A stretch of 64,000 bases of DNA from positions 20,307,600-20,371,599 of the forward strand of contig OY987226.1 in assembly GCA_963920705.1 (NCBI GenBank). The letters run 5' to 3'. This document shows positions 1 to 64,000 of the stretch, in pieces. This DNA is from Odiellus spinosus. Lineage: Eukaryota > Arthropoda > Arachnida > Opiliones > Phalangiidae. Positions within the stretch are counted from its first letter, which is position 1, and each line of letters opens with the position of its first letter. Both the position numbers and the translations under genes were made by a program. Under the pieces are notes generated by a model. The model did not search any database. It was given only the letters and a program-made list of their open reading frames with translations, and was not told the origin of the DNA.

Positions 1-270
1 TAGTCGGATTTCAACTTGATTTGACAGCGCGTACAAGACTAGGCTACGTGATATAGAGAAGCCTCGCGATATTATGCTGAACTGAGCGGAAAAAAAAATT
101 GAATTGAAACTCCGCGCGTGTTTTGAAATCAAAAATAAAATTCGACCGGAGTTTGCAACGAAGTTTATCATAGCGCATCTAAAATTTTACAAATATTGGA
201 AATTTTTCGTACAAATCTTCATGAACATATGACAATGGTATAACGTTACGAGCTTGTTAGTCGAAAATCT

Positions 271-541
271 TAGAGATCGGAATTCGTAAAACTTTTGTTA
301 ATTGAATAAGAAGATCATGAATGTCTATCAGATATTATCCTTTTATTCGAGATATTATCCTTTTATCCGAATGTAAGGCAAACTTTAAATTCGTACTCAT
401 TGTTTAAGGAAATTGATACGTTATACGCGTTATTCATTCGCCGATAAGAAACATTTGAAAATCCATTTTCTTCGCGGATTTTAACTAAAATTGAGATTTT
501 GAAGCTAGAATATAGTGATTTAAAATGGTTCCATTTCAACT
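271..541 (-). mobile_element. Family A MITE, truncated copy
   Basis: The sequence begins TAGAGATCGGAATTCG, a one-base variant of the family A end. It then follows the reverse complement of the right half of the full copy at 2300-2846: the poly-T/AATTGAATAAGA segment, GGATAATATCTGATTG equivalents, the TAAGGCAAACTTT block and the GATACGTTATACG block. The match fades near 541, so only about half the element is present. It is non-coding; the 74-residue open frame inside it has no recognisable domain. Confidence 0.75.
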
Positions 542-775
542 CTGAAGTGAGCCGCTTTTGCAATTTTCGCGGTTCCACCGATCTCATAGTAATGAACGGA
601 GGCTATCGGACTAAGAAATGGTGAGCTTTACAACTACACAATTTAAAAAAGTAATATTGATCTTAGGGACGTCAATGTTTTACTATAATGTGTCAAGGAG
701 GAAGCCAATATTTCGTTATCCCACAAAAATGCATTGTTTATCCAAAAATAACATTCTTATTTGCGAATTTGACTA
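542..775. other. No recognised feature
   Basis: Short AT-rich spacer between a family A fragment and a family B fragment. I see no repeat, hairpin or convincing reading frame here. Confidence 0.5.
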
Positions 776-941
776 TAGTTGCGTGCACACTAGGCCTTTG
801 AGATGATTCAAACCGTTTGAAAACGTTTCGCTGCAAAATGATGTGAACGAGAAAACTATTTTCTTAAAATTGATTTGAATCGTTTTCGCGAATCTACTTC
901 GCGAACCAGTTTCAAAACCGATTCGGCTTCAACAACCTTAA
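776..941 (+). mobile_element. Family B MITE, 5' partial copy
   Basis: Starts AGTTGCGTGCACACTAGG, a variant of the family B end, and continues through the AAACCGTTTGAAAACG and GAAACCGATTCGG-type blocks. It stops where a second, complete copy begins at 942. The same partial-then-full order recurs at 57.6 kb. Confidence 0.65.
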
Positions 942-1242
942 AGCCGCGTTCATACTAGACCTTATAATCGTTTTAAACAGTTTCAAAACGTTTCGCTAGA
1001 GTCGTGTGAACAAGCAAGCCGTCTTTTCTCGAATCGTTTTGATTCGATTTTTCGAAACTGCTTCGGGAACCAATTTCATACCGATTCGGTTTTAACAACC
1101 GATAGATGAAGTTACAATAAATCGATTCATAAAGATGTGTGAACACGTGACGCTTAAAACGATTCCTGGCGAGTGGCGATTTGAATATCGATTTGATTTT
1201 ACCGTTGCAAAACGATTAAGAAATGCTAGTGTGACCGTAGCT
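942..1242 (+). mobile_element. Family B MITE, complete copy
   Basis: Left end AGCCGCGTTCATACTAG and right end CTAGTGTGACCGTAGCT are imperfect inverted repeats of about 17 bp. The interior aligns over its whole length with 57687-57971, sharing the GTCGTGTGAACA, CCGATTCGGTTT and CAACCGATAGATGAAG segments. It is about 300 bp and non-coding. The 97-residue frame at 1135-1428 starts inside it and runs out into flanking DNA, so I treat it as chance. Transposase type is unknown. Confidence 0.8.
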
Positions 1243-2299
1243 AATGATCAATTTATAATAAATCGGTTTATGAAAATGATATCCTGTAGAAGTGTTTCAA
1301 CTCTCGTACTACCGTGTACAATGGCAAAGCTCGCATTCAGGGGCAAACAAGAGATAATGTATTTTCTATTGGACACCTGTAAAAGAGCTTCAACATCTGT
1401 TATTTCCTTCGCTGTCTTCCCAGCCTAGAGAAATTTCGCTCTGAAATAATTATTGGAAAGTTTTTATGTTACTTAAACAGCTACACTATTTAGCATAAAA
1501 ATTCAATTTCACTCTTGTTAAATAAATATGGCGGTGAAGGGAGATCGACCCAAACTTGGTCGACTATCTTTTTGAGGGTTATCTTGTTGTTTAGTGTTCT
1601 CTGTAGAGCCGGATACGTGTTGCAATCTATTTGTTTTCTTATCTCTGTCTGTCCGTATACAGGCAGTAATACAGTTTAAGGCTTAGGATATAAATCCCTT
1701 CCCGGAATTGTCAGCCAATCGTTCTTTACCCTCTTAGACACTCTTTAGCTTCGTTCATACTATAGTAACGGCAAAGAAGTGTGTTTATTTCCTACCAATT
1801 CCAGACATCTTGTTTGAGGGGATACAAGAATGAGGAGTATTTGCTGCATTCCCTCTCGAGGCAAAACCAAATCACGGGATATTCGAAAAAAAAAAAAAGT
1901 AATCCCAAACATCCCGGAGGATGATCTCTTTCTTTCTCGCCTTTTGAGTCTTCAAGGCGAAAAGCTATGGGAAAACTAAACGCAAATTTTGAAAAGAATT
2001 TGTTTCCCGTGATGAAGTAGATGGAAAACTTTATTGATTTAATGTTGATATATATACTGATAAACCGTCTTCAAATCTGTTCAAATTGGCTATCCATGTA
2101 ACAATGTCTGTCGGGCTGTGTATCGGACAGTAACGTTAAAGTTTAAGCACGTTGTTAGCGAAATGAGAAAAGCTGAAGTGAATTGATGCACAATTTGTTA
2201 AACCTAATTCCTTTGAATAAAGTAGTGATGTAAACTTCCCATAAATATAGAAGCACGAGTTTGAAATTTACTTATTTATTAGGCTTAAGGATTTGGAGG
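1243..2299. other. Unrecognised AT-rich sequence
   Basis: About 1 kb with no repeat copy I can match elsewhere in the window. It holds an A-tract near 1888 and several short chance frames. No splice-site and codon pattern persuades me of an exon. Confidence 0.4.
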
Positions 2300-2846
2300 T
2301 AAAGCTCGGAATCGGATAATGAATAACTTAGAATATCCATTGATATCTAAGCTTCTTTCAGATATTTTAATCTCGGATAATTGTTTGGTAATATAAACAC
2401 AAATTATATAAACAGACGTGTATCAAATGGATACTTATTATCCTCAGATAAAATTTTAAGCTTGATTAATAAACAAATTACGTGTTTATTCAAACGGATA
2501 ATGCGAAGATAAAAATATGATGTTTCTCAAAATCCGTGTAGAATTAAATATAATAACAATATTTTAATCTAAATTGAAAGGAATAGACTAAATTATTACA
2601 TTCTAGTTTCAAGATCTCAATTTGGGTTAAAATCCCAAAAATTAAAATTATCTTATTGGCGAATGAATAACTCGCATAACGTATCAATTTCCTATAACAA
2701 TGAGTACGAATAAAAAGTTTGCCTTACATTGGGATACGTTAACTCGAATAAGAATTGGATTTCTTTTCGCGAACGGATAATATCTGATTGACATTCACAA
2801 TGGTCTTATTCAATTAAAAAAACTTTATACGAATTTCGAGCTCTAG
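2300..2846 (+). mobile_element. Family A MITE, complete copy (547 bp)
   Basis: Left end AAGCTCGGAATCGGATAA and right end CGAATTTCGAGCTCTAG form imperfect terminal inverted repeats. The interior is nearly colinear with 44279-44803: both share the AATTATATAAACAGACGTGT, ATCAAATGGATA, CAAACGGATAATGCG and AAGTTTGCCTTACATT blocks. TA flanks the right end. TA duplications plus this length fit a non-autonomous Tc1/mariner-type element, but that class is inferred from ends only. Confidence 0.85.
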
Positions 2847-3460
2847 CTGCGGTCGCGACAAAAGCTGAGTAAATTGAGTAATTTTCATATATTACGAATT
2901 TTTTGACCAAATTTATTACAATCATTTTTTATCATTCTTAAAAAACCCGTCATATTTGACGGTTTTTAGCTAGTTCAATATAATCTTTGTGCTTCTTGAT
3001 AATATTTTTTACAAATTAGGCCAAGTGCTCCAAATTGCTGGTCAAACCATTTCAAAGCTTTTAGTACGATCGCGGCTTTAACCTTGTTTCTCACACATTG
3101 GTTATTGATTTTTATTTTCACCGAGGGAGCTTGGTTGTTGTAAAGGGGGGGGGGGTTGTAAGGTAGGATTTAGAAAACGAGCTATCTGGGAATGGGAGTT
3201 TTTTTTCTTTATTTTTTTTTTCAAGCTCCAAATTGGAATTCGATAGATTTCGCTATTGGCATTTTCTCCTCTCACATTTTTTAAAAGCCTCTTTCTTTTC
3301 ACTACATTTATAGTTACATCATCGAAAGCCAACGCCATTTCCCTTCCTCCTCAAGAAAGATCATATTTTTTGGAGTCCACCGTCAAAAACGTAGAAGATA
3401 GTCGAGGTATGTTGTTTGGGAACGGATTCTAAATATGAAATTCTAATTGTCTTCTCACGA
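2847..3460. other. Unrecognised AT-rich sequence with small hairpin and G-run
   Basis: Contains a small perfect hairpin around 2944-2967 (CCGTCA / TGACGG flanked by A and T tracts) and an 11-base G-run at 3145-3155 followed by T-tracts. Nothing coding is supported. Confidence 0.4.
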
Positions 3461-3951
3461 CTATAGTGCTCGGAATCTGGTAACCATTAATTAATTATCT
3501 TCTGATCTATTCATATTTTTTCAGTTTTATTTTCCGATTTATTTGTTTATCCCAAGATAAACGTTCGAAGCTATTAACAAGTTATTCGTATTAAAACGTA
3601 CAAAATTGCATAAGAAAATTCATATTCTTAGAATTTAAGGAAAATAAAAGAAATCTTTTTGAAATTCACTCACAATTCGAAGAAAATAAAACAAAAAACC
3701 AAGCTTTTATGTTTAAAGTTAATTTTTTTTTGACGAAAATTGATTGTCCAATTTGCTTATCCGATCGAATATCTCGGATGAATTTCCTGGTTAAGTTGAC
3801 ATTTTCGGATAAAAACGATAGTTAGTATTATTTTTATTTTTATTTTGGATAAATTAACTGGTATGCTGGTCTGTTTTTAATCAAACTGATAATATCTGAA
3901 TCTAATTCATTATCTATTAAATAAATGTTATACAAATTCCGAGCACTATAG
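3461..3951 (+). mobile_element. Family A MITE, divergent complete copy (491 bp)
   Basis: The first 16 bases, CTATAGTGCTCGGAAT, are the exact reverse complement of the last 16. Interior words GAAGCTATTAACAAGTTATTCG, in part, and ATTCGTATTAAAACGTA match the copies at 35708 and 59357 rather than those at 2300 and 44279, so family A has two subfamilies. TATA flanks both ends, consistent with insertion at TA. Confidence 0.8.
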
Positions 3952-3979
3952 ATGTCGTCATAATATTTAAGTTATATAG

Positions 3980-4409
3980 GTTGCTACCAGAGATATTTCA
4001 ACGCTGCGCTATATAGATATGCCTCTTCACATACCCTTTATGTCGTCGACAAACCGCGGCTTGATTGTAGCGCCATCTCCGAGTCGGGGATGGTTTGATA
4101 CATCTCCGCTCTTTTTATCCCACCTCGAGACTGAAGGTCACGTGTTATTCGCATATTTGAAGCAGACGCGAATCTGAAATCTAATAATCCTTGAAAAATA
4201 TGTATTTGTGGTCGATTACCCATTTTGGTAGATGGCGCCAGCTTCAAGAATAATTGACGATCAGAGTGACAGAACCTTTACATATAATTCTGGGTTTTTT
4301 TCCACCGATTATCCCCGTCTCACGGATGGCGCCACCCGTCTGTAGAAGTCACTTTTCACCAAAGAGGCATATCTCTATAGCCCAGCTTTGGAAGATCGCT
4401 AGTTGCCAC
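3980..4409. mobile_element. Family G MITE
   Basis: Inner ends CTATATAGATATGCCTCTT (about 4010-4028) and AAGAGGCATATCTCTATAG (about 4362-4380) are inverted repeats with one mismatch. Weaker pairing extends outward to about 50 bp per arm (GCTGCGCTATA / TATAGCCCAGC). The interior has three GGCGCCA/GCGCCATC motifs. A partial second copy is at 40468-40600. The 69-residue frame on the minus strand is inside the element and is not a gene. Confidence 0.75.
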
Positions 4410-4840
4410 ACTTATGTGTTGGATTAGAAGTACAGACTTTGATCCTTCAAACATTGATAGTAGTATAGCAATAGATTATCATGTCATTAAGGGGATATCG
4501 AATCGTGAATTTACATAATGAGAAATCGTACGTAGATCTGACTAATGTCATTGCGATTCACGTTAACGTATGCTTACTAATACTCGCGACGATTGGGAGT
4601 ATTAATAATTACCAAAACGCTTGAAATTTAACTCAAGTATTAATTCAGTGGTTATAGGGCAGAGTTTAGAAACGACAGTTAAACTAAAATCGGACAAAAA
4701 CAAGTCCGCGAGAATTATAAAAACTGTCACGATTAACGAGAATAACGGTTATACTTGTGCCTCTCTGGTTCAGGAGGCCCCACAAGGATCGAATCACTCC
4801 TCAATAGAGATTCTTTCGGTGCAAAGAGCCCCGAAAGTCA
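4410..4840. other. Unrecognised sequence
   Basis: AT-rich stretch with an 83-residue plus-strand open frame (4621-4872) that runs into the palindrome at 4841. Because it ends inside an inverted repeat and has no domain I recognise, I do not call it a gene. Confidence 0.35.
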
Positions 4841-4988
4841 AGTGCCTTATACCCTCTTCAGACGATGCGTAATTAGCCGGTTTAATCAGTTTAACCAAGG
4901 TTAACGTAGCATTCTCAGTTCATTAAAACTCGATTTAATCTGATTAAACCGGCTAATTACGCCTCGTCTGAAGAGGTATTAAGGCTCT
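4841..4988. mobile_element. Compact fold-back element with 49-bp arms
   Basis: Arms 4841-4889 and 4940-4988 are near-perfect inverted repeats, both carrying GTAATTAGCCGGTTTAATCA, around a 50-bp loop. Differences are single-base changes and one-base indels. This is typical of a small MITE or a remnant made almost wholly of its terminal repeats. No target duplication is obvious and no second copy was seen. Confidence 0.7.
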
Positions 4989-6148
4989 AATTACAAGAGT
5001 CTATATCCGGTAAATTAGATATAAACATCGTTTGAACACTACACACTTGAAATGGTAATCGGACAATTAGGCCTAACTTTCATTTGCTAAATGCGGGATT
5101 ATAAGAACGAAAGAAGTGTGTATTTTTACACATGAAATCCATGTTTCATGCTCACTTGGGTCGTCGGCAAGAATGCGATTCCTAATTCGTAAATGCAATA
5201 GTTCTCATGACGCGAATGAGTGTAACATGTAAGGTCGAACGAATTCGGGAAGAGTTTTTGCAGAAGTTTGTAGGCTTGTAAAAAAACTGACATTATTTTA
5301 GTGTAGGATTTTCAGCGCGAGTCTTTGGCACTGTACGGAAGAGTAGAGCCCAAGGATTCTAGTAAACAAAATCACTTAATGGATATTTTTTACGCTCCAA
5401 TTTTTCGTTCTATCCTTCGGGGGTTTTAACCCTTTCAATTTAGGACGAGGGAGAATTGGAATGGGAAGTTTATAGGATAAAGAGAAAAATAGTGGTGGGC
5501 AAACCGAGTTCTAATCGTAATTCGCGTTGGCTTCTGTTTCCCAATAGCTCCTTTTGCAATTTTCGTGCCAGAAAAAAAAAACAAAAAAAAAAAAAAAACC
5601 AAAAAGATAGAGAATGGCTGGGCGAACCGCTTTTTCTTCTCCATTTCTCTTGATAAACTAAATCTCTCTCTTTTCTCAAGAAACCGTGAAACTGATAAGT
5701 TTTTCCACTGGGTGGCGGCGTTTGAACCCGATATTTCCGTCCGATAGCAACTTAGGCGCTCCGTTTCGCTTTGTTAGACTTTCAATCGGAGTATGAACTC
5801 GATTTTCCAAATAACTCCATTCGAGACGTCGCATTTACCCACCATTTTTCGATGTAGCTTACTATATTTCTTATACTTATCACCCCAGGTTATTTTCGCC
5901 TTACTTCCGGTATTGACAAACGTTACTTTTTAAAAATAGATTCACGCAGTTTCAAAAGAAGGCCACCTAGGTTTTTGATCTCATTTTTAAATTGGGAAAC
6001 TAACATCACAAACCCAATGTATCTATTACAAATTGACAAGCGAATAATAGAGTTTTTACCTTCAGAATTAGCTCGTTAAAAATGTACTAAAGCTATTTTT
6101 AAACAATTATTCTACACTTGAAACATGGACCAATTAATCGGATGATTT
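4989..6148. other. Unrecognised sequence with A-rich tracts
   Basis: No family member recognised. Contains an A-rich low-complexity run at 5571-5606 that produces overlapping lysine-rich or phenylalanine-rich frames on both strands; these are compositional artefacts. Confidence 0.4.
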
Positions 6149-6558
6149 TAGAGCTCGGAATCGGATAGCCATTGATAACTAGGCTTTTTTCAGATACATT
6201 AATCTCGGATAAATTGTTTGTTAATATAAAACCACAAATTATATAAACCGACGCGTATCAAATGGATACGAATTATCCATTCCACCATTAAAATAATTCG
6301 AAAAACTCACTTTTGAGTCTGTAAATTATAAACTTATATACCAGAATAAGCGGTTAATCGTGGATAATCGATTAAATGGAACTAAAATTCTATATAAACA
6401 TTCCCAAAAAATCTCTTTATTATTATTATTATTATTATTTTTTTTTTTTTTTTTTTTTTTTGAAACGAAGGTACTATTATTATCTCTTAATTAATGCAAT
6501 TATTATCATTTTTTCACTTTATCAAATGGTATAATTTTATCGAATCGCCGAGCCCTAG
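6149..6558 (+). mobile_element. Family A MITE, internally degraded copy
   Basis: Left half from TAGAGCTCGGAATCGGATAG matches the full copy at 2300 through ATCAAATGGATACGAATTATCC. The middle is replaced by unrelated and simple sequence. A decayed right end, GAATCGCCGAGCCCTAG, closes the element at 6558. The (TAT)n/poly-T run lies inside it. Confidence 0.65.
6418..6461. repeat. (TAT)n microsatellite grading into poly-T
   Basis: About seven TAT units followed directly by more than 20 T residues. Confidence 0.9.
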
Positions 6559-6884
6559 TTAGAACTATAATAACGATTGAAGAAAAGATCTGTTAGGCAG
6601 AAACACTTTTACAGGGGTTAGATAGAAAAAGAATTATATATCTTAACCCTGAGTGTCGGTTTGTTCCTAAATGCGAAAGCTCGACCGAAAAAACATTTCT
6701 ACAGGCGTCAAGTGAATGTGATCGAGTGACAATTCTTAAAAATATTGTGGAAAACAAAGAACGCGTGTGCACGAAGCTAAATTTGTAGCAGAACTAAATA
6801 TTCTCGCGTGGTCAAAGTTCTCTATTAGGTACACATTCTCCCAAATTCTATTACTCAAATTGACTTATATGCAATTAAATAAAT

Positions 6885-7850
6885 CTCTGATTTTGTGGAT
6901 GGTTTCGAGATTTTGTTGATGGATTTTTTGATTTCGTTGGATTTTTTTTGATTTCGTTGATGGATTTTTTTGATTTCGTTGATGGATTTTTTTTTTGATT
7001 TCGTTGATGGATTTTTTTTTTGATTTCGTTGATGATTTTTTTTTGTTTTTGTTGATGGATTTTTTGGATTTCGTTGATGGATTTTTTTGATTTCGTTGAT
7101 GGATTTTTTTTTTTTTGTATTTTTTGGATTTCGTTGATGGTTTCGAGATTTCATTGATGGATGTTTTGGATTTCGTTGATGGATTTTTTGGATTTCGTTG
7201 ATGGATTTTTTGGATTTCGTTGATGGATTTTTGGATTTCGTTGATGGTTTCGAGATTTAATTGATGGATGTTTTGGATTTCGATGATGGTTTCGAGATTT
7301 CATTGATGGATGTTTTGGATTTCGTTGATGGTTTCGAGATTTCATTGATGGATGTTTTGGATTTCGTTGATGGTTTCGAGATTTCATTGATGGATGTTTT
7401 GGATTTCGTTGATGGTTTCGAGATTTCATTGATGGATGTTTTGGATTTCGTTGATGGATTTTTTGGATTTCGTTGATGGTTTCGAGATTTCATTGATGGA
7501 TGTTTTGGGTTTCGTTGGTGGATTTTTTGGATTTCGTTGATGGTTTCGAGATTTCATTGATGGATGTTTTGGATTTCGTTGATGGTTTCGAGATTTCATT
7601 GATGGATGTTTTGGATTTCGTTGATGGATGTTTTGGATTTCGTTGATGGATTTTTTGGATTTCGTTGATGGATTTTTTGGATTTCGTTGATGGATTTTTT
7701 GGATTTCGTTGATGGATTTTTTGGATTTCGTTGATGGATTTTTTGGATTTCGTTGATGGATTTTTTGGATTTCGTTGATGGATTTTTTGGATTTCGACGC
7801 TGGGTTTTTTTGGATTTCGACGATGAATATTTCGGGATTTCGATGCAGAT
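6885..7850. repeat. 22/42-bp minisatellite
   Basis: Tandem copies of a 22-bp unit, GATTTCGTTGATGGATTTTT plus TG, fill this stretch. Between about 7240 and 7620 the array is organised as a 42-bp higher-order unit: one 20-bp variant with GATGGTTTCGA and one 22-bp variant with GATGGATGTTTTG. Because 42 is divisible by 3 and the unit lacks stops in some frames, it generates false proteins of 71-99 residues on both strands. T-run length varies among copies at the left end. Confidence 0.95.
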
Positions 7851-8045
7851 TATTTTATTTCAACGCAGCTGATTTCGTGGTTTATTTATTTTACCCTGAT
7901 TTGTTTCGGAATTTCGTCAAGGATTTCGTGATTTATTGATCTCGCCAATGATTTCATGATTTCGTCCTAATGATTTCATGAATTCGTCCTAATGGGTCCA
8001 TGATTTCGTCCTAATGGTTTCGTCCTTATGGTTTCGTGATTTCGA
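7851..8045. repeat. Decayed continuation of the minisatellite
   Basis: GATTTCGT words persist but with irregular spacing (GATTTCGTCCTAATGG-type units). This looks like an older, mutated flank of the array at 6885-7850. Confidence 0.6.
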
Positions 8046-8049
8046 CTCA

Positions 8050-8095
8050 AGGGAAACTTGGAGCTAAAATTGGAACAGCTTTTTAATTTATTTCA
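8050..8095 (+). mobile_element. Family C fragment (left end only)
   Basis: GGGAAACTTGGAGCTAAAAT followed by GGAACAGCTTTT matches the left end of the complete family C element at 33750. Similarity stops after about 45 bp. Confidence 0.65.
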
Positions 8096-9162
8096 TGTTT
8101 CGATGATTTCATTATGTCAGGATATCAATGATTTTATTAATACTTTTGTTTCGTGATAAATCTAATTAAATCTAGGCGGTTTTTAATGATACTGGACTTT
8201 TGTTTTTAAAGTCTAATTTCCAAATTTTATATAGTATCGAATTCACTTTTACTTGTTTATATATTTTCTTCTAGAAGTGTTCTTGGAGATGAACTTTATT
8301 GAAAGTATATGCAAACTAATTGGGCAGTAACGGAAATAAAATACATTGTTACTTTTTTAAGAAGAGACGAGACCGATGTAATGTAGAAAAAAGTTCGAAT
8401 CTTATTTACGTCCAATTAGACGAGAAGGAATAAAGATAAAATCTTAATATTTAAAACTCCCCGGGAGTTCGAGGTATTGTCTCCGTCCGACTCAATCGTG
8501 ATAGCACACGCGTAGGCGGGAGAAAAGTGGAATACTATTTCCTTGGACCTCTTCAAGTCATATACCACTCATTGTAAAAAGATGAACTCTCCTTAAGAAG
8601 TGAAGGATAAAATGGGAAATTGATTACCGCGGGCTAGACGGAATTTCGAATCTCTATCCGAGATTGATTTTCTTTAACGCTCCAAAGATTCATCGGTGGC
8701 TCCTATCGTATTCAATACTAAGCTCGAAATGACCTGGAATTTTAGTCTGGCGAAATTCGTATTATATATTATTAAATAAACGGAATATTCGTGCAAACAG
8801 AAATATTTGGGAATGACGAGTGCAAGATTTCCTTCATATTGTGAAAATCAATGATTTTAGAGTAGAAAATAGGATAGAATGGAATGGAAGCTTCAGAATT
8901 GTCTGTGCAATATTTTGTGAACTAGTTTCATCAAGCTCAAGCTCTGGAAACTCTTCTTTCGGTAGCTCTCTTATTGACGTCACCGAAATACCAAGGCACC
9001 ATTGTGCTAAATAATAGATTCGGCCCTATAACGTGGCACTGATCTCCGAAAGTTGAAGAGACCACAGCGGAGTTACCAACTGAGCTTTTTTCCTTTTAGT
9101 ATATTTTCTATGATTTTCATCTCGCATTGCGCGTAATTTCCAGTACTATCGACGTCATTGTC
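8096..9162. other. Unrecognised sequence
   Basis: No internal repeat or family copy seen. The open frames here are 60-95 residues and unconvincing. Confidence 0.4.
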
Positions 9163-9545
9163 ACTGGTACTCTTGACCAGTTTTGGGGCACTGGTACTGT
9201 TGACCAGTTTTATTTGCGACATATCGTTATTCTCATGGCACCGCAGAGATTCGCCCGTCATATCATTACCACGTCCAGGACCGAGAAGGTCAATACCAGC
9301 GGAGCCACAGCTATGGACAGCGGGCCGCAAAGTACAGCGCGAAGCAACCAAACCCATAATGAGCTTGACTGTCGTCCTCGACTTGGTGAGGGTTAGGTTA
9401 ACAAAAGACCTAGGGACCCGACACGCGGAATGCCCCTTCAGCCCAGCTGCACCATCCGCCTCAAAAATCTACCCAATCAAGGTTTGGTGGTACTGGTACT
9501 GTTGACCAGTTTGTGGCACTGGAACTCTTAACCAGTTCGTGAGAG
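9163..9545. repeat. Short duplicated GGTACTSTTGACCAGTTT units
   Basis: The word GGTACTSTTGACCAGTTT occurs twice in tandem at about 9168-9210, then recurs twice about 300 bp downstream (9490-9540; the last copy is changed to GGAACTCTTAACCAGTT). Frames crossing the region (94, 89 and 115 residues) overlap on both strands and show no family I know. Either a decayed minisatellite or direct repeats around a lost insertion. Confidence 0.5.
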
Positions 9546-10472
9546 GTGAAGATATTTTTTTCGACAAAACACGCGATGTTCACTGACACCAGTCAAGTTG
9601 AGACGACTGTTAACAGACCTGTAACCAACCTAATTCTCTCGACGACGCTGGTACTGGTAATTTCGAAGTCGGTGGTTGCAGACATTGAGATTCTGGGATT
9701 CGCGGACATGATGTTTCTGCTAGATGCGACATCAGATTCCTAGTCAGGAAATAATTCCGTTAGCCTCTTCCGTAAAATGAATAATGAACGTTCATAGTGA
9801 AGCCATGAAATCGCGAGCAATTAAAATACCCGAGACTTATCCAATATGGTATGATTAATATGTAGTTGGATAAAAATCAATTGTTCTTTTACCGAATTTA
9901 TATGGGCTAACTCAAGGATTGTAAGGGGCATGTAGTCCTTCTGGTCAAATCGAATAGCTGATCATTTCACGTAATCTGCGTACAAGAATGTAACTTTCAC
10001 TGTACTAATGGGATTACATAACTTACTACGTATTTAGCAGAATTACCAAAGGCTCTAATCCGTTACGTAATCGCGTATTCGGTGTACAGATTAATCGGAA
10101 GTGGTTAACCCCTCGGGTCAAATTTAAAGGGTGTTTGGAAATCTCTTTAATTCATTAGTAGGGGAACGCCAGGGGGAATATATTCTAGAAAAGGCATTTT
10201 ATTCGGCGTGAGATTTATTATCGAACAACCACCTCTTTGTATACTGTCCCTGTGTTTAGAAAATGCAAACAAATACTAAAGACGGAGCCCCTTGAGTCGG
10301 TTCAAATAATACGCTACTCATTCACTTTGGGGAGAAGCTCTTGACTTTTAGGCTTTAGGATATTCATGAAGCAAACGAGGCTATACAATTTTAAAAATCC
10401 CTTTTTATTTTCTTTCGAACGATCCAGAGCAGAGAGAGAAAGAATATTTTTATTTTATCTTGCTGATATATG
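9546..10472. other. Unrecognised sequence
   Basis: No repeats recognised apart from words near 10020-10100 (ACTACGTATTTAG, TTACGTAATCGCGTA) that reappear in similar order at 17540-17595. This may be an old, short dispersed repeat. Confidence 0.4.
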
Positions 10473-10749
10473 CAGGGACGGAAATAAGGATTTTTTTATT
10501 GGACAATTGTCCAGTATAACCCTTTCACAAATCGGACATTTAAATTATCAAAGATTGCCAGATTTCCCGTAGAAATAAGTTTTTCTTATCTTGACCCATC
10601 TCGAAACAGACGACAAGTTAAGGGACATTTGGAAAATTTATCGGGTAAATGTTTTGTGGTCAATTCCCTCTCGAAAAAGACGACACGTTATGGACATTTT
10701 GAAAATTTATCGGACATTGTCCAATGCCCTGTAAATATTTCCGTCCTTG
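10473..10749. mobile_element. hAT-like MITE (277 bp)
   Basis: Left end CAGGGACGGAAATA and right end complement CAAGGACGGAAATA are terminal inverted repeats. A second inverted word, TTGGACAATTGTCC against TTGGACAATGTCC, lies just inside. The 8 bp outside are GATATATG on the left and GATATAAT on the right (6 of 8 identical), consistent with a decayed 8-bp target duplication. CAGGG-type ends with an 8-bp duplication are characteristic of hAT transposons. The interior is AT-rich and non-coding, with a repeated GACATTTKGAAAATTTATCGG word. Confidence 0.75.
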
Positions 10750-10862
10750 GATATAATAGATATAACCATATGTTATTCCATATTGATGCGGATAAATATT
10801 AGATGAGAATATTTCGCGATAACCTGTTCTGTAAATAAGCACAAGTCACTGGACATTGCCCT

Positions 10863-10889
10863 AAAAAAAAAAAAAAAAAAAAAAAAAAA
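10863..10889. repeat. Poly-A tract (27 bp)
   Basis: Uninterrupted A-run. No retroposon body was recognised upstream. Confidence 0.95.
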
Positions 10890-13800
10890 TTCCCATAACC
10901 TTTTATTTTTCAGAGGGATAAACTTAAGGTACACACGCTAACTGACTCGATTCGGGCCTTATCAAATTGATCTCCCACTAAACAAAAACACGTCGTATTT
11001 GTGTTTGACACAAAATTTGCACAGTTTATCTTTTGAAATTTATAAAAATAGCAATGCGGTTTTTACATACGCGTGACGTTGGTTTTACTTTCTATTTCGC
11101 AATTTGAAAGTTCCTTGTAAATTCGATTAAATTGGCCAAATCCAATAACCAAAAACAACAAAAGTGGACCAAATTTAAAAACATTTTAAATTTTGCTCGA
11201 CATTTGTTGAATTCAGGTTATTAATCAAAACCGTTCGAGTTTTTCCCACTTGAATTTTGCCTAGTGAAAGGCTAGATTAAGTCACGAATAAAATAAAAGC
11301 AGCCGGGGACTGTATCTAATGCATGTGAGAGCAAATATAAAATCCAAGTAAAACACGCCGTATATAATATTTGACGATGAATAAATCCTAGTTAAAAACT
11401 CGACCCAGCCAGCGTAAAAGATTATATCCCATTTAATTAATTGTTAAGGACGCCAGAAAATGAGTATAAATTTAAAAATCAAAAGATTTTATTTATGGGT
11501 TCTCCAAAACCACTTTTCAATTTGAAATTTAACTGTACGTGGTACGTATTATGACTAATTCCGCAGAATTAAATAGAAAGAAAGAATATAGTGGGGAACA
11601 CTCTTAGAAAGCGCGTAATAGTTTCCTTAGCAAAGAGCTTCCGTTTAATGAGAATGACCTCCTTTCCAAGATAGGGAGAAGACAGACGGGGAATCCGCGA
11701 AAAGTCGGATTCGCGGGACTCGTCGCTTTTTAATGGTTTGGACAGTTATATCAAAAGAGAAGAAGACCTCGTTCTCGGAGAAATGATGAACTCCACTTCG
11801 ACGAATAGGGTTAAAAAGGGTAAAGGGGATGAAGGTCTACGGGGTTCACTCTCGAGACTTTTAAGGCTGTCGCGTATTTCAAAAACGAGACAAATCTAAC
11901 GATTATGACTGGCCCATTACCGAAGCGACTGTCGACTATTGTCACAGCCACTCGCTGCTTTCCGCCCCGAAGAAACTGGGTACTTCACCCTACGAAACAT
12001 CAAGGGGGAACGGAGAAAAGCCTAGTTTAATTTTGTGTAGAAACTCTGGGTTGAATCGCGTCCTATTTTTGCGACAGAAGTCGAGGAACATTAGCGTTTC
12101 CTAAAAGCCAGAAACTCCGCGCGATCCACGGCTGTATAATTTTCTAGTATCCATTTCAGATTTGACCGAGGCTTAGGCTATATATTCAACCTAATCCGAT
12201 ACCCCTTCGAAAAACCTTTCCCCTCGTTTCGTTCTTCGCTATTAAATCGAGTTGAAAAATATCCGGGAAAACTGTTTTCCGAATGAAGTTTGACCAGAGT
12301 CGTAAGCTTTAGTTTACGTTTAAAACTATACTGCCTTTAAAATTGTTGAACTGGGCTTAAGTCCCGCTATAAATTGAAGTTGAGAATCACTGTTTCAAAT
12401 ATATAGGGAAGAGAAGAAAAAATAAAAGAAGAGCTACGTCGTGAATGGTACTCGTTTTAAAGGGACATGTACCCATAGATTTTTGGAGAAAAGTTTCTCC
12501 TCAGAGAACGAGTTAGAACTTAGAAGCTTATGGAGCGAACAAAGCGCGATTTATTATCAACATTTGGAGTTTGAATGCCGCCAGGACCAGAAACGCTGGC
12601 TTATCCGCCCGTCCGTCCTTCCAAGTCAGAGGAGCTATGGAGAGAATATCCATTTTGGGGATAAAGAAGGAAGGGGAGAAGAGGTTGAATGAATTCCCAT
12701 CGGTACGAATTTTTCAACGCCCGCCAGCTTATTTAGATATAGACCCTTCTTCGACTGTATTGACATCGTCTCATTCTTTTTAAAAGCTCCAAAATCCAAG
12801 CGTGGAGAAAAGGGGTTTGCTACCAAGAAGCTTGAAAGGGTAGAAGAGTCAACACTGCCTCGAGTCGTGTAAAGTGATTTTTGAAACGCGACGACTGTCG
12901 CTATCTTGGCATCGTAGGAAATTCGGAACGAAAAGCTTAATGGAAGAGCCGTTGGAAATTAAATTCGCGGACTTAAACACGGATTTAATTATTTTCGATT
13001 CTCCTGGCCTAGCACTATTATATCTCGCGTAGTAGAAGTAAACTAGACAACGTTTAAAATGCAATAAAAAAATGTAAAGTTTATTAATAACAACACATAG
13101 TTTTTCTTAAGAGGCCCGCGATGCCTTCTAGCACGGGTTATATATATATATATTTTTTTTTTTTTTCTAACTGCTTTTGTTCTTCGAAAACCTTTTTATT
13201 TTGATTTCTGAAGAAATCCGTTTTCAGGATAACTGTTTCCCCCTATACCTTAGCTACTCAGTGACCGTGGTAACATTTTTCATTTTAGGAGGGAAACCTT
13301 CCCTTCTTATTATTATTTGTACTTAAACCCCTTAAATTGTACATCTTAGAAAATAAAGTTTGCCTGTCCAAATTACTCTTTGTGGTGAGAGAGGCTAAAG
13401 ATTCAAAGCGCCTACGTTATGGTTATAGGTGAAAAGAGGTGTGCAGAGCCCACACTAATCGGAGTCACACTAAATCTAGGTGCTCTTTCTTATAGGCACC
13501 AACAAGAGGGCAGAATAATTTCTACGAATAAAAACTTTATCAAAAAATTTTTTTTTTTTTAACACTTGAAAGTAGTAAAAATGAGAAACATGTTCATATC
13601 AATTGGATTTTTAACAGGCATTTCGTGTAAAGAACCTCTCTTATAGACAAATTCACCTAAGAATTCCCACCTTAATCGCGGTTGAGCACGCAAGTTTTTG
13701 CCTATCTTAAAAGGCTCTATGTACCAGGCTAGAGAGAGCCAACTCTTTAGCACCCCTCTTAAGGCCGTCCCAGATGTATAGAGCTATGCCAAACTATTTG

Positions 13801-14128
13801 ACTGTACCTCGAATTACTTTGTATTTGTGAAACGAAAATATACTGTAGTTCGCCGAGATTCTATGTCGCGGAAGCGAAGTGTCCTATAAAATGTAAGGGT
13901 ATAAATTTACCGATATAAAAAAAGCATTGTAAAGAACTTAAATACGGTGGTGCGACAGTTTTGAAGGTGTTTTGTTATATCCCAAAGGTTCTGTATATAT
14001 GCACTAGGCTTAGACCTACGTGTCAGTGGAAACCAGCAGAAGTCTTAAATATTTTCTGATAAAACTTAATATTTCTTTGCCTTAATTTTTGATTTACAAC
14101 ATTTTCACCAGATTCGACTGCAAAATAG
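10890..14128. other. Long unrecognised stretch
   Basis: About 3.2 kb, the longest interval here without a recognised repeat, apart from a (TA)n/poly-T run at 13138-13166 and a T-run at 13547-13560. Frames at 12441-12692 (83 residues) and 12849-13064 (71 residues) show no motif. If a real exon exists anywhere in the window, this is one of the likelier places, but I cannot support one. Confidence 0.35.
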
Positions 14129-14215
14129 TTGCGGAACATCAATTATTACTGAACATAATAACAGTTGCTGAACATCAATTATTATTGAACATAATAACAG
14201 TTGCTGAACATCAAT
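14129..14215. repeat. 36-bp tandem repeat, about 2.4 copies
   Basis: Successive copies of a 36-bp unit containing TTGCTGAACATCAATTATTA and GAACATAATAACAG, with two or three substitutions between copies. Confidence 0.85.
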
Positions 14216-15340
14216 AACTTAGGAAATTAGTTGATAGCTACTCATCATATTTTCGGCCATGATTCTGCCATGCGCATTATCTCGATTTCACAAGTTTACG
14301 GCGACTATACTTGGAAAAGCTGGAGTAGCTACAGTCGTAATATTACTCTTGGAGTCTTGGTCCCTTATAGCTCGTTCTCCTATCCCCAGTTCATTGGCTC
14401 TTGATATGTCAGCTTTATAAATATTTAGCCAATCAGTGGCTGATTTCAGTTGTTTCAATGTTATAAAAAGTCACCCTGGCACTATTCACTTTCTTATAAG
14501 ATCTATAAGAGATGGTTATCTGCCTTGTTGCGTGTTGAAATTTCGATTGTGTTCTCGTCTAGATTGAAGATGCTCCTGGGTCATGGGAAGCAGGGATTCT
14601 GGATTTTGATAGGGTTCTCCGCTCGAAAAGATCCAAAAGACATTGCTCGCTTTATTTTGTTTGATCGAAGTGTATGACCCCTCTCTCCCTCATTCCCCTT
14701 AACTCTTTTCTACAGTCTTTGCTCTTTTCTTATTTTTTTTCTTCTCAGTCCATCTTCAAAGGGATAGACCCACGTACGCTTTTGTTAAAGTATTTTCTAA
14801 GATTTCAATATGTAGGGGACATTTCGAAGATTAAGATAATCATTCCACAAAACTCGTTGTTTCGTTAAAGTTGACTTTCTGATTTCTGAACTTCACCCAT
14901 TTGAACACCTCATGTTATTGTATTCGACAAACTTTGAGCTTTTCGCAAGGACCCTCTACGAAGAAGGATCATAAGAGCTAGTCTTTCCATGTTCCATTGC
15001 AATGACATGATATCCAATCAAAGGGTTTCCAAAGGGAGCGACGTCTTCCATTGTAAATTCCTGGAATTTTACAAGAAAAGTTTATACTAGCCTGCCAGAG
15101 GAATTTTATATGAGTTTAAACATAGCCTATCAAATCGCCTCAGCTTTTCTCAATTTGCAAACTTCTTTTGAATTTAGGGAAAGGCAGCTGAGAATCAGCT
15201 GTCGTTTATTTAGATTTGTCCTTGATGGAACTTAATGAAATATACTATACTGCGCATGACCCAAGGAAAACCACTCCCTTTTTTCTCTCGCTTCATTAAC
15301 TTCTATATACAGGGGGAAATCAGCGGCTAATTCAGTATTA
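14216..15340. other. Unrecognised sequence
   Basis: No repeats matched. Two adjacent plus-strand frames (14450-14677, 14674-14868) overlap by 4 bp but show no domain. A small inverted word, CAGCTGA / TCAGCTG, lies near 15185-15202. Confidence 0.35.
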
Positions 15341-15545
15341 TGGTGAACTTAACTGTGCCAAAATAAATGGTTTTTACTATTTAAAACTAGAATAAACGTA
15401 AATTAAAGTATTAATGGTTAAATGTAATACACTTTTTGTCATTGATACTCGAATAGTCCTGGTCCGATTACTATTGTTTCAATTTTAATTAATAGCGACG
15501 CAAAAGAAGTATTTAATGATATTTTTCTAAATAGATCAATTACTG
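15341..15545 (+). repeat. Dispersed repeat P, copy 1
   Basis: The segment with GTCATTGATACTCGAATA and then GTTTCAATTTTAATTAAT is echoed in reverse orientation at about 28240-28350 and in forward orientation, with a deletion, at 43960-44065. Ends are undefined and the class is unknown. Confidence 0.5.
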
Positions 15546-16710
15546 GCTGAACTATTTCATAATTAGAATAAAGCCCATTTTGGGTAGTTTACGTGGAAAG
15601 GCCAGAGATGTCGCCACCGTTGAAAATCGCTGTTTCAGGAAATGGAAGTCCGAATTGGGAAACTAGCCAGAATTAGACCGTATTTAGGCTTAGTGACGAC
15701 ATCTCGCGTGATTTTTTTTACTATCTTTCACTTTATATTGGTTTAGCGAACGATAAACGTCATAAACGGAACGGTATTGATGAACCTCGTCATTAAATGA
15801 CGTTTCAAAACGTTTGCAAGCCACTCCTAAAATGCATATTTTAAGAATACTTTTTTTTGGTAGTATCCCTTTAAGCTCTCCGTTGTTTTAAAAGCGGGAG
15901 GGGGTGGTACATGGGGTTCTCTTGATGGTCGCTCGGGAGTAATAGAGATTTTGAGAGAGGAGTCTAAGATCCCTGGGGGAGAAGGACAAGGGCTTGATAG
16001 GCTTCTTTCTCGTGTCAATGCCTCTCTCTCGTCTTTCCTTAAGAATGGCTCGTTTACTCGAAAGACCATTGATGGACTCCCATTACGAAGCTATATAAAC
16101 TGACGCGTTAATGTTTTCGGTGGGAAAGATTTTAGAGCGAGTTGAGTCACCAATGGATGGTAGGAAGTCTAAAGAAGGGGGTCAATCGCCCCTCGCTGAC
16201 CTTTCATTTTAGACTCTTTACTGACAGTTCACCCAACTTTTAATGGTTCATTTTTGACCATCGTAGGAGTATTTTTCGCTCAACTCTCGCGAATTTTTCT
16301 CTTAGCCATTCAAGATTTAGTATAGCTATCAAGATTGAAGATTCCCTTGGGTATATTTATTTGTAAACCCACCTTATGTTTAAATGGAATAAGTTGCAAT
16401 TTTCGACCCATACATAGGCTTCCTTTTCTTCTCCCTGGGGGAATTACTTAGAATTAGAAAGACTAATAGAGAGGGAGAACTAAAGTATCTAGTTGGGTCA
16501 TCAAATAGATGCGAAACTCTATATTTAAGAAGCATTTTATACACTTTTCGCCAAGATTATGGTCGCAAATGATAATTATTATGTAAATAATATCCAATTA
16601 TATAAAAAAGATTGCTTCGCACCATTTATAACAGGACATTTATCTCATTAGGGTCAAACCTGTAAAGGGGCATATTATATTTTTAAGAAGTTCACTGTAG
16701 GGAGTACAAG
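15546..16710. other. Unrecognised sequence
   Basis: No repeat recognised. A minus-strand frame of 80 residues (15827-16069) is proline/arginine-rich and unconvincing. Confidence 0.35.
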
Positions 16711-17015
16711 TACATTGTAGAGGAGCCAAATGCGAATGTCGCGCCATCTTTGAATTTTGTTTCCCCAGTAAAATCTTATGGCGTCGTGGATTCAGCCTTC
16801 AGGGTTAAATAATACCACAACGAAATCCCTGGGGAAATCAAATTCCCCACCATATTTTAGTTTGTTGTAGGACGCGTAAGAGATGGCGCGAAGCTCGCTG
16901 TATGTAGACGTATGGAAGGTAGTAGCTCAGATTGTCAGTGTAGGACAAACTAGAGGACCTGATATCGAAGTGCCAGGAATTTTGGCGCCTTCACCGTGGG
17001 TCCCTCTACAGTGTA
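16711..17015. mobile_element. Possible MITE with GCGCCATCT motifs
   Basis: TACATTGTAGAGGAGCC on the left pairs with the complement of GGGTCCCTCTACAGTGTA on the right. An inner pair, GCGAATGTCGCGCCATCTTT and AGAGATGGCGCGAAGCTCGC, is also inverted. About 305 bp, non-coding, no second copy seen. A looser relationship to the GGCGCCA-bearing family E is possible. Confidence 0.5.
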
Positions 17016-19192
17016 GTGGGCCCTTCTACTGTACATAGCATTTGTCCCAAAAGTATATTGAGCGACCTCTATATTTTAAACAAAATAACTAAGTTTATTG
17101 AAACGCGTATGCGCGGGAAATTCTTAATTATTAAATGGAAATCATTACTAAACGAATTAATTTTTAATTCAGATATTGTAAATCACTTGGTGAATGGGGA
17201 TATATAAATAATCATTCATTTATTCAGATTGATTCGTGTGGTGTTATTTGGAAATAAGGGAAAAAAAATTGTACAGATAAATATTTATTTGGCACCAATG
17301 CTACAGCCAACCAACAATGGCACAGCCTATAAAGAAGCGATCGTCTAACCACTTTTCGTTCAAAACTAGCGCAAACAGTGGAAGGAATACAAAACCTCAT
17401 GCTATGGATAAAGAATAGGCAGACGTTTTGTTAGTTCCTAGTTTTGCCACTGTTCGCCGATTGACGGCGCTTATGATCGCCAAGTTTTGTTATTATAGTC
17501 CAAGGTATAAGCCTATAGATGTGACCGTTCTTCTGTGATTACGTATTTAGTATTACCACATGCGGTAATCAGTTACTTAATCGCGTAATCGGTATACAGC
17601 TGGACTTCTGCAGTGGCGGCGCCACGGGGTACGCTGAGTAAGTAAATTTCAAAGAACCCCCAAAATCCACTCAAAGGTGGCTGAAAATTACTCCCAAGCT
17701 TAAAAAGACAGTTATGACCACAAATAGGGGCCGTTAAAAGTTCCACTGAAATTAGCAGATGTATATAACCAAAAAGGTTATTTTGTTTTTAATTTTAATA
17801 TAAAAACATGATTATATAAATCCCAATGGATCATTTTTTAAATCGTTCCAAAACCATCGAGAAATAATTATTCGTGTTCAGGACATGTCAATGTGATTGT
17901 ATTTAAATCACCTTACATTAGAAACTCTTAAAGTTTATATAGTATCTCAGTGCGTCGCCAGCGGGCGCTTTTCTAATTTAATGTTTTCTATAAGTTGCCA
18001 GGAACTCTCTCGAATTTCTAGCCCTGATCTCGCGCGAATCTAGGCAACGTAAATTTTATTTAGGCAGCTTGCCAGAAATGTTTATTTCCAGTCCTGTTCT
18101 ATGACTAAATTTGTAGCAGACTACAGCGGGCCTCTATTAATCAGTAAAACGCGACTAGTCAACGTGGCGAGATTTTTTAGCTTAGGCTAGTGATTTTACG
18201 ATACGAAGTTACTTTTTCTTTTCTCGTTTTTAAAAAAAACTTCAAAAGAAACAACTGAACGCTCCGAGTAGGAATTATCAATTTTTTAATCGGTTATTTT
18301 CACTCAAGTTACCCCAACCGCTTCATAATTTTAAGCCGGTTACTTGAGTCAAGATCCCCCAACCTCACCCGGTACCATCGTAGCTAAAGGACGGTGTACT
18401 AGAAAAGGAATCGGCGTTTATTCAGAATTAGACCTTTCAAGTTTTTAAAGACGAGTTGTGCGCGTATCGAAAATAAGAGTAGGCTAAAATAAACTAGTAA
18501 AACTTATTTACGCGAGTGAATCAACCACACCGGATGTACTTCTAGAAAGATTTTGGTTAACAACTTAAGACTTCAGAAATTAAAACAAGGACCCGTGAGA
18601 CTGTGAGAAGCTAGCCCTAAGTGGATTTGAAGTCGTGTAACAATCGGTTTTGTGAGTTCGGAGATTCAATTTATTACTTTCGTCGCGCTAAGCCTCTGCC
18701 AGTGAAGCTCTTGGGTTTTTTATATCAGACGTTCATCAACCCCGTCCCCCGTGTCACAGTAAGTGAACTTAAAATTGCTACTGTTATTTTTTATTAATAT
18801 AAAGGTTATTGTATCAATTCTTAACTCGTTGCTAAATGTAAGGATTACCGTATAAAACTAACCTTCGAGAGGGAATAGGCGGGAGTTACCAATTAAATTA
18901 TTTTTGATGGAAATAATAGTGGATGATTCAGCCAAGAAATAGGTGCAAGAGATTAAAAAATAGCGTTTCATAACGCTTTATAAAACTCAGAAAATATCAA
19001 AACTTGGATATCTAGCTAAGAATATTCATTCCATTGATCGTACTAATTATGATCCATTAGGTATTATTTGATGAATTATGTAGAGGGAAAAAATTCTGTA
19101 GAGCTACACTCCAAATTGTGTGAAAAAATTAGAATGAATTAGTGTAGAAAATTAAATTGTCAGAGCAACTGAGGGAAAATGTGAGCGCAGAG
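17016..19192. other. Unrecognised stretch with one hAT-like end
   Basis: Mostly unmatched. CAGTGGCGGCGCCACGGGG at 17611 resembles one end of a hAT element, but I found no partner end, so it may be a fragment. Imperfect inverted words flank 18290-18345. No gene is supported. Confidence 0.35.
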
Positions 19193-19680
19193 CAGGGGCG
19201 TCGCTAAGATTTTCAAAGGGGGGGGGGCTAATCGGGGCGAACCATTTTAAGGTTTTGTGAATATATATTTTATTAAAAAATTTTAATCTTAAAACAACGC
19301 TATTAAATTAACGGTTTACTACGGATAAACCATGAATGCAAATGTATTTTGTTATCTCTAAATGATAGAAATATAAGGGTGTCAGACTCCCGGTAAAACG
19401 CCTGCGCCCCACCGGCAACATCCCGAGCTAAATATTTTCCCAAGAATAGGAATACGCCTGAGTCATATCATAGCGCCGAACTATACCGTAGGCAGCGTCT
19501 TTAGCTCATGTATTTCTTGTTACGTCGTTTCATGCAAGGGGCTTTCTGTTAGTTTTTTTTTGGGGAGGGATTCAGGTTAGTTTTAGGGGGGCTATCGATT
19601 ATGTTTTTTTTGGGGGGACGGGGGACGAGGCGTCTTTTTTGAATTGGGGGTGGGCGCAGTGGGAAAGTTATAATCGGATA
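19193..19680. mobile_element. Probable hAT-like remnant
   Basis: CAGGGGCGTCGCTAAG followed by a ten-base G-run is typical of hAT termini with a G-rich subterminal tract. Further G-runs around 19560-19655 may mark the decaying far side, but a clean partner end and 8-bp duplication were not found. The end coordinate is a guess. A similar start, CAGGGGCGTAGAAAC plus a 12-base G-run, is at 39371. Confidence 0.45.
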
Positions 19681-20250
19681 AAATTTAAGAAACAGCCGGA
19701 GTAACATAATAAACCTCCCGTCATATTATTATGTCTGCGTTTTGATAAAATTTTACTGTTTGATAAAGTTGTCCAAAAACTTAAAAACAACATCAATAAG
19801 ACATAATCGTATCTCAGATGCGATAAAAAATAATCATTTTCGATTATTTTGAAATTAAAGTCGTCAATAAATACCTGTTATCGCGAAAAAATCTGATAAA
19901 TTTAGGAATATATTAATTAATATAACCTTATCTAGCCATTTAAATTTTGTTTAAATATAATTTTTAGTCCATTTTTTTTTAAGGTAAAGCATGATATTAT
20001 GAAACGGTAAAATGAACAAAACATTTAGGGGTTAATTGTAAATAATGGCAATATTATCAGAATGTTATCCAATCGACGAGCCGTAAATATGTCACTTCTG
20101 GAAACAGTTATTGCGCCAAAATTATAATATTACCGAGGGAAAAATTGTGTGGGAAGTAACCGTTGGGAAAATAATAAGCAGACTTATGGAAAATAAATAA
20201 TTGTCCAAGGACAAAATATTTGGTAGTAACTTTTTTTGGCTTACGGTATG
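19681..20250. other. Unrecognised AT-rich sequence
   Basis: No repeat matched. The 95-residue minus-strand frame at 20122-20409 overlaps repeat Q and has no recognisable domain. Confidence 0.35.
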
Positions 20251-20345
20251 ATAGGTCAGAACTAGGACGTCATTTCCCATCATATATTGTCTAAAATAAG
20301 AAACCTTACGGAAAAAGGGGTCGCGGAAAAAAATATTGCTGAATA
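20251..20345 (+). repeat. Dispersed repeat Q, copy 1
   Basis: GGTCAGAACTAGGACGTCAT and the later TTACGGAAAAAGGGGTCGC have counterparts in the same order at 25697-25860, where about 90 bp of extra sequence separates them. Confidence 0.5.
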
Positions 20346-21475
20346 CGGACATTCTTAAATTCTTTAGCTCATCTACCCGTAAAAAATCATGGAACTTCAA
20401 TGCATGCACTTATGAAGTGGTTAATCCCTGGAATAAAATTAGAAGAATTACCCTGTGAAGAGTGGTTTTGAAATATTGTCTCAGTTTATATTAGAAATAA
20501 TGCACGTGTATTGTAGTGACATTTCTACAGATTTCCACGAAACAAACAAAATATTCCACAAACATACTCGTGTCATAAATGCTATGTGTGGATTGCAGCA
20601 TTAAATCTAACCATGCCATTTCTATAAAAACATTTTAATCAATCGTATTTCGAAATTAGTCAACTGTACCGGTTCATCTTGTGTGGAAAATAATTTTGTT
20701 GAAAGGCCTAAATCGATTTAATTTAATTAGAACTGACTTTTTTAATCTAAAAATCGCGGATGACCTGTCCCGTTAAAAAGATACTTTTGATTAAATATTT
20801 AATGGTTTCCAGTTCAAAAAATCAGCTTATAGATTTTAGCAGACGGCCAACTGAATTTTAAGCCGCGTATACAGCTGTTAAGGAAAGCTAGCCTTTTTTA
20901 TTAATTTCTGAAACCAAATATATAAGGGGCTACATTCGTATTGCGGGCACTTGGAGGCTGACCAACCAATATAGTAAATAATTTAGACCATCGATTTGGA
21001 ATCCCTTCTATTTATTTTTATGGTTTCGATGATGTTATATAGTTTTTAAGAATACTTTAGAAATGCTACTCAGATTACATTTGGTGTTCATATGGCCCCC
21101 TATCGAAAGGCTTTCTCGCGTATTTTCGTAGCCGAAACCTGTATAAGTACTGGGGTAGCCAATTGGGTACTTACATGGTCGTTCATTGTCTTGTGACTTT
21201 ACTAGAATCTCTTGTTGAACGGGAAATTTTTATTCACACCAGCGCAATTCAGCAAGTTGTTTGACTTGCGTTGCTGTTTAAAGGTCTTATTTGCTGTAAA
21301 ATTGTCCCTTTAAAATACTCTTCCGGTATACACACAACCTAGCTTTAACTGTACAGTTTGTTATGGTCAACGTCGTCTGCTTAGCTAGAAAATAATGCGA
21401 CTTTAACGGAGATTTAAAATTCGCAAATAATCAATTTAAAGATGAAATCGAAAGCAGTAATTTGGTGATAAAACT
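20346..21475. other. Unrecognised sequence
   Basis: AT-rich, no family member or convincing frame seen. Confidence 0.4.
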
Positions 21476-21771
21476 TGAAAATTTTTTACACCGCTTAATT
21501 ACTCCAAAATTTATGAGAATGTAGAAAAGGGGATATCAGCCAATCAGAATTTACTTTGGGAAAATCTTATGCATTGTTTTGCTAGATGGCGCCACATGGT
21601 CGACCATGAGTGACTTCGAAATTTAAAAGTACTTATTTAAATACTGTTTTTTTTTCGCAATTTAATTAAATTGTAAATACGTTCTATACTAAATAACATA
21701 GTTTATAGTCTAAGAAATCTAAAAATTAAGTTATAGCGTATCACACACTCTTTTCTAAAATTTCCCTTTAA
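21476..21771 (+). mobile_element. Family E MITE, shorter copy
   Basis: Shares with 36835-37349 the blocks CCGCTTAATTACTC, ACTTTGGGAAAA, TAGATGGCGCCACA, GAAATTTAAAAGTACTT and the GTCTAAGAAATCTAAAAA plus GCGTATYACACAC run. It ends CCCTTTAA like families C and D. The left terminus is unclear. Confidence 0.7.
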
Positions 21772-21840
21772 TCTCTATAACATCTAATTTATTTCTGTTT
21801 TTCCAAATGCATTCAAAATCAAATAAAACCTCTTTAAAAG

Positions 21841-21888
21841 TTTCATATATTCGTCATGGGATATTTTCATATATTCGTCATGGGATAT
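21841..21888. repeat. 24-bp direct duplication
   Basis: Two adjacent identical copies of a 24-bp unit containing TTCATATATTCGTCATGGG. Confidence 0.95.
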
Positions 21889-22416
21889 TTGAGACCTACC
21901 AAGAGTCTTTTTATAAACAAAAATACTCGAATATCCGGTGCACTCTGTTTTTATAGAATCTTATTTTATCTTTTTCCAACTTATTTCAAATATTCTCTTT
22001 CAAGAATAGTTTATATAGAAGAGTTAAAGCCTAGGCGGACTGATAAACAATAGTAAATCTCTTTTGAAATAAAAGTAGTCGGATATGTATAATCAGACTC
22101 GGAAAAAAAGATATTTCCTTTTTTGGGGTATCGATCGATATCTATGCCGTCTCTCCACCTGTAAAGAAAAAAGTGCTCAACCTTTAAAAGCGGTTCCCTC
22201 GGGTCCCACCATCATAGAAAGAAACTTAATTTACAGATCATAAAACCTCGGAATATAACTCTTTCCTAGGCTGTTACGCAACGGATATAGAGCTACCGAA
22301 CTTCTCTTGACCTATTTTTAGGTGGTATGAACAAAAAGGTATCTTCCGCGGATGAAAGAGACGGTCTCGATTCGATATATATTCTCACTCTGAGATGTCA
22401 GTGGCTAGGGGTGATA

Positions 22417-22715
22417 CCAAGAATCCATTCAGGTTCTATAAGAATATGGGAGGGTCGCGATTCAATAACCATCCTCCCAAACTTTGTAGAAAAAGTTCGT
22501 CCGCTTCGAATCGATTTTTCAAGTAAATTAACCCGCGCCACTAACGACCTTGACATAATATTTTGGGTAATAAAAATGGAGCCGACCGAAAAAAGATCTA
22601 AGCGTACAAATGTTGCGCAAATTGCGGACGAACTTTTGTTACAAAGTTTGGGAGGATGGTACCAGAGGCTAAAGCTATGCTCCCATATTCTTATGGAACC
22701 TGAATGGATTCTTGG
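22417..22715. mobile_element. Family F MITE with TGATA target duplication
   Basis: Ends CCAAGAATCCATTCAGGTTC and its inverse are near-perfect inverted repeats. Pairing continues inward past AAGAATATGGGAG and CATCCTCCCAAACTTTGTA to about 95 bp per arm. TGATA lies immediately outside both ends (22412-22416 and 22716-22720). A second copy at 41218-41537 is about 90% similar and flanked by a different 5-mer. The 132-residue plus-strand frame that crosses this element starts outside it and is broken in the second copy, so it is not a gene. Confidence 0.9.
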
Positions 22716-22724
22716 TGATACTTA

Positions 22725-23623
22725 AAAGTTTGCCTTAATTTTAGTGAAATTAGTAACCAAATAGTAACAAAAAATGATCCGTTTTGCGCAAATTTAATGA
22801 AAGAAATTTAATGAATAGGGACGGTTTAATCACAGAAATGGAATAATATATATTGACATAGTATCTTGGTGTTTTGAAAGCAATATATCCAATTTTTCTG
22901 GCAAGGCTAAACGAGAATTCCCGCCCAAAACGTTGTGATATTTTAGTTAAAATTTATTCTCTGTAATCTTTAATGTTAAAATGTACGTGGCATCGGGAAA
23001 CAAATTATACTAGAAAATATATTTTCCGCAGACATTTCACTTGAAAACCACGAGAATTATAATACAGTTAATTTGTCTAATTACAAAATATCAACTTTTA
23101 GTAGACAAATTACAAAAATTGAAACTCTTTCAAAAATAGTAACTTAAATTCAACCCTGCAAATATTAAACACAGAAAATAATTGGTTTAAATAATGATAA
23201 ATTACCATTTTATATAGAAATTACAATACGTACTATAATTACTGAAATCCATCTTATTTAACCATTTTCAATGTACCACCCTCTTGGGCATGGGGGTAGG
23301 AACTTTGAGAATTAGAGAGAGTTGAACTTTGCATGGAGGTAGACTATTTTTAATATATAAACTCTTCTTGATGTGCTTCTTGATACTCTACATGATGAAA
23401 TTTAAGCAAAATCCATTAAAAAGGCCAATCCCATAGAAACCATTACTTATTTTCAGATATAAATACTTATTATAAAATAAATTGCCAAGTGAGAATCTAG
23501 CCTTACGCTTTAAGCGTAATTTTCACCATGTCTAGACTTATTCTAGACATTCTTAAGAGCGTGTAGATCACAAATAATGGTAGAAACGTAAAACTATTGC
23601 CAAAGCAGAAATCTTTCCGATTG
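22725..23623. other. Unrecognised AT-rich sequence
   Basis: No repeat recognised. Short inverted words near 23503-23550 (TACGCTTTAAGCGTA, TCTAGACTTATTCTAGA) are small perfect palindromes. Confidence 0.4.
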
Positions 23624-23960
23624 ACGAATTCGAAATTTCCATACTTATAAACCAACTTCCAGGGCTACGGCTTTTGGGGTACAAATATTATGATGAATTA
23701 TCACGATAGGTGGCGAGCATGTGCCTCACTATTTCTCGCTCTCGTACCCAACCGTGTATTGCACCAGTTGCTATGTGAAGCGCGTCAAGTATCAAAGACC
23801 GAGGGGAGGGGTTATTGCCAAGTTTGTCTCTTGTCATAGCTTAGCCTATCAGAGTAAGATCAGAATGGGAACTACGATAGCGACATCTCTTAACAGATCG
23901 GGTGTACCCCAATGGCACGCTGCCCCTGTAATTTCATCTTCTATTTCGAATGCTTCAATT
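23624..23960 (+). repeat. Dispersed repeat K, copy 1
   Basis: Aligns along its length with 28838-29165 at perhaps 80% identity. Shared words include TTGACGAATTC, GGGCTACGGC, ATGAATTATCAC, TCTCGCTCTCGTACC, GTTGCTATG, GAGGGGAGG, GTCATAGCTTAGCC and CATCTCTTAACAGATCGG. I see neither terminal inverted repeats nor a tRNA-derived promoter that would fix the class. A SINE or an internal piece of a larger element are both possible. Confidence 0.75.
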
Positions 23961-24560
23961 AATAACAGCTTTGTTGACGTGTTTCCACTGCCAAGCTGAA
24001 ATTTTTCAAATTAATGCCAACTTTGTTGAAGTGTTTCCACTACCTAGCTGAAATATTTCCAGTTTATGCCAACTTTGTTGAAGTGTTTCCCACTGCGAAA
24101 GCGGAAATCTTATCAATTAATGCCAATTTTGTTGAAGTGTTTCCACTGCCAAAGATGAAATATTTCCAATTAATACCCACTTTGTTGCAGTGATTCCACT
24201 GCGAAGCTGAAATATTTCCAATTAATGCAAACTTTGTTGAAGTGTTTCCCACTGCCGAAGCTGAAATCTTTCCAATTAATGCCCACTTTGTTGCAGTGAT
24301 TCCACTGCGAAAGCTGAAATCTTTTCCAATTAATGCCAACTTTGAAGTTTTTCCACTTCGAAAGCTGAAATCTTTCCAATTAATGCCCACTTTGTTGCAG
24401 TGATTCCACTGCGAAAGCTGAAATCTTTTACAATTAATGCCAACTTTGTTGAAGTGTTTCCACTTCGAAAGCTGAAATCTTTCCAATTAATGCCAACTTT
24501 ATTTATTAATGCCAAAGCTCGACTCTTTCCACTGCCAAAGGAGAACTTTTTCCACTGCCC
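23950..24560. repeat. 54-bp minisatellite, about ten copies
   Basis: Units of 53-57 bp with CAATTAATGCCAACTTTGTT, then GAAGTGTTTCCACT and GCGAAAGCTGAAATCTTTC. Two variants, CCCACTTTGTTGCAGTGATT and CCAACTTTGTTGAAGTGTTT, alternate irregularly. One unit near 24336 lacks part of its middle. Long minus-strand frames (61, 69 and 140 residues) are translations of this repeat. Confidence 0.95.
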
Positions 24561-24581
24561 GAGTAAAACCCTTTAGTACAA

Positions 24582-24923
24582 CCAAGAATAGATTCAACAC
24601 AAGAATATGGAAGAGCTATACCTTTGTCCGCGCGCTAGTCTCAAGCGGATGGAGCCTACGGAGGTCTTACGCCGCGCCTCATGTCACGTGCACAGGAAGC
24701 GGTTGGCTGTTTTCTACGATAAGTGCGGGGGGAGGATATCAGGCTGCGGGGATAGGCGCTGCCGGCAGAGCTAGCTCTCTGTCGCGGACCTCGAAAGCTC
24801 GTGATAGGGTGAAAATCATAACGCATATAACATCAAATCTAGTAAGCTCCACCCGCTCGAAACTAGCGTTATACTAGAGGTATAGCTTACGGTTCGATAT
24901 TCTTGTGTTGAATCTATTCTTGG
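24582..24923. mobile_element. Fold-back MITE related to family F
   Basis: Ends CCAAGAATAGATTCAACACA and its inverse are almost perfect inverted repeats of about 40 bp. A second inner pair, CGCTAGTCTCAAGCGGATGG against CCACCCGCTCGAAACTAGCG, gives about 80 paired bp per arm. The outer CCAAGAATNNATTCA and AAGAATATGG words match family F, suggesting a shared transposase. The middle is GC-rich. No 5-bp target duplication is visible. It abuts the 54-bp minisatellite. Confidence 0.85.
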
Positions 24924-25696
24924 CGAAAATAAGTCGAACAAGGGTCAAGGGTAGCGGGAGGGTTTTGTACAGTCAGAAAACTTTCTTGACTGCCTTCTGG
25001 TTACTTTTAGCTTCTGCTATTACCCAACTTCCAGCCTCGTACAATTCTTATGTTGTAATATTTAAAGAAACTCTGCATGGCTCTGTGGGCATTCCAATTT
25101 CGGTCTGAAATGGACGGAAAGTCTTATTCACTACGGAATATCAATGCGTACCAGGATGTAGTTTTGTGTCGTTTTAGAATGCGAGGGACTTGAACCGAAA
25201 AAAATCTTTGATGTTTTTGATTTGGACTCAGAATTTTTCGTGCGTGAGCGATATGGAAGAATAGTTTTATTATCCGGAGTGCCTGCTCTTTTTGGTATAA
25301 ATTTATGGGGAAAAATATTGCGGTATAATATCAATCAAAATGAAGGACCTTCGATTTACTAGAGAAACGTGTAAAATTTAGAATTCAACGTCTTTTTCTT
25401 TGGGAGTTCATCATTATCGACGCTTTTCTTTGCGTGCGTGAAAGTTTTCGCGATTCTCTCAGCCTTCAAGATCTGGGTCTACCATTAACCCGATTTAGAA
25501 TGACGTCTTTAGTCAGACGAGATTCTAGTAGAGCTAGCTCCAAACCGAGACCAACTAAAATTCGAGGTGTCGGTCAATTTTTAAAATCTCAATCCTTCTC
25601 TAAATCCAGAAACCATTTTAAATTTCCTAAATCTCATTTTAGTGAGCTCAGAAGTTAATGAATAGTCCTACGAAGTTTACAACTCGTAGCGTTTTT
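24924..25696. other. Unrecognised sequence
   Basis: No repeats matched. Frames of 67-74 residues without motifs. Confidence 0.35.
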
Positions 25697-25860
25697 AGGT
25701 CAGAAATAGGACGTCATTCCCCCATTCGTCTGACATTTCACATCTCTTGAGGGTAAATACGTCACCGCCAATTAGAAAGCATAGGAGTATTATGACGCAA
25801 TTGAAGGCTAAACGAATCTAAAAGCTTACGGAAATTGGGTCGCAGGGAAAAAATTGTGGA
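25697..25860 (+). repeat. Dispersed repeat Q, copy 2
   Basis: Same flanking words as 20251-20345 (TAGGTCAGAAATAGGACGTC and CTTACGGAAATTGGGTCGC), with an additional internal segment. Confidence 0.5.
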
Positions 25861-27060
25861 ATCCCGTCACTGATTGAAGTGTGGCATAGCCAGTTCAATG
25901 ACGGTGGAGCAATTGCCCCGTTGACCCCACTGCTGGCGCCCATGGAGAAGATGTTTCGGTCTTATTGCGCGATTGGACAAATAATAAATGATGTTGAAGT
26001 ATGATTCAAGCGGACGACTAGCAACGGGATCGCGGACCACTGGTTGGGAACCAACGTTTTACCCAAACTGATCTTATTTTTAGTAGCAGAATCGTTACCA
26101 AGGTTGTATCGTATAAAAAAGATTCGTAAACATTTGAGTCGTCTCTTTCGGATTATTCTTCTTTATTTCAGTTTTAGTAATGTTGATCCTTTTCTTTTCT
26201 CTTGGCTGAGAAAGGTAGGCCTTTATTTTATGGTAACGGCACAAACTTGATTGTAACGTACCAAAAGAGGAAGAAGCTTGGGTCCTTACAAATATTTGGT
26301 ATTTTCTTTTTTTTAACAACCATTTACAAGAGCATGCCGTCCATGGATAAAATACGAATAAACCTTTAGCGAGAGGTTGAAATGGCCGGTTGCCATCCTT
26401 ATTAAACCTGCGCCCTTATAATTCACCCAGAAATATCTTCATTCGCCGTGTTTTGGTGGCGATCCATTATGGGCCATTCGGTTCCTTTTCCCCTTGAATA
26501 TCTCTGGAAAAAATCCCGGACGTTGTGTTTATGATTACGATTTCAGTTTTGGAGTATTCACTACACTCCATACGAAGCCAAATGAATTTATGGAAAATTT
26601 GAGTAAAAGTGAAAATACAGTTTTGTTTTTGATCGAGAATTTTTAAACAAATATATATTTACATATATTTATATAAAATTTAAGTTAAAATATCTGTGAA
26701 GTAAAAAAAATCCATTTCCTTCTCCAAAGCCGGTAAACAGTGCGACTGCTTTTTGACCATACTTTTATGCTAAGACGTTTCTTGTTAAAAAGACACTAAC
26801 TAGAGCTTAAAAGTCCCTAGTCTATCGAAATTCGTCATTGTTTTGTTAGCTCTATAGAGCTAGGGGATTAATATAGTCTAATACTAGCGCGTGTATATAA
26901 TAAAATCTAAAAAGGTTACAGAAGACTCTGTGGGACTTATATTAAGGATACTTTCTGTATTTTAAAATATGTATGTATGTTAAATATTGTATAGAATATA
27001 ATGTAGAGCTCTTAAGATACGACTAAGCTAAGGATCAGAGATCTTACATCGTTGCGCCTT
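25861..27060. other. Unrecognised sequence, one possible hAT end
   Basis: GCCCCGTTGACCCCACTG at about 25915-25932 reads on the minus strand as a CAGTGGGG hAT-like end, but no partner was found. The rest is unmatched AT-rich DNA. Confidence 0.35.
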
Positions 27061-27317
27061 GGAGGATATAGGGGTGAAGGATAGTTGGACTGCCTGTTCT
27101 TAGATCTCAAATTTCGGGCAGGAAGAGACAAGTTGCCTTGGCTACGCGCATCACATGATCACGAATTCTTAACTCTTACCAATAGACGGCAAACTAGTTG
27201 CGCCTGAATGTACCACTATAGAACGAGGGGAAAGCTAGTAGCTAGCGGCCGGAAAGCGGTAAAAGCGATTCAATGCGAAAATAGGCAGTCCAACTCTCCT
27301 TCACTCCTATATCCTCC
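27061..27317. mobile_element. MITE with 40-bp inverted repeats
   Basis: Left arm GGAGGATATAGGGGTGAAGG through TTGGACTGCCT is mirrored at 27281-27317 with about three mismatches in 40 bp. Total about 257 bp, non-coding. No second copy or clear target duplication seen. Confidence 0.8.
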
Positions 27318-27334
27318 TAAATATCACTATATCG

Positions 27335-27450
27335 CATTGATGGGCGTGCTTCACGGAGTTTAGTACAGTGGAAGGCTTGCGAAGCACTTCACGCGAAGTG
27401 CATCGCTACCCTTCCACTGTACTACACTCCGTGAAGTACGCCCATCAGTG
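27335..27450. mobile_element. 116-bp fold-back element with perfect 8-bp target duplication
   Basis: Arms CATTGATGGGCGTGCTTCAC and its inverse extend nearly to the centre (GCACTTC-ACGC-GAAGTGC at 27384-27401) with few mismatches. CTATATCG occurs directly outside both ends (27327-27334 and 27451-27458). An 8-bp duplication with CA...TG ends fits a hAT-type or other 8-bp-duplicating transposase. It has no coding capacity and can form a long hairpin. Confidence 0.88.
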
Positions 27451-27463
27451 CTATATCGCAACG

Positions 27464-28597
27464 TTCGAAGGTTCCTGGACCGGAGTTCCAATCATTTGCT
27501 TTCGCCATCTGTTTATGGCTGGATAAATGTGATAGGCCCGTGAAAAAATCAAAGCTAACCAAACTTTAGAAAATAAATCAAGCACTAAAATATCGCTTGC
27601 AAATTGTGGATTTTTTTTAGCCGCATTTTCGTTATTCTGAAAATAAGTTCAAAAGCAGACTAAATATTTTCTTCTCGTAGAAATAAAGCGCGCCTTGTAC
27701 CGTGTTGCAAATTGAAACTGATTGTGTCTGGGGCTGGTAATGTACGAGAATTACCCCTGTCCTTTCTTTTTGGGCGGAAAGCTCGTTTATTAGGTCGGAT
27801 CTTTAAGGGTCGCGCGGGTATTCTTACCTTTAGTATAATAGCGGTCATTAGTATGACTGTAATTGCGAGGATTGGAAGCCTTATTTACGACGACTACTTA
27901 ACTCGTAATCGTTGAAAGTCTGAAACAGCGGAGAGAAATAAATATTCCTACGTGTCTTATATTCGACACCGAGTAGCGGTGCGTATAGACTCGAGCACGA
28001 TCCTTTCACTTGAAAGCAAATTCGGTTTACGTAACGTACATAAACTTACATAAATGGAACTAAAAGGTTTTGTTTTGTGAAAAAAAAAAAAAAAAAAAAA
28101 TACTAGATTTCGTTGAAACTTGTCTCTTTAAAAATATTTCCATTGAAATTTTATTTGCTAAATAATTAGAAATCAAAAGATTGGATTTTAAAAAAACACG
28201 CGAAATACCGCCTAATTCTCTTTCTTATCCCATCTGGAACTTAATAATTATACTACCTGTATTTAATAAAATTAAAATTTAAACGATATAGGAATCGAAC
28301 CAGTAGTATATTCGAGTATCAATGACAAGGAGTGTGATATTTTAATACCGTAAATATTTGAAAGAAGGTACTCGTGGATCAAAAAGTTTAATCTTTATAT
28401 AGTTAAAGGCCTAGGATTTCTTTTGCCTGTTATCTGCCTGTTTCATTGGAAGTGGGCTCACCTTCTGAGCCTCCTATTGGGTAGCTAGGCAAGAGAAAGC
28501 ATAGAGGGCGATTTTGTTTCCAGGGTGACAGGCAGAAGTAATCCTAGGCTTTTAAGTAAATATAGCGAGCTTTCGCCCTGCCTCGAGGTCTTTTTGC
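27464..28597. other. Unrecognised sequence with repeat P fragment and poly-A
   Basis: Contains a 21-bp A-run at 28080-28100 and, around 28240-28350 on the minus strand, a copy of dispersed repeat P (inverse of GTCATTGATACTCGAATA). Overlapping frames on both strands at 27660-27915 are unconvincing. Confidence 0.4.
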
Positions 28598-28837
28598 TTA
28601 AAAGGAAACTTGGAGCTAAAAACGGAGCAGATTTTGTATATATTTTTGGAATCACCATGCCAAAAAACGTATTTGAGAATTTCACAATTTTTAGACACGT
28701 TTTTGGTGTTTAACTTAATTTCTATAGTTTGGTAAAATTCTTATAAAAGTAAATATAAATTCGAACAGTAATGACTTAACATTAAAAGAATAGGTCGTTG
28801 TTTGATGCCCAAGACCTTGGGTGTCAAATGCCGGCCT
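28598..28837 (+). mobile_element. Family C, left-half copy
   Basis: TTAAAAGGAAACTTGGAGCT begins the copy. It follows the family through ATCACCATGCCAAAAAACGT and AAAGTAAATATAAATTCG to a central GCCCAAGACCTTGGGTGTC hairpin, then stops where repeat K begins. The right arm is missing. Confidence 0.75.
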
Positions 28838-29165
28838 ATTGACGAATTCTAAATTTTCATACTCAAAAACCAACTTCATGGGGCTACGGCCCATGGGTGT
28901 ACAAATATAATTATGAATTATCACAATGGATGGCGCGCCTTCGCCTCATTATCTCTCGCTCTCGTACCTTTCCATGTATTACACCGTTGCTATGGGGAAC
29001 GCGTCGAGTCTCGAAGCGCGAGGGGAGGTGTTACCGCCTAGTTTGTCTCTATCGTCATAGCTTAGCCAATCAGGAAGGATCAGAGTGGTAACTACGACAT
29101 CTCTTAACAGATCGGCGCGTAAAAAATGTACTCCAATGGCGATCTTCGCCTGCAAGTTCCTCTTC
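28838..29165 (+). repeat. Dispersed repeat K, copy 2
   Basis: Second copy of the repeat at 23624-23960, joined directly to the truncated family C copy. Shared words are listed in that entry. Sixty-residue frames on both strands are chance. Confidence 0.75.
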
Positions 29166-29630
29166 AATTTTGAAGTTAAAACATTACAAGCACTGTGTTT
29201 TTTACTCTTGATCTTTCACGTTGAACCTTTTAGTTTCGTTGTAAATGTTTTAGGCCAAAAACCAATGAACTTCACTTGACATGTAAAAGTTAATTGTATA
29301 CTTCTGATAAAGACCTTCGAAGAAATTTGGTGATTGCATCGTTTTGAGATATATATTTTCAGAATGAATGGGACTTTTATAATTTAGAATGAACATAGTC
29401 ACGTTGCTGATAAAATTCCTCCTAAAACTAGTGATAGAAACGTTTCAAAATTGCCTTTAGCAGAATTAATTTTGATTAAAAACTAGGTAGACCAAATAAA
29501 AACAAATATTATTTGCTAGATTTCAAAATGAGGTATCGTTTTTTCGTTTCGTAAGCTCTGCTGGCTCTTATTAAAAGCTAGACCGTTTTTTTATTTAGGG
29601 CGTGGAAGGAAAACTGTACAAGTATATCTA
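29166..29630. other. Unrecognised AT-rich sequence
   Basis: Nothing matched elsewhere; no frame worth calling. Confidence 0.4.
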
Positions 29631-31885
29631 TGACTACGGTTACATTGGGCTCTGAACGTCGACGTAAGGGAACGTCGACGTTTCGTCGACGCTCGTGAAC
29701 GTCGACATTCGGAAAAAGGGAGCGGTTACATTGTCGTCATTTGAATGTACCCCTGTAGAATATTTCCTCCAAACGGGGTTTTCTGGTATGGAATGTTAGA
29801 AACGTTAGGATGGCCATGTATAAAATTAAATCGGGATCTTTAAAATTAAATCGGGATCTTTAAAATTAAATCGGGATCTTTAAAATTAAATCGGGATCTT
29901 TAAAATTAAATCGGGATCTTTAAAATTAAATCGGGATCTTTAAAATTAAATCGGGATCTTTAAAATTAAATCGGGATCTTTAAAATTAAATCGGGATCTT
30001 TAAAATTAAATCGGGATCTTTAAAATTAAATCGGGATCTTTAAAATTAAATCGGGATCTTTAAAATTAAATCGGGATCTTTAAAATTAAATCGGGATCTT
30101 TAAAATTAAATCGGGATCTTTAAAATTAAATCGGGATCTTTAAAATTAAATCGGGATCTTTAAAATTAAATCGGGATCTTTAAAATTAAATCGGGATCTT
30201 TAAAATTAAATCGGGATCTTTAAAATTAAATCGGGATCTTTAAAATTAAATCGGGATCTTTAAAATTAAATCGGGATCTTTAAAATTAAATCGGGATCTT
30301 TAAAATTAAATCGGGATCTTTAAAATTAAATCGGGATCTTTAAAATTAAATCGGGATCTTTAAAATTAAATCGGGATCTTTAAAATTAAATCGGGATCTT
30401 TAAAATTAAATCGGGATCTTTAAAATTAAATCGGGATCTTTAAAATTAAATCGGGATCTTTAAAATTAAATCGGGATCTTTAAAATTAAATCGGGATCTT
30501 TAAAATTAAATCGGGATCTTTAAAATTAAATCGGGATCTTTAAAATTAAATCGGGATCTTTAAAATTAAATCGGGATCTTTAAAATTAAATCGGGATCTT
30601 TAAAATTAAATCGGGATCTTTAAAATTAAATCGGGATCTTTAAAATTAAATCGGGATCTTTAAAATTAAATCGGGATCTTTAAAATTAAATCGGGATCTT
30701 TAAAATTAAATCGGGATCTTTAAAATTAAATCGGGATCTTTAAAATTAAATCGGGATCTTTAAAATTAAATCGGGATCTTTAAAATTAAATCGGGATCTT
30801 TAAAATTAAATCGGGATCTTTAAAATTAAATCGGGATCTTTAAAATTAAATCGGGATCTTTAAAATTAAATCGGGATCTTTAAAATTAAATCGGGATCTT
30901 TAAAATTAAATCGGGATCTTTAAAATTAAATCGGGATCTTTAAAATTAAATCGGGATCTTTAAAATTAAATCGGGATCTTTAAAATTAAATCGGGATCTT
31001 TAAAATTAAATCGGGATCTTTAAAATTAAATCGGGATCTTTAAAATTAAATCGGGATCTTTAAAATTAAATCGGGATCTTTAAAATTAAATCGGGATCTT
31101 TAAAATTAAATCGGGATCTTTAAAATTAAATCGGGATCTTTAAAATTAAATCGGGATCTTTAAAATTAAATCGGGATCTTTAAAATTAAATCGGGATCTT
31201 TAAAATTAAATCGGGATCTTTAAAATTAAATCGGGATCTTTAAAATTAAATCGGGATCTTTAAAATTAAATCGGGATCTTTAAAATTAAATCGGGATCTT
31301 TAAAATTAAATCGGGATCTTTAAAATTAAATCGGGATCTTTAAAATTAAATCGGGATCTTTAAAATGAAATCGGGTATATTATTTCGGTATAACTAGTTG
31401 CCTCTGATTTTTATTTAATAATATTAATATAATATAGTATTTATTATATAGTATAATATTAATTGTATGTACTAAATTATATACGCTTATCTTAAATAAT
31501 ATCAGTTAATTTATTTTAAATTTTGAAAATCAAACCTCTGCTATTAACGAATTTTTCAGTAGCTGGCTACTTTGTTCAATAATTTAAATATGTTAAAAAA
31601 ATCGTTATTACGCTTGAGAATAAAGTAGTTTAGAAAATAAAGTGCAATATCAAAAAAATAGTAGCATTTATAAATTAAGAAAAATTCTGCTAAGCAGCGA
31701 ACAACGACTTTCACGGGTTACATGCTACCTCGAACGTCGACGTAAGTCCTTAAATCGACGGTTCGAGGTAGTTTTCGTTAAGTCGACGTATCTCCTCGAA
31801 CGTCGACGTTCGTCCGTTTACATGGAAAAAATGAGCGTCGACGTTCCCTTACGTCGACGTTCAGAGCCCAATGTAACCGTAGTCA
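29631..31885. mobile_element. 2.25-kb inverted-repeat element with ACGTCGACGT-rich ends
   Basis: Left end TGACTACGGTTACATTGGGC continues for 50 bp and is exactly mirrored at 31836-31885. CTA lies outside both ends, a possible 3-bp target duplication. Each end carries repeated GTCGAC palindromes: about four on the left, and about six matches or near-matches in 31730-31862 on the right. GTTACAT words appear at each step, as though the ends were built by internal duplication. Between them lie a 20-bp satellite and about 350 bp of AT-rich DNA. The 105-residue frame at 31642-31959 reads through the right terminal repeat. No transposase is present. A Harbinger-like 3-bp duplication is possible but unproven. 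Confidence 0.88.
29821..31370. repeat. 20-bp satellite, 77 identical copies plus one degenerate
   Basis: The unit TAAAATTAAATCGGGATCTT is repeated 77 times with no substitution that I could see; the 78th unit is altered (TAAAATGAAATCGGGTATAT). The array lies wholly inside the element at 29631-31885. It has stops in its frames, so it is not coding. Confidence 0.98.
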
Positions 31886-32397
31886 CTATACTTTGGGGAA
31901 AAATCACTGCATGGAGCAATAACATCAGGAGGTCTAGTTTTGAAAAACAACTATTTTAAAGGGCTAGTTACCCAAAATTAAATGTTTTAATATTTTAACT
32001 ATTTCGCTAACAAGAGATCGAACAAAATGGTCTGTAGTTGCTGCAGTGGTTTATATTATAGCAGCCGTTAAACTTTCGTCAAAAGAGCTCCGTCTTTGAG
32101 TTGTTTACAGTTCCTTTAGAGGCGTTTTTTTTCAGTGGCCCAAAATTCGGTTGTTTCTCATATTAGCAAATATTTTTATAAAACAGCAGCAGAGTAAAGA
32201 TGACAAAACAAATATGCGTTTAATCCTGACCTATGAAACAAAAAAACGCTATATTTAATTTGGCACCCACTAAAATGATTTTTGCTCTATTGAGCACTGC
32301 TTAGTTAAAGACCGCTATAATAATAATTAATCTTATGGCTTGTAATGACTTTTTCGAGTTGAATTATCTTAATGACGTCACGATCGTATGTCGTGAG
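31886..32397. other. Unrecognised sequence
   Basis: No repeat recognised and no convincing frame. Confidence 0.4.
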
Positions 32398-32587
32398 CCT
32401 AATAGACCTCTTTCATTTATTTTGACTCCCTCCAAAGGGGGTAGGCAACCCACTGAACCAGACCTGTAAAGGGGATGAGAAGCTCATGCGCAGTGACGGC
32501 AATGTTTCATCCCCCTTTGCCTCTCTGATTCTGTGGTTGCCTACCTCCTTTGGAGGGGATTCAAATTAATGCAAGAGGTGTATAGAC
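32398..32587 (+). mobile_element. Family J MITE, copy 1
   Basis: Ends ATAGACCTCTTTCATTTATT and its imperfect inverse, with inner pairs CTCCAAAGGGGGTAGGCAAC / GTTGCCTACCTCCTTTGGAG. The centre has GCTCATGCGCAGTGACGGC. About 190 bp. It touches an inverted second copy at its right end. Confidence 0.85.
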
Positions 32588-32766
32588 TTTTTGCGTTTAT
32601 TTTCACCCCTCCAAAGGGGGTAGACAACCCACAGTGTCAGACAAGCAAAGGGGATGAATCATCGCGGTCACTGCGCATGAGCTGATCATCCCCCTTTACA
32701 GGTCGGATTCACTGGGTTGCCTACCCCCTTTGGAGAGGGTCAAAATAAACGCAATAAGTCTATTCT
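32582..32766 (-). mobile_element. Family J MITE, copy 2, inverted
   Basis: The reverse complement of this segment aligns along its length with copy 1, including CAGCTCATGCGCAGTGACCG and the CCTGTAAAGGGG word. Ends ATAGACTTTTTGCGTTTATT and their inverse flank it. The two copies share the junction word TATAG. Confidence 0.85.
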
Positions 32767-33349
32767 ATTTAGGCTTAGCGCGCCCTGACTCGCCCTGACT
32801 TATAGTAAGTTAACTCATCTTAGGCTTAACTCTCATCGTCAAAATCAATCGCGAATTGTTATAGCGGTGTAGCTCTTCTCCTAATGACGTCATTATAATT
32901 TCGTCACCGAATTAATGATACTTAAAAATAACGATTATATTTATTGGACTTTAAAAATTATTTCTCCAGAGCTGTGCCACTTGGGGTAGATGATTTTCGT
33001 AACGTAATTCTATAAGCAATTCTTTTCAAAAAACGAGTGCCTATAGCTCTTTGTAGAATCTAGGAACCTGGATCTCCCATGGTTATTCTACTGTTATTGC
33101 ACCATGGGATTACTTTTTTTTCTCCTTTCCGTATGGGCGAAAAAGGGCAATCGTATAGAGAAACAACAACGGCAGACCCAGGTCTCCACATCGCTTAAAG
33201 GTATATACCAGGATAAAAAAAAGGTTTTTCTTGGAGGACAGATGGAGAAGAGGAAAATCAAATGATTTTAATCGAATTTATTAATAAATTAAGCGACGTT
33301 TTGCGTAAAACTGCCTCCAGAAGGTGTGTCTGAACATACACTAAGAAAA
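32767..33349. other. Unrecognised sequence with short repeat R
   Basis: About 33050-33150 (AGGAACCTGGATCTCCCATG, then TTCTCCTTTCC, GGGCGAAAAAGG) resembles 35030-35105 in the same orientation. The rest is unmatched. A direct duplication CGCCCTGACT lies near 32780-32800. Confidence 0.4.
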
Positions 33350-33606
33350 GGTTTCACCCTGGACACGCGACATGCTCCCGACGTCATTAGTAACTGTTAT
33401 TGCCGATAGAGGCGGTACCAGTACGTTTCGGTGGTGCCCTCTTCCTTCTCACCTCACCATCTCTACCGCTAACGCGCCTGCGCGGCTATGATGATTCACT
33501 TGATGACCGCTAGAGGCGCCAGCGAACTGCCCCAACAAGATCCCTAATTAAAAAATCTACGGTGGAAGGCAGAGATAGCTGCACGTCGCGTGTCCAAGGT
33601 GAAACC
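33350..33606. mobile_element. MITE with GGTTTCACC ends
   Basis: GGTTTCACCCTGGACACGCG and CACGTCGCGTGTCCAAGGTG plus AAACC are inverted, giving about 25 paired bp. The interior is relatively GC-rich with AGAGGCG words. 257 bp, non-coding, no second copy seen. Confidence 0.75.
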
Positions 33607-33749
33607 CATCCCGTCTATGGTCTGAACTGTACAAAATAATCTGATAAAATTCTGCGACACATCAAAAGACTTCACAATTTGGCTTTATAAAATCACCTCG
33701 ACAAATACTGCGTCACGCGATTCTGCAAGTGAGAATATCAATCTCAACA

Positions 33750-34161
33750 TTAAAGGGAAACTTTAAGCTAAAAATGGAACAGCTTTTGAATTTACATATT
33801 TGAGAATTTCTTCACAACTATTAGACACGTTATTGATGTTTAAATTAATTTCTTTAGTTTGGTAAAATTTCTATAAAAGTAAATATAAATTCGGATTCGT
33901 TATAATTTAAGCCTTCAAAAGCGTTTGTAATGTCCTAAAATTAAGAGAAATGGCCGGCGTTTGATGTTCTAGACCTTGGGCATCAACGTTTTGTTTGGGC
34001 ACTGTTGAAGGTTGAAATATATGATGGGCCTGAATTTATCTTTACTTTTATTCAAATTTTACCAAACTTTAATAATTAATTTAAAACCTATAAAGTTTAT
34101 TAAAATTTTCCGCCAATAAATTCCAAAGCCGTTTCAATTTTAGCTCCAAATTGCCCTTTAA
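33750..34161. mobile_element. Family C fold-back MITE, complete copy
   Basis: TTAAAGGGAAACTTTAAGCT on the left pairs with the complement of AGCTCCAAATTGCCCTTTAA on the right. Arms continue inward through AAAATTTCTATAAAAGTAAA and its counterpart TTACTTTTATTCAAATTTTA, and the centre has GACCTTGGGCATCAACG. TTAA at each end (33750-33753 and 34158-34161) fits a TTAA target duplication, as in piggyBac-type elements. The right TTAA is shared with the next element. Non-coding. Confidence 0.88.
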
Positions 34162-34598
34162 AGGGAGAATGCAACCTAACAAGTGTTTTTTTTTTATCGA
34201 TTCCCTATTGTTTAAATAGGCCTAATCCACTACTGAAAATATTTACAAACAAATATTAAACTAGAAATAAATTTAAAACTTACCCTGAAAATAGGCTTAG
34301 TGGGATTCATGGAGCTCCTGATTTCCTCGCGTGTAAGGTCTAGCGACCAATCGCACGCGACGTAAGTCTCGTGGAGATCTCGCGTGAACGACGGGCCTTT
34401 GCTCATTGGTCGCTAGACCTTACACGGACGCGATTCAGGATCTCCATGAATCCCGCTAAGCCTATTTTCAGGGTAAGTTTCAAATTTATTTCTAGTTTAA
34501 TATTTGTATTGTAAACATTTTATCGATGGATTAGGCCTATTTAAACGATAAGGAATCGATAAAAAATCACTTGTAATTAGGTTGCATTGTCCCTTTAA
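34158..34598. mobile_element. Family D fold-back MITE, complete copy (441 bp)
   Basis: TTAAAGGGAGAATGCAACCT and its inverse bound the element. Arms of nearly 200 bp pair through TTAAATAGGCCTAATCCA, AAAATAGGCTTAG, GGGATTCATGGAG and GTCTAGCGACCAATCG. The loop has GTCTCGTGGAGATCTCGCGT. TTAA is present at both termini. There is no coding frame. The whole element can fold into one long hairpin and contains CCAATCG / CATTGG words in opposite arms. Confidence 0.92.
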
Positions 34599-35530
34599 GT
34601 GTGTCGTGGGGATTTTATTAAAGAGTAATTTTTATTTGTGGCGTTTTTTCCTAGAAATCAATTGAAATATTTACAATATATTTATTTTTCTAAGGAAGAG
34701 ATAAATCGTTATTTAGGAAATTTGAGATTAGGCCCCTTGACCAATCAAGAAAATTTGATAATTTGGACGCATGGTGACCAAATTTTTCTATATTTTCAAT
34801 GTGTTCCTATAAGTTCCTATAATTTTTCCAAGATTTCTTTCGTATTTGCGAGTTTCCACAATTTCCACTGCATTGGTTAAGCTTCATCCATTATTCAGAC
34901 TAAATATAAAAATATTACTTTCTCGAATATCTTTAAAATTCTTGAAAATAATTACGCAAATATATGTTAGAAACAATTGATTTATTATATTTTTTCGCGC
35001 CATTCGAATAATTCTGCCCGATCTATACCTTTAATATAGTTGCTTAGGAATCTGGATCTCCCGTTGTTATTACTTCATGCAGGGTTTTCTCTTTTTCGCC
35101 CGGTGAAAAACACTATAAAACACTATAAATCGTTTAGTGGCGCCCGTCTTATAAAGCGACTGACGTGAAAAATGACCCTCGGAATCAATGAACGGATTTT
35201 TAATGGGAAAAATATATATCTCCCTCCCCTTTCGCCAAGACTTGGCTCGAATCCGTATAATCGTTGGCCACCTTCGAAATAAATATATCTTACACTATAA
35301 ACTCTCGTCATCCGTGGTTGAAACGCGCTCCTTCTACGGTTGACTGTCAGCTATATTTGAAACGTCAACTTTATATATCCTTTCCTCGCTGAAGAAAGTT
35401 TTGGGCTTTGACCCAATATTCTCTCCCTTGAAGGGATAGTTTCGTATGATTTTGGGCACGGTATATTCGTTACCTTAAAGAACTGTTTGTAAAGGTAATT
35501 TAACAGTCTCCGCGCAAAATGTTTGTGGAG
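34599..35530. other. Unrecognised sequence with short repeat R copy 2
   Basis: Repeat R words recur at 35030-35105 (AGGAATCTGGATCTCCCGTT, TTTTCGCCCGGTGAAAAA). No gene seen. Confidence 0.4.
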
Positions 35531-35672
35531 TAAAATTGGAGTTGGAACGACGAAGGTTCAAGGTGTGCAAGAAATTTTATTATTAATTTTAAAAACAATT
35601 AAAATACAATGAACCGACTAGTTTCGAACGCGTTGTTGGTTCGTCAAACTCCTGATGTTCCAACTCCATTTT
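35531..35672. mobile_element. Small inverted-repeat segment
   Basis: AAAATTGGAGTTGGAAC and GTTCCAACTCCATTTTT are inverted repeats 140 bp apart. The minus strand between them reads CGAACCAACAACGCGTTCGA, reminiscent of sequence near the 3' end of some retroelements, but this is a weak impression. Immediately followed by a family A copy. Confidence 0.45.
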
Positions 35673-35707
35673 TAATCAAAATGAGACAGGTTAATCGAAC
35701 TTTGCGA

Positions 35708-36180
35708 AGAGCTCGGAATCGGATATCCATTATGTTCTGAAATTTGTATATTCGTATAATTGTTAAATGTATAAGATTTACCCGAAGATAAGCCTTTGGC
35801 TCTTTATCTACGAAAAAATTACTCGTATTCAAACGTATAACGATGGATAAGAAAATTCTCATTTCCAGAATTAGTCTAAAATATAAGAATAATATTTCAA
35901 ATTGACTTTTAATTTGAAGGATATAAATAAAACAACGAAACTAAGATTTTAAATCATCTTTTTATTCATTATTTTTCACGAAAATAAATTTTGAATTTTT
36001 TATCCGAACGTATAACGCGGATAATATTCTAATATAAGGCCATTTTTGGATAAAAACGGATATGTTTATTACTTTATCTTCGAATAAGTTAACTTAAATG
36101 AAAAATAGACCATTTATAATCAAACAGATAATAATATACATCATAATCCAATTAATAAAAATTTTACGAATCCGAGCTCT
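35708..36180 (+). mobile_element. Family A MITE, complete copy (473 bp)
   Basis: AGAGCTCGGAATCGGATATC on the left and ACGAATCCGAGCTCT on the right are inverted. It belongs to the subfamily with TATTCGTATAATT, CCCGAAGATAAGC and ATTCAAACGTATAACGATGG, also seen in the half copy at 59357. Non-coding. Confidence 0.85.
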
Positions 36181-36223
36181 ATTTTGAGAATAATTTAAAA
36201 AAGCTTGTTCTCACTTAATTTCT

Positions 36224-36226
<3 letters not shown>

Positions 36227-36265
<39 letters not shown>
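36227..36265. repeat. Poly-T tract (39 bp)
   Basis: Uninterrupted run of T. A second T-run of 17 lies at 36601-36617. Confidence 0.95.
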
Positions 36266-36269
<4 letters not shown>

Positions 36270-36834
36270 AGCGCCAAACTGCCCCGTATAAAAGCGTTCT
36301 TATAGATGGTGAAAGCCCCAATTTAAAAAGTATGGCTTCGTGGAAACATAAGATCCCCTTTTCTACGTTAGTTTTAGACTATACGTTATTATTTTTCTTT
36401 GTTGTAGATTATGGGTTGAAAAAGATCGCGAGCTTTCGTGTATAAAACTCTTAAAAAAAAAAGTAATTTCCGAGTCAAACCCACCCTTCGGTCAATCTGA
36501 CCCCCCCTAGCCGCCCACCCACTGTAACAGTAAAAGCCTGTTATTTTTTTTTAAAGATAATAACTTCAGACGAAAAGCAGTTGGGTTTTTTTTAACAGAC
36601 TTTTTTTTTTTTTTTTTCTTTTAAAAGAAAGCCCATCTTAACTCGTGTATCGAGACCATTACAGTCTATTCTATCAAGAAGTCTATCTAGAAGATACAAC
36701 TCGTACGGGGTGTAGGATTATCTTTATCTCCATGTTTAGTTTTCTGAGATTTAAGGGAGCCTGATGGAAAAATCCAAAGCCCTATTTTTTAAATAAAACA
36801 GTAATATGGTTATAAAAAAAGTCCATTCTTCTGG
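36266..36834. other. Unrecognised sequence
   Basis: T-tracts and a C-rich patch near 36500-36525; no family match. Confidence 0.4.
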
Positions 36835-37349
36835 ACATTCAATTATTTTATACTCCGCTTAATTACTCAAAAACTAAGGTTTAAAGGCAGCGTTTTAACC
36901 CGGGCCGACATTCGGACTTAATTAAATCGTCCACTTTCTTGTTCCATGTAGAAATGGGGATACCAACCAATAATAATTTTACTTTGGGAAAAACTGCGTA
37001 TTTTTTAGATGGCGCCACAGTCTCGAACTGTGTTCCGAAAACATACTTTTGCTTTTCTACTTTTTATGAGAAATGTGGCGCCACCTTTTGGGGAGCTTGC
37101 AGACCTTGTATATGTAATATTGGGATAAAAAGACGAGATTTGATTTGCTCGTATCCCCTTCTCTCCGAGCATGATAAGATTCAAAATGGTGGTCGACCTG
37201 TAAGTTTGAAATTTAAAAGTACTTGTTCTTTTTCGCATTTTCACTATTTCAGATACTTTTTTTGTGTGTAAAAACATATTTTATGGTCTAAGAAATCTAA
37301 AAAATTAATTATCGCGTATTACACACGACTTCCTTCAGTCTTCCTTTAA
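36835..37349 (+). mobile_element. Family E MITE, long copy
   Basis: Colinear with the reverse complement of 41623-42045. Shared features are CTTGTTCCATGTAGAAATGGGG, in part, paired GGCGCCA words near 37010 and 37079, CAAAATGGTGGTCGACC, GAAATTTAAAAGTACTTG and a CCTTTAA right end. The region between the two GGCGCCA sites varies between copies. The 110- and 90-residue frames on opposite strands are inside the element and differ from the other copies. Confidence 0.8.
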
Positions 37350-37654
37350 AGGGTAATATGCGCCAAGTTAAACAATTAAACAATATAGTCAGCCAATTAT
37401 TCCGCGCGTCCATAACATAGTCGGTATTTTAAGAAAAACACAATTAAAACTTTTGAGATATTCTCTGGAAACAATGTTTAGGCAATGGGAGGCGTTACTT
37501 TGGAATAGTGAATCAAGCTTAACATTTTGAGTTATTCCTGGGCTGGGCTTCAAAGGTAAATAGAGAAAATGCTTTCCTGTCTTAAATTGAATTTTTAAAT
37601 TTGTAATTTAACCGATCGAAGCGTAATAAAGAAGCTTCTTCGAATTTATATTGT

Positions 37655-38060
37655 ATAATATTTACAGTTCTAAATCGGTAATTTACTCGATAATTTACGG
37701 GTCGCTCTGAAAAATTACCATAATTTAGAAATTAAAAATTAAAATTTTTGATTTTAAAACTGAAAAAAATTGCTAAGAGAGGTCAAAGTTCAACCTATAT
37801 CGTCTATAAGTCTACTTTTCGATAGTTATTCGTGCTTGGCATCGTTAACGACATGATAATGTCACTTTCCGTGTCCGAGCCACATTGCTTTGTCAATGAA
37901 AACTCAAATGGTCAAGCGTATCATGAAAAACATTGCATTTTTCACAAATGTAGGCTTTTTTTAGTTAATATTAAGATTTTTGATACGTTTGAATGATGAA
38001 TTTCGTAGTTAAAATTACAGAAGTTCAAATAAAAATCATTTTGTGAAAACTGGCAAATTA
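37655..38060 (+). repeat. Copy of the family N interior
   Basis: Aligns in reverse orientation with 63045-63440. Shared words include CCTATATCGTCTATAAGTCT, TGCTTGGCATCGTTAACGAC, CATTGCTTTGTCAATGAAAA and CATTGCATTTTTCAC. Both sides carry GGTAATTTAC / GTAAATTACC words. Ends are not resolved, so this may be a truncated or related element. Confidence 0.7.
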
Positions 38061-38610
38061 CCAAAACTTACAGAAATCTTAGAACTTTAAGAAATTGTAT
38101 TTGTAATGTTTCTATTCCGAAAGATAATATCAATAGTACTTCCATTCCTTATCTTATTATCCGGGCTAAGGTCGCTTATATCTCCTATGTTCACTGAAAG
38201 GTATTGCATTCGACGTTGTTTCCTCATCTTTGTGTCAGTTGTTGGCTGCACATTCTCTCGCGACTCAACTAATATATACAACCAATCAGATTGGCTCTTC
38301 TTGTTCTTCCTCCATGACTATACTATTCGTATTTCGTGTATAATATGTTAGTGTATGTAATATTAAAACTTCGAACCTACGATGTTAAGCCGACTTTCGT
38401 TGCCAAATATTAGGTAGATGGAGTATATCATATACCTTTTTAAAGTGTTTATAACCACCATCAAAGGAATATTATCACGTAATTCTTTGAATTACGTACA
38501 TAACCCTAGGAAATGGTAAAATCGATCCGGTTATCGATTCCCTTCATACACATATTCCCTTTGTAGGAGTGAGCCGAGATTTGTGGCGACTGTGTCCTAT
38601 TTTCACATCC
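38061..38610. other. Unrecognised sequence; weak hydrophobic frame
   Basis: An 81-residue plus-strand frame at 38106-38351 is hydrophobic and cysteine-containing, with no recognisable family, and a 64-residue frame overlaps it on the other strand. AT-rich DNA often gives such frames, so I do not call a gene. Confidence 0.35.
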
Positions 38611-38965
38611 TTAAAGGGAGAATGCAACCTAAAAACATGATTTTTATCGACCCCTTATCGTTTAAATACACCAGTAAATAAAATTGATAAACAAATAATA
38701 AACCAGTAATCAATTTAAAACTTACCCGGAAAATAGGCTTAGCTGGATTCATGCGTATCAACTGAATCTCTTCGCATTGATGGGGTCCGGGCCTTTGCTA
38801 AATGGGTGCTGGCCCATCAATGCGAAGAAATTCAGGATCTCCATGATTCCAGCTAAGCCTGTTTTCCGGATAAGTTTTAAATTGATTTCTAGTTTAATAT
38901 TTGTTTGTAAAAAATTTACTAGTGGATTAGGCCTATTTAAACTATAGGTTGCATTCTCCCTTTAA
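38611..38965. mobile_element. Family D fold-back MITE, complete copy (355 bp)
   Basis: Bounded by TTAAAGGGAGAATGCAACCT and GGTTGCATTCTCCCTTTAA. Arms pair through AAAATAGGCTTAGCTGG and CTTCGCATTGATGGG / CCCATCAATGCGAAG. Outer arms match 34158-34598, while the apical part differs, so the family has exchangeable or fast-changing centres. TTAA is present at each terminus. Confidence 0.92.
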
Positions 38966-40021
38966 GTTCATTTCTTTTCTATTTTTGTTTAATTCCTGGT
39001 AAACTTTCTGTCTCTTGACTGCGAGCGTCTTATAGGTTGAATATTTAATTTTCTATAATTCTTTTCGGGGGGTGGGCTTGATTCGACGACTATAGATTGC
39101 TGCGGGGCTGCTTTTCGGCTTTCCTTTAATTTGGTCGAACGAATTCTCGGACTCTGAATGGGCGTCCAGCCGGAACTAAATTTACTTCTCTTTTGCGCGC
39201 GTCACTCGCTGACTAGCCACGAAATTTGGCCGCCGACCAAATCGGAGAATATATCTTGGAGGAATAAAATGAGGGAATCAATGAGTGTCATTTTTATAAT
39301 AGCACCTCTTGTACATATACTGGCGAAGATACTCGTCTCCCATTTGACCGACGATTAAAACAAATTGTCCCAGGGGCGTAGAAACATTTTTGAGGGGGGG
39401 GGGGGAGGCAAAGTTGAGACGGACCAAAAATAGGTGGGAATCTGTGTTCGAAACCCCCAGCCGATTAAGATGTTTTTTTGCGATAATCTAAATTCTCAAA
39501 GGGAATAAATATTTATAATATTAAAATTATTGACCATGGTGAAATATAAATTAACTTATTATTTAAAAGATCGATACTTCATGGTTTAACAACTTCAAAA
39601 CTTTCGTTAAATCCGATTTCGTTTTTGCCCGATAAATGATAGGCCAGTTTTATTTTTGGCCATTTTAAAAACTTTTGATTACTATATCGTATTCCACTGA
39701 AGAATATCATGAATTACTCGAGTGAACTTATAAATATATAAAATATACTATTGAAAAAGCTGCTGCGCACCTTAAGAATAGTTGCTATCATAAAATAGGA
39801 GGACCTTACTTAGGGAATGTGGCCGTCGACGTCATCAGCTACGTAATAAATAGCTCAGCGCTCGTGAGCACCGAGCACTAGGCTATTTTTTCTATATGTG
39901 TCTCAGCTCTCAAGGTCGGGTCTCTCCCGAGTGACTTCTGAGCCGTCTGACCCTTAGCGTTTTATGAAAACGGAAATAACTGCAATGTATATATAGGCCC
40001 CGTGATTTCGTGAAGTAGTTA
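38966..40021. other. Unrecognised sequence with a hAT-like end
   Basis: CAGGGGCGTAGAAACATTTT followed by a 12-base G-run at 39371-39405 resembles the start at 19193. A partner end was not found. Nothing else is recognised. Confidence 0.4.
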
Positions 40022-40063
40022 GCAACATTCGAACAAGGTGTCGCAACATTCGAACAAGGTGTC
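40022..40063. repeat. 21-bp direct duplication
   Basis: Two adjacent identical copies of GCAACATTCGAACAAGGTGT plus C. Confidence 0.95.
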
Positions 40064-40467
40064 GCACCCACAAGTTATTTGATTATATCAACTATTAGGG
40101 GACATTTATCACGAGTCCATATACTATGCGTACAAATTTGGTCGACACGTTTGTCTCTAACCAGTAAGAACATGCGCCCGAGGCCTGTTTCCTTTCGATG
40201 TTTGTTTACCTTTAAATTTTGTTTAGTTTTGAGTTTTTTTTACCTAGGTTATTGATTTCTACTGTAAGGACTGTTTTAGCAATATGCCAAGTTTTCGCCT
40301 AGACTCTTTTTTCTACCATACCAGAATCAATCTAATGGAGCAAAAACAATTGTCATCATCTATGCTAGCGTGACAATAGCCTCTCGGGGTGTGACTACCA
40401 TTATACACTTATTTATTTATTATTAACCGCTTTGGCAAAGGATTCAAATTTAGTTTATTAATTATTT
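40064..40467. other. Unrecognised sequence
   Basis: No repeat or frame of note. Confidence 0.4.
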
Positions 40468-40600
40468 GAGATGCGCCACCTTCGGGAATAATTGATTGTC
40501 AGAGTCATAGAATTACCTTTATATGGAATTCTGGGTCTTTCCACCGACTATCCCTGTCTCACGGATGGCGCCACCCGTCTGTATAAGTTACTTTTCCCCC
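40468..40600 (+). mobile_element. Family G MITE, right-part fragment
   Basis: Matches 4227-4362 in the same order: GAATAATTGA, TATGGAATTCTGGGT, CCACCGACTATCCC and CTCACGGATGGCGCCACCCG. The terminal CTATAGAGATATGCC end is absent. Confidence 0.75.
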
Positions 40601-41217
40601 GACATGTTGCGGGGTTTAAAATGTTGTAACGTAAACTGGCAAATAGCCTGAAATATATGCGCGTATAGGCGTGCGACTATGCGAACGCTAAGTTATATCA
40701 AACACTGAAACAGACTTTGAATACTCGACCTTATTCCTTCAAGAATAAATAAATGTTCAGGCTCTAAACGAACACAATCAGTTTGTGTTTTCCGCTCGGA
40801 TAATGCTAGACTTCCCCGTATCTCTCCTTTCGAAAACGAGTAGATTGGATTTTTAACCTATATATCGTTTTGCCGCATTTTGATTCAAATTTTGATTTGA
40901 AGTAGTCGGATTTCCTTCTCTAATTAAATATTGAAATATATAAAACAAGGTTGGGTGGGCCTGATGCTGTCGCCTGATATTGCTTACTCGAGCGCGCAAC
41001 GACAATTTTGGGGTTTGTTAACAGATATAAACTATATACGTCCGCGCCTTCTAATAAGCTCACCTCGCTGACGCCTATTTAATGTACGTGTGAGAATTTT
41101 CAAAGTGACCGTGCCACCGATTAGAAACGCGTAGTCTTTTGTTTTTAAGGATTGAAGGGTTAAATTTATGCCCCAGAAACAGCGCTGCCGCGAGAAAGAA
41201 AATTAGTGCCTGTAATA
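40601..41217. other. Unrecognised sequence
   Basis: No match elsewhere before the family F copy. The 88-residue minus-strand frame at 41075-41341 runs into that element. Confidence 0.4.
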
Positions 41218-41537
41218 CCAAGAATTCATTTAGGTTCCATAAGAATATGGGAGGCCCGCGATTCAATAACCATCCTCGAAAACTTTGTAGCAAAAGTTCG
41301 TCCGCTTCGAATCGATTTTTCAAGTAAATCGCTCCTGACATCTATTGTTAACCCGCGCCACTAACGACCTTGACATAATATTTTGGGTAATAAAAATGGA
41401 GCCGACCGAAAAAAGATCTAAGCGTACAAATGTGGCGAAAATTGCAGACGAACTTTTTTTACAACGTTTGAGATGATAGGACACTAGAGGCTAAAGCTAT
41501 GCTCCCATATTCTTATGGAACCTGAATGGATTCTTGG
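41218..41537. mobile_element. Family F MITE with TAATA target duplication
   Basis: Ends CCAAGAATTCATTTAGGTTC and GAACCTGAATGGATTCTTGG; TAATA lies directly outside both ends (41213-41217 and 41538-41542). The internal stretch from TTAACCCGCGCCACTAACGA through AGCCGACCGAAAAAAGATCT matches the copy at 22417 almost exactly. About 20 bp extra (GCTCCTGACATCTATTG) is present near 41330. Different 5-mers flanking the two copies show independent insertion. Confidence 0.9.
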
Positions 41538-41622
41538 TAATACTTATGTTTATGCAACATTCTGGAAAACTACACGCATGTAGGGGACGCATTGATATGA
41601 AGAGCAGGCAGCTAGACCTGAC

Positions 41623-42045
41623 TTCAAAGGGAGACTGTAATACACGATAACTCAATTTTTACTTTCTTTAGACCAAAAAATATGTTATTTAGTACAAAAA
41701 AAAAACGTATCTAAAATAGTTAAATTGTGAATAAATGGTATTTAAATAAGTACTTCAAATTTATATTTTACAATTCGAACACCATTTCAATCCTATCCGG
41801 CTCGGAGGAAACGGTGTACGAGCCAATCAAATCAAAAGGTGGCGCCACATTTCCCAAAAAATCCATATCAATTCAAGCGAAAATGTTTACGGAAACCCGC
41901 TGGAGACTGTGGCGCCATCTGATTGGCTGGTATCCCGTTTTCTACATGGAACAAGATGGTGAACGATTTATAAATAAGTCGGGGGGTAAAACGCAGACTT
42001 TAAATCTTAATTTTGGAGTAAATAAAAAATATTTCACCGGAGAAA
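41623..42045 (-). mobile_element. Family E MITE, reverse copy
   Basis: Starts TTCAAAGGGAGACTGTAATA, then ACACGATAACT, the complement of the right end at 37349. Contains GGTGGCGCCACAT (41838) and GTGGCGCCATCTGATTGGC (41909). The 147-residue frame at 41727-42170 crosses both this element and the next, so it is a product of repeat DNA. The left end in family orientation is cut where a family D copy begins. Confidence 0.75.
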
Positions 42046-42358
42046 GGGACATAGAATTAGCGGGATTCATGGAGATCCTGATTTCCTCGCGTATAAGGCC
42101 TAGCGATCAATCGAACGCGATTGTAAGTCTCGTGGAGATCTCGCGTGAACGACGGGCCTTTGCTCATTGATCGCTAACCTTACACGGAGGCAATTCAGGA
42201 TCTCCTTGAATCCCAAGCCTATTTTCCGGGCAAGTTTTAAATTTATTTTTAGTTTCATATACGTTTTGTAAACTTTTTATTGGTGGATTAGGCCTATTTA
42301 AACGATAAGGAATTTATAAATAAAAATCACATGTTATTAGATTGCATTCTCCCTTTAA
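42046..42358. mobile_element. Family D fold-back MITE, left arm truncated
   Basis: Begins inside the left arm at TTAGCGGGATTCATGGAGAT and is intact through the loop to GATTGCATTCTCCCTTTAA. Apical part matches 34158-34598 closely. The outer half of the left arm is missing at the junction with family E. Confidence 0.85.
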
Positions 42359-43079
42359 GCATGCGAGTGGTGGGAGTAGAGTAAAGGCTTAAAGGCCTCT
42401 AACTGTAGTAATTCTCTTAGAATTTAATTGAATAATAAATTATAAATAAATATTTCTGACAAAACTTAATATATATTTCTCACTAAACTTGTGACATGGT
42501 CACTTTTATAAGCGCATTTTGCGTTCGAGCCTCTAAGCGAAGGAAGGCAGTCGCGTGTCTTAAATTTGCTTTTAATTCACCCTCCTTCGGTATTTATTTG
42601 TTAACCCTATTTTACTATGCATAAATATATATTTTTTATCTATCCAAAACCTCATTTTCTAAATTGATTTCCAGAAGTCCCTAAATTTCCTATGAATGCA
42701 ATTAAATATACGCCCGGGCGGTATTTGAACATTTTCATGGTCTTCGAGAAATTAATTAAGGACTTAAAAGGGAGCCGTCTTATTTCTAGTGTTGAATTAG
42801 GCATTCATAATGAAATATTAATCGTTACCATAAATCGCGAGTTGTAGTAGGTAAAAGTTCTCATTAAAGGTGTTTGGGATTCCGAAATTAATAAATATGT
42901 ATTTTATTTATTTCATAACCAACATCTTAAGCGCAGGTAACGTAACTTTAACGGTTTATTCAGAAATCATGCTGTGTTTTTTTTTGCGTACTTATTTTCG
43001 GAAAATTAAAACCCCGTAAAAATACACGGTTAATTAATTGAGATATCAAACCATATTAATTTAAAATGTCCGTAACGTG
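42359..43079. other. Unrecognised AT-rich sequence
   Basis: Nothing matched; no frame above 60 residues worth mention. Confidence 0.4.
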
Positions 43080-43890
43080 CGTACGTCCGTAACCTTTCCC
43101 AGAATGTTCGAGAAAGTTTCAGTTTGGTGAGGTCTATTGAAAATTCTGGAAAGATCTAGCCTTTAATTATCTATCCAATAGTACTAGCGCATATTTGAAC
43201 CCGAACCCGTTTTGGGGTAATACATATTAATTCAAATAGAAAAAAAAAGTACAATGAAAATGATGCCTAGAAAAGTTATGGGGGTTGGAGTTTTGGGGAA
43301 TATCTCCTCCCACACACGTAGGAACCTTCCGAAATTAAAACATGTTGTTAAGCATTTCATTATCTATCCAATGGTACTAGCGCATATCTGACCCGAAGCC
43401 GTTTTGGAGTAATAAATATTAATTCAAATAAAAAAAAATGCTGTAATAAAAATTATGCCTAGAAAATTTATGGGGGGGGGGGGTTGGAGTTTTGGCGAAT
43501 ATCTCCCCCCACACACATAAGAACCTTCCGATATTAAAACAATTTGTTAAGCATTTAATTATATATCCATTGGTACTAGCGTCATATCTGGGCCCTAAGT
43601 CGTTTTGGAGTAATAAATATTAATTCAAATAAAAAGCAGCTGTAATCAAAATTATGCCTAGAAAATTTATGAGGGGTTTAAGTTTTGGCGAATATCTCCC
43701 CCCACACACATAAGAACCTTCCGATATTAAAACAATTTGTTAAGCATTTAATTATCTATCCATTGGTACTAGCGTCATATCTGGGCCCTAAGTCGTTTTG
43801 GATTAATTAATATTATTTCAAAAAGAAAAAAAGCCATAGTCAAAAATATGTCTAGAAAATTGATGGAGGGGGGAGGGGGGTTGGAATTAG
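43080..43890. repeat. About 195-bp tandem satellite, roughly 3.6 copies
   Basis: Landmarks recur at 193-199 bp spacing: CTATCCAATGGTACTAGCG-type words near 43171, 43364, 43563 and 43756, and AATATCTCCCCCCACACACA near 43304, 43498 and 43691. A G-run of variable length (up to 12) follows ATTTATGG in each unit. The leftmost unit is most diverged. No coding potential. Confidence 0.92.
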
Positions 43891-43959
43891 GGCCAATGGA
43901 AAACTCTCGTAATTTTTCACGGGTTTTGTTAGTTTAATGAAATAATTGTAGACCCGAAA

Positions 43960-44065
43960 CTATAAACGTAAATTAATTTCTAATGGTTAAACATTAATCA
44001 ACTTTTATCATTTGGTTTCGTTTAAATTTTAATTATTAGATACGCGAATAAAGTATTCATTGAGA
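43960..44065 (+). repeat. Dispersed repeat P, copy 3
   Basis: TAAACGTAAATTAATTTCTA and CGTTTAAATTTTAATTATTA parallel 15390-15495, with the TGATACTCGAATA segment missing. Confidence 0.45.
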
Positions 44066-44278
44066 ATTGCATCGCAAAGCAAGGGGAAACGATATCTAAC
44101 ATTGTTTGGTTACCATTTATCTAAATCCAAGCGTAACAGATTGATTTTATGTGTAGGAATATAAACCACCATATTCTACATTTGACCATATGCTGACGAA
44201 TCAAGATACAATTAAAAGTTTAGTGTAGTTATCAGATGAGGATCACGCGAGAAGTAAATTTTTCCGCTCTTCCAAAGA

Positions 44279-44803
44279 TAGAGTTCGGATAATGAATAAC
44301 TTAGGATATCTATTGATAACTAGGCTTTTAACAGATTATTTGTTAATATAAAAACACAAATTATATAAATAGACGTGTATCAAATGGATATATTACCCGG
44401 GTGTAAATTTAAAGCTTGATTAAAAAACAAACTGCTCGTTTATTCAAACGGATAATGCGCGAAGATAAAAATATGGCGTTTCTCGAAGTGCGTGTAGAAT
44501 GAAATATAATAATCATATTTTAATCTAATTTTAAAGGAACCGACTAAATTCTACATTCTAGCTTAGAGATCTAAATTTGGATTAAAATCCACGAAGAAAC
44601 TCAAGTTTCAAATTTTCTTATCAGCAAATGAATCATTCGTATAACGTATCAATTTCCTATAACAATGAGTAGGAATAAAAAGTTTGCCTTACATTCAATT
44701 GCTCGAATAATATAAGAGATTTTTTTCGCGGACGGATAATATCTGATTGACACTCACGATAGTGTTATTCAATTAACAAAAATTACACGAATTCCGAGCT
44801 CTA
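44279..44803 (+). mobile_element. Family A MITE, complete copy (525 bp)
   Basis: Begins TAGAGTTCGGATAATGAATA and ends ACACGAATTCCGAGCTCTA. Colinear with 2300-2846, including CAAACGGATAATGCG and TAAAAAGTTTGCCTTACATT, with a short deletion near the left end. TA flanks both sides. Confidence 0.85.
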
Positions 44804-46299
44804 TCCACATACATTCGTGGTTAAATATAAAATAAACGAATTTATTATTAATTGTAAAAATGTCTAAATATCTAAGTTTTTACCAAAGCTGGTTCGTTTT
44901 TTCATGGAACTTATAACCTCGCTTGCCGTATATCGCGTCAGTGATCTCTCTGTTTCTGTTCATAAACGGGGGATGAGAAATGGAATAATTTTTCCTTACA
45001 TCCACGAGATCTTTTTGGGTAGAACGAAGTCGTCTTTCTTATTTTCACCCTTCGGTTATCTTTTATCGGGAAGAATGAGAATGGGGAAAGAATGGAAACC
45101 CTAAAGTAATGATAATAACTCTGAAAAGCTCTTTCATCAATTTTTCAAAGATCGAGCGTTGGGGGCTTATTTTTTTGGAATGGGTCTCCTTTTATTTGAA
45201 ATGCGGGGGGATGCGGACTTGAATCCAATCATTCGATGTTTCCATCGACTTCTTTTCTTCTTTTCTCTTTTTCGATCATTCGTTGCCGCCAACAACCGTG
45301 CTAGCCCATTGTTCCACTCTGTTCTTTCTTCCCCGCATCCCGTCCGTCTCGTCTCACCCAATAAACCCATATATTGGACAAAGACACTAACACTCTAGAC
45401 ATATTAGCTTATAGCGGAGACTAACCACCTCTGGACCACATAAGCTAAACGATTTTTTGCCTTTGATTCGCGAAACGTCACAATTAGAGCAAATCGAGCG
45501 CTACTTCTATAAGTTTTCCCACGAACTCAACGGCGCAGGCGTCGTGATTTGGTTCAGGAATCATCAGGGTAACCGCGGGGTGAAAATTTAGTAATACTTA
45601 TCTTAAAATAACAGGGTTCATACAAACCTGGAAGTATAAGGTAAATTTGGCATAAATCTTGGAAATTGGAAATATTTGGTATTAATCGAGGATTTATTTT
45701 AAATGTATACTTGGACATCCATTAACTTCTGGTTACGGGACGTGTTCTAATATAGATTTTCACAAGCATTTGGGAACCTGGAAATATCAGAAAAAATCCC
45801 TGGTAAAAAAGGGAAATATCAGAAATTCCTTTTGTGTTGCATTAACCCTGAATAATGCGAATTAAATTAGTATTTATCTTAAAAATAGTTTGGGTCTCTA
45901 CGTTAAATACACAGTGAACTCTTTGAGTAGTTTTTAACTTCTGAGAATTTTGGAAACACGCTAAACCTTGAATTATTAATTTGAATTCGACCCGAAGACG
46001 TAAATGCCTCCCCCCTTTTTCTAAAATAAACACGATCTCAAACTACTCATTGTGTCTTTATTCGAAACATTTGCTATCGCCTAGTCGTTCATCTTTCATT
46101 TGAAACTAATTAAGCCCGTTTCTTCATTCGCCACAGTAAAAAGAGGCCACTAACGGTACGGCGCGCATTCCAGGGAAAGCTTGAGCTTGAGGTTATAGTC
46201 CAGTGGTGGGTAGTCTGTGATTAAAGAAAACCATGAACCCTTTCGGTTGAGTTTTCTACGTTTTAACTCTTATCAATCGGACGACGAAGGCTGGTTTTC
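44804..46299. other. Unrecognised sequence
   Basis: No repeats matched. Frames of 62-79 residues on both strands, none with motifs. Words around 45640-45830 such as GGGAAATATCAGAAA recur locally, with no regular period. Confidence 0.35.
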
Positions 46300-46770
46300 G
46301 CTTGGAGCGCGCCTAGTCGTGATATTATCACGAGGAGAAACGGTGGAATAGGTTCCGCATTCGCGCCAGCAGCCCGCGGTTGTCGATGCGGACGAGCTTT
46401 TATATCTATATCCTCTGGATCTCATAGAAACCCAGATAAACCGAGACTGAGGCTACGTCTGACTAGTTTAGCTACTTTGACGTTGAAACCTTGTCGTATA
46501 TACGCGAGTATATTCATTACATTGGACTGGTGTGGCGTCGCGTTCGACAGACGGACGGACAACTGGCGTGATTTCCGCCCTTTTTCGATTACAAGTTTAC
46601 AAGTTCGGAGCGGGGCGCTTCTTGACGCCAGCCGCGACATCCCTCGAAAACTACGCGGCCGCCGACCCCGCCCCCTCAGCGAGTTAGTCAAGCTTGGCGA
46701 CACATCCACGACAATCAAACCCGAACCCTATTTCGATCCCGAGAGGGCTATACTTCTGAGGCAGCATTGA
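46300..46770. other. Locally GC- and CpG-rich patch
   Basis: Base composition is clearly richer in G, C and CpG than the surroundings, with GCGGCCGCCGACCCCGCCCC near 46650. Both strands stay open for about 290 bp (46477-46770 plus, 46422-46718 minus), which GC-rich DNA favours. It might be a promoter or 5' exon of an unseen gene, or an inserted fragment. I recognise no protein domain in either translation and no matching copy in the window. Confidence 0.35.
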
Positions 46771-47267
46771 ACGAAAAAAAGAAAAGGAAATCATTGCAAC
46801 AAACCCCTTTCCCTAACCCTATCCTCGAATTAGAGATTTCGTCGGAATAGCCTGGCATTATTGCCTCAAGCTCTTTTCCCCACAAATATCCCCCCAAAAA
46901 AAACCAAAGATTTTTATAGTAGATGTATACTTAGACGCGCGGTTTCTTGACTTTCCAAGCTCGATTAACTTCCATTCCTCTTACCACTTCAATAATCCAT
47001 CAAGTTGGGTTAGTTTAGCGGGTAAATATTTTTGGACTAACCACTCGCAAGTGTACAATTAATTCTTCCTCTTGCGAGTAGAGCGAAATTTTCAATCTAG
47101 TTGAGGGTCAATATTTACCATACCGACGTGTAATCGAGACTAAACGATTTAGGTTAAACCGGAAGTGTATCGAGAGAAAACGCAAAGTTAATCCGTCTAC
47201 TGTTCGCTTAATCCAGAACTAAACGATTTTGAATCTTCCGGGAGTGTAAAATAATAATTCCCTTAAG
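46771..47267. other. Unrecognised sequence
   Basis: Nothing matched. Words CTAAACGATTT recur at about 47140 and 47218. Confidence 0.4.
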
Positions 47268-47350
47268 CAGAAGCCGATGAAACCCTCCTTCGAAGTCTAT
47301 TAATCTGATGTTCCATATAGTGCACCTCTCTGAGAGGATAAAATATAAAA
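47268..47350 (+). mobile_element. Family H fragment (one end)
   Basis: CAGAAGCCGATGAAACCCTC onward, with TCCATATAGTGCACCTCTCT, matches the reverse complement of the right end of the complete copy at 58436-58767. The remainder is absent. Confidence 0.75.
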
Positions 47351-48601
47351 TTCCGTTTTACTATTCCTACTTCATACCCATTTTCTACGCAAAATTGGGC
47401 CTTAAAACATGTAGGATGCGCGTAATTGATTCCCAGCCAATCCTGTACGTAATAAGGATCCCGAGCTCTAGCGTTCCCGCGCGTACGATACAAGCTGATT
47501 TTGCTTGCCTCTTTGAGTATAAACAAAACCTATCCAACCACTTCGGGTTTTTCTTCGTATGTGCTTACGACCTTATTTTGCCCAACAACCAAAAGATGCG
47601 ATATTTTCCTCTCTTTGACTTACGAAAATATACATAAAAATCATTTTTTTTTTTATTTTCTCTATATATAAATGATTTCTGATGTTGGTTTTGTTTTTAG
47701 CGGAAACTACAAATGAATAGCCGACGAATCAGTTTAATTTCAGTTCAATAGTTCGACGTGTAGCGTATAAATATTCATTTTAAGAACGGGGCTAACGCTT
47801 TTCTGGAGGTGAATTTTCATTGGTCCTTCAAATAAATTTACGTCGGTTTATGTCGGCCTCTGCGTAAAAAAATATAACATGATTTACTTCCGGTCGAAAG
47901 CGAATTACATCAAGTTGTGCGTAAAAAGAATGTTAAGCAGAGGGCTTTTCGCCATGTTTCGGTCGGTTTTCCGCCGAGAGGGAAAAGCCGAAATAATATA
48001 ATATATTGACAAACGCTCGTGAGACGTCTATGGTAAATCTCGCGGTTGAAATCATCCTTTAGCTCCGTGGTCCTCGCTCAAATCTCAATCTGTAATTGTC
48101 TGACTACGAAGTATATCTGATGTCTTTATTGGGTCACCGCGTGAACGAGAACTTTAGCCCCATTGTCAGTTTCACTTCTATGTTTCTTTTTGGCCCAGAG
48201 TCGCCCTCTGTAATGTTGGATATGAACGGGCTATATCTGTTTAGCCTCGAAAGGAATTCTGAGAATGAATTCCGAAAGAGACGGACGCAGTCACTATAGT
48301 ATGACAAGCACATTCAAGCACTCGAGCATTATACTACATTTTTCTATCCACTTGGGATCTTTGGATATTCATTTCTTGGCCAAAACTGTGTAGAAATCTA
48401 CTGGGATCTATTTCATTTCCACGCACCAGTAATTCAAGCTCGATGGAAGCGCGATATGACGCGATATAACTGATCTAGATTTTCCGAGTCAAATGTATTG
48501 AGCTTTGATATAATATTATATAAAAATATATATATATAATATTTTGTAGAGGATGTGTCTCTGAATAGTACAAAAAAACCGAAATCTCGTCTAATCAAAA
48601 T
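47351..48601. other. Unrecognised sequence
   Basis: No repeat matched apart from a TA-rich run at 48505-48545. Frames up to 109 residues (47308-47637) show no domain and start inside the family H fragment. Confidence 0.4.
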
Positions 48602-48912
48602 TAGAGCTCGGAATCGGATATTGAATATCTTGATAACTATAATCTTTTTCAGAAAATTGAATCTCGGGTAAATTGTTTGTTAATATAAAACCACAAATTA
48701 TATAAATGAATACGAATTATCCGGAATTATCAGGGAAAAACCTAGAAAAGTCGGCGAATTTGAATCTGAAAAAACTGTGGCAACCCTGCTTTACATTTAG
48801 CTACGTTAATTCTAATAAGAATTGGATATGTTTTTCGCGAACGGATAATATCTGATTGACATTCACGATGGTCTTATTCAATTAACAAAGGTTTTACGAA
48901 TTCAGAGCTCTA
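48602..48912 (+). mobile_element. Family A MITE, internally deleted copy (311 bp)
   Basis: Starts TAGAGCTCGGAATCGGATAT and ends TTTTACGAATTCAGAGCTCTA. Both terminal regions match the 547-bp copy at 2300, but the central 200-odd bases are missing. TA flanks each end. Confidence 0.85.
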
Positions 48913-49050
48913 TATTCAAAATTGACTCTTCTCTACCATTGGCTTTATAAAATCCACGTGACACGTGATGACGCACGAAATCTCGTACAAGATTTTATAT
49001 AGCCAAAGGTGGGGAGTCTTTTGATTAGTCGAGGGCGTTTTTCCTTTTAA

Positions 49051-49368
49051 TGTTTTGCGCAATGTTTTGCGCAATGTTTTGCGCAGTGTTTTGCGCAATG
49101 TTTTGCGCAGTGTTTTGCGCAATGTTTTGCGCAGTGTTTTGCGCAATGTTTTGCGCAGTGTTTTGCGCAATGTTTTGCGCAGTGTTTTGCGCAATGTTTT
49201 GCGCAATGTTTTGCGCAATGTTTTGCGCAGTGTTTTGCGCAATGTTTTGCGCAGTGTTTTGCGCAATGTTTTGCGCAGTGTTTTGCGCAGTGTTTTGCGC
49301 AATGTTTTGCGCAGTGTTTTGCGCAATGTTTTGCGCAGTGTTTTGCGCAATGTTTTGCGCAGTTTTTG
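49051..49368. repeat. 12-bp minisatellite, 26 copies with A/G alternation
   Basis: Unit TTTTGCGCARTG. Position 10 is A or G in the order A A G A G A G A G A G A A A G A G A G G A G A G A G, so much of the array is effectively a 24-bp dimer repeat. Since 12 is a multiple of 3 and no frame meets a stop, five overlapping false proteins of 107-151 residues appear on both strands. Each unit holds the palindrome TGCGCA. Confidence 0.98.
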
Positions 49369-50304
49369 CACAATTTAGACAATTGCATTTCCACACGAAC
49401 AAGTTTCAATTTTAATCGTATATAATCGATAATAAAACTCGTTCCATTTGCTTCTATACCCTCCATTTAAAATCTAAATCAAACTTATTTATTCATTCGT
49501 AGAAGTAAAAGCGACAATTTTATTCCTAGACGAAAACTATAAATAAACGCGAAACTATAAATCAAAATAGGTTTTTTGTTTTTGTTCAAATAATAATCAA
49601 ATACATTGTAATAAATATTTATAATCGATATCTAAATTATCGATCGCGGTTAATCTTGGTTAGAAAAACCTTTTCTCCTGCCACGAATTTGTAGCTTAAA
49701 TTACATAACGATAACCCTGGAGTTTATGTTTGTTTTACCTTGAAACTGATAAGGATCCAACCATTTACGAGAGCTTAATACGGCTTCTTTGAAATTTAAA
49801 ACCCTGTTGGTCGCCAACATCATGTATCAACTTTTAGGATAAGAAGAGGGTTTTGTTCAGGCGTCCTTATCTTGGCCGGATTAATGATCCAAGCGGAGAG
49901 TCAAAAAAAAAAAAAAAAAAAATCCCGAAGCGAAAAAGCGTAAATAATATCGGAGAATACTTTTTTCCAATTTATGCTAATATTCTGAAACCACTAAAGC
50001 TGATGAAAATCGGGGCCAGAAACCCCGATATCAGATTTGAATCGCATTTGAGTTTTTACCCCCTAGCTAGCTGGTGACCGCGTAGCTATAAAAGAAACCT
50101 TGTAACGTTCATTTTTTATGTTCCCATTCGATCGAAATGTCATTGGAACGAAAATATTATCACCCAATTCAACCAATTTGGTGCTTTTCCGACAAATAGA
50201 ATTCACTCTTATGTTTTGTTAGGTTAAATTCGCCCATATAGTATAAAAATAGTATTCTAATGCCGATTTCATGGTAAAGGTACTTAAACATATTGACTCT
50301 AGGC
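49369..50304. other. Unrecognised sequence
   Basis: AT-rich with an A-run at 49903-49922. No repeat copy recognised. Confidence 0.4.
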
Positions 50305-50536
50305 ACGTCGTTCACGCGAGATCTCCACGATACTTACAATCGCGTTCGATTGGGCGCTCGACCTTATACGCGAGGAAATCAGGATTTCCATGAATCCCGC
50401 TAAGCCTATTTTCTTGGTAAATTTTAAATTTATTTCTAGGCATAGTTTATTATTTGTTTGTATTTTTTTACTGGTGGCTTAGACCTATTTAAGCAATAAA
50501 CAAAAAATCACTTGTTAGGTTGCATTCTCCCTTTAA
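50305..50536. mobile_element. Family D, right-half copy
   Basis: Begins in the loop at GTCGTTCACGCGAGATCTCC and runs through CCATGAATCCCGCTAAGCCT to GGTTGCATTCTCCCTTTAA. The left arm is missing. Retention of one intact arm suggests loss by hairpin-associated deletion. Confidence 0.85.
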
Positions 50537-50599
50537 TATGGTCTCCTTTAAAAACTGTTTCTTCGTTTTTTATTAGAGGCTGTGTATTATTATCTAGAG

Positions 50600-50641
50600 A
50601 CGATCTTTACTATTGTTCAAGCGATCTTTACTATTGTTCAA
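50600..50641. repeat. 21-bp direct duplication
   Basis: Two adjacent copies of CGATCTTTACTATTGTTCAA preceded by A or G. Confidence 0.95.
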
Positions 50642-51067
50642 GAAGATTTGGAACAGAATACTTTCTTCTCTAATTAGGCTTAACATTGCGTTTAAATCCG
50701 TCTTAGCTATTCCCATTACGCCGACTCCTCTTGAAAGGAAGAATAGTATTTATCTTTGAGCCCTAGAGTAACTTACTTACCGAAGGGGGTAAGGGGATAA
50801 AATGTCCTTTGTCTAACAGCCTAGCCTTTATTCTTATAAATATCGAATTTCAATATTTATTTCTCGACCCACGCATTGTAGGCATGGTTTAGTCGCCTCC
50901 TCCTTTCGTTTCGCCAACCTCGCTATAACGGATTAGCATTTTCGATCCCTACTACGTGTCATTTGTGTAGGCTACACGTTTTGATAAGCGCATTTCTTCT
51001 TTTCTAAAATCGCAAACACCGCTGCGTATAGCTTGTTTAAATATTTTTGTGAATTGAAGCCCCACGA
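50642..51067. other. Unrecognised sequence
   Basis: Nothing matched; short AT-rich spacer before the satellite. Confidence 0.4.
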
Positions 51068-53405
51068 GAATTTTATATTAAAATTTATATATTTTATATT
51101 AAAAACTATACATTTTTTATATCAAAGTCTGTATATTTTATATTAAATTCTATATTTTGAATTAAAATCAATATATTTTATATTTATAATCGATATATTT
51201 TTATATTTATAATCGATATATTTTTATATTTATAATCGATACATTTTATATTTATAATCCATACATTTTATATTTATAATCCATATATTTTATATTTATA
51301 ATCCATATATTTTATATTTATAATCCATGTATTTTATATTTATAATCCATAGTTTTTATATTTATAATCGATATATCTTATATTTATAATCGATATATCT
51401 TATATTTATAATCGATATATCTTATATTTATAATCGATATATCTTATATTTATAATCGATATATCTTATATTTATAATCGATATATCTTATATTTATAAT
51501 CGATATATCTTATATTTATAATCGATATATCTTATATTTATAATCGATATATTTTATATTTATAATCGATATATCTTATATTTATAATCGATATATTTTA
51601 TATTTATAATCGATATATTTTATATTTATAATCGATATATTTTATATTTATAATCGATATATTTTATATTTATAATCGATATATTTTATATTTATAATCG
51701 ATATATTTTATATTTATAATCGATATATTTTATATTTATAATCGATATATTTTATATTTATAATCGATATATTTTATATTTATAATCGATATATTTTATA
51801 TTTATAATCGATATATTTTATATTTATAATCGATATATTTTTTATTTATAATCGATATATTTTTTATTTATAATCGATATATTTTTTATTTATAATCGAT
51901 ATATTTTTTATTTATAATCGATATATTTTTTATTTATAATCGATATATTTTTTATTTATAATCGATATATTTTTTATTTATAATCGATATATTTTTTATT
52001 TATAATCGATATATTTTTTATTTATAATCGATATATTTTTTATTTATAATCGATATATTTTTTATTTATAATCGATATATTTTTTATTTATAATCGATAT
52101 ATTTTTTATTTATAATCGATATATTTTTTATTTATAATCGATGTATTTTTTATTTATAATCGATGTATTTTTTATTTATAATCGATGTATTTTTTATTTA
52201 TAATCGACGTATTTTTTATTTATAATCGACGTATTTTTTATTTATAATCGACGTATTTTTTATTTATAATCGACGTATTTTTTATTTATAATCGACGTAT
52301 TTTTTATTTATAATCGACGTATTTTTTATTTATAATCGACGTATTTTTTATTTATAATCGACGTATTTTTTATTTATAATCGACGTATTTTTTATTTATA
52401 ATCGACGTATTTTTTATTTATAATCGACGTATTTTTTATTTATAATCGACGTATTTTTTATTTATAATCGACGTATTTTTTATTTATAATCGACGTATTT
52501 TTTATTTATAATCGACGTATTTTTTATAATCGACGTATTTTTTATAATCGACGTATTTTTATAATCGACGTATTTTTATAATCGACGTATTTTTTATTTA
52601 TAATCGACGTATTTTTTATTTATAATCGACGTATTTTTATTTATAATCGACGTATTTTTATTTATAATCGACGTATTTTTATTTATAATCGACGTATTTT
52701 TATTTATAATCGACGTATTTTATATTTATAATCGACGTATTTTATATTTATAATCGACGTATTTTATATTTATAATCGACGTATTTTATATTTATAATCG
52801 ACGTATTTTATATTTATAATCGACGTATTTTATATTTATAATCGACGTATTTTATATTTATAATCGACGTATTTTATATTTATAATCGACGTATTTTATA
52901 TTTATAATCGACGTATTTTATATTTATAATCGACGTATTTTATATTTATAATCGACGTAATTTATATTTATAATCGACGTAATTTATATTTATAATCGAC
53001 GTATTTTATATTTATAATCGACGTATTTTATATTTATAATCGACGTATTTTATATTTATAATCGACGTATTTTATATTTATAATCGACGTATTTTATATT
53101 TATAATCGACGTATTTTATATTTATAATCGACGTATTTTATATTTATAATCGACGTATTTTATATTTATAATCGACGTATTTTATATTTATAATCGACGT
53201 ATTTTTTTATTTATAATCGACGTATTTTTTTATTTATAATCGACGTATTTTTTTATTTATAATCGACGTATTTTTTTTATTTATAATCGACGTATTTTTT
53301 TTATTTATAATCGACGTATTTTTTTATTTATAATCGACGTATTTTTTTATTTATAATCGACGTATTTTTTTATTTATAATCGACGTATTTTTTTATTTAT
53401 AATCG
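51068..53405. repeat. 22-bp AT-rich satellite with ordered variant blocks
   Basis: About 105 units built on TATAATCGATATATTTTATA. Variants occur in contiguous blocks: diverged units to about 51175; CCATATATTTTAT near 51245-51350; CGATATATCTTAT at 51369-51545; CGATATATTTTAT to 51830; CGATATATTTTTTAT to 52135; three CGATGTATTTTTTAT units at 52138-52202; CGACGTATTTTTTAT from 52203; a few 17-18-bp units at 52514-52575; CGACGTATTTTAT at about 52705-53190 with two CGACGTAATTTAT units; CGACGTATTTTTTTAT to the end. Not coding. Confidence 0.98.
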
Positions 53406-54589
53406 ATATGAATCGATATATGATAAAATCCTGTCATCTTACAATCGATTAGAAAATGCACGCCTTGGATCGTAATCTGAAAATGTTTAATGAATTAATA
53501 ATATTTATTTCGTAATTACGTTGTATTGCAACAACGAAGGCACATCCTATAATATAGTTGCCCGAACAATATACAGTATACAAAAATTAACAAAAAGTAA
53601 ATTGTAAATTATGATAGTATTTAATGAAAATCTGGAACATATGAAGTAAGTTTTGTCGGGAAGTCGGCGTTAGTTTGAATAAAATACCACAGAACCGAAA
53701 GTTACTGAAATATCCAACAGCTAGTAGCCACTCTTCTAATTCGGAGGTTTTTTTGATATTGTATAATGACGATGAAGTATAAGACAATATTATATAAAGA
53801 ACTGTAAAGAAAACCATCCTCTTTAGGCTTAGTAACATTACTTCAAAAGCGATCGAAGTAGAAGTATTACGAGATATTTCAAATAGTTTAGCGAAATTGA
53901 AGCAGCGACATAAAAGCGCGTGAAAGGAAAACGTTCAGTATAAAAAACTATTAGATTTTCGACCCTTAATAGAAGTAGCAATGCTTCAAAAAACGAGGAA
54001 TGAAAATAAAATGAGGTTTTGTGGAATTGGATGGCGTTATTCATCTCTATCCATCATCATTGAAAAGGCGACTTTCTCTTTCTCTCTTTGACATTTCAAT
54101 ATGTAATTATACCGTGAAAGGTTTTCTTTTTTTTGGATTCTACCATGCGAGTGTGGAATGAAACCCCCCACTAAGGCTTTACCCTTTCACTATCTTTCCT
54201 TGGAGGAATTATATAAGATTACCAGTGACCGAGTGCTTCATAGTTTATTTTTGTCGGTACCATAATCGTACTGTATACGCGCATCTACTTCAAACTATAT
54301 GGTGGTTTTCGATTTCCAACTTTATATAAAGTCGAGCAATTTGATTGAGGGAGGGATTACCTTAAAAAAAATCTGCCTCGTAAGAGCACAAGGTAATAAT
54401 AACATCAATGGTACTGTAGACAATGTTTCGATTGGGATAGGGTTCTGGTAGATGTGACGTCAGAGCTTCAATCGGATTAAAAAATAATTTGGCGACTTGG
54501 AAATTTAACACTCCCGAAACAGTTGCGTATATAGTTATCATAGGGCTTGACGGTTCGGTGCACCAGGGTCCCATAGATAGCCAGTGGTA
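53406..54589. other. Unrecognised sequence
   Basis: No repeat recognised. Minus-strand frames of 83, 68 and 111 residues at 53587-53838, 53838-54044 and 54362-54697 have no motif, and the last runs into family L. Confidence 0.4.
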
Positions 54590-55064
54590 AAAATGGTATA
54601 TACCCATTGAATAGAATCCTATTGGACCGAATTCCCATTGGTCCGAAATAAAAAATAAATAGTCCCAATCAACCGAATCTTGGCCGACCGAGCCCAATGC
54701 ACCGAATTCCCATTGAACCGAAATCCCGCTGAACCGAATCCCGCTGAACCGAATCCCCCATAGACCGAATTTCCCATTGGGCCGAAACCAAAAAGGGCGT
54801 CCCGATGAATTTAAGCCGATAATGGTTAGGTTAGGTTAGGTTAGGTTAGGTTAGAATGTGTTAATGGACTTCTGATTGTGAACGTCGGTCGAATGGGATT
54901 GACGGTCGAATGGGATTCGGTCGAATGGGATTGACGGTCGAATGGGATTCGGTCGAATGGGATTCTGGTTTACGAAAACGTATCGGTTGAATGGGATTGT
55001 GGATCGAATGGGATTCTGCCCAATGGGATTCTGTCCAATGGAATTCTGTCCAATGGTCGAGAAG
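54590..55064 (+). mobile_element. Family L element with central (TTAGG)6, copy 1
   Basis: The left half is a loose array of CCGAATYCCCATTG-type words (also TTGGACCGAATTCCCATTGG). The right half is an array of the reverse word, CGGTCGAATGGGATT. Between them is (GGTTA)6 at 54824-54854. The whole is therefore a quasi-palindrome centred near the TTAGG tract. The same sequence in reverse orientation is at 60130-60620 with almost no substitutions. Outer borders are sharp, at AAAATGGTATATACC and GGTCGAGAAGC. No transposon class recognised. Confidence 0.85.
54824..54854 (+). repeat. Interstitial (TTAGG)6
   Basis: 31 bp of perfect GGTTA repeat, the arthropod-type telomere unit, embedded in family L. 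Confidence 0.95.
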
Positions 55065-55171
55065 CGTAAAAATACGTGGGGGAGATTTTTTACATGCATT
55101 ATTAACGCGAACATATTAGAAGTGTATGATGATATAGCTAATAGGTCCAATGGATGAGATCGCTAAACATG

Positions 55172-55414
55172 ACTATACCGAGGCTACCCGCGATTACCGA
55201 GGCTACCCGCGATTACCGAGGCTACCCGCGATTACCGAGGCTACCCGCGATTACCGAGGCTACCCGCGATTACCGAGGCTACCCGCGATTACCGAGGCTA
55301 CCCGCGATTACCGAGGCTACCCGCGATTACCGAGGCTACCCGCGATTACCGAGGCTACCCGCGATTACCGAGGCTACCCGCGATTACCGAGGCTACCCGC
55401 GATTACCGAGGCTT
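55172..55414. repeat. 19-bp minisatellite, about 12.5 copies
   Basis: The unit GATTACCGAGGCTACCCGC is repeated with almost no variation. It is GC-rich against an AT-rich background. Two frames stay open through it because 57 bp (three units) contains no stop, giving 95- and 108-residue artefacts with a 19-residue period. Confidence 0.98.
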
Positions 55415-55871
55415 TCGCTTTTTCTCTCGAAAACTAGATTTTTTTTAATGATTAGCCATTCGGTTATGCCTCAATCGTAGTGTAGTTCTGATCTTTACAA
55501 TGTACAAACTATAACTAAGGGTAGACATTCAATTCAGTGGGACAAAGCTAGATTGATAACGCGCTTAAAAACCTGGTACTTTCAAGGAGGGTGTTAAAAT
55601 TACGAAATGGAGCAAACTCAACTTTAACAAAGGAAGGATTGATGTAAAAACCAGGGGGAGGGTGTTAAGTTAAAAAGCTGCCAATTGCGGGAAAAAATAT
55701 AAATAAATCTAAAAGTACCCTAAAATTTCCGTGGTCAAAGTGACTTAAATTACCTATTGAATATCATTACGAAGCTTCTCTTGAGCTAGTTTTTTGCTTG
55801 TTTATTTTAGATTATAAATGGATTGAAAAAGGGACAGGTACGACCGAAAGCTGTCCGTAAACGTTTATTTA
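55415..55871. other. Unrecognised sequence
   Basis: GGAGGGTGTTAA occurs twice (near 55585 and 55658) in similar contexts. Otherwise unmatched. Confidence 0.4.
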
Positions 55872-56381
55872 ATAAACTCTTTTTGGAGCTAGAAATGAAA
55901 CAGCTTTGGAATTTATTTTCGGAATCACCATGCCAAAAACGTAGTCGAGAATTTTCAAAACCATTTTAAAATAATATCTAAAGTTTGATAAGGTTTGAAT
56001 AAAAGTAAATATAAATTCGGGCCAATCATATTATTTCACCCTTCAAAAGCGGTTGTAATGCCGTAACATTAAAATAATATGCCGGCATTTAATGGCCAAG
56101 GTTTTGGGCATCGAACGGCAGTCTATTCTTTCAATGTTAGAACATACAAACGCTGTTGAAGGCTGAAATAATATGATTGGCCCGAATTTAAATTTACTTT
56201 TATTCAACCTTTACCAAAATACTATTATAGAAATTTTACCAAGCTTTATAAATTAATTGAAACACCGAAAACGTGTCTAATAATTGTTTTGAAAATTTTC
56301 GAATACGGTTTTATGCCACTGTGATTTTGAAAATAAATTCAAAAACTGCTCCATTTTTAGCTCCTTCAAGTTTTCCTGTAA
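55872..56381. mobile_element. Family C fold-back MITE, complete long copy (510 bp)
   Basis: Left arm TTTTTGGAGCTAGAAATGAA and right arm TTTTTAGCTCCTTCAAGTTT are inverted. Pairing persists for over 200 bp, including ATCACCATGCCAAAAACGTA, GAGAATTTTCAAAACC, AAAAGTAAATATAAATTCGG and GGCCAATCATATTATTTCA with their inverses. The centre includes CCAAGGTTTTGGGC. Arms are longer than in the copy at 33750. Non-coding. Confidence 0.9.
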
Positions 56382-56523
56382 TAATATTTTATGATTAGTA
56401 ACCTTTATTTGAGATAAATATTCGTAATTTGAAGTTAAGAATATTCAGGTTTTTCCAGGAAAAATAAACTAGATCCACCATTATTTTTAACGTCGATGTA
56501 CAATGTAGAAGCTTTTTTTCCCT
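56382..56523. other. Unrecognised spacer
   Basis: AT-rich, no feature. Confidence 0.4.
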
Positions 56524-56602
56524 GCCTTTGACTGTACAAATTTCACGCGCCAGATGGGGACATGTCCCCCTCTGGCGCGTGAAATTTGCAGAGTCAAAGG
56601 CG
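56524..56602. repeat. 79-bp near-perfect palindrome
   Basis: GCCTTTGACTGTACAAATTT then CACGCGCCAG is mirrored across GGGGACATGTCCCC, with only two or three mismatches. A related inner word, GTCAAAGGCGAG, recurs at 56717 and GGCGCGTGA at 56768, so the palindrome may be one end of a decayed element reaching about 56780. No target duplication found. Confidence 0.85.
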
Positions 56603-57501
56603 AGAGGTCCGACACTCTTGAATTCGCTGTACAGCTGAGTTCACTGAGTTCAGCTTTGACAGTGCAAAGAGTTACAAAATTTTTTAAACCTGGGTTCGCG
56701 AGTGTCTGCCCCCTCGGTCAAAGGCGAGCATTAGTGCGTGAAAGTATTTTCTTTCCTGACATTTTTGGCGCGTGACTTTGGTAGGGTTGTGGATCTAGTT
56801 AATTTTTCATATATCTATGGCCTCTCTATATTAGCGGAAGTGTTGAATAATTCCAGTCCTAAGTAGAATACAATTGATGCTATGAGAAACGATTTCTTAT
56901 TTTAAAACTTTTATGACTGGTAATTCAGTTGAATAAAGTCAACCGTATGTCTATAGGAAGTCATGGAAAGGAAATTGAGTCGAAAGACCGAGCTAAAAGA
57001 TAATTTTGTCGACTCATTCTTGGTGTTATTCCTTCTCTCTGAGTGTCTCTGGTATTCTTGGAGCTAGAGAGGAGAGAGAGAGAGAGATCGGTGGAGGAGA
57101 GCAAGTTGCGGAGAAATATATTTTTAAATAGGTTGCCTCCCTCTTTCGGCCGCCAACGCAAATTCCCCGCTTCAAAAATCCAGTGCAATGTACCGTTGAT
57201 TCGATCAGTGCCCTCCGGGTACTTCTACTTAATTACTAATGTAAGGCTTTGATATTTAAAATTACAAGCCTTTTTTTTTAAAGTTAAACATTTATGTTAT
57301 TGGCGTTCGTCATGGGGAATTTGCAACAGTGCGAGGCTGAGAGACGAATTGATATGCCCCATGTTAAAAGGATAATGTAGACGAGGACGTTGTTTCTAAA
57401 AGATTAGGAATGTAAAAATATGGGTAAAAACATCATTAACATTCACGAATGGTTTCTAATAAGTTTGAAATATTTTTGAAAACGTTACGTCTCGAACCCA
57501 C
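56603..57501. other. Unrecognised sequence with (GA)n
   Basis: A short (GA)n run lies at 57066-57087. Frames of 69-75 residues on opposite strands overlap and lack motifs. Confidence 0.4.
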
Positions 57502-58030
57502 TAAAGCCGCTTTCGCACATAAAATTTCAAACCGTTTTTAGAAAGGTCATTATTTTTGGAAAACAGTCGCGAAACGATTTGAAAAACAGTAGCTGCGTTC
57601 ATACTAGGACTTGGAATCGATTTAAAGCATTTCAAAACGTTTCGCTAGAGTCGAAACGATTTGACTCTATTTCTCGAAACTACTTCAGCTGCGTTCATAC
57701 TAGGCCTTGGAATCGATTTAAACCGTTTCAAACGAGTCGTGTGAACAGGAAGTCGTCTTTTCTCGAATCGATTTGATTCGATTTCTTGAAACCGCTTCGG
57801 GAAGCAGTTTCATACCGATTCGGTTTCAACAACCGATAGATGAAGCTACAATAAATCGATTTAAAAAGAAAATGTGTGAACGCGTGACGGTTAAAACGAT
57901 TCTGGCGATTTGAATATCGGTTTAATTTTACCGTTTCACATCGATTAAGAAATGCCAGTGTGACCATAGCTTTTGATTTTACCGTTTCACATCGATTAAG
58001 AAATGCTATTGTGACCTTAGCTAGTGTGTA
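57502..58030 (+). mobile_element. Family B cluster: two partial copies, one complete, one duplicated end
   Basis: In order: a diverged 5' fragment (AAAGCCGCTTTCGCACATAA) from 57502; a 5' fragment from 57593 (GCTGCGTTCATACTAGGACT); a complete copy 57687-57971, from AGCTGCGTTCATACTAGGCC to AGTGTGACCATAGCT; then an extra 3' end to about 58022 (TTACCGTTTCACATCGATTA and TGTGACCTTAGCT). The 109-residue minus-strand frame lies within the cluster and is not a gene. Confidence 0.8.
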
Positions 58031-58142
58031 ATCAAGGAAGCGGTTGTTCATCCGCAAGATATTCTCTCCATTAGGGATGATGGTTATTGTTATCTACCTG
58101 TTTGTTTGGAGAAATACGGGAGAATCGCCAGTTTTCACATAA

Positions 58143-58260
58143 CCCGCGTTCACACTAGAGACTTTGAAACCATTTTCAATCGTTTTGGAAAGGTCAAACT
58201 GTAAAATAGTTAATATTATCTTGAAAAGTTGATTTGAAGATTCAAAATGGTTTCAAACCA
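58143..58260 (+). mobile_element. Family B, 5' partial copy
   Basis: CCCGCGTTCACACTAGAGAC and then AAACCATTTTCAATCGTTTT resemble the family B left end. The 3' end is absent. Confidence 0.6.
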
Positions 58261-58435
58261 TCCTAATCTAACATTTGGAAGGTGATACTGATATTATTGG
58301 TAAACTTATAAAGTGGAGCCAAATTGTACCTTTTCCGCGTTCGCTCAAAGAAAAAGCATGGAAGACTGCAAACATATTATTTGCTTTTGGACAGTTAAAA
58401 TTAATATAATGTGTAAAAACATGGATTATTAAAAT

Positions 58436-58767
58436 CAGAAGCTGATGAAACCTTCCTTTGAAGTATATTACTCCCGGGTCTTGTAATGTATGGGAACTTA
58501 GTCTCAAAAATCACGATTCGTACGCCTCCTAACGGTAGATATTTTCGGAGCGGGAGTTCGTCCAGCGAATATCTCTAGCAAGCTTGGAGTTCGTCAACCA
58601 AACGTCGTCGTATGTGGAGAGAGAAAATTTCCAATTTTCCGTAGACAGGGGAGTATGAAGTAGGACCCCTCCGATCACGTAAAATTGTGAGTTTTACCCA
58701 TACAGAGAGGAGCGCTATATGGAACATTAGAGTAGTAGACTTCAAAGGAGGGTTTCATCGTCTTCTG
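58436..58767. mobile_element. Family H MITE with 7-bp target duplication
   Basis: Ends CAGAAGCTGATGAAACCTTC and its imperfect inverse GGAGGGTTTCATCGTCTTCTG, one base longer. TTAAAAT lies directly outside both ends (58429-58435 and 58768-58774). Inner GGGAACTTAG... and ...TATATGGAACATTAGAG segments do not pair well, so arms are about 45 bp. A fragment is at 47268. The 79-residue minus-strand frame is inside the element. Confidence 0.85.
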
Positions 58768-58774
58768 TTAAAAT

Positions 58775-59356
58775 CCATGTAAATATTGCTTCTAATTTAA
58801 AAAAAACATTCCATCAAAGTACTGAACTGAATTCGCTTACCCTAAAATAGTCAGAATTGCTGATGCAAATGAGAGATCTTCTAAAACTGGCGAAATAAAC
58901 AATTTACTCTAAAACTCGCGATATTTCTAAAACAAGAGTCAAAACTAATTTTCATGGTGTAGCTGTTTAAGTAACGTAATAAAACGTTGCAGTAATTATG
59001 GCAGAGCGGAATTCCACTCGGCTGAAAAGACAGCGAAGGAAATAACAGATTGAAGGATTTTAACACTTTTACAAGCGTCCCATAGAAAATAATTTTTTAT
59101 ATCTCGTTTTCCCCTGAATGCGAGCTTTGCCACGGACACGGTTGCAAGAGAGTTGAAACACTTTTAAAGGAGTCCAATAGAAAATACATTATATATCTTT
59201 CGTCCGCACCGTCTACTTTTTAAAAGCGTATGAAGAATATGGGGTTGAATAGCGCATACCCTTCATTAGAATACCCCGGCTTTTGCTTCACTGTTTCAAA
59301 AACTTTAAATAAATATGGTAATAGCAGTTTTGATTGTATTAACGGTATATGAGAAA
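58775..59356. other. Unrecognised sequence
   Basis: No repeats matched. Confidence 0.4.
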
Positions 59357-59585
59357 TAGAGCTCGGAATCGGATATCCATTATGTTCTGTAATTCGTATA
59401 TTTTCAGATATTTTATTTTCGGACAAAAAAATGAAATTTGTATGTTCGTATAATTCTTAAATGCATAAAGTTTACCCGAAGATAAGCGTTTGGCGCTCTA
59501 TCTACGAACAAATTGCTCGTATTCAAACGTATAACGATGGATAAGAAAATTCACATTTCCATAATTAGTCTAAAATATAAACTAT
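59357..59585 (+). mobile_element. Family A, left-half copy
   Basis: TAGAGCTCGGAATCGGATAT through ATTCAAACGTATAACGATGG and TTAGTCTAAAATATAA matches 35708-35890. It stops abruptly at the family B fragment. Confidence 0.8.
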
Positions 59586-59593
59586 TTTAAAGA

Positions 59594-59696
59594 TAATGTG
59601 TGAACACGTGACGATTAAAACGACTTCTGGCGTTTTGAATATCGGTTTGATTTCACCGTTTCAAACCGATTAAGAAATCATAGTGTGACCATAGCT
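59594..59696 (+). mobile_element. Family B, right-half copy
   Basis: TGTGTGAACACGTGACGATT through AACCGATTAAGAAATCATAG to TGTGACCATAGCT matches the right third of 942-1242. Confidence 0.8.
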
Positions 59697-60129
59697 TTAA
59701 TTCCGCGGAAACTTTACACTCACCACCATTCTTGTCTGTCTAAAGCCTTATTCAGACAATACAACCTTTGACTCAACTAAAGGAGTCAGCAAAAATGGGG
59801 AACCCTATATAAACAGCGGTCCCAAAAAGAGCAGTCTCGATATAGCAGATTAACAAATTAATGCTTGTAATTGCATTTGATTATAAAGAAAACGAGAGCC
59901 GAAGGTGCGATCTCAGCGGTTCGCTGTTTTAATGATGATGTTTCATTGATATTTTGGTAACTTATTACAAAAGAAACGCTATTCTATGTAAAAACAGCTA
60001 TAGTTGAGAAAATCGTTACACAAAATCCAATATAGTTTGTGGTCCCACTACTCCAAAAATTTTATTACTATCAAATAAATGGATGAAGTCGACCTAGGAA
60101 ACCGTTCTCTTTTTGTTGCTATTTTTAAT
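59697..60129. other. Unrecognised sequence
   Basis: A CTATATAAAC word at about 59810 resembles a TATA box, but nothing downstream supports a gene. Confidence 0.35.
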
Positions 60130-60620
60130 GCTTCTCGACCATTGGACAGAATTCCATTGGACAGAATCCCATTGGGCAGAATCCCATTCGATCCACAATC
60201 CCATTCAACCGATACGTTTTCGTAAACCAGAATCCCATTCGACCGAATCCCATTCGACCGTCAATCCCATTCGACCGAATCCCATTCGACCGTCAATCCC
60301 ATTCGACCGACGTTCACAATCAGAAGTCCATTAACACATTCTAACCTAACCTAACCTAACCTAACCTAACCTAACCTAACCTAACCATTATCGGCTTAAA
60401 TTCATCGGGACGCCCTTTTTGGTTTCGGCCCAATGGGAAATTCGGTCTATGGGGGATTCGGTTCAGCGGGATTCGGTTCAGCGGGATTTCGGTTCAATGG
60501 GAATTCGGTGCATTGGGCTCGGTCGGCCAAGATTCGGTTGATTGGGACTATTTATTTTTTATTTCGGACCAATGGGAATTCGGTCCAATAGGATTCTATT
60601 CAATGGGTATATACCATTTT
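60130..60620 (-). mobile_element. Family L element with central (CCTAA)9, copy 2, inverted
   Basis: Reverse complement of 54590-55064 throughout, with the same sharp borders. The length difference (491 against 475) is almost entirely three additional five-base repeats in the central tract. The near absence of substitutions points to very recent duplication, or to the two arms being kept alike by gene conversion. Confidence 0.88.
60341..60386 (-). repeat. Interstitial (CCTAA)9
   Basis: 46 bp of perfect CTAAC repeat in the centre of the second family L copy. Confidence 0.95.
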
Positions 60621-60677
60621 GCATTTATCCAGTATAAAAGCTAAATCTCGCTAATGATAATGACTAATATATACAAA

Positions 60678-61461
60678 TAAAAGGGAGAATGAAAGGCCGA
60701 AACAACCTATTTTTAATCGATTAAGAATGCTAAAATAATGAGAAAACAATAATATGACTCACCAAAAATATTTCGTTATTTATAATCAATTTCCAAAGTT
60801 CAGATGCTAAGCCTAGGCTGCCTAGCTCGATGAACTAGGCTAGCACGACCTGCATTTTTTTAATATTCGCGGCTGTTCTTGTCGCCAATCACGAGCGAGT
60901 ACGCGTAATTGTAAAAAATGCGCGTACTAGCTCGTGATTGGCGACTAGATCAGACGGGAATCTTAAAAAAAAATGCGGCTCGTGCTCGATTAGTTCGCCG
61001 AGCCAAGAAGGATCAGATAAGGAGAGGAAAAGTGGGAACGGCGCGGCTCCTACTGCGTCCGCCTAAACTCCCACTCTGGGAGAACGGGGGACAGACGGGG
61101 GTAGAGATGCTTCGTGGTAAATTGTTGTCACGTGGGTAAAACGAATCCTTTATGAGACGCGCTAGCTAGCGACCACGTGACAACAGTTTACCTCGAGAAT
61201 TTCCTATCCCCTCTTTCCACCCGAGTGGGAGGTTGGCTCTTCTCTCTCTATCTCAACGCAGCCCCACTTTTCCTCTCCTTATTTGATCCTTCTTGGCCGA
61301 GCTAGGCAGCCTAGGCTTAGCATCTGCAAGTTTCGGAACTTTGGAAATTGATTATAAAATAACGGAATATTTTTCATGAGTTATATTATTGTTTCTCTCG
61401 TTATTTTAGCATTCCTAATCGATTAAAAATAGGTTGTTTTGGCCTTTCATTCTCCCTTTAA
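60678..61461. mobile_element. 783-bp fold-back element with nested hairpins, family D-like ends
   Basis: TAAAAGGGAGAATGAAAGGC and its inverse bound the element. Arms pair through CCTATTTTTAATCGATTA, ATGCTAAGCCTAGGCTGCCT and AAGAAGGATCA / TGATCCTTCTT. Two further hairpins are nested inside: GTCGCCAATCACGAGCGAGT / CTAGCTCGTGATTGGCGAC (60881-60945) and GTAAATTGTTGTCACGTGG / CCACGTGACAACAGTTTAC (61111-61194). The centre is GC-rich. The 73-residue frame at 60918-61139 is basic and without a domain. The outer TTAAAGGGAGAATG word equals that of family D although the rest differs. Confidence 0.9.
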
Positions 61462-61500
61462 CCAATAGACATATAAAAAAAATTATGTTTTAAATGTTTT

Positions 61501-61670
61501 AATGGGAAACTTGGAGCTGATAATTTTTTAATTTTTTATCGTAATTACCATGCCAAAAAACGTATTCGAGAATTTTCAATTTTCAGACACTTTTTGGTGT
61601 TTAAAATAATTTCTAAAGTTGTGTAAAATTTGAAGAAAATTAAATATAAATAATTTCGCAACATTTTCTA
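61501..61670 (+). mobile_element. Family C, left-half copy
   Basis: GGGAAACTTGGAGCTGATAA, ACCATGCCAAAAAACGTATT, GAGAATTTTCAATTTTCAGA and GTGTTTAAAATAATTTCTAA match the left arm of other copies; the right arm is absent. Confidence 0.8.
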
Positions 61671-62214
61671 ATTAACTGCGAATTACCACGAAACTTTTAG
61701 TGAGTTTTGTTTCATTTGTTTTTACTCTTATTTTTGAAGAATTAGAACATCTAATTCGCGAAGCACTCTTGCTAATTAAAATATAATTCCATTTAGTCCT
61801 TCTTATTATACTCGTAAATTAAAAACAAAAAAAAAACAAAAAATTGCTTTTAATCCTAACTAACAGTTGTCCTACTTTTTCATCAACGGGGTTTTAGCGC
61901 GTACTTCTCTCTCTCATGTTGCTTGCTTTGGGCCTTCGTTCTTTAATTCCGATGGTTTATTCTCCCTCTCGAGTTCACAGAACGCCTAACCTTGGGTTTT
62001 AATTTATATCTATAAGCAGAAGTTAATATTAAACATTGTACAAATTCGGGAGAGCCTCTATGTAGCTTCGCTTGCCATATGAAACGTCTATCCAATCGAG
62101 CGGAGAAATGGAAAAACTTGAATCTTTAGGACTAGTTTAGAAATCATCAAACAGTAGCTAAAGTTAGTAACTAACAAATTCTCGTGCGGAAAGAATTCGA
62201 CAATGTTATATGGT
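61671..62214. other. Unrecognised sequence
   Basis: AT-rich, with an A-run near 61830; no repeat matched. Confidence 0.4.
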
Positions 62215-62555
62215 TTGCGTCCGCTTGCGCAGTTTCCCACTTGCGCATTTTCATTTGCTCAGTAGCCATTTGCGCGGTTTTCCATTTGCGCATTGCCATT
62301 TGCACGGTTCCCATTTGCACAGTTTTCCATTTGCGCAGTTGGCCATTCGAGCTGTCCACAAGAGGGACAGGCTAGTTTGAGTGATTAACTAACCTAACCT
62401 AACTTATAATATAACAAGAGGGACAGGCTAGTTCGAGTGATTAACTAACCTAACCTAACATAACCTGCAAATGAATAAAGCGGAAATGGAAACCTGCGGA
62501 AATGGAAACCTGCGGAAATGGAAATGCACTTGTGGGAACTGCGCAATTGGAACCT
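62215..62555. mobile_element. Family M element: inverted word arrays around CCTAA tracts
   Basis: The left part is an array of CCATTTGCGCAGTTTT-type words (about seven, each 15-19 bp). The right part carries the inverse word, CTGCGGAAATGGAAA, three times and then CACTTGTGGGAACTGCGCAA. Outer segments TTGCGCAGTTTCCCAC and GTGGGAACTGCGCAA are inverted repeats. In the centre a 47-bp segment (AAGAGGGACAGGCTAGTT onward) occurs twice, each ending in ACTAACCTAACCTAAC. Architecture parallels family L, but the words differ. Confidence 0.75.
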
Positions 62556-62970
62556 TACCGGCTTATATGCCGTGCAAAATAAACTGAAGTATTTCTCTTA
62601 ATCGCATTTAAGTTCTAAGATAAATTTTGATAATTTAGTGAGGGGTCTGAATATCGTAATCTAGCCCATTATCTTACTACAGCTCACCTCGGGCTCGGGT
62701 TCAAGCAAATTTTATGGTCTCAACTATGTTTGTAATGGAATGAACCAGGGCTAACGTTTGTGATTTTTTTTTTTGGAGAATACTTACATCGGGCTCAAGA
62801 ATTTATTTGTACATTTATAGACCTCCGCTTAAACCCATGTTTTCATTATTCGGTCGAAATAAGTTGTTATACCTATGGATTAAGTACATCATTTTGTATG
62901 CATTTCCATAATCATAACTCAATAGTGGGCGACGAATCTTTTGCGAGTAGAGAAATGAAAGAAGAATAGT
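62556..62970. other. Unrecognised sequence
   Basis: A 69-residue plus-strand frame at 62760-62969 ends at the border of the next element; no domain recognised. Confidence 0.4.
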
Positions 62971-64000
62971 AGAAGACTACTTATTGGTTTTCCTACTATT
63001 TCCGGTATTGCTGGGCGGATAATATTACTATTACGCGATAATTTACTGTTTCATGGTAATTTTCCGGTATGCACAAAATTATTTATTTTTGAGTTTGTGA
63101 TTTTAAATGTGAAATTCCTCTTTCAAAAAAACCTATACTCGTGAAAATGCAATGTTTTCATGATATTCTTAATCACTTTAGTTTTCATTGATAGAGCAAT
63201 GTGGCTCAGACATGATAAATGACATTAACATGTCGTTAACCATGCCAAGCAAGAAAGTAGACTTATAGACGGATATAGGTTGAACTTTTACCTTTTTTAG
63301 CAATTATTTCACTTTTAAAGCCAAAAAATTAAATTTTTAATTTATAAGTTACGGTATTTTTTCACAGCAAACCGTAAATTACCATTACAGTGGTAATTTA
63401 CCGCGTAAATTACCAGGGTTAATTACCTATTTAGAGCTCTAATCGTATCCTTAGAATTAACGGTGAAAACGCGCAACTTTCCCTATAAATTAATTTCTGT
63501 CCCTTGAGCTGAACCAAGCAAAGAATATTTTTTAAAGGGTGCGATTTATAATAAATTTAAACCTAGCGTCTTTTTCTTCCATGTTTCTATACTTTCTATA
63601 AAAAAGTGGCTAAGCCAATCAGAATAGAGCAAACCTGAAGCTCTTCACACATATTATTTCTCGCAATCTTTATAATTTTGGAGCAACGTCAGTAGTACGC
63701 GGGAAGCTGCCACTCTATTATCTATGATCTTAAGTAATGTATGGTTTTCTCTAGTACTTTCCCATCTATCTTTGTATTAAGGTGGAGTACTTTCGAGTTC
63801 AATACGGTAGCTAAAGACGGAAAAAAGTAAAGGTTAACTTTTGTACCGAGAATAGTTTCACGACAAGTAAGTGCTCTCGAGTAATCGTTAAAAGTAATCG
63901 TCAAGGGATTTCAAGGACATTGTACGTAATCGATTAACTATAGTAATCGTATCCGCCCAGCACTACCGGAAATAGTAGGAAAACCAATAACTAGTCTTCT
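62971..64000. mobile_element. Family N element with about 50-bp terminal inverted repeats
   Basis: AGAAGACTACTTATTGGTTT through CCTACTATTTCCGGTATTGC and TGGGCGGAT on the left is mirrored at 63951-64000 with three mismatches. The mirrored end coincides with the last base of the window, so the true end and any target duplication lie outside. The 1,030-bp interior is AT-rich with only a 60-residue frame, so it is non-autonomous. An interior segment is also found at 37655-38060. Confidence 0.85.
63045..63440 (-). repeat. Family N interior shared with 37655-38060
   Basis: Reverse-complement match along about 400 bp. AGACTTATAGACGGATATAG, ATGTCGTTAACCATGCCAAG and GTGAAAATGCAATG are the clearest shared words. 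It is bounded by GTAATTTAC / GTAAATTACC words and ends TTTAGAGCTCTAA, which may be a nested element edge. Confidence 0.7.

Follow-up and report, generated by a model that had tools for sequence, protein, structure and literature searches.

Telomere repeats found inside chromosomes are often taken as scars of chromosome fusion or of break repair. The window analysed here, a 64,000-nucleotide stretch of the Odiellus spinosus genome, raises the question of how such repeats come to lie within inverted arrays of short words. A first-pass annotation described two such families, L and M, held their words to be unrelated and knew of no standard transposon type with their plan; repair-associated telomeric insertion and palindromic growth around a TTAGG seed were among the origins it offered.

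We think it quite probable that the TTAGG-centred word-array families, L and M included, are non-autonomous foldback MITEs of Phantom-clade Mutator and that their TTAGG is an inherited internal module.

Results

In both L and M, which are mobile and dispersed, inverted arrays of ~15-16 bp words surround a TTAGG-containing core; as small non-coding DNA elements with TSDs, inverted short-word termini and many dispersed copies, they fit the foldback-type MITE. The first L copy of the window (54595 to 55065, plus strand; 471 bp) runs from a GGTATATACC tip through a 5' word arm, a TTAGG tract and a 3' word arm to a GTCGAGAAGC tip, has the ends common to the genome copies and is flanked by exact 8-bp TSDs, GTAAAAAT, at 54587 to 54594 and 55066 to 55073. 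The second copy (60130 to 60615, minus strand; 486 bp) is a separate insertion in inverted orientation, with an imperfect TSD (2 mismatches of 9). Both elements had been recognised earlier, with limits of 54590-55064 and 60130-60620 that are revised here. The two copies are mutually inverted and 99% complementary over their two longest matched blocks, and near the middle of each inverted word array lies a (GGTTA)n tract, of six units in copy 1 (54824 to 54854, plus strand) and nine in copy 2 (60341 to 60386, minus strand). Folded as single-stranded DNA, copy 1 gives a single long hairpin whose loop holds the tract (z -5.06; none of 100 shuffles did as well). That the two copies might be the ends of one 6-kb element was considered and rejected, L being an independent dispersed unit with separate insertions. 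The longest listed reading frame overlapping L or M in the window has 157 aa and runs through L words, and ten frames of the window, all ten outside L and M, contained no Pfam domains.

Genome-wide, the two L ends gave 195 and 172 matches with up to two mismatches and, among the first 100 matches listed, 98 5' ends were paired with a 3' end 411-559 bp off. Pairing of listed ends (100 exact matches per end) yielded no long L element; two 5' and two 3' ends in this set were unpaired, none of them close together. Exact TSDs of at least 8 bp, taken as the best of a few offsets, were present in 20 of 30 fetched copies, the other 10 having one or two mismatches. The core tract spans 4-11 units (30 copies), and 66 of 98 element lengths fall in one residue class modulo 5. 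When joined flanks were compared with uninterrupted repeat copies, alignment, irrespective of gap position, crossed the junction in 5 of 46 cases, L and M copies among them; the alignment was good for L038 and the M copy L055, fair for L030, and weak for L023 and the M copy L062. Arm length differs between genome copies of both L and M.

The M element (62212 to 62559; 348 bp) is placed on the minus strand, which was chosen so that its GGTA tip precedes TTAGG, and its ends were set by eye from 30 genome copies. The inverted-word plan first described for 62215-62555 is present; the single long central (TTAGG)n tract is not, the core consisting instead of two ~56-bp direct repeats, each closed by CTAACCTAACCTAAC (62359 to 62414 and 62415 to 62460, both minus strand). 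TSDs are poor in the window copy and clean in several other copies, judged by eye. A first look across the genome gave 1577 M candidates, 40 of which were scored. Some M copies have decayed TTAGG tracts.

Aligned from the element tip, the words of L and of M are both roughly CCATTnGnCCGAATTC, and this common consensus removes the ground for calling them unrelated. The terminal consensus common to eight families, L and M included, scored 143 and 146; 5000 shuffles reached no more than 103 and 105. Among families with distinguishable tips, the polarity of TTAGG relative to the tips, read by eye, is constant in L, N, P, Q, V and W, and less clearly so in M. In family P a tract follows 248 of 254 pre-core sequences and takes up 15-25 bp in four fetched copies, one of them 144 bp in all. 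Clean 8-bp TSDs were seen in single copies of N (L069), U (L073), P (L077), S (L081) and R (L088).

The (TTAGG)3 pattern occurs 14,497 times in the genome, compared with 5 occurrences of the reversed pattern, and more than half of the 14,497 are in long arrays. At about 1.9 matches per site, we estimate up to roughly 3,000 interstitial sites. The first exact (TTAGG)20 of contig C1 lies within the last ~3.6 kb of this 35.4-Mb contig. From about 52 listed interstitial (TTAGG)3 sites 20 were fetched, and each of the 20 falls within an element with inverted arms; about ten families are represented, in agreement with the earlier idea of one TTAGG-centred plan common to families with different words. 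A tract set in otherwise unrelated DNA, in the manner of a repair-derived interstitial sequence, was found at none of the 20. At 19 of the 20 sites the left arm was closer to the reverse complement of the right arm than to the right arm itself (medians 55.5 versus 21.5; one-sided Mann-Whitney P 0.0008), and the pairing of arms exceeded the best of 200 shuffles (26) at 15. Random centres elsewhere gave medians of 20 and 22 with a heavy tail, because inverted repeats abound in this genome. Just three of the 20 sites stood above 99% of 420 controls, all of them in families U and T, which are palindromic; none of the word-array sites did so, and neither the four P sites nor the S site was outstanding singly. 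Flanking inverted arms, the feature by which the first-pass annotation had proposed to examine genomic (TTAGG)3, are present throughout the fetched sample and mostly surpass shuffles, but at single sites they exceed 99% of the genomic controls only in U and T. These two families have palindromic TIRs and no word arrays, and may belong to another kind of element. A scan of the fetched flanks with the arms, matches near the locus centres being omitted, returned more M copies, one V copy and one S match (L054); the matches to Q, R and W were unrelated-looking by eye and those to T were A/T-rich.

At least six loci in the genome carry FLYWCH and MULE domains together. One of these, L090, is an apparently autonomous 2.1-kb element (1086 to 3150 of the locus) with word arms and an 8-bp TSD, ATTTAAAC, on each side, and one 408-aa frame contains both FLYWCH (E 6.5e-13) and MULE (E 2.1e-9). 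Its tract, at 1356 to 1372, is off centre, upstream of the transposase gene and between the gene and one arm. From the tract outwards, this arm has 92% identity to that of the S-family MITE L081; for family S the transposase is seen between the same arms. For M the connection is the core, unit 1 of the window copy being similar to a unit upstream of the Phantom transposase at L093 (score 134; no more than 27 in 300 shuffles), in a stretch whose 601 bp are too short to reveal arms. Only in family S, where the arm is shared up to the tract, can the transition between parent and MITE be seen.

Neither L arms nor M arms were found on an autonomous element, and there were no word arms at a MULE locus without FLYWCH (L089, C142). 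In two of the five Phantom loci read (L091 and L094) TTAGG is absent from the 600 bp upstream of the FLYWCH domain, and at L092 a Q element lies in front of the Phantom gene and may be the sole source of the tract. Word arrays lacking TTAGG had been named beforehand as a sign that the co-occurrence is due to chance; one such array was seen, in the 601 bp read in front of the C8 Phantom transposase (L094). The TSDs of L, S, N, P and L090, at 8 bp, are inside the Phantom range of 8-10 bp, and the usual 9 bp is not the rule here. Membership of hAT, considered from the 8-bp TSD, was rejected; hAT tips are of the C/TAGNG type, and the tips GGTAT.. and G(C/A)TTT.. do not fit. Merlin, P and Zisupton were also weighed, from TSD size.

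Discussion

We propose that FLYWCH and MULE transposases of the Phantom clade would mobilise L, M and the other word-array families, which for L is suggested by the similarity of termini and words and by the architecture. The inverted word arrays would be composite TIRs, with an asymmetric ~10-bp tip followed by degenerate 15-16 bp words that are probably repeated transposase-binding sites, and insertion would duplicate 8 bp of target. In the autonomous parent we predict one arm, then (CCTAA)n, then the transposase gene and finally the other arm. The MITEs would have arisen from Phantom elements by deletion of the gene with retention of the upstream stretch, leaving arm, TTAGG and arm, and it is for this reason that the tract would lie near the centre with its polarity fixed. 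Its length would later shift by whole 5-bp units, presumably through slippage. The tract may originally have served the transposase gene, for example as part of a promoter to which a telomere-repeat protein bound.

A further idea, which we regard as doubtful, is that a Phantom lineage adopted the telomere repeat as a conserved cis module next to the transposase gene, where, for example, a telomere-repeat-binding protein might dock to act in expression, replication or transposition. On this view the MITEs would need the module and keep it while words and spacers diverge, and most of the genome's interstitial telomere repeats would have been seeded by these elements. Somewhat better placed, if still short of an even chance, is a simpler form of our main proposal, in which an ancestral Phantom element held a TTAGG microsatellite by chance and descent and slippage have preserved it without any function, as the constant polarity, the 5-bp steps in L length and the decayed M tracts would allow. 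However, TTAGG is the internal sequence that keeps recurring among families with widely differing words, and it takes up 15-25 bp in the four fetched P copies, one of them 144 bp long. A neutral microsatellite would also be expected to vanish in some families, although such families would be invisible to a TTAGG search.

It is improbable, in our judgement, that each family gained its TTAGG independently, through telomerase or through capture of telomeric DNA during break repair at the foldback centre, and then spread with it. The position of (TTAGG)20 at the end of C1 does identify TTAGG as the telomere repeat here, palindrome centres are fragile, and the L hairpin places the tract in its loop; moreover, repair is a common explanation for short interstitial tracts (PMC9693754). 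However, repair insertions would be expected outside such elements too, and the fetched sites include none. Polarity relative to the tips is constant wherever it can be judged by eye, the L090 tract adjoins the gene away from the centre, and core sequence around the tract is common to M and a Phantom upstream region. Constant polarity, the near-regular occurrence of the tract after P pre-core sequences and its place in L090 between arm and gene also disfavour palindromic growth around a TTAGG seed, by local duplication and inversion and with no transposase. Arms that are degenerate inverted arrays of one word, and that differ in length between copies, would suit such growth, but discrete ends, 8-bp TSDs, dispersed positions and some junctions matching uninterrupted copies make it scarcely credible, and for L it is contradicted by the TSDs and fixed ends.

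The sampled interstitial TTAGG is cargo of transposon-like elements, mostly Foldback/Phantom-type MITEs, and therefore internal TTAGG signals in such species need not indicate fusions. The question this raises is why a DNA transposon should retain telomere repeat next to the gene for its transposase, and also in the smallest elements derived from it.

Comparison with known systems

A literature search by title and the start of the abstract, covering few subscription papers, found among the papers listed no description of a TTAGG-cored Mutator or foldback element. The plan itself, thought at first to match no standard transposon type, is shared by Foldback-like elements with composite TIRs, namely Tm1, Tetris and Galileo, and its closest match is the Mutator/Phantom element Tm1. 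Tm1 is a Mutator/Foldback (Phantom) family of root-knot nematodes which resembles the present families in its asymmetric tips, variable numbers of tandem 13-15 bp words in the TIRs, FLYWCH and MULE transposase, TSDs of 8-10 bp, and both MITE-like and transposase-bearing members (PMC3169594). It differs in the sequences of tips and words, in a TSD of mostly 9 bp as against 8 here, and in the histone hairpin of some elements, and 'telomer' is absent from its text (PMC3169594). Tetris of Drosophila virilis is described as having long, internally repetitive TIRs, non-coding copies and TSDs of 8-10 bp, with a suggested place in the Mutator superfamily; its repeats, however, are of ~220 bp, no transposase-bearing copy was found, and 'TTAGG' is absent from its text (PMC4079207). 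In Galileo, long TIRs contain internal tandem repeats that hold extra binding sites for the THAP transposase, and these repeats are our model for the words of L and M as putative binding sites; the Galileo transposase is of the P superfamily, in contrast, and its TSD is 7 bp (PMC3573991, PMC3688188). Interstitial telomeric sequences of repair origin, as described in PMC9693754, are likewise short telomere-repeat tracts inside chromosomes, whereas each of the 20 sites fetched in this genome is enclosed by the inverted arms of an element-like repeat, several of them with TSDs.

Mobility of the L and M elements

L and M, the two families of TTAGG-cored inverted word arrays in the window (L copy 1 at 54595-55065 on the plus strand, L copy 2 at 60130-60615 on the minus strand, and M at 62212-62559), are mobile elements. 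Copies of L form a discrete unit bounded by GGTATATACC...GTCGAGAAGC, and among the 30 best-scoring copies fetched (40 scored out of 495 first-look candidates) the target-site duplications (TSDs) were exact over at least 8 bp in 20 and carried 1-2 mismatches in 10. The median divergence of these copies from the majority arms was 0, a value biased low by their selection on score, but it points to recent movement of L. Genome-wide, the 5' and 3' ends of L were matched with up to two mismatches at 195 and 172 places, respectively, and a 3' end was found 411-559 bp from 98 of the first 100 5' ends listed; 66 of these 98 lengths fall in a single residue class modulo 5, which would be expected were the tract, the (TTAGG)n core, the main length variable. 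M copies (1577 first-look candidates, 40 scored) show more divergence than L copies, and several of 30 were seen by eye to end in GGTTTGCGTCCGC and CCTTACC with 8-bp TSDs. Uninterrupted repeats could be aligned across the joined flanks at 5 of 46 junctions, the alignment being good for L038 and the M copy L055, fair for L030, and weak for L023 and the M copy L062.

At another locus (L036) an L element sits inside word-array-like sequence with TSD GATTCGGT, and such elements may thus nest. One L copy (L021) adjoins a putative reverse-transcriptase-like frame, and a frame at L022 has a terminal motif resembling that of insect gustatory receptors. Within the window, L copy 1 is adjoined by a 19-bp tandem array of TACCGAGGCTACCCGCGAT (55176-55413; 12.5 copies, 100% match), and a nested palindrome of about 780 bp between L copy 2 and M (60680-61459; arms of 67 nt at 94%, with inner inverted pairs) is probably another MITE. 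Further long tandem arrays lie at 29821-31375 (78 copies of 20 bp, 99%) and 51070-53409 (22/44/66 bp).

TTAGG tracts and their flanks

TTAGG is a telomere repeat in the Odiellus spinosus genome, as observed at a single contig end, that of C1, where a pattern search placed the first exact (TTAGG)20 at 35,430,304 of 35,433,943; at the opposite end of C1 no telomere was found, the first (TTAGG)3 among the matches listed being at 193,635. Across the genome (443 Mb in 286 contigs, with the window at C2:20307600-20371599), (TTAGG)3 was counted 14,497 times and (TTAGG)20 8,510 times, against 5 and 0 in the controls (pattern reversed for the former), and the difference between the two counts places several thousand 15-mers in short tracts.

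Manual merging of the first 100 (TTAGG)3 places listed gave about 52 sites on C1, of which the first 20 in contig order were fetched, all from one 1.75-Mb stretch that may not represent the genome. Inverted-arm elements enclose all 20, with families assigned by eye and BLAST: five N-type (L069, L070, L080, L083, L087), four P (L072, L074, L077, L085), two each of Q (L075, L079), R (L078, L088) and U (L073, L076), and one each of M (L082), S (L081), T (L071), V (L086) and W (L084). U and T have simple palindromic TIRs and no word arrays. The first-pass annotation had proposed testing whether the flanks of TTAGG sites are enriched for inverted arrays, and such enrichment is supported in part: inverted exceeds direct arm similarity at 19 of the 20 sites (the exception being L080) and arm similarity lies above the best of 200 shuffles at 15, but only three sites, all U or T, exceed 99% of random centres, because the genome is rich in inverted repeats.

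Word arrays without TTAGG had been named as an observation that would make the association a matter of chance. In family P a 17-mer ahead of the core is directly followed by TTAGGTTAGG in 248 of 254 occurrences. One TTAGG-free array was found, of TTTGGTCTCGAGACAG-like words of about 16 bp, representing a further family immediately upstream of a Phantom transposase (L094, C8:3565732-3566332). Four M copies lying in the flanks of other loci have TTAGG-like cores, often decayed.

Relationship among families

Judged by their ends, the families are related to one another, and the earlier description of the L and M words as unrelated is not upheld. For eight families (L, M, N, P, Q, R, V and W), the tips together with the first word were aligned ungapped from the element ends, which gave the consensus GGTATATTCCCATTTGACCGAATTC on the pre-TTAGG side and GCTTTGCGTCCATTTGACCGAATTC on the opposite side, with conservation exceeding that in each of 5000 shuffles; end positions were picked and tips entered by hand, those of W, V and Q being less sure (TSDs imperfect or A-rich). 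Among families with distinguishable tips, a GGT/GGC tip stands ahead of TTAGG in L, N, P, V, W and Q and less clearly in M, while R, S, U and T are uninformative for polarity.

Phantom loci as candidate parents

MULE domain matches occur at 72 places in the genome, and at least six loci among the matches listed have FLYWCH followed by MULE within about 700 bp, which is the layout of Phantom, a Mutator subclass. A tract is present at three of the five Phantom loci examined (L090, L092 and L093; a sixth locus, and on C18 a relative at 91%, are not among these five), and none was found in the 601 bp read at each of L091 and L094. At L090 (C17), a 408-aa open FLYWCH+MULE frame lies within a 2.1-kb element, read as flanked on both sides by ATTTAAAC (by script the left copy agrees and the right is one base off). 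Its first arm, an array of 14-16 bp words at about 1086-1345, is followed by the tract CCTAACCTAACCTAACC (1356-1372), which lies between this arm and the gene; the open frame has its first ATG about 240 bp beyond the tract, and a short second arm follows the gene. From the tract edge outward, this first arm and the corresponding arm of the S MITE L081 share 92% identity; the TSD of L081, TAGAAGTT, is clean. L093 (C7) has three copies of a unit of about 56 bp resembling the M core unit, and its frame contains stops. At L092 (C3) a Q element stands ahead of the transposase gene, possibly as a nested insertion.

Another locus, L089 (C142:50000-54200), has a 439-aa MULE frame with a SWIM-like motif and, beside it, an unrelated 318-aa frame on the opposite strand; word arms are absent from it. 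FLYWCH matches were listed at 150 places (150 scored of 291 candidates), and all but nine, by hand count, fall in one cluster of about 466 kb (C6:5642434-6108671), on one strand and nearly all in short open frames. This cluster resembles an unusually large locus of the mod(mdg4) type, with more than 100 alternative FLYWCH exons; Drosophila has about 30.

Proposed mechanism and comparison with known elements

Most likely, a Phantom transposase would bind the words near each end, cut at the tips and then insert with an 8-bp stagger. The role of the words as binding sites is suggested by analogy with Galileo, for which PMC3688188 reports THAP-domain binding sites within the TIR tandem repeats. 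The MITEs would most likely have arisen by deletion, with both arms retained together with the DNA from the upstream arm to the gene, including TTAGG. The tract itself may be a promoter element, a protein dock or a passenger; interstitial telomere repeats are a target of yeast Tbf1 (PMC9272169).

We found no description, in the published literature searched, of a telomere-repeat module with fixed placement that is spread over many families. The arms are of a known kind, like those of the nematode Mutator/Foldback (Phantom) family Tm1.
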